Position numbers and translations under genes: made by a program
Notes under the pieces: generated by a model
Seen by the model: only the letters and a program-made list of their open reading frames with translations
Told to the model about the DNA's origin: nothing
Database searches by the model: none
DNA from: Mariprofundaceae bacterium
GTDB lineage: Bacteria; Pseudomonadota; Zetaproteobacteria; Mariprofundales; Mariprofundaceae
Reading direction: 5' to 3'
DNA: 32,320 nucleotides
NCBI GenBank assembly: GCA_030950585.1
Contig: JAUZRG010000192.1
Span: 1-32,320 of the forward strand
In this document: one piece after another, positions 1 through 32,320 of the stretch
Numbering within the stretch: the first letter of the stretch is position 1
How the letters are laid out: each line of letters starts with the position of its first letter

Positions 1-703
1 GATAAGGTGAGTTATCTGTATCCTGACAACCAGCGGCACATCTCGACCAAGCTTTGGTCAGTTGAAATTCACCGATTGTTTCGGGTAAGCCAGCTTTGAC
101 TTCCTCAGCCCAAGCATTGAGAAATTCAGCATCGGATAGAGATTTTTTCTTTGCAGTAATCACCTCTACTTTGACCGAAGCTGTGAGAGACGGGTTATCT
201 CGGAAGGAAACTTTGAGATAGGCCGTACCGACACCTTTTCCCGTCGCGGAAAGTTGTGCGGCAAATTTCCCTAGGTTGGGGTTGTCGGAATCCCGATCCC
301 ACCAGACTATTTTAATGAGATCATTTGGGTCACCGCTGACATCATCAAAGATGATTTCATCAGCATTCTCTTGGGTGTACTCACTGGGAGAAGATGAGCC
401 ATCCGCAAATTTCACATCCAGATAAATAGCTGGGTTACTCATCACACCGGGTATATCACTGGCAGGATCCTCTCGATTGATCGGGATTCTATTGAGTCCC
501 TGAGAACCTGTTTGGATGCTGGTTTGAAGGTTGAGTTTTACTGATGATGGAAGAGGGTTTGCGGCAGAGATGGCCGAGAAGCCAGTTAATAGAATGAATG
601 CGATAGCCACTTTTACAGTCATGGTGATTGCCGGTGGTATCGACGTGAGGATTGCTCTGGCGCTAAGGAATATCTTACTGTGGTCGTTTGAATATATAAA
701 CAT
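1..703 (-). CDS. Secreted protein with Ig-like domain, 3' end outside the window
   Basis: An open frame on the minus strand runs without a stop from position 703 to the window edge, giving 234 residues and no C-terminus. The ATG at 703 is preferred because AAGGA lies about 7 bases before it. An in-frame ATG at 622 begins directly with a classical signal peptide (MTVKVAIAFILLTGFSAISA) but has no visible ribosome site. The mature part starts NPLPSSVKLN. Near residues 140-183 it has an alternating hydrophobic stretch (SATGKGVGTAYLKVSF and following) that looks like a bacterial Ig-like/Big strand pattern. Two cysteines (sequence RCAAGC) come just before the edge. Export is supported by the signal peptide. 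Function is unknown. An adhesin or surface protein is possible but not shown. Confidence 0.6.
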   Translation of the reverse strand, partial: MFIYSNDHSKIFLSARAILTSIPPAITMTVKVAIAFILLTGFSAISAANPLPSSVKLNLQTSIQTGSQGLNRIPINREDPASDIPGVMSNPAIYLDVKFADGSSSPSEYTQENADEIIFDDVSGDPNDLIKIVWWDRDSDNPNLGKFAAQLSATGKGVGTAYLKVSFRDNPSLTASVKVEVITAKKKSLSDAEFLNAWAEEVKAGLPETIGEFQLTKAWSRCAAGCQDTDNSPY

Positions 704-742
704 AATGATCCTTTTTTCTGTTGGATTATCTGCTGAGGTATC

Positions 743-771
743 TAATCTGAATCACTCGCAAGTACTGTCAA
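743..771 (-). promoter_or_regulatory. Possible promoter of the secreted Ig-like gene
   Basis: The minus strand has a perfect -35 hexamer TTGACA at 766-771. Seventeen bases on, the hexamer AGATTA (743-748) is a poor -10 match. A better -10-like GATAAT lies at 725-730 but is too far from this -35. It is tentative. Confidence 0.22.
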
Positions 772-892
772 GCCCTTGGTTGCCCATTTATTGGTAATTA
801 TCACAATATTTCATGAATAATTTAGGCTGAAATTAGCACGCTAGAAATTGTTTTAATCACAGCTTAACAGCCGATAAGGTAGGGGGAACAGG

Positions 893-1405
893 GTGAAAAT
901 GATTTATGGGTTAGTATGCACCTTGCTGATGATAAGCACTGTTGATGCTGCTGAGGTGATGCAAAACCAATGGCATCACACGACACTCAAGCATCAACAG
1001 TTATGGAAATGGCAGTTGAAGTCGGATGATATGCAGGGTCGCCAGTTACAAATAGACAATGGAAAAAACATTTATGCCTATGACTTGATGGGCTGTCGCT
1101 TTTGCAGTGGTGAAGACGATGGTTGCCATGCCACAGGCATAGTTATCAAAGAACTTTCATTTTATAGCAATCCAGTTTTCATTGCCGTGTGTCATCAAGG
1201 CGCGCATTCAATGAAGATGTTCATTTTTGATCCGAAAAAAAAGAGCTCAGAAGCCATCTACACCCGTCATGGCATTTATTATTTGCATTACACGATTCAA
1301 CCACGCGGTCTTAACATCACGTTTGATGATGTTCGTGCACAAGGTTGTGATGCCGATGGGGTTTGTTTTGAAGAGCGACAGCAATGGTGGCCAGCAAGGG
1401 AGTAA
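893..1405 (+). CDS. Small secreted protein with six mature cysteines
   Basis: This is a 170-residue protein with an N-terminal signal peptide (MKMIYGLVCTLLMISTVDAA, likely cleaved after residue 20). The start is GTG at 893 behind a G-rich AGGGGG. The ATG at 899, two codons on, is an alternative. The mature chain has six cysteines at about 68, 71, 78, 100, 152 and 158, two of them as CRFC. This even number is compatible with three disulfides, or with a metal or haem-like CxxC site, although no CxxCH is present. The chain ends QQWWPARE. I do not recognise the family. It stands alone, is convergent with the glutathione S-transferase gene 12 bases away, and no function is assigned. Confidence 0.7.
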   Translation: MKMIYGLVCTLLMISTVDAAEVMQNQWHHTTLKHQQLWKWQLKSDDMQGRQLQIDNGKNIYAYDLMGCRFCSGEDDGCHATGIVIKELSFYSNPVFIAVCHQGAHSMKMFIFDPKKKSSEAIYTRHGIYYLHYTIQPRGLNITFDDVRAQGCDADGVCFEERQQWWPARE

Positions 1406-1417
1406 GCTTCCTATACT

Positions 1418-2038
1418 TTAACCCTCCCAAAGCACATGTTTTTGCATCACAGTCTTAAACAATTCCGATTCCAAAAAATGATTGAGCCATTGCCTGAGCT
1501 GGGGGTAGTTCGCTTGCTCAAACCATGCTTTATCGACATGGGCAAACTGGCGAACGAAGGGCATGATAGCGATGTCGGCCATGCTGACGCTGTGATTGAT
1601 GAGGTAGGGCTGTTGTTGCAAGCGTGCTTCTAAGTTTTGCAGAAATATTTCGCCTGCTTGGCGGTAGACCTCCATGCGTTGCTCTGGGTGACGAACAGCA
1701 TATTTATAGTGATCGAGATGGGTTTTAAAATCGTGATCATTGTCTTTGATCAAGGCTTCAATTGGTTCGTGATGGGCTTGGTGTCGCCAATCATCTGGGT
1801 CGTTCTGAGCCAGTGCCCAGTGCATGATTTGCCAACTTTCATCGATGACTTGGCTATTACCCAAAACCAACACCGGCACAGTGCCTTTGGCTGAGGCTTC
1901 CAAAAGTTCCTTTGGTTTTTGACGCAAGAGCACTTCACGATGCTCAACGATCACACCACTTTGGGCGATGGCCATACGAGCGCGCATGGCATAGGGGCAA
2001 CGACGAAAAGAATAGAGTATCGGTGTGATAGGCTTCAC
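1418..2038 (-). CDS. Glutathione S-transferase family protein
   Basis: The N-terminal thioredoxin-like domain carries SFRRCPYAMRARMA, in which CPYA is a glutaredoxin-type active site (Cys about 14), followed by the cis-proline segment GTVPVLV and the glutathione-contacting DES. The all-helical C-terminal GST domain follows, with the conserved SMADIAIMPFVRQF helix. Such proteins use glutathione for conjugation, peroxide or dehalogenation chemistry in the cytoplasm. The substrate cannot be read from sequence. The start is uncertain. GTG at 2038 overlaps the YchJ stop as GTGA and gives the family's usual short N-terminus (206 residues). In-frame ATGs at 2059 and 2092 would lie inside the YchJ-like gene. 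Coupling to that gene suggests co-expression. Confidence 0.85.
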   Translation of the reverse strand: MKPITPILYSFRRCPYAMRARMAIAQSGVIVEHREVLLRQKPKELLEASAKGTVPVLVLGNSQVIDESWQIMHWALAQNDPDDWRHQAHHEPIEALIKDNDHDFKTHLDHYKYAVRHPEQRMEVYRQAGEIFLQNLEARLQQQPYLINHSVSMADIAIMPFVRQFAHVDKAWFEQANYPQLRQWLNHFLESELFKTVMQKHVLWEG

Positions 2039-2481
2039 TTTAGAGCTTTGGCACAGCATCGTTTGTACTTCTTCAGGCTTCCACAAGGGCATGTTTCATT
2101 GCGGCTGACTTCATGAATATCATATTGTCCATCAAGATAACGCCAGTGACCATGCTCTTGGCTGAAACGGCTTTTTTCTGTCAAAAGCTTGTGCTTGGCT
2201 TGATCTTTAAAAAAAGCTGAAAAGGTAACGTGTTCATGCTCGCTTTGTTGAATCTGGAGCTTTAACCATTGCACAGGGTGGAGGTGAACGGTGTCTGGGC
2301 GTGTGCTGGAATGCCAGCTCTTTAGTAGGTAGTCGGCATTGCCCATCACATAAGCACTGTAGCGTGAACGCATGAGTATTTCAGTTGTACGCGCATCATC
2401 GTTCTGAATCACTTGCTGGCAACAGTTTTCAAAGGTTTTTGCACTGCCACAAGGGCAGGGTTGCTGCTGATCTGAATGCAA
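2035..2481 (-). CDS. ychJ: YchJ-family SEC-C zinc-motif protein
   Basis: This 148-residue protein has a SEC-C zinc motif at each end: CPCGSAKTFENCC near residue 9 and CPCGSLKKYKRCC near residue 131. The middle is an NTF2-like UPF0225/YchJ domain that includes RSRYSAYVMGNADYLLKSWH. SEC-C motifs bind one zinc through a CxC...CC arrangement and in SecA contact SecB and ribosomes. The role of YchJ proteins is not established. The ATG at 2481 follows AGGGGGA about 9 bases upstream. The 3' end overlaps the glutathione S-transferase start by four bases, so the two are probably one operon. The length is normal for the family. Confidence 0.88.
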   Translation of the reverse strand: MHSDQQQPCPCGSAKTFENCCQQVIQNDDARTTEILMRSRYSAYVMGNADYLLKSWHSSTRPDTVHLHPVQWLKLQIQQSEHEHVTFSAFFKDQAKHKLLTEKSRFSQEHGHWRYLDGQYDIHEVSRNETCPCGSLKKYKRCCAKALK

Positions 2482-2553
2482 AAAAGTCCCCCTTTATTTT
2501 TATGTTTAGCGAAGACTATGGTCATATAGATAAAAAAGGCTATGTTTATATAT

Positions 2554-2595
2554 GTGATAAATATCAATGGATTCATTGCATAAAAAGGGTATAAC
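2554..2595 (+). promoter_or_regulatory. FNR-like site with -10 box ahead of mgtE
   Basis: Positions 2554-2567 read, on the minus strand, TTGATATTTATCAC. This matches 9 of 10 specific positions of the FNR consensus TTGAT-N4-ATCAA. On the plus strand a -10-like TATAAC lies at 2590-2595. If transcription starts near 2602, the dyad centre (2560.5) sits at -41.5, the usual place for class II FNR activation, where a -35 box is often absent, as here. The same dyad also faces ychJ, for which TATCTA (2527-2532, minus strand) is at a similar distance. This is sequence matching only. Confidence 0.4.
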
Positions 2596-2654
2596 TCGCC
2601 ACGAAAAACATAGATTTGAAATACATGATAAGGTTTAGGAGGGGTGGTATAGGC

Positions 2655-4010
2655 ATGAATCATAATAAAAACGCCCTTTTATCTTTAGAAAAAGCACTGG
2701 AATTAAGCAATCTAAATCCAAATTTATTGTGTGACTACTTTGAAGGTATGCATGATGTTGGTATTGCTACATTATTAGTCTCGTGTCGTGATGATAAAGA
2801 TCGTTTGCGCTTGTTGTTTCGGGTACCCAATTCCAAACGTGGTGACGTTGTTTTAAAACTTCCCGATCAGATGCAAGAAAGCCTGCTGGCTATTTTTAAG
2901 CCTTATGAAATTGAATCCATGATTGCTCCGATGAACTCTGATGATGCTGCGGATATTTTGCAAGGCTTGGATAGTCATACAGCTGCAATTGTTTTTGCCT
3001 TGTTGGAGCCTGAAGAACAGCGTGAAATTCGTCCGTTATTACACCATCACGAGGAGTCTGCTGGCGGCCTCATGCAATCCGAACTGTTTAAGGTTCGCAG
3101 TGATTGGTCGGTGAGTAAGGTGTTGTTGGTGTTGCGTCGTTGGGGGCGTGAAATTAACAACTTGAATTATGTTTATGTGGTGGATGATCAAGATCATTTT
3201 GTGGGATCTACACCGTTGCATAAATTGTTGTTTGCGGATCCGAAACAAGGAATTTTTGAGCTGACTGATATTGATAGCCCTTTTGCCCTTGCAGGCCAAG
3301 ATCAAGAAGAAGTGGCAAGTATATTTGCACTTTATGATATATTGGTCTTGCCTGTTTTGGACGATAACCATGTGTTGGTTGGTCGTATTACTGCCGATGA
3401 TATTTTGGATGTGATGCAAGATGAAGCCACTGAAGATATGTATCGTTTGGCAGGGGTATCCGATGAAGATGATTTATCTGAATCGGTCGTGCAAACAGCG
3501 CGTTTGCGCAGTGTGTGGTTGGCGGTCAACCTGATGACTGCGATCTTGGCTTCCTTTGTGATTAGCCAGTTTGAAGCCACGCTCAATCAAATCGTTGCCT
3601 TGGCTATTTTGATGCCCATTGTGGCCAGCATGGGCGGTATTGCAGGCACACAAACGCTTACCGTGATTGTGCGCAATATTGCCTTGGGTCGTGTGCATTA
3701 TGAGAATGCACGAAGCGCATTGTTGAAAGAAATGCGGGTGGGTCTACTCACGGGTTCCTTATTTGCGGTTCTGATTGGTGGAATTGTGATGTTTTGGTTC
3801 CCAGATCTTGGCTTTTCTTTGGGTCTTATTATCGCTATTGCGATGTTTATTAATTTGATTGCCGCCGCCACAGCGGGTGCAATCATCCCCTTAACCCTTC
3901 AACGGTTGAATATTGATCCTGCTTTGGCTTCAGGTACGATTTTAACCACAGTGACTGATATTGTTGGCTTTATTGCTTTTTTAGGTTTGGCAACATGGTT
4001 CTTGCTTTGA
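2655..4010 (+). CDS. mgtE: Magnesium transporter MgtE
   Basis: MgtE is an inner-membrane Mg2+ channel gated by cytosolic Mg2+. The protein has an N-terminal helical domain (LEPEEQREIRPLLHHHEESAGGLM in two parts spanning its end), two CBS domains (about residues 130-255, including PVLDDNHVLVGRITADDILDV) and five transmembrane helices from about residue 280. The pore-forming segments include PIVASMGGIAGTQTLT and TTVTDIVGF, the latter carrying the conserved pore aspartate. The ATG at 2655 is chosen over one 13 codons earlier because AGGAGGGG lies 10 bases upstream. This gives 451 residues, the normal family length. It is followed after 57 bases by trxB. The upstream FNR-like dyad suggests oxygen- or redox-linked control. 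Cobalt transport is an alternative reported for some family members. Confidence 0.95.
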   Translation: MNHNKNALLSLEKALELSNLNPNLLCDYFEGMHDVGIATLLVSCRDDKDRLRLLFRVPNSKRGDVVLKLPDQMQESLLAIFKPYEIESMIAPMNSDDAADILQGLDSHTAAIVFALLEPEEQREIRPLLHHHEESAGGLMQSELFKVRSDWSVSKVLLVLRRWGREINNLNYVYVVDDQDHFVGSTPLHKLLFADPKQGIFELTDIDSPFALAGQDQEEVASIFALYDILVLPVLDDNHVLVGRITADDILDVMQDEATEDMYRLAGVSDEDDLSESVVQTARLRSVWLAVNLMTAILASFVISQFEATLNQIVALAILMPIVASMGGIAGTQTLTVIVRNIALGRVHYENARSALLKEMRVGLLTGSLFAVLIGGIVMFWFPDLGFSLGLIIAIAMFINLIAAATAGAIIPLTLQRLNIDPALASGTILTTVTDIVGFIAFLGLATWFLL

Positions 4011-4067
4011 CTGTTGCTGATGGCTGACTATGATTTGGCCATTGTTTATAGATAGAAGGAAAACCTT

Positions 4068-4997
4068 ATGACACAACATTATCGCTTGATTATTCTTGGT
4101 TCTGGACCTGGTGGCTATAGCGCGGCCATTTATGCTGCACGGGCTAATTTAAAGCCTGTTATCATTCAAGGTAGCCAACCGGGGGGACAGCTAACCACGA
4201 CAACGGATGTCGATAATTACCCTGGTTATAAAGATGGCGTGATGGGTCCTGATATGATGGAGGACTTCAAAGCACAAGCGGAACGCTTTGGCACAGAAAT
4301 CATATGGGATCACATTGATGAAGCTGACTTTAGCCAACGCCCGTTTATTTTAAAGGGTGAAAGTGTGCAATATAGCTGTGATGCATTGATTATTGCCACA
4401 GGTGCATCAGCAAAATACCTTGGCCTAGAATCTGAGAAAACCTTTGCAGGTCGTGGTGTCTCTGCCTGTGCAACGTGCGATGGCTTTTTCTATCGCAATC
4501 AAGAGGTTGTGGTGATTGGTGGTGGTGATACCGCTGTGGAAGAAGCCATTTATTTATCCAATATTTGCAAGAAAGTCACCGTTGTACATCGTCGTGATGC
4601 TTTGCGTGCAGAAAAAATCATGCAAGAAAAGTTATTTTCCACAGAGAATATCGAGATGGCTTGGGATGCAACCTTAGAAGAAATCTTAGGTGATGAAACA
4701 GGTGTGACAGGCGTGCGTGTGCGTTCAACAAAAGATGATTCTTTGCGTGACATCAGTGCCACAGGTGCTTTTATTGCTATTGGTCATAAACCGAATACGG
4801 ATTTTGTAGGTGAGCAATTAAGCAAAGATAAAGCAGGTTATTTACTCACTGAAGCTAAAAGCACGAAGACCAATGTTGCGGGTGTGTTTGCTGCGGGCGA
4901 TGTTGCTGATTCGGTTTATCGTCAAGCGGTGACATCTGCGGGCGAAGGTTGTAAAGCAGCCTTGGATGCTGAACGGTGGTTAACCACCGGTCAGTAA
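4068..4997 (+). CDS. trxB: Thioredoxin reductase
   Basis: TrxB is a cytoplasmic flavoprotein that uses NADPH to reduce thioredoxin. The sequence shows the FAD-binding GSGPGG (11-16), the redox-active CATC (Cys134, Cys137) within ACATCDGFFYR, the NADPH-binding GGGDTA (151-156) with the VVHRRDALRA segment that selects NADPH, and the C-terminal FAD motif AAGDV. The length, 309 residues, is standard for the low-molecular-weight bacterial form. AAGGA precedes the ATG by 8 bases. It may be co-transcribed with mgtE or have its own promoter in the 57-base gap. A strong terminator closes the gene. Confidence 0.97.
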   Translation: MTQHYRLIILGSGPGGYSAAIYAARANLKPVIIQGSQPGGQLTTTTDVDNYPGYKDGVMGPDMMEDFKAQAERFGTEIIWDHIDEADFSQRPFILKGESVQYSCDALIIATGASAKYLGLESEKTFAGRGVSACATCDGFFYRNQEVVVIGGGDTAVEEAIYLSNICKKVTVVHRRDALRAEKIMQEKLFSTENIEMAWDATLEEILGDETGVTGVRVRSTKDDSLRDISATGAFIAIGHKPNTDFVGEQLSKDKAGYLLTEAKSTKTNVAGVFAAGDVADSVYRQAVTSAGEGCKAALDAERWLTTGQ

Positions 4998-5004
4998 TGA
5001 AAGC

Positions 5005-5031
5005 GGGAGGGGGTACAACCCTCCCATTTTT
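5005..5031 (+). terminator. Intrinsic terminator after trxB
   Basis: GGGAGGG (5005-5011) pairs with CCCTCCC (5019-5025) across a seven-base loop, followed by ATTTTTA on the plus strand. It lies between convergent genes. On the minus strand the tail is less T-rich (GCTTTCATT), so it may also help end the kinase operon. Confidence 0.85.
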
Positions 5032-5038
5032 AGTCACT

Positions 5039-5632
5039 CTAAAAAAAATCTTCTTTGCGATTGTTGTTGGTATAGTATTCCACAGAGTCTGAGTGATGAT
5101 TTTTTTGCCGACGACAAATATTATTATGCTTTTTAACGTGATTAAACAGTGTGCTGGCTAAGTTCTTAATGCTGTCTAAGTTTTTTGTGTTGCAAGGTAT
5201 GAGTAATTCAGTGGGCACACTGATCATGGTTGAAAGGTCGCTAATTTGCTGGCTTGTGATGGTTTCTTGGCCACTTAAACCAAAGATGATGGTTTTTTTC
5301 TGTTGACGAAAAAAATCCAGGATAGCTTGCATGTTGTTGACTTCATCTGTTAAATCAATATCCAAAAGAAATAAAATACCAAGAGATTTTGCATATAATT
5401 CTTTCCAGTCTGTATGGTTATATTGATAAGAAGGTAGACCCCATAAGTGTAAGTCTAAGCCTTGGTCAATATCCAATACAGCATAGTCTACACCGATATT
5501 TGCCATGAATTCTTGGTGTTGTTGAAACAAGGTCTCATCGTATGTGCTGACTTGATTGAGAAATTGGATGAACTCTTTTTGTTTGGCTTGAGAGATTGCA
5601 TGGATAATGATACTCGTGTTTTCTTTGGACAT
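5039..5632 (-). CDS. MglA/COG2229-like small G-domain protein lacking the P-loop
   Basis: The fold is recognised from segments that match bacterial MglA/COG2229 GTPases in order: a first strand SIIIHAIS; the switch-II strand pair LDLHLWGLP (family: LYLFGTPGQ); a strand ILFLLDID; and a late IPCNTKN followed by a helix (family: PCDARD). The nucleotide motifs are degenerate. The P-loop position reads AISQAKQKE with no GxxxxGKT. GTPGQ has become GLPSY. NKxD is replaced near GLSGQE. A pseudo-GTPase is therefore likely, perhaps a docking or regulatory partner. The start at 5632 (197 residues) is chosen because AAGGAG lies 12 bases upstream. An ATG at 5674 has no ribosome site. The C-terminal tail is polar and basic. 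It is the last gene of the operon with the hybrid kinase, 92 bases downstream of it. Confidence 0.6.
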   Translation of the reverse strand: MSKENTSIIIHAISQAKQKEFIQFLNQVSTYDETLFQQHQEFMANIGVDYAVLDIDQGLDLHLWGLPSYQYNHTDWKELYAKSLGILFLLDIDLTDEVNNMQAILDFFRQQKKTIIFGLSGQETITSQQISDLSTMISVPTELLIPCNTKNLDSIKNLASTLFNHVKKHNNICRRQKNHHSDSVEYYTNNNRKEDFF

Positions 5633-5724
5633 GATAACAGTATTCTCCTTGAGAATGGGAAATACTGCCAGCATTCAACTATAGAGAAAAGGAAGACTTG
5701 AAATCTTCCAGTCATGGCATTATT

Positions 5725-8499
5725 TTAGATATAAGAGGCAATTAAATGGCGTAACTTATGAATATCAATAGGCTTGGTCATGAAAGCGGCATCTTCAAAG
5801 CCAATCATGTCCATGTCTAATAACTTCATATCATAACCAGAAGCAAAAATAATGGGTATTGTTGGTGAAGTACGACGGATTTCTTTCGCAAGTTCTCGTC
5901 CATTCATATTTGGCATGACCAAATCTGTGAGCAGCAACGCAAAATTATTGGGTTGTTTTTGGTAGATTTCCAATGCTTTTTTCCCATCTTCTGCGGTGAT
6001 GACTTGATAACCAAAAACAGTTAACAACTCATACATCATATCACGGACGATATCTTCATCATCAACCACAAGGATGAGTTGCTCATGGCCTTTTTCTTGT
6101 GTGACTTCAGGTTCAGAGCTGCTTGTTTCAGAAGGTGGTTCGACTAGAGGCAAATAAACAGAGAACACCGAGCCTCCATGTCGCGTACTTTTCACTTCTA
6201 TTTTTCCACCAAATTGTTCGATGGTACCAATCGACATGGATAAGCCCAAGCCTGTCCCTTCGCCAACTTCTTTGGTGGTGAAGAAAGGGTCAAAGACTTG
6301 AGTCAATGTTTCTTCATCCATGCCTGTCCCGCTGTCTTCAACTTTCAAGCATGCAAGGCCTGAATGTGAGCTGCAAAGCTGATCATCTAATTTGTGTTGC
6401 TGTGCCTGATCACAGGAGTGTAGGCTAACAGAGATAGAACGCTTTTTACTTTTCTTGACGGCATCACGGGCATTGGTGATGAGGTTCATTAAGACTTGTT
6501 GCAGTTGTGCAGAATTTCCATGCACAAAAAGTTTTTCATCGCTGAAATCTGCATTTAATTGAATGTCTTCAGGTATGCCTAATTTTGATGTGCTATAAGC
6601 TTCTTTCAAGATATCGCTTAAATTGAGTTTGCTAAACTGCTGGTGATCTTGGTGAGAAAATGCCATGAGTTGTGCAATGATGTCGGCTGCTTGCCAACTC
6701 AGCGAATCGATAGAATCGAGGTATGGCTTAACTTCATCGGTTGAGCCGACTTGCCGAGCCAAGTATAATGTACCTGTGATACCTGCAAGAATATTATTGA
6801 AATTATGAGCGACACCACCCACCAATGTGCCTAAAGCTTCCATCTTTTGAGTTTGTCTAAAGGCTTCTTCGACAGCCTTTTGCTCAGAAATATCAGAAAA
6901 TGTACCGACATAGTTAATGATTCTTTCATTGGCATCTTTCATCGCACGAATATGAAGTCTTTCTGGGTAGATTTCACCACCCTTACGCTTATTCCATAAA
7001 TCTCCTCTCCATTCGCCAGTGGTTAAAATACTTGTCCACATGCGTTGATAAAAGGCATCAGATTGTTTATCCGATTGAAGTATTCTTGGGTTATGACCGA
7101 TCACTTCTTCAGGTAAGTATTGCGTTGCTTTTGTAAACGCTTCATTCACATACTCAATCACACCGTTGTTATCTGTGACCATGATGGATTCACCAGCTTG
7201 TAGTAATGCATCGTTGAGTTTCTTGAGTTGTGAGGCTTGTTGATCGTGTTCGATGGCCAGTAGTGCAAGCGATGCACCTGCTGAAATGGTAGCTAAGTCT
7301 TGTTCGTTTGGCGTTTTGATACTGTCATAATACATGGCAAATGTACCCAAGACGTTACCTTGAAGGTTGATAATAGGCTCAGACCAACAGGCACATAACT
7401 GATGGGGTAGCGCGAGTTCTTTATAAGGTTCCCATCGTGGGTCTGTGGCGATATCACTAACAATGACACGCTTTGCTAAAAATGCTGCTGTGCCGCATGA
7501 ACCAACATTAGGCCCTATTTTCACACCATCAATGGCTTGGCAATATTCATCAGGTAAACTGGGTGCAGCGCCATGATGGAGGTGATTGCCTTTTCGCAAT
7601 AAGATGGATGCGCGCAACCCTGAAACATCTTTTTCATACATTAAAATAATGCTTTCAAGTGATTGTTTGAGGGGCGTATTTTTGACCATACCAGCCAAGA
7701 TGGCATTACTTTCCTTGATAAAGTATTTAGAATGTTTGATTTGAGCATGCATGCTGTTGAGCTTTTGAGCCATGCTACTTAACTCGCCTTTCCCCTCAAT
7801 GCCTAGGGATTCTACTTTGTCACCTTCCTCTTGCTGATTCTCAAGCTGAACTTTAGCAATAAATGTATTCAGCACTTCAATGGGTTCGTTAATTAACTTT
7901 CGTAACATGATGATTAAGATAACCATAATCATCAGTATACCGAAGGCAAAGGCCAATGCTCGCCATTGGTAATTTTCATTCAATTGTTCAAGTTGAATTG
8001 TATCATCGTAGGCCATGTATAATTTACTTTGCTCAAAGCTACGTAGTTCGGATGGTCGATTTTGAGTGGTGATAGGCAAGATAGCATAGATTTTCTTAGA
8101 ATCATGACTTTCGATAAAGACAGGTTGCTTACTTTTCGTGAATAAATCGATTTTTTTAAGTTTTTTGATTTCGGTGAACAAGCGTCCCTTTAAGGCAAAG
8201 TCTGTTGCATATTGGATACGCCCATCTCTTCCGACTAAAACAGCATAACTCATTTGTGGATTACTCATGATAATGGCTATTTCACGCTCAATATCTTCAG
8301 GCAGAGAGAGTCGAAAGTAGCGTTCAATATTTCTTTGTAGCCTGAGGGATTCTGATTTGAATGAATGCAGGTTGTGTTTGGTTATTTGCTCATGTGAGGA
8401 TTGATATAGTTGCCACATCAAGCCCATACCCAGTGGAAGTAAAGTAAGACTGATAAGGAGTGGAATATATAATTTTAAACTTCGCCCATGAATGATCAT
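5725..8499 (-). CDS. Hybrid sensor histidine kinase with extracytoplasmic sensor, GAF, PAS and receiver domains
   Basis: This 924-residue inner-membrane kinase has transmembrane helix 1 (about 11-30), a periplasmic sensor region of about 150 residues that resembles a single Cache-like domain, transmembrane helix 2 (182-199), a HAMP-like linker (200-260) and a GAF domain (about 265-420, with GSCGTAAF). A PAS domain follows (425-545, with FSDISEQKAVEEAF), then a HisKA dimerisation domain with GGVAHNFNNIL (phospho-acceptor His565). The catalytic ATPase domain has an N-box NLITNARDA, DSGTGM and GTGLGLS. The C-terminal receiver domain has phospho-acceptor Asp859 in LLTDLVMPNMNG and Lys909. All catalytic residues appear intact. 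Its ATG overlaps the upstream lipoprotein stop as ATGA, so the binding protein probably delivers the signal. No separate DNA-binding regulator is adjacent, so output may pass through a distant phosphotransfer protein. Confidence 0.93.
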   Translation of the reverse strand: MIIHGRSLKLYIPLLISLTLLPLGMGLMWQLYQSSHEQITKHNLHSFKSESLRLQRNIERYFRLSLPEDIEREIAIIMSNPQMSYAVLVGRDGRIQYATDFALKGRLFTEIKKLKKIDLFTKSKQPVFIESHDSKKIYAILPITTQNRPSELRSFEQSKLYMAYDDTIQLEQLNENYQWRALAFAFGILMIMVILIIMLRKLINEPIEVLNTFIAKVQLENQQEEGDKVESLGIEGKGELSSMAQKLNSMHAQIKHSKYFIKESNAILAGMVKNTPLKQSLESIILMYEKDVSGLRASILLRKGNHLHHGAAPSLPDEYCQAIDGVKIGPNVGSCGTAAFLAKRVIVSDIATDPRWEPYKELALPHQLCACWSEPIINLQGNVLGTFAMYYDSIKTPNEQDLATISAGASLALLAIEHDQQASQLKKLNDALLQAGESIMVTDNNGVIEYVNEAFTKATQYLPEEVIGHNPRILQSDKQSDAFYQRMWTSILTTGEWRGDLWNKRKGGEIYPERLHIRAMKDANERIINYVGTFSDISEQKAVEEAFRQTQKMEALGTLVGGVAHNFNNILAGITGTLYLARQVGSTDEVKPYLDSIDSLSWQAADIIAQLMAFSHQDHQQFSKLNLSDILKEAYSTSKLGIPEDIQLNADFSDEKLFVHGNSAQLQQVLMNLITNARDAVKKSKKRSISVSLHSCDQAQQHKLDDQLCSSHSGLACLKVEDSGTGMDEETLTQVFDPFFTTKEVGEGTGLGLSMSIGTIEQFGGKIEVKSTRHGGSVFSVYLPLVEPPSETSSSEPEVTQEKGHEQLILVVDDEDIVRDMMYELLTVFGYQVITAEDGKKALEIYQKQPNNFALLLTDLVMPNMNGRELAKEIRRTSPTIPIIFASGYDMKLLDMDMIGFEDAAFMTKPIDIHKLRHLIASYI

Positions 8500-9527
8500 T
8501 CGTTAAAGCTCCCAATAAACAAGTTATGGCTTGGAATACGATGTTGAAGAAGGTGATGTTTTTGCATGATGGCTTCAGTTTTTTTGCTTAAATCTTTAAA
8601 CGCATCGGCATCATGGTTAAACAATTTTTGATTGTCATGTTTATTGAGCATTTGTAATAATGCGTAAGAGTCCAACATATCTTTGACGCTTAGGCCTAAG
8701 TGAGGAACCATGCGCTGCGCTGCAAGCTGTGGTTTTGCTTTTAAATAAATCAGGGCAGAAAAATAACCATCAATCAATTGTTGCGTGGCCTGTGGTGATA
8801 AAGCCATAGCGTCACTTCGGATCACTAAAACATCCATGATCTTATTTGTAATGCCTGTGCTACTGAACAGTTCTTGCGCACCGATCTGTAAAAGCTTTGT
8901 GCGTATCGGTTCAAAAGTGACGACAGCATCGACATTGCCAGATATGAAGGTTTCATAGTGATGGTCAGACATCGTTGGAACGATCTGAATATCAGATAAT
9001 TGTAAGTGTGCTGCTTCTAAAGCAGCACTGAGTAGAATAGCGCCAACGCCCGTGGTTTCAACAGCGACTTTTTTACCCTTTAAATCACGAAAGCTTTTAA
9101 TGTCTGGTTTGGCCAATATGACATCAGCACCTTTTGAGAAGTCTATCCCCAAAATAATTTTAATGTCGATGCCTTGTGCGACCACACTTAATGCTTCATC
9201 TAAGGTCAGAGCGGCACCATCTATTTGACCAGAACGAAGCAATTGTGTGACTTCAGTCGAAGATGGAAGCTCAATTAGTCGGACTTCACGCTCATTATAT
9301 TCACCCAGATCACGCGCTAAATAAAACAACCCATAGCCAGGCCATGGGTTGGTTCCAACCCTTAAAAGTGGCTCCTCTGTTGACTGCTGGCAAGCTGATA
9401 AGAGCAAAAACATGAAGGGGTATAAAAGGGTTTTTACGGCATTGATATACTGTTGATCGCTCATGGTGAAAGATGTTGTATGAGATGATAAAGGTGTTTC
9501 TCTATGAAGGGTGATGTCATGTTTCAT
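8496..9527 (-). CDS. NMT1/THI5-like (SsuA/ThiY-type) substrate-binding lipoprotein
   Basis: The mature part begins at Cys46 in the lipobox LLSAC. It then has the type II periplasmic-binding fold of nitrate/sulfonate/pyrimidine-precursor binding proteins: LLRVGTNPWPGYG, an early LARDLG helix, GQIDGAALTLDEAL, DLKGKKVAVETTGVGA and GNVDAVVTFEPIRTKL. The lipobox has no Asp at +2, so outer-membrane retention by the Lol rule is possible. The ATG at 9527 has AAGGA 6 bases upstream. A second ATG (9464) would give a more ordinary signal peptide but lacks a ribosome site. No ABC permease or ATPase genes flank it. It overlaps the hybrid kinase by four bases, which suggests that it senses a small ligand for the kinase and does not import it. 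The ligand is unknown. Confidence 0.88.
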   Translation of the reverse strand: MKHDITLHRETPLSSHTTSFTMSDQQYINAVKTLLYPFMFLLLSACQQSTEEPLLRVGTNPWPGYGLFYLARDLGEYNEREVRLIELPSSTEVTQLLRSGQIDGAALTLDEALSVVAQGIDIKIILGIDFSKGADVILAKPDIKSFRDLKGKKVAVETTGVGAILLSAALEAAHLQLSDIQIVPTMSDHHYETFISGNVDAVVTFEPIRTKLLQIGAQELFSSTGITNKIMDVLVIRSDAMALSPQATQQLIDGYFSALIYLKAKPQLAAQRMVPHLGLSVKDMLDSYALLQMLNKHDNQKLFNHDADAFKDLSKKTEAIMQKHHLLQHRIPSHNLFIGSFNE

Positions 9528-9822
9528 ATCAAGTCCTTGCTGATGCGTTTCATCGTATTTGGTACGAAAGCTAGTTTAAATGATGACATTCAACAAAGTC
9601 CTTTGCGCCAAAAACTTTTCTTTTATTGAGGTGAGTAGCCCTTATCACATACTGACCATTCCCGCGAATACAAATATAGTATTTTAAGCATTGAATGACC
9701 AGCTTCAAGTATGTGCGCGGTGCCTGAAGCTTATCAAGGACAGTTATTCACAGCCAAAGGCATACTTAAATGACAATAAATGTATCATCTATTTGCTAAT
9801 ATTTGGGTTCCACAGCCATGAT

Positions 9823-10860
9823 TTAAGGGCTTGGGTCAGGTATCGTGTTATGAATTTCCTCAATGCCTTGCATGACGCTATCACTTAAATTGATGTAGAT
9901 GCTGTCAATATTTTCTTTGAGCTGATTCATGGTGGTGGCTCCGATAATGGTGGAGGTCACAAAATGTTGTTGATGCACAAAAGCCAAGGCCATTTGGCTG
10001 GGCGATAAGCCGTGCTGTTGGGCGAGATGAACATAAGCTTCAGTGGCTTGCTGTGCTTGAGGGCTAGAATAACGGCGATAATTGTCAAAGAGGGTCATGC
10101 GTGCGTTGGCGGGCTGTTGATCTTGCAAATACTTTCCCGATAAAACACCAAAACCGAGAGGAGAATAAGCCAATAACCCCACTTGTTCATGCATGGCCAT
10201 TTCGGATAAGCCAACTTCAAATAGTCGATTTAATAAGCCATAAGGATTTTGAATACTCACGATCCGTTCTTTACCTTGATCTGCTTGCTTCAGGTATTGC
10301 ATCATACCCCAAGGTGTTTCATTGGAAATGCCGATATGACGGACTTTTCCTTGTTGCACCAATTCGGATAAAGCATCGATCGTTTCAGCAATGCTCACCC
10401 AATTTTCATCTTCTTGAATGCTAAAACCACGACGACCAAAGAAATTGGTTTGACGCTGTGGCCAATGCACTTGGTAAAGGTCGATATAATCTGTTTGTAA
10501 GCGTTGCAGACTTGCATCAACGGCTTGCTGAATATCTTGCCGTTGCAGGCGTGACTTACCTTGGCGAATATGGGGAACCCATGAGGTATCACCACAAACC
10601 TTACTGGCGAGAATGATTTTATCACGGCATTGACGCTCTTTAAGCCAGTTGCCAATGATGGTTTCTGTTTTGCCATAGGTCTCGGCTTTGGGCGGTATGG
10701 CATACAGTTCAGCGGTGTCAATGAAGTTAATGCCTTGGCTAAGTGCATAATCAAGCTGTGCAAAAGCTTCTTCTTGGCTGTTCTGTTGACCCCAAGTCAT
10801 GGTACCTAAACAGATGGCACTGACTTGAATATTGGTTTGACCGAGTGGACGATAAATCAT
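9823..10860 (-). CDS. tas: NADP(H)-dependent aldo-keto reductase, Tas type
   Basis: This 345-residue TIM-barrel oxidoreductase resembles E. coli Tas along its length, for example LGTMTWGQQNSQEEAFAQLD, DLYQVHWPQR and ISNETPWGMMQYL. The catalytic tetrad is visible as Asp48 and Tyr53 (FIDTAELY), Lys87 (ILASK) and His132 (QVHW). The NADP-binding segment ATTMNQLKENI lies near the C-terminus. The physiological substrate of Tas is unsettled. In E. coli the gene was found as a suppressor of tyrosine auxotrophy. The start overlaps the cobQ stop as ATGA, so translation is coupled. Nothing else links it to cobalamin synthesis. After its stop, 295 bases without a gene separate it from the lipoprotein start. 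That gap holds only a weak hairpin (AGCTTCA 9701-9707 with TGAAGCT 9725-9731). Confidence 0.93.
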   Translation of the reverse strand: MIYRPLGQTNIQVSAICLGTMTWGQQNSQEEAFAQLDYALSQGINFIDTAELYAIPPKAETYGKTETIIGNWLKERQCRDKIILASKVCGDTSWVPHIRQGKSRLQRQDIQQAVDASLQRLQTDYIDLYQVHWPQRQTNFFGRRGFSIQEDENWVSIAETIDALSELVQQGKVRHIGISNETPWGMMQYLKQADQGKERIVSIQNPYGLLNRLFEVGLSEMAMHEQVGLLAYSPLGFGVLSGKYLQDQQPANARMTLFDNYRRYSSPQAQQATEAYVHLAQQHGLSPSQMALAFVHQQHFVTSTIIGATTMNQLKENIDSIYINLSDSVMQGIEEIHNTIPDPSP

Positions 10861-12275
10861 GTGTTTGCTCGCGATTGAGGGTATCCCAACTGTTCTAAAA
10901 ACAATGGGTCTAGGTTGGTGGCCAAGGTATCTGCCAAGTGATCCAGTGATTGCATGACCACAGTGCTTTGATCGGCATGGGCTTCTTGGCTTAAGCCTAT
11001 TTTCTTTAAAAAAGATTGGCGGAATGTGGCACTGTCAAATAAACCATGCAGGTAAGTGGTCATGATTTGTTGATCATCGGAGACATGGTTAAAGGGAAAA
11101 GTATGGCTATCATGACTGGATCCGTGGTGAATCTCATAACCTGTGATGGCTTGTTCTTCAGGCCATTTAGCGGTGATAGCGATGTTTTTACGTGTTTTGT
11201 CTTCTTCCATGTGGGTATGGCTATCGATCAATCCTAAGCTCGTGTGTGTGCCTTGTTGCTCAATACCTTGGGGGTCATGAATGCTTTTTCCGAGCATTTG
11301 TAGACCACCACAAATCCCCAATACTTTGCCACCATAACGCAAGTGCCGCGTGATGGCCTGCTCAAAACCTTGCTGGCGTAACCATGCTAAATCAGACACC
11401 ACATGCTTGGAACCCGGTAAAATCAATAAATCACAAGTTTGTAGTTGGCTGGCATGGCTGAGTAAGCGAATATTAATATCGCGGTGTTGTCGGAAGGGGT
11501 CTACATCATCGTGGTTGCTCATGTGTGGGTAGGCAATAACAGCGATATGAAAATGACCTTGGCTTTGATGTTGGTTGAGTTGATAGGGAATATCTTCATC
11601 GGGGAGTCGCAAGGAAAGATACGGTATTACCCCAAAGACAGGTTTTTGTTGTTGCATCCATGTGATGGCATCCTGCAATAAAGCGCGATTGCCACGAAAG
11701 CGATTGATGAGTATCCCCTTGATGCGTTTGCGGTCTTCTTTTTCTAAAATATCAAGCGTGCCTTTGAGTGCGGCAAATACACCGCCTTTATCAATATCAC
11801 CGATTAAGCAAACGGAAATATTGGCTGCGCGGGCAAATCCCATGTTGGCAATGTCGTTGTGCATGAGGTTGGGTTCAGCTGGGCTACCAGCACCCTCGAC
11901 CAAGACAAGATCATACTGTTGTTGTAAGCGTTGAAAGGCAGCCAAGACGGTGGGCAGTAAGGCTTGGCGATCTTTTTTGAAGTTTTGGGCATGTTTACGC
12001 CCGATGGATTGACCCAATACCACCCATTGGGCTTGCTGGTCAGACTCAGGTTTAATGAGTACTGGATTCATGTCCACGCTGGCTTGCAGGCCACAGGCAA
12101 AGGCTTGCAGTGCTTGAGCACGACCAATTTCACCACCGTCGCATGTCACGGCTGCATTGTTGCTCATGTTCTGTGGTTTAAAAGGTGCGACAGAAATCCC
12201 TTCTCGTGCCAGTAGGCGGCACAACCCAGCCGTTAAAACGGATTTGCCCACGCCCGATGCTGTGCCTTGTAGCAT
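10857..12275 (-). CDS. cobQ: Cobyric acid synthase
   Basis: CobQ amidates four peripheral carboxyl groups of adenosylcobyrinic acid a,c-diamide, using glutamine and ATP. The N-terminal ATPase domain has the P-loop GTASGVGKS (4-12), PFKPQNMSNNA and LVEGAGSPAE. The C-terminal class I glutamine amidotransferase domain has the nucleophile Cys322 in LGICGGLQML and the histidine in TYLHGLFD near residue 410. Length, 472 residues, is a little short of the usual 480-510. The ATG at 12275 lacks a convincing ribosome site. The frame stays open upstream with a plausible extension but has no standard start codon there, so the true N-terminus may differ by a few residues. It lies 51 bases after cysK and overlaps tas. 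No other cobalamin gene is in the window. Confidence 0.95.
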   Translation of the reverse strand: MLQGTASGVGKSVLTAGLCRLLAREGISVAPFKPQNMSNNAAVTCDGGEIGRAQALQAFACGLQASVDMNPVLIKPESDQQAQWVVLGQSIGRKHAQNFKKDRQALLPTVLAAFQRLQQQYDLVLVEGAGSPAEPNLMHNDIANMGFARAANISVCLIGDIDKGGVFAALKGTLDILEKEDRKRIKGILINRFRGNRALLQDAITWMQQQKPVFGVIPYLSLRLPDEDIPYQLNQHQSQGHFHIAVIAYPHMSNHDDVDPFRQHRDINIRLLSHASQLQTCDLLILPGSKHVVSDLAWLRQQGFEQAITRHLRYGGKVLGICGGLQMLGKSIHDPQGIEQQGTHTSLGLIDSHTHMEEDKTRKNIAITAKWPEEQAITGYEIHHGSSHDSHTFPFNHVSDDQQIMTTYLHGLFDSATFRQSFLKKIGLSQEAHADQSTVVMQSLDHLADTLATNLDPLFLEQLGYPQSRANT

Positions 12276-12326
12276 TAATGCCGATAACTTATTGATGCTT
12301 AGACTCTTTCTTATTGTGCATAAACA

Positions 12327-13265
12327 CTAAATACCAGCACCATCAGCCATTTCTTGATCTGCAAAAACAATGGTGCTCAAGTATTTCTCACCACCATCAG
12401 GGAAAATTGCTACGATTTCACCCGCCAAACCTTTGGCGGCAAGGTCTTCAGCCACTTTGATCGCCGCCGCGAGCGCGCAACCACAAGATTGACCTGATAG
12501 AAGACCCTCTTCGCGTGCTAATCTTAAGGTGTAGTCATAAGCATCTTCGGTACTGATGCCTATTTTTTGGTCAAAGACATCTTCATCATAGATACCGGGA
12601 ATAATGCTTGAAGCCATGTGCTTGAGACCTTCGATGCCATGAAAAGGGCTATCGGGTTCGGCTGCAACAATGCTAATTTCAGGTTTCATTCTCTTTAAAT
12701 AACGACCTGTGCCCATGAGAGTCCCTGAAGTACCCAAAGAAGCGATAAAGTGAGTGATCTTTTCACCCGTGTCGCGCCAGATCTCTGGCCCTGTGCTAAG
12801 TTCATGTGCCAGCGCATTGGCTGGATTATTGTATTGATCAGGCTTAAAATATTTTTCTGGTTCTTGTTCGTAGATTTCACGGCATTTGATAATCGCACCG
12901 TCTGAACCTTCAAGTGGATCAGAGAAAATGAGTGTTGCACCAAAGGCACGGCAGATGCGCTTGCGTTCATCAGAGACATTGGCAGGCATGATCAAATGAA
13001 CCTCATAGCTTAGTGCTGAGCCAATCATGGCTAAGGCAATACCTGTATTCCCTGAGGTAGAATCAAGAATGATTTTATCTTTTGTTAATAAACCGCGCTT
13101 CAGGCCATCTTGAATCATATGCCATGCTGGGCGGTCTTTGACAGATCCACCGGGGTTAAAGCGTTCAAGCTTGGCATAGATATGAATATTATAAGGAAGG
13201 TGCGCGACAATCTTCTTTAATTCTACTTGTGGCGTGTTGCCAATGAGTTCCAAAATCGCAGTCAA
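12327..13265 (-). CDS. cysK: Cysteine synthase family PLP enzyme
   Basis: This is a 312-residue fold-type II PLP enzyme. It shows ELIGNTPQVELKKI at the start, PLP lysine Lys43 in NPGGSVKDRPA, the substrate/phosphate loop STSGNTG (69-75), the glycine-rich cofactor loop SLGTSGTLMGTG and the late GLLSGQSCGCA. It most likely makes cysteine from O-acetylserine and sulfide. CysM or a cystathionine beta-synthase-like role cannot be excluded, and the gene name is provisional. The start is TTG at 13265, with GAGAGG about 8 bases upstream. No ATG exists near the conserved N-terminus. It is divergent from the spermidine-synthase-like gene across 97 bases and lies upstream of cobQ on the same strand. Confidence 0.9.
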   Translation of the reverse strand: MTAILELIGNTPQVELKKIVAHLPYNIHIYAKLERFNPGGSVKDRPAWHMIQDGLKRGLLTKDKIILDSTSGNTGIALAMIGSALSYEVHLIMPANVSDERKRICRAFGATLIFSDPLEGSDGAIIKCREIYEQEPEKYFKPDQYNNPANALAHELSTGPEIWRDTGEKITHFIASLGTSGTLMGTGRYLKRMKPEISIVAAEPDSPFHGIEGLKHMASSIIPGIYDEDVFDQKIGISTEDAYDYTLRLAREEGLLSGQSCGCALAAAIKVAEDLAAKGLAGEIVAIFPDGGEKYLSTIVFADQEMADGAGI

Positions 13266-13362
13266 TGGGTATACCTCTCAACGCGCAAAGCTAGTCAGTT
13301 GCTTGGCAACAGTCATCTACCCGTTGTTTCGTTGTGGCTTTTCTGCCTTTAGGGTTCAGCTC

Positions 13363-15057
13363 ATGAAAAACCTTCGTTTATATGATATGTCTATTTTTAT
13401 CATCATGGCATCGCTTGCCGCTTGTGGCCTGATTTATGAATACTTATTGTCTCATTATGCTGGTCGTATTTTAGGTGCGATGGAAATTGCGGTTTATACG
13501 ATCATTGGCATTATGATTGTGAGTATGGGCATTGGTGCTTTTTTAGCGCGTTTGATCCGTTGTCCTTTTACCGCCTTTGTGGCCTTAGAAGTGGGCATTG
13601 CGGTATTGGGGGCAAGTTCTGTGTTGGTGATCGGAGGTTGTTTTGCGTTATCGCAATTGTTTCCTGAAATATTGATTCAAACTTTTGGTTTGCCTGACGA
13701 ATGGACACCCCGAGGTGGAATGATTGAATGGGCTGAAACATTTGCACGCTTAACCCCTTATTTGATGGCCGCATTGCTGGGCATGATGATTGGCATGGAA
13801 ATCCCATTGATTGCGCGCGTGCGTCAGCATTTGTATCAAGCTTATTTAGAGCACAATACAGGCACTATTTATGGTATGGATTATATTGGTGCAGGTGTGG
13901 GAGCTGCCTTATGGGTGATGTTCATGTTGAGCATGGATGTGAGCACATCGGCCAGTTTGACCGCCAGTGTGAACCTCTTAATGGGTTTGTTTTTTCTACT
14001 TTGTTTTCGTAAGTACATTCGTTTTTTTAAATTATTCATCGTTTTACATGTGTTGGTGGCGGCTTTTGTGCTGGTGTTATTTTCTTATGGTTCGGATTGG
14101 GAGTCCAGCATGGAAGACATGCTTTATACCGACCATGTGGTTTATCGTTTGAACACACCGTATCAGCATTTAGTACTTACTGAGCGTCTTGTTTCAGCTG
14201 AGAGACCTAAAGTATTAAGTTTATACATCAATGGTCACACCCAGTTTGCAAGCAATGATGAGCATATTTATCACTCAATGTTGGTTTACCCTGCTTTGGC
14301 GGCTTCAGCACGGCATGAGAAGTTATTACTGGTTGGTGGGGGGGATGGTCTTGCCTTGCGTGATATGCTGCGCTGGAATCCTGAGCAAATCACAGTGCTT
14401 GAATTGGATGCTGAAATGATTCGTTTCTTTAGTCAGCCGATGCGCGTCGAGGGTGAGGTCATCAATCAACCTCTGTTGGCGTTAAATGAATACTCTTTTT
14501 CTGATCCGCGTGTGAATGTGATTATCAACGATGCCTTTTCGGCTGTGGATGATTTGATTCGTCAAGGTGAGGTTTTTGATAGCATCATTGTGGATTTACC
14601 TGATCCGAGTCACCCCGATTTAAATAAATTATACAGCACACGTTTTTATGCCAAATTGAAATTATTATTGGCGGGTGATGGGGCTTTGGTAGTGCAATCA
14701 ACATCACCATATCATGCTAAGAATACTTTTTTATGCATTGCTAAAACCATGCAGCACGCAGGTTTTTCATCGGTAGAGCAATATCATCACAATGTGCCTT
14801 CTTTTGGTGAGTGGGGTTGGAGCATTGCGGTGAATCAAGGTCAAGCTGCACGGCAACGCTTGGCACAGTTGAAGCATATGCCTATTGAGGATGCTTGGTT
14901 AGGTAAAGATAAAATGTTGTCTGCTTTTGTCTTTTCTAAGCATTATTATGATGATGTGAACGCAATTAAGGTGAATCGCTTAGGTTCAGGTGTGGCGTAT
15001 CAATATCATCAAAACGATTGGCGTAAGACCCAAGGTGTCTATTGGGTTGAGAAGTAA
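13363..15057 (+). CDS. Membrane-embedded spermidine synthase-like protein
   Basis: The N-terminal part (about residues 1-240) holds roughly six or seven transmembrane helices, starting RLYDMSIFIIMASLAACG and including GLIYEYLLSHYAGRILG. The C-terminal part is a soluble SAM/decarboxy-SAM methyltransferase-fold domain of the spermidine synthase family, with LLVGGGDGLALRDML, VTVLELD-like TVLELDAEM, and DLPDPSHPDLNKLYS matching the family's DxxDP loop. This membrane type occurs in many proteobacteria and its true reaction is mostly untested. Aminopropyl transfer is inferred from the family. The ATG at 13363 has AGGG 8 bases upstream, giving 564 residues. Longer in-frame starts would overlap the cysK promoter region. 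There is no adjacent speD, so the substrate source is not in view. A strong terminator follows. Confidence 0.82.
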   Translation: MKNLRLYDMSIFIIMASLAACGLIYEYLLSHYAGRILGAMEIAVYTIIGIMIVSMGIGAFLARLIRCPFTAFVALEVGIAVLGASSVLVIGGCFALSQLFPEILIQTFGLPDEWTPRGGMIEWAETFARLTPYLMAALLGMMIGMEIPLIARVRQHLYQAYLEHNTGTIYGMDYIGAGVGAALWVMFMLSMDVSTSASLTASVNLLMGLFFLLCFRKYIRFFKLFIVLHVLVAAFVLVLFSYGSDWESSMEDMLYTDHVVYRLNTPYQHLVLTERLVSAERPKVLSLYINGHTQFASNDEHIYHSMLVYPALAASARHEKLLLVGGGDGLALRDMLRWNPEQITVLELDAEMIRFFSQPMRVEGEVINQPLLALNEYSFSDPRVNVIINDAFSAVDDLIRQGEVFDSIIVDLPDPSHPDLNKLYSTRFYAKLKLLLAGDGALVVQSTSPYHAKNTFLCIAKTMQHAGFSSVEQYHHNVPSFGEWGWSIAVNQGQAARQRLAQLKHMPIEDAWLGKDKMLSAFVFSKHYYDDVNAIKVNRLGSGVAYQYHQNDWRKTQGVYWVEK

Positions 15058-15062
15058 TAGGG

Positions 15063-15095
15063 TCGGGTAAACCTTGGTTTACCCGATGTTTTTTT
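15063..15095 (+). terminator. Intrinsic terminator after the spermidine synthase-like gene
   Basis: TCGGGTAAA (15063-15071) pairs with TTTACCCGA (15078-15086) around CCTTGG, followed by TG and a run of seven or eight T. The leuD stop codon lies in the T tract on the other strand. Confidence 0.88.
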
Positions 15096-15732
15096 AACTA
15101 AATAACCACGGCGCTTCTTGTTTTCTTTTGGCTTCATAAGTGCTGATGGCATCTTGCTGTTGCAAAGTCAGACCAATATCATCTAAACCATGTAACAAGC
15201 AGTGCTTGCGAAAGTCATCAACAGAAAATGACAATACATCACCACTCGGTGTTTTGAGTGTTTGTGCGGCCAAGTCAATGCTGAGTTGATAAGCCTCGTT
15301 TGCAAAACAATCTGCAAACAAAGTATCCAGATGTTCATGAGCCACCACAATGGGTAAAATACCATTTTTAAAACAGTTATTATAAAAAATATCTGCAAAA
15401 CTGGGTGCAATGACACAACGAAATCCTGCATCAAGCAAAGCCCAAGGGGCATGCTCACGCGAGGAACCACAGCCAAAATTATCACGGCTGAGTAGAATAC
15501 TTGCACCTTGGTAGCGTGCTTGATTCATCACAAAGTCAGGATTAAGAGGGCGTTGACTGCAATCCATGCCCACATCACCGACATCTAAATAACGCCACTC
15601 ATCAAATAAAAAAGGCCCATAACCCGTGCGTTTAATGGATTTTAAAAATTGTTTGGGAATGATCGCATCGGTATCCACGTTTGCTCTGTCCAGTGGCATG
15701 ACCAATCCGTCAAGTGAAATAAATGCTTGCAT
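15094..15732 (-). CDS. leuD: 3-isopropylmalate dehydratase small subunit
   Basis: LeuD pairs with LeuC to isomerise 2-isopropylmalate to 3-isopropylmalate in leucine synthesis. The 212-residue swivel domain shows the conserved [21 protein letters not shown] near residue 20 (given as two parts: [12 protein letters not shown] and KSIKRTGYG), FDEWRY, and the substrate-binding [13 protein letters not shown]. Length is normal for the long bacterial form. It follows leuC by 14 bases, and AGGTT-type bases before the ATG are weak, so translation probably depends on leuC. No leuB or leuA is in the window. Confidence 0.96.
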
Positions 15733-15746
15733 GCTAGAACCTCGTA

Positions 15747-17141
15747 TTAGCGAATATCGGTGAAATGACCAGCAATGGCTGCTGCGGCAGCAATGGCTGG
15801 AGAAACAAGGTGTGTGCGACCACCTTTGCCTTGACGGCCTTCAAAATTGCGATTGGATGTTGAAGCACAACGCTCACCTTCGGCGAGGCGATCTGCATTC
15901 ATGGCAAGGCACATCGAACAACCCGGCTCACGCCACTCAAAACCCGCTTCTTTGAAAATAACATCCAAACCTTCAGCTTCAGCTTGTTGTTTGATCAAGC
16001 CAGAACCAGACACAATAAGGGCTTGCTTTATGTTGGACGCGACTTGCTTGCCTTTGACAACCTTGGATGCAGCGCGCAAATCTTCAATGCGTGAATTGGT
16101 GCATGAACCAATAAAAACACTGTCTATTTGAATGTCTTGAATCGGCGTACCTTGCGACAGCCCCATATAGGTCAAGGCTGATTTCCATGATTCACGTTGA
16201 ACATCGTCTTTGGCTTGGCTAAGTAAAGGAATGCTACCATCCACGCCCACACCCATTTCTGGACTGGTTCCCCATGTCACTTGTGGCGAAATAGCTTGTG
16301 CATCAAAGCTATATTCACAATCAAAGACAGCATCAGGATCAGAATGAAGTTGTGACCATGCAGCATTGGCTTGTTTGAGGTTCTCTCCTGTGGGTGAAAA
16401 GGGACGACCAACAATATAATCTAAAGTCGTTTGATCGACGGCAACCAAACCACTGCGCGCACCTGCTTCGATGGCCATATTGCAAAGGCTCATGCGTCCT
16501 TCCATGCTTAAATCTGTGATGGCTTTGCCTGCAAATTCAAGGGTATAACCCGTGCCACCTGCGGTGCCAATTTGGGCGATGATATAAAGGGCGATGTCTT
16601 TGCCACTACAAGCATCACTTAACGTATTGTTGACGGTGATGCGCATGGTTTTTGGTTTTTTCTGAATGAGGCATTGCGTTGCCAAGACATGCTCTACTTC
16701 AGACGTACCAATACCCATCGCGAGGGCAGAAAAAGCACCGTGGGTCGATGTGTGAGAATCACCACAAACAACCGTCATACCCGGTAAGATCAAACCTTGT
16801 TCTGGACCAACCACATGCACAATGCCTTGACGTATATCGTGCATATCAAATTCACGAATGCCAAATTCTTGGCAGTTTTGATCGAGAGCTTGCACTTGTG
16901 TGCGTGAAACAGGGTCACTAATACCTTGGTCACGTTGGGTGGTGGGCACATTATGGTCAGGTGTGGCCATTGCTGCATCACAACGCCAAGGCTGACGATT
17001 GGCCATACGCAGACCGTCAAAAGCTTGCGGACTGGTCACTTCGTGGATTAAATGTCTATCAATATAAAGAAGTATAGAACCATCGTCATTGGTACTGACA
17101 ATATGTTGATCCCAGACCTTATCAAAAAGGGTTTTAGCCAT
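15747..17141 (-). CDS. leuC: 3-isopropylmalate dehydratase large subunit
   Basis: LeuC is the aconitase-type subunit that carries a [4Fe-4S] cluster. The three cluster ligands are visible as Cys347 (GSCTNSR), Cys408 and Cys411 (PGCSMC). Other family signatures are [20 protein letters not shown] (126-145) and [12 protein letters not shown]. At 464 residues it is full length. GGAGG stands 6 bases before the ATG at 17141, a strong site. Upstream, 47 bases separate it from the protease stop on the same strand. Read-through from the protease gene is possible, but the two are functionally unrelated. Confidence 0.97.
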
Positions 17142-17188
17142 GAATATCCTCCAACAAGGCGAAACCTAGCGGGAATAGGTGCAAAGCT

Positions 17189-19375
17189 CTATGGACGTTT
17201 AAAAACACGTACTTGTTGCATGCAGGCAACAAGTAAAAAGACCATGAGCCATAACCAAGAAAATGATGCTGATGTTGAGGCTAAGAAACAACCTTTTTTA
17301 GCCACAGGTGGAGCCACAGCAGCAGTCGCTGCTACATAATTCAGATTCAAGGTATAAGGGTAATTGATGGCAACCGGATCAAAGTTCACCACAGCAACAT
17401 ACCACGTGCCTGCCACTGGGTTTGTGATGGTGATGCTTTCATTGCCAGAACCTGCGGTGGCAGACTTAAAGGTGTTGAGACCTGTAGCAAAAGGGTCATT
17501 GGGTGTTGTGGTCATGATTTGATAATCAAACTGTGGCGGTGTGCCTGCATGGGCAAGCAGGTCAAGATCACTGTTGGCGGTGGTGGAAATGGTGAGTGAG
17601 CCCATGCCAGCAGGGATGTTGATGTGAAAAAAATGAATATCATCTTTGTCGTGACGCATTAAGTTACCATTGTGGGCAACTGCATTTTGAAGAACACCCA
17701 TTTCGATTTGATAATAGCGAGAGATGCTATAACCACCAGCGGCAATGATATCGAGGCGCAATTTATAAACTTGCTGGCCCGTGATGGTGCTATTGATTTG
17801 AAGACGAAAGGGGGTGAGTGGATTGGCGTAGGTATCCGTTGTGAGGTTGGGGTAACTAGCCGTGGGATTAAGGATGGTCATATTGGCGCTGAGAGCCGTG
17901 AGGGTGGCGCTGATACCTGTGGCATTTTGCCAACTGTTTTCAAGTTCAATGTTAAGATCAATCATTTCACCTGCATCAGGTAGGCCATTGTTGCCATCAA
18001 TCCAGCTGAGGCTTTTAATCGTTAAGACAGGTTGTGCCAAGACGTTTAAAGCGTTGTTGGCATTGGCACGGCCTGCACTGGTACTAAATCCTTGCATGCT
18101 TGGCACAGGATCGACACCAGCAAGAATACGCCCTTTCAGTTCTTGATAAGTGGCGTTGGGATACTGGGCTTTGAGCAATGCGGCGATGCCAGCCACATAA
18201 GGTGCTGAAAAAGAAGTACCGCTAACAAAATCATATAAAACACCGCCTGCATTCACGCCTGCATTGGCTGATGTGGTGGTCAAAATACTTAAACCAGGTG
18301 CGGCAACATCCACACTGGTGGCACCGTAATGGCTAAAGCTCATGAGTTGATCCGCTTGGTCGCTGCCTGCCACAGCCAATATGTTGCTGTATGGTAGGCT
18401 GGAAGGGTAATCGGGAATTAGATCATTGTTGGTATCGTAATTACCTGCTGCGGCAACCAGTAAAATGCCTGCGTTTTTAAGTTGTAGTACAGCTGTAGAT
18501 TCGGCACGCGAGAATTGAGGGCCACCCCAGCTTGCGTTGACAATATGGGCACCATTGCGAATGGCGTATTGAAAAGCCAGTAATTCAGAAGCGACATCGG
18601 TGGTGAATTTGATGGGCATCAGGCTAACACGCCAGTTCACACCTGCGACCCCCAATGCATTGTTGCCCACAGCACCCACGCAGCCTGCAACCGTGCTACC
18701 ATGACCTTCTGATTTGTTGAGGTCAGCACTGGGGTCATTGTCATTATTGACAAAATCCCAGCCATTTACATCGTCGATATAACCATTGGCATCATTATCA
18801 ATACCATCATTGGCAATTTCACCTGTGTTCACCCAAATATTGGCGGCTAAATCAGGGTGATGAATATCAAGCGAATCATCCACAATGGCCACGATCACAT
18901 TCTTGCTACCTGTTTGAAGATTCCACGCATTGGGCATGGCTATATCAGCATTAAGAGCCACGACGCTGGTCGGGGTCGTGTTGGGTAACACTTGCAGGCC
19001 TGTGTTTTTTAAACCCCATTGCAAGTTAAAGCTTAAATCATTGGGAATCACCCTTAGATGTCTGCGGTAGTTGGGTTCAGCAAATAGCACAGCAGGGTTG
19101 CTTTGCAATTGTTTCACGACCGCATGCACATTGGAATTTGCTTGTAGTTTCCAGTGCTCCACACCAAGACGGTTAAAACGGTTTTTAGCTTGAGCACGTA
19201 TGCCAAGCATGGTTTTTTGGCGTAAAGCACGTTGGGTGGTGGTTTTAAACTGTATTAAGATCTCATCTACCACATAAGCTTGTTTGCCAAGGTTATTGGC
19301 GACCACGGCATGAGCGATGGAATATAATGAAAGGTAAATAATGAAGAAGCAGAGACAAAGGTGTCTTTTGTGCAT
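17189..19375 (-). CDS. Secreted subtilisin-family (S8) serine protease with C-terminal sorting tail
   Basis: This 728-residue exported protease starts at the ATG at 19375, which has AGGA upstream. A TTG 17 codons earlier is rejected. It has a signal peptide (1-23, ending SIAHA), an inhibitor-like propeptide (about 30-105, EILIQF...AEPNY) and an S8 domain with Asp166 (VAIVDDSLDIHHPDL), His225 (GHGSTVAG), Asn312 (AAAGN) and Ser388 (SGTSFSAPYVAG). An Asp-rich likely calcium loop (NDGIDNDANGYIDDVNGWDF) lies at 189-208. A PPC-like beta domain (about 565-680) follows. The last 37 residues hold KKGC, a hydrophobic helix (about 704-719) and a basic end (RVFKRP), like GlyGly-, MYXO- or JDVT-CTERM sorting tails. 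It is probably processed and held at the cell surface. The substrate is unknown. Confidence 0.92.
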   Translation of the reverse strand: MHKRHLCLCFFIIYLSLYSIAHAVVANNLGKQAYVVDEILIQFKTTTQRALRQKTMLGIRAQAKNRFNRLGVEHWKLQANSNVHAVVKQLQSNPAVLFAEPNYRRHLRVIPNDLSFNLQWGLKNTGLQVLPNTTPTSVVALNADIAMPNAWNLQTGSKNVIVAIVDDSLDIHHPDLAANIWVNTGEIANDGIDNDANGYIDDVNGWDFVNNDNDPSADLNKSEGHGSTVAGCVGAVGNNALGVAGVNWRVSLMPIKFTTDVASELLAFQYAIRNGAHIVNASWGGPQFSRAESTAVLQLKNAGILLVAAAGNYDTNNDLIPDYPSSLPYSNILAVAGSDQADQLMSFSHYGATSVDVAAPGLSILTTTSANAGVNAGGVLYDFVSGTSFSAPYVAGIAALLKAQYPNATYQELKGRILAGVDPVPSMQGFSTSAGRANANNALNVLAQPVLTIKSLSWIDGNNGLPDAGEMIDLNIELENSWQNATGISATLTALSANMTILNPTASYPNLTTDTYANPLTPFRLQINSTITGQQVYKLRLDIIAAGGYSISRYYQIEMGVLQNAVAHNGNLMRHDKDDIHFFHINIPAGMGSLTISTTANSDLDLLAHAGTPPQFDYQIMTTTPNDPFATGLNTFKSATAGSGNESITITNPVAGTWYVAVVNFDPVAINYPYTLNLNYVAATAAVAPPVAKKGCFLASTSASFSWLWLMVFLLVACMQQVRVFKRP

Positions 19376-19398
19376 GCTTGGTTGTCCTATATTAAAAA

Positions 19399-19426
19399 AT
19401 GATAAATCATGGTTTTGTAGCGACAA
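19399..19426 (-). promoter_or_regulatory. Probable promoter of the S8 protease gene with overlapping dyad
   Basis: On the minus strand, TTGTCG (19421-19426) and TATCAT (19399-19404) are separated by 16 bases, followed by a leader of about 17 bases that contains AGGA and the ATG at 19375. A perfect dyad, ATGAT-AA-ATCAT (19399-19410), covers the -10 box, and TTGT-N4-ACAA (minus strand) overlaps the -35. Either could be an operator. The same 86-base gap must also hold the mla promoter, which I could not place. Confidence 0.4.
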
Positions 19427-19461
19427 GCTAAATGTTCCGTTAGCCTTTCGTCCATACTATT

Positions 19462-20244
19462 ATGATAAAATGTCAGCAACTAACTAAAAAATTTAATCAA
19501 AACTACGCGCTTAATGGTGTTGATTTGCATATCAAAAAAGATGCTGTCACCGTGATTATGGGCGGGTCTGGCTCAGGAAAAACCACGTTATTGCGTTTAA
19601 TTTCACGCTTGGAACCTGTGACCTCAGGTTCTATTTTATTTGATGGTTTGGATTTTGTGAATATGCAGGACAAAGCCTTGTATGTATTGCGCCAGCGCAT
19701 GGGCATGGTGTTTCAATATTCTGCGCTGTTGAATTCACTCAATGTTTTTGAAAATATCGCCTTTCCTTTGCATGAGCATACGAAGCTGAAAAATACTGTG
19801 ATCGACAACCTTGTGCAATTGAAATTAGAGCAAGTGGGTTTGCGTGGTATGGATGCTTTGATGCCTTCTGAGTTATCGGGTGGCATGGCCAAGCGAGTGG
19901 CACTGGCGCGCGCTATTGTGATGGATCCAGATGTTGTTTTTTTTGATGAACCGACATCGGGTTTAGACCCCATTTCAGCTGCGGTCATTAGCTCATTGAT
20001 TGCGGATTTAAATGAGAAAATGAAAATGACCTCTATTGTGGTGACCCACGATGTGGAGGCTGGCTTATCCATTGCTGATCAAGTGATTTTGCTGTGGCAA
20101 GGTAAAATAATTGCACACGGAACGCCGCAAGAGATTCGTGCGAGCCAAGATGCGCGGGTTCGTCAGTTTGTAGAAGGTCGTCCTGATGGGCCGATTCCTT
20201 TTTCTCGGGCAAATCAAAGTTATGTCGAAGGCTTGTTGTCATGA
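19462..20244 (+). CDS. mlaF: Mla phospholipid transporter ATP-binding protein
   Basis: MlaF is the cytoplasmic ATPase of the MlaFEDB complex that moves phospholipids between the inner membrane and periplasmic MlaC. The 260-residue protein has Walker A GGSGSGKTT (34-42), a Q-loop in MGMVFQYSALLNSL, the signature LSGGMAKRVALARAI, Walker B VVFFDEPTSGLDP and the switch histidine in VVTHD. The AL(L)NSLNVFENIAFPL stretch is typical of MCE-system ATPases. The ATG at 19462 lacks a clear ribosome site. The downstream mlaE start overlaps its stop as ATGA. No mlaB (STAS) gene accompanies this operon. Confidence 0.94.
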   Translation: MIKCQQLTKKFNQNYALNGVDLHIKKDAVTVIMGGSGSGKTTLLRLISRLEPVTSGSILFDGLDFVNMQDKALYVLRQRMGMVFQYSALLNSLNVFENIAFPLHEHTKLKNTVIDNLVQLKLEQVGLRGMDALMPSELSGGMAKRVALARAIVMDPDVVFFDEPTSGLDPISAAVISSLIADLNEKMKMTSIVVTHDVEAGLSIADQVILLWQGKIIAHGTPQEIRASQDARVRQFVEGRPDGPIPFSRANQSYVEGLLS

Positions 20245-21011
20245 TGAATATGCTTGGAAGTTGGGGGCGTGCTTTTTTAAGTATGCTACAGACCCTTGGT
20301 GATGTGGCCACTTTAAGCACTGAATCGCTCAGTCTGTTGTTTAAACGGCCTTGGCAAGGTCGGCATATTGTTGAACAAATGTACGTGGTGGGCGTTGGTT
20401 CCTTAGTGATTATTCTCATCACAGGTGCTTTCACAGGCATGGTGCTGGCCTTACAAGGTTATTATACTTTGGCAAAATTTGGTTCTGAATCTTTGTTGGG
20501 TTCAGCTGTGGCGTTGTCGATTATTCGTGAACTTGGTCCAGTCTTGGGTGCGTTGATGATGACGGCACAAGCAGGCTCCAGTATCACAGCTGAAATTGGT
20601 ATTATGCGGGTAACCGAGCAGTTGAGCGCCTTAGAAATGATGGCTGTGAATCCAAAAGCGCGTGTGTTGATGCCAAGAATCATCGCTTGTATCTTGGTAC
20701 TACCACTTTTGATTACTTTTTTTGATCTCATTGGTATTGCTATGGGTTATATTGTTGGTGTGGAATTATTGGGTGTGAATGCTGGAGCCTTTATTGGTGA
20801 AATGCAGTCCAAAGTGGAAACATCTGATATTTATGAAGGTTGGATCAAGGCCTTAGGGTTTGGTTTTTTGATTGGTGTGATTTGTACATACATGGGCTTT
20901 CGTGCAAAGCCGAGTACTGAAGGTGTGAGTCGGGCAACGACACGGGCTGTTGTGATGAGCTCCGTGGGCATTCTTGCACTAGATTATTTTTTATCGTCAT
21001 TCTTTTTGTAG
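20241..21011 (+). CDS. mlaE: Mla phospholipid transporter permease
   Basis: MlaE is the inner-membrane permease (formerly DUF140) on which MlaF and MlaD assemble. The 256-residue protein shows the family landmarks GAFTGMVLALQGYYTLAKFG, SIIRELGPVLGALMMTAQAG and GSSITAEIGIMRVTEQLSAL, each in hydrophobic surroundings with about five membrane helices. It overlaps mlaF by four bases and is followed nine bases later by mlaD. Length is the normal family size. Confidence 0.94.
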   Translation: MMNMLGSWGRAFLSMLQTLGDVATLSTESLSLLFKRPWQGRHIVEQMYVVGVGSLVIILITGAFTGMVLALQGYYTLAKFGSESLLGSAVALSIIRELGPVLGALMMTAQAGSSITAEIGIMRVTEQLSALEMMAVNPKARVLMPRIIACILVLPLLITFFDLIGIAMGYIVGVELLGVNAGAFIGEMQSKVETSDIYEGWIKALGFGFLIGVICTYMGFRAKPSTEGVSRATTRAVVMSSVGILALDYFLSSFFL

Positions 21012-21020
21012 GTGGTTGTT

Positions 21021-21467
21021 ATGCAATATCGTCGTATTGAGATGGTTGTGGGTGTGTTCGTTTTACTTGGTCTTCTAAGCATGGTCTATATGGCCGTAAA
21101 ACTTGGTAATGTCGGTGGTTTTGGTCAAAGTGGTTATAGCATTACAGCCAGCTTTGATGATGTCGGTGCTATTCGCAGTGGTGCTGATGTGATGGTGGCT
21201 GGGGTTAGTGTGGGTAGCGTATCCTCAATATCCTTATCGGACGATGATGAAGCTGTGTTGACGCTGCATATCAATGAGGGTGTGGCATTGAGTAAAGATA
21301 CCATCGCTTCTATTCGTACCAAAGGTATTATCGGCGAACGCTTTGTGCGTGTTTTACCTGGTGGTGATGAAGAAAAATTAGCACAGGGTGATGAGATTTT
21401 TGATACTGAGTCGGTCATTAATTTAGAAGATTTGGTGAGTAAGTATATGTTTTCAGGTGACAAATAA
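21021..21467 (+). CDS. mlaD: Mla MCE-domain protein
   Basis: MlaD is a hexameric, membrane-anchored MCE protein that receives lipids from MlaE. The 148-residue protein has one N-terminal transmembrane helix (about 7-27) and a single MCE domain (about 40-120: ITASFDDVGAIRSGADVMVAG, IRTKGIIGERFV and LPGGDEE). The C-terminal helix is short, ending at VSKYMFSGDK, so it is shorter than the 183-residue E. coli protein but similar to many others. The ATG at 21021 with AGGTGG upstream is preferred to a GTG at 21012. Its stop overlaps the start of the TolC-like gene by one base. Confidence 0.92.
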   Translation: MQYRRIEMVVGVFVLLGLLSMVYMAVKLGNVGGFGQSGYSITASFDDVGAIRSGADVMVAGVSVGSVSSISLSDDDEAVLTLHINEGVALSKDTIASIRTKGIIGERFVRVLPGGDEEKLAQGDEIFDTESVINLEDLVSKYMFSGDK

Positions 21468-22816
21468 TGCGTTTTATGATTTTTGGCATGGTGTTTTTTG
21501 CCATGCAAACGATGGCTTGGGCTGGTGAATTAAAGGCAAGCTTGCCACAAGCCATTGCATGGGCCGTGGAACACAACCCAAGCACAGAAGAAAGCAATGC
21601 CCACATTCGAAAAGCTGCGGCACTGTTATCTCAAGTGCGTGGAACACGCGGTATTAGTGGTGATTTTGTTGGTTTGATTTCGCCCGTACCTCGAGCCAAA
21701 GGTCAGCCAAATACACCAAACCCTGGTTTTTCATCAGCAAAGCTCAATGGTATTACGGATTGGGAAACAGGTAAGTTAAAGCTTATTCTACCCATCTTTA
21801 CCTTTGGTAAAATCAAGGCTTATGAAGAAGCTGCAATGGCTGGCATCGAAGTGGCCAGTGCCAGAAAAGACCAAGCAGAATTTGGTGTTGCTGATTTGGT
21901 TTCCCAAGCTTATCAAGGTTATTTGTTGGCAGTCACAGGCAAGCGTTTTGCCAATAGCATTAACAAAATTGTCGATAAGGCGATGCGTCAAGTTCAAGAG
22001 AAGGTTAACCGTGATGATGACGATGCCAATCCACAAGATCTTTTGAAATTAAAGTTGGCACAAGGCTTGGTGTTAAAGCAAGTGTATGAAGCGGAGCAAG
22101 GTGAGATTTTTGCCCGTTCTGCATTAAACATTTTGACGGGTCGAGCCATGATCCCCCAAGAAAAAAGTTTAAAGCGTTTGAAGTTGCCCAAGTGGACGTT
22201 ATCACAGTGGGTTACGGTGGCGCGTTCGGGCAGGCCTGAGTTTCGCGAAGCCATACACGGTGTGAATGCCATGCAAAAATTAGTGCGTGTTAAAGAAGCT
22301 GAGTATTTTCCCGACATCTTTTTAATTGGTGTACTTTCAGCAGCCCATTCAAGTGGACGTGATCGTATCATTGATCCCTTCATTCAAGATGATTTCAATC
22401 ATTTTTATGGCACTGTGGGTGTCGGTATGAAGTGGACCTTTGATTTGGGTGGCATTCATCATGCCAAAGTTGATCAGGCCAAAGCCGACTTGGCAGTGGT
22501 CAGAGCCAAGCAAAAGTATGCAGAAATGATGATCCCATTGCAGGTCGAGGCGGACTATCAACAGTTAGTGGCCAAGCGTAAGCAAATTATTGCGTTAACA
22601 CGCTCCAGCAAGGCAGGAAGACAGTGGCTTTTTTCGGCGGCCAGCAGTTATGACTTCGGCGTAGGCGAAGCCAAAGAAGTGATGGATGCTTTAGCGGCTT
22701 ATGCTTTGGTGGAAGGTGAACGCCTGTCCACCGTGCATGCTTATAATTTACAAGCGGTGAATTTACTGCATCATGTGGGTCATTTACAATTACAAGAATT
22801 GAAAGGAGAAAAATAA
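21467..22816 (+). CDS. TolC-family outer-membrane channel protein within the mla operon
   Basis: This 449-residue protein has a signal peptide (1-19, ending MAWA) and two repeats of long amphipathic helices, as in TolC/OEP proteins. The first repeat begins LPQAIAWAVEHNPS and includes VADLVSQAYQGYLLAV. The second includes FREAIHGVNAMQKLVRVKEAEYFPD, a beta segment GVGMKWTFDLGG and KVDQAKADLAVVRAK. No lipobox is present. It starts at the mlaD stop (TAATG) with AGGTGA just upstream and ends directly before mlaC, so it is certainly co-expressed with the Mla proteins. TolC proteins form trans-periplasmic channels with membrane-fusion partners. None is present here, so a role with MlaD or MlaC is inferred from position only. 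The helical repeats may also be a derived, non-channel form. Confidence 0.85.
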   Translation: MRFMIFGMVFFAMQTMAWAGELKASLPQAIAWAVEHNPSTEESNAHIRKAAALLSQVRGTRGISGDFVGLISPVPRAKGQPNTPNPGFSSAKLNGITDWETGKLKLILPIFTFGKIKAYEEAAMAGIEVASARKDQAEFGVADLVSQAYQGYLLAVTGKRFANSINKIVDKAMRQVQEKVNRDDDDANPQDLLKLKLAQGLVLKQVYEAEQGEIFARSALNILTGRAMIPQEKSLKRLKLPKWTLSQWVTVARSGRPEFREAIHGVNAMQKLVRVKEAEYFPDIFLIGVLSAAHSSGRDRIIDPFIQDDFNHFYGTVGVGMKWTFDLGGIHHAKVDQAKADLAVVRAKQKYAEMMIPLQVEADYQQLVAKRKQIIALTRSSKAGRQWLFSAASSYDFGVGEAKEVMDALAAYALVEGERLSTVHAYNLQAVNLLHHVGHLQLQELKGEK

Positions 22817-23413
22817 ATGCGTCGTTTATTCTTTATTTTATGTTTAACATGGTGTTTGCCATTGGCAGCATGGGCTGAAAGTGGTGCTGATGCTGAGCAA
22901 GCAGTGCGTCATGTGGTTGATGAGCTAACCCAAGTGCTCAAAGCACGTGAAGATAGTGAAGTGATTAGTGAAAAAGACATGGATGCCATTCATGCGATCA
23001 CTGGTACGTATTTTGATTTTAGAAAAATGGCAAAAAGTAGCTTGGCTAAAAATTGGAAAAAACTAAAACCTGCACAACAAGATCAATTTGTTGCCACTTT
23101 TAGAATGTTGTTAGAACGTTCTTATGGCGGACGCTTATCAGGTTTTCAAGATCAAACTGTAAGCTATTTAGGTTCAAAAGCTGAAGGTGATGCGATGGTG
23201 GTATCAACGGAAGTCAAAGGCGATGACCTGAGTATTCCTATTCAGTATAAATTGCATCAAAAAGATCACTGGTTGATTTATGATATACGGGTGGAAGGTC
23301 AAAGTTTGGGGAGTACCTATCGTTCCGACTTTAAAAAGGTCATTAAGAAAAAAGGTTTTGATGGTTTAATGACTGTGCTCCAATCTAAATTGGATGCATT
23401 AAAAGCAAACTAA
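22817..23413 (+). CDS. mlaC: Mla periplasmic phospholipid carrier
   Basis: MlaC (Tgt2-type) is the soluble periplasmic lipid carrier between MlaD and the outer-membrane MlaA complex. The 198-residue protein has a signal peptide (ending LAAWA, about residue 20), then the family pattern: TGTYFDFRKMAKSSLAKNWK (given here at about 63-82), QQDQFVATFRMLLERSYGG, then alternating strands VSTEVKG, IQYKLHQKDHWLIYDIRVEGQSL (split across the strand pair) and a C-terminal helix region. AAGGAG stands upstream of the ATG. It is the last gene of the operon. mlaA and mlaB are not in the window. Confidence 0.93.
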   Translation: MRRLFFILCLTWCLPLAAWAESGADAEQAVRHVVDELTQVLKAREDSEVISEKDMDAIHAITGTYFDFRKMAKSSLAKNWKKLKPAQQDQFVATFRMLLERSYGGRLSGFQDQTVSYLGSKAEGDAMVVSTEVKGDDLSIPIQYKLHQKDHWLIYDIRVEGQSLGSTYRSDFKKVIKKKGFDGLMTVLQSKLDALKAN

Positions 23414-23430
23414 ACTGTTTTTTGCAAAAA

Positions 23431-23460
23431 AAGCTTCGTTTTTTAACGAAGCTTTTTTTA
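23431..23460 (+). terminator. Intrinsic terminator closing the mla operon
   Basis: AAGCTTCGTT (23431-23440) pairs perfectly with AACGAAGCTT (23445-23454) over a four-base loop and runs into T7. An A tract on the 5' side means it could act on both strands. Confidence 0.92.
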
Positions 23461-23496
23461 TGCCTGAGTTCTTTTTAAACTTGAGTTTAGCCATGA

Positions 23497-23524
23497 TTTC
23501 ACTAAAGTGAGTCCATATTATAAT
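23497..23524 (+). promoter_or_regulatory. Promoter of the actin-like gene with overlapping dyad
   Basis: TATAAT at 23519-23524 is a perfect -10 box, 16 bases after TTTCAC (23497-23502), a partial -35. A perfect dyad, TCACT-AA-AGTGA (23499-23510), covers the -35 region and could be a repressor site. The predicted leader is about 15 bases. Confidence 0.5.
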
Positions 23525-23545
23525 ATGCTTTGAGAGTGTGGTGAG

Positions 23546-24568
23546 ATGGAAATAATAGGACTTGATATAGGCTTTGGCTTTACCAAAGCAAGTAATGGTA
23601 AAAAGTCATTGATTTTTAAATCTGTATATGGCGAAGCAACAGACTTCCAATATCGGGAACCATTGTTGGATGGTGATCGTTTAGAGCAATACCTTCAAAT
23701 TGATATTGATGGTAACTCTTATTTTGTGGGGGAGCTGGCTGAACGACAAAGTACCAACCGCTTTTTTACTTTGGATCAAGCGCAATTCATGGATCAGCCA
23801 AGTCGTATTTTGGCATTGGCCGCGATGTCCAATTTGGTAGAGAGTAATCAAGCCGTTAAACTTGTTTTAGGTCTACCGATTAGTCATTATCGCAAGTACA
23901 AACAAAAATTACATGACTTACTGAAAACAACCCACGATATTATCATCACCGATAGCAAAGGTCTGTGTCGTGAGAAGAAAATTAAGGTTGCTGATGTTCG
24001 GGTGATTCCTCAACCTTTTGGCAGCATTATGAACTATATGCTCAATGATCAAGGCAAGATGTCGGAGCAGCGTTTTTCAAAAGAAAAAATTGGTATTATA
24101 GATGTTGGTTTTTGCACCACTGATTACACAATTTCAGATAAAACACGTTATTCTGAACGTGGTAGCATGAGTGTGCAAACGGGCATGTCCAAAGCTTTTG
24201 CAATCATTGCCACACGCCTGAAAGATATTAGTGGTGTGAATGTTGAGTTATACCGCTTGTTTGACTCTGTGCATTCAGGTTCGATTAAAATTCGTGGTAA
24301 AAGTTATGATTTGAAAAAAGTGAGTCAACAGGCTTTGGGGCAATTGGCTGCAAGTATTGCTTCTGATGCCAACCGTTTGTGGGCTGATGATTGGGATATG
24401 GATGAAATCATTGTCACGGGCGGTGGCGGAGCAGTGCTGGCTCCTTTTATTCAACCGCTCTTAGAAGGCAATATGCTGAGCTTGAACCCTTCGCATGACT
24501 ATCGTTTAAATAATGTACAAGGTTATTGTAAATTTGGTAAAAGTGTTTGGCATACAAGCGATGACTAA
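23546..24568 (+). CDS. ParM/Alp-type actin-like ATPase
   Basis: This 340-residue protein has the actin/Hsp70-superfamily nucleotide motifs in order: phosphate-1 LDIGFGFTK (6-14), phosphate-2 IGIIDVGFCTTDYTI (182-196) and adenosine motif IIVTGGGGAVL (288-298). The N-terminal domain matches the actin-like (Alp_N) family to which ParM/StbA plasmid segregation proteins belong. Members polymerise into ATP-dependent filaments. No parR-like DNA-binding gene or centromere repeat array is beside it, and the surroundings look chromosomal, so plasmid segregation is not supported. It may position a cellular structure, or be a relic of an integrated plasmid. The last four bases overlap the end of the convergent TPR-cNMP gene. 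A weak GTGAG precedes the ATG. Confidence 0.85.
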   Translation: MEIIGLDIGFGFTKASNGKKSLIFKSVYGEATDFQYREPLLDGDRLEQYLQIDIDGNSYFVGELAERQSTNRFFTLDQAQFMDQPSRILALAAMSNLVESNQAVKLVLGLPISHYRKYKQKLHDLLKTTHDIIITDSKGLCREKKIKVADVRVIPQPFGSIMNYMLNDQGKMSEQRFSKEKIGIIDVGFCTTDYTISDKTRYSERGSMSVQTGMSKAFAIIATRLKDISGVNVELYRLFDSVHSGSIKIRGKSYDLKKVSQQALGQLAASIASDANRLWADDWDMDEIIVTGGGGAVLAPFIQPLLEGNMLSLNPSHDYRLNNVQGYCKFGKSVWHTSDD

Positions 24569-25827
24569 ACAGGCGTGATGTTGTTGGGTGATTGATGTTT
24601 AAGTTCTTCTTCTCGGACAAAGTAATGAGATTCTTTGGTTTGAGACTGTTTGCGAACCTTCAACACCCAACGCAATTCAGCATGCTCATTGTAGAGTTGC
24701 TGAAAGTACGATTCGGGAATACATAATAAGGTTGTGTTGCTTAAGGCAATGGCTGAGGCGGTTCGACGGTGTTCATTGATAATGGAAATTTCACCGATGG
24801 TAGCATTGATAGCCACTTTTTTTAAAATAGCAGCTTTGTTTTGAATTTGCAGTTGAATACCAAGACGGCCAGATAGTATAATATACACATTGGCATCGGT
24901 GTCGTTTTGCTTGAATAAATACTCACCTTTCTTTTTACGTACCAGAATGATGTGGTTGGCAATCTCTTTTCGGGCTTGGGTATTGAGTTCCGAGAACACA
25001 GGCGCAACGGCCAATCGGCATAATAAAATGCGTTCACGGTATAAATTTTTCATATGCGACTTTAGATTAGGTAAATAAGCTTGAAGCTTAGGAATATGTT
25101 CATATGAGATTTTTAGCAGTGTGCATTCGCGTACTGCGATAATTTGCGTAATACGCTTGGCATCCAAAAAAAAAGATGATTCACCGAGTATTTCCATCTC
25201 ATGAATATAACCCATACTGTCAATACGTGTTTCTTGGGGAATCAGTGCTTCAACTTGGCCTGAAACCAAAAAAAACAAATGTTTTTCTGGGTCATCGAAG
25301 CGTATCACAACCTCATCTCTGACTGCATGGGTGATGGATATCCAAGGCATGATTTCTTGAAACTCTTCAAAGTTCTGAATGGATGAGAAAACACTTTCTT
25401 TAAATTTCTTGGCACGATTAATGCGATAATAAATCTGTTCCTCTTTGGATAAAAGATCAAACATATCATCATGCCATAAGTCTTTTTTTATTAAGTGAGT
25501 GATTGTTTGGTGTAGTGGTGCCTTATCAGCAGAAATACGATAACATGCTTTTAATGCAGATAAGGCGTGATGCACTTGCGACAACTGAGTATAACGTTCA
25601 GCTGCTTTTAAATACCAATGCGCACTTTCATGATCATCATGGATTCTTTCAAAACACTGCGCTGCACGTAAAAATTGTTCTGCTTGTTTTCTCTCTTCTT
25701 TTTCATGCTGATGAGCATGCTCAAGATACAAATAGGCGGCCTGTTGGTAGTCTTTTGTGTCTTGAGCTGTGCGAGCCTTTTTTAGGAGCGCTTTTTTTGT
25801 CGGTTTCCCTGACGATTTAAAAATCAT
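24565..25827 (-). CDS. TPR-like protein with two cyclic-nucleotide-binding domains (paralogue 1)
   Basis: The 420 residues begin with a helical TPR/SEL1-like region (about 10-115: DTKDYQQAAYLYLEHA, AAQCFERIHDDHESAHWYLKAAERY in two helices, then a third repeat). Two cNMP-binding beta-barrels follow (about 155-262 and 278-385). The second has a near-canonical phosphate-binding cassette, GEISIINEHRRTAS, with Glu346 and Arg355, so it could bind cAMP or cGMP. The first (GESSFFLDAKRITQ) is more divergent. There is no DNA-binding or membrane domain, so it is not a Crp-type transcription factor. It is similar throughout to the next gene, so the pair arose by duplication. The 58-base gap to that gene includes a perfect palindrome, ACCTATAGGT (25841-25850). 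The ribosome site is weak. Confidence 0.85.
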   Translation of the reverse strand: MIFKSSGKPTKKALLKKARTAQDTKDYQQAAYLYLEHAHQHEKEERKQAEQFLRAAQCFERIHDDHESAHWYLKAAERYTQLSQVHHALSALKACYRISADKAPLHQTITHLIKKDLWHDDMFDLLSKEEQIYYRINRAKKFKESVFSSIQNFEEFQEIMPWISITHAVRDEVVIRFDDPEKHLFFLVSGQVEALIPQETRIDSMGYIHEMEILGESSFFLDAKRITQIIAVRECTLLKISYEHIPKLQAYLPNLKSHMKNLYRERILLCRLAVAPVFSELNTQARKEIANHIILVRKKKGEYLFKQNDTDANVYIILSGRLGIQLQIQNKAAILKKVAINATIGEISIINEHRRTASAIALSNTTLLCIPESYFQQLYNEHAELRWVLKVRKQSQTKESHYFVREEELKHQSPNNITPV

Positions 25828-25885
25828 TTTTTAACATTTGACCTATAGGTATATAACTAAAGTTGGCGTAAAATTTATAAGCATC

Positions 25886-27175
25886 TTATTCTGGTATATG
25901 CCAGATGCTTTGTAGTAGGCTGGTATTGGGGTTCATACGTTCGCCTTTTAAAAATGCATGTACAAAGCTTTGAATTTCTTTGAGTTGAAACTGACGACGA
26001 ACACTGAGTAACCAACGCAGGTCGGGGCTAGCTTCACATAACTTTTGATATTTCTTTGCATCTAGCATCATTAAAATACAATCGGTCAGGGCGCGAACAG
26101 TTGCACTTCGGTGACCTCCATTGATAATGGATAACTCACCAATGACAGCACCACGGGTCATGGTTTTAAAAGGCTTTTCGTTGCCTTTAATTTCTAAATT
26201 GACACTCATATGACCAAGACGAAGCAAGTAAATAGCTTGATTGGGATCTCCTTCAAAAAATAAGGACTGTCCTGCACTCAGTTCCACAGGTGTCATGCAT
26301 TGCGCAGCATATTGGCGTGATTTTGAATCTAAGATGGAGAACACTGGTGCTAAGGCAAGTTGTTGTAATAAGATGCGTTTGCGATATAATGTTTCCATAT
26401 ATGTTTTTAAATTGGCTAAAAGACATTGTAGTTTTTCAATGTGTTTATATGAAATCACCAATAACGATGTTTCTTCTCTGGCAATGAGTTCAGCGGTGCG
26501 TTTGCCTCCGGTAAAGTAGGCAACTTCACCACAAAGTTCATGGCTCTTGACGATACCCAGTGAATCTTGGCGGTTATCCAGTGTCATCCGTGCCTCAAGT
26601 TTACCGCTCATGACAAAAAACATTTCATCGGCATGATCGCCCAAAGAAACCAACACTTCACCATTCTTGATGGTGCGCAGCGACATGTAAGTCATGGTTT
26701 CTGTAAACACTTCTGCACTTGAGATACTGGAAAATATAACGGCATCTTTGACACGATAATACAAGCGTTCGGCATCGCTTAGAAACACATCCATATCTTC
26801 ATGCCAAAAGCCGTTGCTACTGAGACGTTTGATGATTTGATGTGGTCCATGTAAATCATCAGGTTGAAGTTTTCTGTAACGGTTTAATAGTGACAACGCC
26901 TGCATATCATACGACATTTCTGCATAATGGTGTGCAACCTTTAGATACCAATTAGCCGCTTCTGAATGACGATTTAATTTTTCATAACAATGTGCAACAC
27001 GTAGTAAAATATCTATTTTATGAATCTTGTCGGATAAGCCTTGTGCATGTGTTAGATAACATTTTGCAGCTTGATCATAATCGTTATTTTCTAAAGCTTT
27101 TCGTGCTTTTAAAAGCATGTTGCTTCTTGTTTCTATGTGATTGCTTGCATTTTTTTTCAATGCATTAAACAACAT
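25886..27175 (-). CDS. TPR-like protein with two cyclic-nucleotide-binding domains (paralogue 2)
   Basis: This 429-residue paralogue of the downstream gene has the same architecture: a TPR-like N-terminus (about 15-110, NNDYDQAAKCYLTHA and HSEAANWYLKVAHHYAEM), a first cNMP domain with GEVAYFTGGKRTAE (216-229) and a second with GELSIINGGHRSATV (346-360). Both cassettes keep the Glu and Arg that contact cyclic nucleotides, so both may be functional. The start at 27175 is chosen because GGAGA lies 8 bases upstream and because MLFNALKK then aligns with the MIFKSSGK start of paralogue 1. An ATG at 27244 would add 23 residues without support. The output is unknown. A scaffold that reports nucleotide level to a partner is the simplest reading. 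Confidence 0.85.
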   Translation of the reverse strand: MLFNALKKNASNHIETRSNMLLKARKALENNDYDQAAKCYLTHAQGLSDKIHKIDILLRVAHCYEKLNRHSEAANWYLKVAHHYAEMSYDMQALSLLNRYRKLQPDDLHGPHQIIKRLSSNGFWHEDMDVFLSDAERLYYRVKDAVIFSSISSAEVFTETMTYMSLRTIKNGEVLVSLGDHADEMFFVMSGKLEARMTLDNRQDSLGIVKSHELCGEVAYFTGGKRTAELIAREETSLLVISYKHIEKLQCLLANLKTYMETLYRKRILLQQLALAPVFSILDSKSRQYAAQCMTPVELSAGQSLFFEGDPNQAIYLLRLGHMSVNLEIKGNEKPFKTMTRGAVIGELSIINGGHRSATVRALTDCILMMLDAKKYQKLCEASPDLRWLLSVRRQFQLKEIQSFVHAFLKGERMNPNTSLLQSIWHIPE

Positions 27176-27594
27176 TCTATTCTCTCCAAGTGCTGATAAA
27201 CTCCCCAGTGCCCAGCGCATCCATTCAATGTTATATTTCTTCATGTGTCCAGTAACCGACTTGTGGATAGGGGATGGCTTCGTTGAAGTTGATCTTTTCT
27301 TGAGCCTAAAGACTCTATTTATGATGTCGTTTTAGTCAGGAAGGTTTATTTGTAAATAGCTAGCGTTAGAGTTCATCTTATAATAGAAAGCTTGATCATT
27401 TTAGGTATGTTTGTTTACTGGTGTTAGGCAGTTGTGATTGGTTACTCATCCTCGAATAATGAGATTCGGGGTCAAGTTGCGTAACGTCAGTTATTTAGCA
27501 TATTTGCGCGAGGTATCTTTATCTGATGTGTCGATGCATGCTTAGGGATACAGGGTTAAATGAATCATTTTTGTAAAAAGACAGAGGGATTGTT
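27176..27594 (+). other. 419-base non-coding region before citrate synthase
   Basis: This divergent gap must hold promoters for both the cNMP gene and citrate synthase. A perfect -10-like TATAAT lies at 27379-27384, though no good -35 precedes it. At 27450-27471, CCTCGAAT pairs with ATTCGGGG (one G-T pair) around AATGAG. The overlapping pair CTCAT (27445-27449) and ATGAG (27459-27463) would compete with this hairpin. No T tract follows, so it is not a terminator. The region has no convincing gene. AGAGGG before 27595 is the citrate synthase ribosome site. Confidence 0.4.
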
Positions 27595-28743
27595 ATGACA
27601 ACACATACATATGTACCAGGACTCGCTGGTGTGCCCGTAACGGAATCAGAGATCTCATATGTCGATGGTCAAAAAGGCTCGCTAGAGTACTGTGGGATTG
27701 ATATTGAGGTGCTGGCGGAAAAATCCAGTTTTGAAGAGACATGTTACCTTCTCTTGCACCGTCGTTTGCCTAACCGTGAAGAGTTTGATCAATTCAATTT
27801 TTCTTTGAGCCATCACCGTCGTATTAAGTATAGCATTCGAGATATGATTAAATGTTATCCTGATGCCGCTCATCCAATGGATGCATTGCAAGCAGGGTCT
27901 GCTGCCTTGGGCATGTTTTATCCACTGGCCGACCAAGAAGATCAGGTTCAAGCGCAAAAAGACTTGGATATGGCTGCCATTCGTTTGATTGCAAAAATGC
28001 CGACATTGGTTGCTGCGCATGCTCGCATGCGTGTGGGTGATGACCCAATAACACCACGCGATGACTTAAGCCATGCCGCTAACTTTTTATATATGCTGCG
28101 TGGTGAAGAACCTTCAGCATTAGAAGCACGCATTATGGATGTGGCATTTATTGTGCATGCAGAACATACGATCAATGCCAGTACCTTTTCAGCTATGGTC
28201 ACAGCTTCGACGTTGGCAAATGCGTATACCGTGATTAGTAGCGCGATTGGAACCTTATCAGGGCCATTACATGGTGGAGCCAATGAAGATGTATTGAATA
28301 TGTTGGATGATATTGACCATGTCGCCGATACCGAAGCTTATATGTATCAAAAATTAAAGCGTAAAGAAAAAATCCCTGGTTTGGGGCATCGCATTTATAA
28401 AACAAAAGATCCTCGAGCCACTTTATTGCAAAAGTTATACTTTGAACTGAGCACTCAAGGTGGTCCTGATTTGAACTATGAAAAAGCAAAAATCATTGAA
28501 AGCGTTGCGGCAGAAATTTTAGGGCCAAAAGGCATTTGCCCCAATGTCGATTTCTATTCGGGTACGGTGTACCGTAAATTAGGTATTAGCCCGGACTTGT
28601 TCACCCCTATCTTTGCGGTGGCACGGGTTGCTGGTTGGTTGGCTCATTGGAAAGAACAGTTGGGTAACAGCCGCATTTACCGTCCTCAACAAATTTACAT
28701 TGGTCAACATCGGCAAGCATATACACCGATAGAACAGCGTTAA
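27595..28743 (+). CDS. gltA: Citrate synthase
   Basis: Citrate synthase condenses oxaloacetate and acetyl-CoA at the entry of the TCA cycle. The 382-residue protein has the short form found in archaea, Gram-positives and some proteobacteria, without the N-terminal extension of the NADH-regulated 430-residue E. coli type. Catalytic and binding residues visible are His191 (HAEHTINAS), His226 (GPLHGGANEDV), His265 (GLGHRIYKTKDPRA) and Asp319 (NVDFYSGTVY). The N-terminus, GSLEYCGIDIEVLAEKSSFEE (about 28-48), matches the usual RGYDIxDLA region. It is monocistronic, ended by a terminator 8 bases after the stop. A methylcitrate synthase role is possible but no prp genes are nearby. Confidence 0.93.
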   Translation: MTTHTYVPGLAGVPVTESEISYVDGQKGSLEYCGIDIEVLAEKSSFEETCYLLLHRRLPNREEFDQFNFSLSHHRRIKYSIRDMIKCYPDAAHPMDALQAGSAALGMFYPLADQEDQVQAQKDLDMAAIRLIAKMPTLVAAHARMRVGDDPITPRDDLSHAANFLYMLRGEEPSALEARIMDVAFIVHAEHTINASTFSAMVTASTLANAYTVISSAIGTLSGPLHGGANEDVLNMLDDIDHVADTEAYMYQKLKRKEKIPGLGHRIYKTKDPRATLLQKLYFELSTQGGPDLNYEKAKIIESVAAEILGPKGICPNVDFYSGTVYRKLGISPDLFTPIFAVARVAGWLAHWKEQLGNSRIYRPQQIYIGQHRQAYTPIEQR

Positions 28744-28750
28744 GTTTTCA

Positions 28751-28780
28751 TAGGGTTGGCATTGCCAACCCTATTTTTTT
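28751..28780 (+). terminator. Intrinsic terminator after citrate synthase
   Basis: TAGGGTTGGC (28751-28760) pairs perfectly with GCCAACCCTA (28764-28773) over a three-base loop, followed by T7. The last three stem bases are, on the minus strand, the stop codon of the YdjM-like gene. Confidence 0.92.
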
Positions 28781-29304
28781 GTAAGCGTCTTCCAGACCAA
28801 TCCCAATAAAAAGATAAAAGCACAGGGTAACCAGACCCATAATAACTCTGTTGCAATGACGTTGAGGCCTTGGCCTTGAAAAAAACGGATGGGGTTGAGT
28901 GTCGCGACTTCAATGGGCTGAAAGGGAAAGAAAAAGCGTTCATTGCTAAAGGGCGATAAAAAAGCAATGCCAAGGCCACCGTTGGTCAATGCATCCAAGA
29001 AACCATGTGACATCATGCACACACCCAAATAAAGCCACAGAGCATAAAGATTTAGCTCGTATTGTTGGTGAACCCACCACGCACTTAAACCACTCAATAT
29101 AAAGGCTGTAAGCAAAGAATGGCTTAAGCCTCGGTGCCCAAGCAGGTGTTCATAAGGAATACCAAACCAAAAACCAATGACATCAAGATCAGGCACGACG
29201 GAAAGCAGCATACCAATTATCAAGGTCTGTTTTAAGGCAGGGCTGCGCTCTAACCAAGAGGAAAAGCCAATGGCAACGGCGGTGTGGGTGAAAATAGTGG
29301 ACAT
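28771..29304 (-). CDS. YdjM-family membrane-bound metal-dependent hydrolase
   Basis: This 177-residue inner-membrane protein has four or five hydrophobic helices and the metal-binding pattern of the YdjM/YfhO (DUF457) family: His7 (THTAVA), PDLD (38-41), GHRGLSHS (56-63) and SHGFLDALTNGG (99-110). Members are predicted metal-dependent hydrolases. In E. coli YdjM is LexA-regulated, but no LexA box is visible here. The reaction is unknown, and lipid or phospholipase-type activity has been proposed for the family. The ATG at 29304 has AGGA 8 bases upstream, and a TTG one codon earlier is rejected. It follows the ankyrin gene by nine bases on the same strand. The stop codon lies inside the stem of the citrate synthase terminator. 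Confidence 0.85.
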   Translation of the reverse strand: MSTIFTHTAVAIGFSSWLERSPALKQTLIIGMLLSVVPDLDVIGFWFGIPYEHLLGHRGLSHSLLTAFILSGLSAWWVHQQYELNLYALWLYLGVCMMSHGFLDALTNGGLGIAFLSPFSNERFFFPFQPIEVATLNPIRFFQGQGLNVIATELLWVWLPCAFIFLLGLVWKTLTKK

Positions 29305-29313
29305 CAATCAGTC

Positions 29314-29733
29314 CTAATCGTCTTTTTCAATATACATGAGTTCTGCGCCATGCTTAATATATAAACGTGTGATCTCAGGTGTCATAGCACCATAAAAAGC
29401 AAAGTAGTAAGGATAGTTCCAATCTTTGTTGCGGATATTTGGATTGGCTCCAGCTTCCAGCAACACACGAATCGCCTGTTCATTTCTTTCTGCAAAATGC
29501 AAAGGGGTATCATGGCGCAAATTTAGGGTCCCGGGTTCAGCACCTTGGGAGATGAGCCAGATCATCATGTCGATGTCTGTTTTTTTAGCAGCATGATGCA
29601 AAGCCGTGTTGTGCTTTGAATCGCTATGATTGATCAAGTCAGGCTGAGCAAGAAGGCATGTCTTGAGCGTTTCTTGATCATGATTCTGGGCTGCATGAAA
29701 CCATAAGTCTTGTGGGTTGGCTGTGTTTGGCAT
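29314..29733 (-). CDS. Ankyrin-repeat protein
   Basis: This 139-residue protein has about three ankyrin repeats: HNTALHHAAKKTDIDMMIWLISQGAEP (about 41-67, split here only by reading), RHDTPLHFAERNEQAIRVLLEAGANP (about 73-98), and a degenerate third with YYFAFYGAMTPEITRLYIKHGAE. The first helix pair (FHAAQNHDQETLKTCLLAQP) is an N-terminal cap. There is no signal peptide, so it is a cytoplasmic protein-binding module. The partner is unknown. GGGAGG precedes the ATG. It is probably co-transcribed with the YdjM-like gene. Upstream of it, 217 bases to hsdM hold only a terminator-like hairpin. Confidence 0.88.
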   Translation of the reverse strand: MPNTANPQDLWFHAAQNHDQETLKTCLLAQPDLINHSDSKHNTALHHAAKKTDIDMMIWLISQGAEPGTLNLRHDTPLHFAERNEQAIRVLLEAGANPNIRNKDWNYPYYFAFYGAMTPEITRLYIKHGAELMYIEKDD

Positions 29734-29883
29734 CGGAAAAGTGTACCTCCCTTGGTGTGATATGAGATAAGGTAATGAGTGATCCGTGTTTTGACTATCT
29801 TATGTTGGTTAAGTGGTCTTTTTTCCAGTGATACGTAGCTTACTTGTTTGTATCTCGTAAACGCAACGAAGTAGATCAAGTTA

Positions 29884-29927
29884 AAAATAAGAAGGCCTAC
29901 CCCATTTTTTTATTGACCGCGTAGGCC
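29884..29927 (-). terminator. Probable terminator after hsdM
   Basis: On the minus strand GGCCTAC (from 29927) pairs with GTAGGCC (to 29894) around a 20-base loop, followed by TTCTTATTTTT. The long loop makes it weaker than the others. It lies 24 bases past the hsdM stop. Confidence 0.5.
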
Positions 29928-29950
29928 GTAAGAGCGAAGCGTCATACGCG

Positions 29951-31483
29951 TTATAATGCTTCATTCTCATTAATTTTTTCCATAATTTCTCTGAAACTGT
30001 TCAAACCAGATTCCAAATTTTCTATAATTGTATTGGCAAGCACATCGGGATCAGGAAGATTGTCTAAGTCGGTTAAGCTCTTATCTTTAATCCAAAAAAT
30101 ATCGAGGCTTGTTTTATCTCTGGCTACAATATCAGCATACGAATATTTACGCCATCTGCCATCCCCATTTTCTTCAGTCCACGTTTCTTTCCTCTTATTC
30201 AGATTATCAGGGTTGTAGAGCTTAATGAATTCATCCAAATGCTGCATGGTCAACTTACGGGTTTTAGGAGTATGATGAATATTGGTTCGGTAATCATAAA
30301 ACCAAACCTCTTTTGTCCAAGCGTCTTTGCTTGCAGGTTGATTGTTAAAGAATAATACATTCGCTTTTACACCAGGTGCATAGAATATGCCTGTAGGTAG
30401 GCGAAGTATCGTATGCAGTTCCGTTGTTTTTAACAGTTGTTTTCTAACTTCTTCACCTGCGCCGCCTTCAAACAACACATTATCAGGTAATACGACTGCT
30501 GCTTCACCATTGATTTTAAGCATGGTTTTAATGTGCTGCAAGAAGTTGAGTTGTTTATTGGAAGTCGTTTCCCAAAAGTCTTGACGGTTGTAGCTCATAT
30601 CTTGCTTTTCAGCTTCACCCGCTTCATTGGTGATGGTGATGCTGCTTTTTTTACCAAAAGGTGGGTTAGCTAACACATAATCAACCCGTGTCCCATCATC
30701 TGAAATTAAGGCATCAGCAGATTTAATGGGGGTATGACCGTCGATTTCACCAATATTATGCAAATACATGTTCATCAAACACATTCTACGGGTATTGGCG
30801 ACAATCTCATTGCCGTAAAACGTCTCATTTTTCAGAAAGACTTTTTCTTCGCGATCTAATTTATTGTTGTCTACAATCCAATCGTAAGCAGCTAAGAAGA
30901 AACCACCTGTGCCACAAGCTGGGTCTGCAATGCTTTTTTGTGGCTTGGGTTGCACACACGCCACAATGGTTTTGATTAATGCTCTAGGCGTGAAGTATTG
31001 CCCAGCACCCGAACTACCACTGCTATCCATGGCGTTTTTTTCTAGTAAACCTTCATAGATTTTTCCTTTGATGTCTGCACCCATCATGTTCCAATGTTCT
31101 TTGTCGATAAGGTCGATGACCTTTAACAGTTTGGAAGGGTCTTGAATTTTATTTTGGCTCTTGGTGAAAATCTGCCCTAACATGCCTTTTTCTGTGGACA
31201 AGCTACGCAGTAATTGGCTGTAAAAAGATTCTAACTCTGCACCTCTTTTGCCAGAAAGTGTTTCCCAGTCGCAGGTTTCAGCATCCGTAATTTCATGGCC
31301 TTCAACATCTTTTAACTTGGGGAATGTTAAACCTTTGCTGTAAGGTGGTTTGTTCAATTCATCTGCCATTTTAAGAAATAGCAAATAGGTGATTTGTTCG
31401 AGGTAATCACCATAACCCACCCCATCATCACGCAATACGCCTGCAAGGTTCCAAATTTTTGCTACAATACTTGAATCAGTCAT
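29951..31483 (-). CDS. hsdM: Type I restriction-modification system methyltransferase subunit
   Basis: HsdM methylates adenine N6 at the site chosen by HsdS and is required for both modification and restriction. The 510-residue protein has the HsdM N-terminal helical domain (1-150, WNLAGVLRDDGVGYGDYLEQ and YLLFLKMADE), GAGQYFTPRALI, SAM-binding motif I DPACGTGGF (188-196) and catalytic motif IV NPPF (273-276). The N-terminus and length are full. It overlaps the RhuM gene upstream by four bases. A likely terminator follows, so hsdS and hsdR are not downstream and must be outside the window, upstream of RhuM, if the system is complete. Confidence 0.95.
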   Translation of the reverse strand: MTDSSIVAKIWNLAGVLRDDGVGYGDYLEQITYLLFLKMADELNKPPYSKGLTFPKLKDVEGHEITDAETCDWETLSGKRGAELESFYSQLLRSLSTEKGMLGQIFTKSQNKIQDPSKLLKVIDLIDKEHWNMMGADIKGKIYEGLLEKNAMDSSGSSGAGQYFTPRALIKTIVACVQPKPQKSIADPACGTGGFFLAAYDWIVDNNKLDREEKVFLKNETFYGNEIVANTRRMCLMNMYLHNIGEIDGHTPIKSADALISDDGTRVDYVLANPPFGKKSSITITNEAGEAEKQDMSYNRQDFWETTSNKQLNFLQHIKTMLKINGEAAVVLPDNVLFEGGAGEEVRKQLLKTTELHTILRLPTGIFYAPGVKANVLFFNNQPASKDAWTKEVWFYDYRTNIHHTPKTRKLTMQHLDEFIKLYNPDNLNKRKETWTEENGDGRWRKYSYADIVARDKTSLDIFWIKDKSLTDLDNLPDPDVLANTIIENLESGLNSFREIMEKINENEAL

Positions 31484-32320
31484 TTTTTTAACCTTTTAAT
31501 ATCTTCTTCAATTTCTTGTAAACTAGCTTCTTTTTCAAGCCGTTTTTGAGTGGCTTTGTATTTTTCAAATTCTTCGGCTGACTTTTCTAGCGCTTTTTGA
31601 TGGCTAATTTTTCCTGCATGGGTCAATAATTCTCTGCCATTCAATTGTACAATGGAATCTAGTCGCTCAATCCAGTCTTTCATATGCATAGTGATTTTCT
31701 GCTGTGCCATTGCTTCGGCAAAAGCGAGGTATTGTTCTACCAATAAACCAAGTAGTTTCACTTCATCTTCGTTTAGGTAGTTTTTGGCAACACTTATGTC
31801 ACTTTTCCTGATTTTAACCGTTGCTTTTTTATCGTACGATTGCATACCTAACAATGGTAAACTGGCATTTGCTCTACGGTAAACCAATTCAGCAGCAGTT
31901 TGACTACTAATTGCCCAAAGCAACTTATTCTGCACCACTTTAAAAAACTTTATCGTGTTTTCATCTTTAGGATGATAGTCGATACTGGTCGTATAAATGT
32001 CTTTGATTTTTTGATAGAAGAAACGTTCCGAAATTCGGATATCACGAATACGCTCTTGCAGTTCATTGAAGTAATTCATCGAAGAGCCAGACTTAAAACG
32101 ATCATCGTTTAAAGCAAACCCTTTAATGATATAGTCTTTTAGGCGTTGTGTTGCCCAAATTCTAAACTGTGTGCCTTGTAGCGATTTAATCCGATAACCT
32201 ACCGAAATAATGACATCAAGGTTGTAATATTTCAGTTCTTTCTCTTGCGTTTTTCCTGCAATAGCACCATGTTGGGTGGTGTGTGCAAAAAATGCACATA
32301 CCAGTTTCTCTTTCAATTCA
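31480..32320 (-). CDS. RhuM-family protein, 5' end outside the window
   Basis: The frame is open to the window edge, so the N-terminal region (normally 50-60 residues with a helix-turn-helix) is missing. The internal ATG at 32316 is not the real start. The visible part has the family core, ELKYYNLDVIISVGYRIKS, GTQFRIWATQRLKDYIIKGF and LNDDRFKSG, then a Fic/DOC-independent helical body and a coiled-coil-like charged C-terminus (residues rich in Glu and Lys, ending EEDIKRLKK). RhuM was named from a Salmonella pathogenicity island. Its molecular role is not established, but such genes are often embedded in type I restriction operons, as here, where it is coupled to hsdM by an ATGA overlap. Confidence 0.85.
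   Translation of the reverse strand, partial: ELKEKLVCAFFAHTTQHGAIAGKTQEKELKYYNLDVIISVGYRIKSLQGTQFRIWATQRLKDYIIKGFALNDDRFKSGSSMNYFNELQERIRDIRISERFFYQKIKDIYTTSIDYHPKDENTIKFFKVVQNKLLWAISSQTAAELVYRRANASLPLLGMQSYDKKATVKIRKSDISVAKNYLNEDEVKLLGLLVEQYLAFAEAMAQQKITMHMKDWIERLDSIVQLNGRELLTHAGKISHQKALEKSAEEFEKYKATQKRLEKEASLQEIEEDIKRLKK

Follow-up and report, generated by a model that had tools for sequence, protein, structure and literature searches.

A solute-binding lipoprotein and a hybrid histidine kinase as a probable two-gene sensory pair in a Mariprofundaceae bacterium

Results

Genes at the locus

The window, by which we mean the whole 32,320-nucleotide stretch of Mariprofundaceae DNA that was analysed, carries three neighbouring open reading frames on the minus strand. 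An initial annotation had described them as encoding an NMT1/THI5-like binding lipoprotein without ABC transporter genes, a Cache-GAF-PAS hybrid kinase overlapping the lipoprotein gene by four bases, and an MglA/COG2229-like protein. The three frames lie where that annotation had placed them, and its description of each protein was borne out by the features given below.

The lipoprotein gene (8496..9527, minus strand) encodes an NMT1/SsuA-like solute-binding protein (SBP), recognised by its Pfam and NCBIfam profiles, its lipobox and its AlphaFold2 model. The start is ambiguous: position 9527, with a Shine-Dalgarno-like AAGGA, gives a protein of 343 aa, and position 9464 gives one of 322 aa with a shorter signal peptide. 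NMT1 is the best Pfam family (E = 4.5e-18), Phosphonate-bd falling under the cut-off, and the lipobox reads LLLSAC, with its cysteine. Against the NCBIfam SsuA_fam model (TIGR01728) the protein scores 115 bits, under the curated cut-off of 163.5; it lies under the curated NCBIfam cut-offs for the sulfonate, taurine and urea families, which therefore point to no particular ligand. The AlphaFold2 model (pLDDT 94) has a type II binding-protein fold nearest to TauA/SsuA. As guides to the ligand by fold or sequence, TauA, SsuA, Thi5 and PqqT were all alike and none was decisive. No ABC transporter genes flank the lipoprotein gene in the window, its neighbours encoding an aldo-keto reductase and a thioredoxin reductase. 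Three overlapping weak sigma70-like sites, which are consensus matches only, lie 5' of the SBP gene and past the aldo-keto reductase gene (9673..9737, minus strand).

The SBP stop and the kinase start share the sequence ATGA (8496..8499, minus strand), an overlap that is also seen in many orthologous pairs and that is likely to couple the translation of the two genes. The kinase gene (5725..8499, minus strand) encodes 924 aa, arranged as a transmembrane (TM) helix, a Cache-like periplasmic domain, a second TM helix (the two at about 8-29 and 177-207), a linker/HAMP-like region, GAF, PAS, HisKA, HATPase and REC. The last five domains are recognised by Pfam, and the GAF domain is missing from most orthologues. 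All catalytic residues are present (H565, the N-box at 672, DSGTGM at 722, GTGLGLS at 748, D859 and K909), and the protein thus has the HisKA histidine (H565), the N and G boxes, and the receiver aspartate (D859) and lysine (K909) of a hybrid histidine kinase. No response regulator gene adjoins the pair in the window.

The sensor module of the kinase (TM1, Cache-like domain and TM2; 7948..8499, minus strand) is common to the partners of this SBP family in other bacteria. Neither Cache nor any other Pfam model matched the sensor domain in 76 sensor relatives, and its assignment comes from structure prediction: the AlphaFold2 model (pLDDT 90.6) has a long N-terminal helix and a PAS-like antiparallel sheet between the two TM helices, and Foldseek aligned it with the WalK Cache domain (E = 5.8e-5; TM-score 0.59 by target). 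A Cache-type fold is therefore predicted from the model.

Codon statistics mark the third gene (5039..5632, minus strand) as truly coding; its likely start, position 5632, has an AAGGAGA site and lies 92 nt past the kinase stop. The protein is a relative of the COG2229/MglA-type fold, and it has a paralogue in its own genome (G000:C59; E = 3.9e-16) with homology over the G domain. The G1-G4 motifs have been lost: the P-loop reads HAISQAKQ for GPFxxGKT (test motif GxxxxGK[ST]), G2 reads MANIG for MTTVG, G3 reads GLPSY for GTPGQ, and G4 reads LSGQE for ATKQD (test motif TKxD). We refer to it as a pseudo-GTPase. Between the kinase and the pseudo-GTPase lies a terminator-like hairpin (GGAAGATTTCAAGTCTTCC followed by TTTTCTC; 5691..5709, minus strand); its fold z-score over the surrounding 65 nt is -1.29, so that support for the hairpin is weak, and the region holds 8 terminator-like sites against 3.5 expected.

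Intact relatives of the pseudo-GTPase mostly adjoin a gene of about 200-240 aa, and not SBP-paired kinases. At L049:6763-8021, and in relatives of that locus, an intact COG2229-type GTPase gene comes right after such a gene, for which no Pfam match was found in the two examples scanned; it is possibly an undescribed constant partner of COG2229-type GTPases. At L066:2136-5995 (genome G005), a COG2229-type GTPase with a P-loop and its usual upstream partner are encoded directly upstream of an unrelated hybrid kinase.

Conservation of the lipoprotein and its receptor

With a profile built from 13 lipoproteins, 331 encoding places were located in GTDB genomes, and 80 loci of these were kept. Together with earlier loci these gave 89 close homologues (>340 bits), chosen by lipoprotein sequence and not by neighbourhood. 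Three of these 80 are on contigs that the set contained before; they were left out of the 14-kb neighbourhood count, and the other lipoprotein-side counts are slightly redundant. Where a downstream gene was visible, it lay on the same strand in 85 of 87 homologues, and in 83 of the 87 it encoded a receptor with the same N-terminal TM-sensor-TM region. The outputs of these partners differ (a kinase in about 50 partners, GGDEF or GGDEF/EAL in 29, with EAL motifs in 25), histidine kinase, hybrid kinase, GGDEF and GGDEF-EAL modules being swapped while the SBP and the sensor remain.

No same-strand ABC ATPase gene was found within 5 kb of any of the 89 close homologues; lower-scoring lipoprotein homologues do adjoin ABC genes. 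The pair is kept across phyla without ABC genes, in agreement with the initial annotation, which had read the lipoprotein as one that has no transporter and serves a receptor kinase. Among the 14-kb neighbourhoods of 86 loci, all 86 contain the SBP family and 81 the receptor family; the next most frequent family is present in 5, and there is no third conserved gene that could name the ligand. Record titles, many of them of metagenome-assembled genomes, place the pair loci in Gammaproteobacteria, Zetaproteobacteria, Cyanobacteria, Aquificota, Nitrospinales, Desulfobacterium and Leptospiraceae, and a plasmid collection gave one distant match only. A tree built to see whether the paired SBPs form one clade had outgroup branches too long for this purpose.

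The linkage was also counted from the other side, in an independent sample of 398 genomes from the phylum that was searched with the sensor only (E<=1e-12), SBP adjacency being counted by hand from two place lists. An SBP lies immediately upstream of 35 of the 44 sensor matches (of the other nine, eight lack it and one is at a contig edge), and in the same sample the sensor lies downstream of all SBPs above about 340 bits. The SBP-less matches that were inspected (L205-L213) encode either GGDEF-EAL receptors or hybrids of great length, none of them adjoined by an SBP of the same family, and the sensor may therefore also bind a ligand or another protein directly. Five of these loci (L205-L209), from one family of genomes, encode GGDEF/EAL-type receptors of about 830 aa.

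Pairwise distances among SBPs and among periplasmic domains are correlated (rho 0.43 over 70 pairs, against a permuted maximum of 0.12), a value from which shared ancestry was not removed and which may come partly from it. In addition, the same genome encodes an 1146-aa NMT1-PAS-GAF-PAS-HK-REC fusion (G000:C136:19107-22511, L050), and the same architecture occurs in the relatives G026 and G008. These NMT1-domain hybrid kinases put the same idea into one polypeptide, with a related kinase half; that of the 1146-aa protein shares 43% identity with the window kinase. In the window, by contrast, ligand binding is left to a lipoprotein of its own gene, and a Cache-like domain is built into the kinase.

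SBPs of about 250-340 bits are often paired with receptors of another build, composed of an N-terminal PhnD-like binding domain, PAS, and a kinase or GGDEF module. These receptors may represent a second type for related SBPs, possibly one with two binding domains. Orphan NMT1-like SBPs followed by PhnD-like-PAS receptors (hybrid kinase or GGDEF) were seen at L216, L217, L218, L082 and L083.

Discussion

We consider it probable that the lipoprotein and the kinase form a two-gene sensory pair, in which the loaded lipoprotein would switch the kinase by docking on its Cache-like domain, and that the lipoprotein serves no ABC importer and the pair is separate from the pseudo-GTPase. The gene order, the apparent coupling, the conservation of the pair, the absence of transporter genes and the intact kinase motifs are seen in the DNA itself. 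As in SBP-dependent transmembrane receptor pairs, a lipid-anchored SBP is encoded beside a transmembrane receptor, and the SBP-sensor linkage is conserved (83/87, and 35/44 from the sensor side).

By analogy with characterised systems, docking, ligand dependence and the direction of the switch can be pictured as follows. The periplasm-anchored lipoprotein would bind a small molecule and, once loaded, would dock on the Cache-like domain of the neighbouring kinase, altering the signal that the helices carry through TM2 and on into the GAF/PAS region. This would in turn change the autophosphorylation of H565 and the transfer to D859 of the receiver domain, from which the phosphate would probably pass to an HPt protein or response regulator encoded elsewhere. 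The pseudo-GTPase gene would be read at most by read-through.

Such docking logic is established for SBP-activated receptors (PMC9602780; PMC11113362; PMC5908839), and in 10 of the 11 SBP-kinase couples that have been characterised the two genes lie near each other (PMC11113362). Adjacency is not always matched by contact, as no binding was found for the adjacent pairs AgtB-AgtS and PA4985-AruS (PMC11113362). The window pair is a stronger case than these, because its linkage persists over phyla and exchanged outputs.

Among known systems, AioX-AioS-AioR (and ArrX/ArxX) likewise have a type II periplasmic binding protein beside a sensor kinase, in the service of signalling and not transport (PMC5908839). 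The window SBP, however, is NMT1/SsuA-like and not of the phosphonate-binding-like AioX family, and the window pair has no response regulator gene, has a hybrid kinase with GAF-PAS, and varies in output among its relatives. LuxQ and TorS are also hybrid kinases. In LuxP-LuxQ, TorT-TorS and XylFII-LytS, the binding protein docks on the periplasmic domain of the kinase (general mechanism reviewed in PMC9602780), as we propose for the window pair, for which AioX-AioS is a model too. These three systems use other binding-protein and sensor-domain families than the window pair does. In NspS-MbaA and ScrB-ScrC, a binding protein controls a GGDEF/EAL receptor. This class (cited in PMC11113362) resembles the GGDEF members of the window pair's family but has other SBP and sensor families, whereas in the window family a single SBP family serves both kinase and c-di-GMP outputs.

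It could be argued that the lipoprotein and the Cache domain each answer to a separate cue and share no more than their regulation, with the kinase binding a small ligand of its own, as Cache domains usually do directly and as the relatives whose sensor has no adjoining SBP gene might suggest. We regard this as unlikely, given that outputs are swapped while the SBP and sensor stay joined across phyla, that their distances correlate, and that a fused form exists.

Returning to the third gene, the initial annotation had gone further, proposing a three-gene operon and one sensory complex in which the G-domain-like protein carries or gates the kinase output; neither proposal was supported. In such an arrangement the pseudo-GTPase would act as a nucleotide-independent scaffold, and some observations agree with this: the three genes share a strand, the third is 92 nt off and is a real coding sequence that has been kept open, a G-domain fold without nucleotide could bind partners even so, and G005 (L066) has an intact COG2229-type gene and its usual partner directly upstream of a hybrid kinase, albeit an unrelated one. 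The gene is not conserved, however, and for that reason we reject the trio, which we judge very unlikely. The closest pair, L089 (Mariprofundus sp.), has 63% SBP identity and a 922-aa kinase of the same architecture, GAF included, and no pseudo-GTPase homologue was found there in the 530 bp past the kinase or in the genome assembly. Among the 398 genomes no close relatives were found, the best foreign matches being under 30% identical over the domain. Within 6 kb of the 89 pair loci there is only a single COG2229 homologue, encoded on the opposite strand next to another partner and with its P-loop intact. Co-occurrence of the three families, whose rarity the initial annotation had itself named as counting against the trio, is thus rare for the third gene and frequent for SBP and receptor. 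Nor is the operon borne out, as its third gene lies past a 92-nt gap with a terminator-like hairpin (5709-5691). Because the gene is missing in L089, has no close match in the 398 genomes and is set off by the hairpin and the 92 nt, the pseudo-GTPase is probably a separate, lineage-specific neighbour and not part of the sensory pair, and a private role with the window kinase is possible.

Actinobacterial conservons (CvnA-D) and MglA/MglB also bring together a sensor kinase-like protein and an MglA-type small GTPase (PMC13343842). In conservons the partners are a small GTPase, roadblock and DUF proteins, whereas the G domain in the window is motif-less and is encoded without a roadblock gene.

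A reading of the lipoprotein as the usual binding subunit of an ABC importer, with its permease encoded elsewhere and the kinase regulating uptake, agrees with its SsuA/TauA-like fold and profile and with the ABC genes beside lower-scoring homologues, but is highly improbable and is rejected on the neighbourhoods, in which 0 of 89 close homologues have a same-strand ABC ATPase gene within 5 kb and nearly all have the receptor.

The sensory pair that we favour belongs to a known kind, that of a binding protein driving a membrane receptor; its SBP family, its unmodelled sensor and its free exchange of outputs are apparently undescribed, a literature search having found nothing on this SBP-receptor family, with most subscription papers outside the search. 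It is tempting to speculate, though only tentatively, that the pair is an ancient, output-agnostic cassette, in which one transporter-less NMT1-like lipoprotein family and one unnamed Cache subfamily would sense the same small molecule across Pseudomonadota, Cyanobacteria, Aquificota, Nitrospinota, Desulfobacterota and further groups, while kinase and c-di-GMP outputs are exchanged freely.

For most bacterial receptors the signal has yet to be found, in part because what a receptor reads can be a binding protein and not the ligand. In many genomes a dedicated SBP family goes together with an unmodelled sensor, so that knowing the ligand of one soluble lipoprotein could reveal the signal of kinases and c-di-GMP enzymes from many phyla. 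The analysis of the pair also corrects the likely misannotation of such lipoproteins as sulfonate, taurine or nitrate importers.

Elsewhere in the window (24565-27244), two tandem paralogues each have, by eye, a TPR-like N-terminus and two cyclic-nucleotide-binding-like domains, and a ParM-like actin gene (23546-24568) adjoins them.
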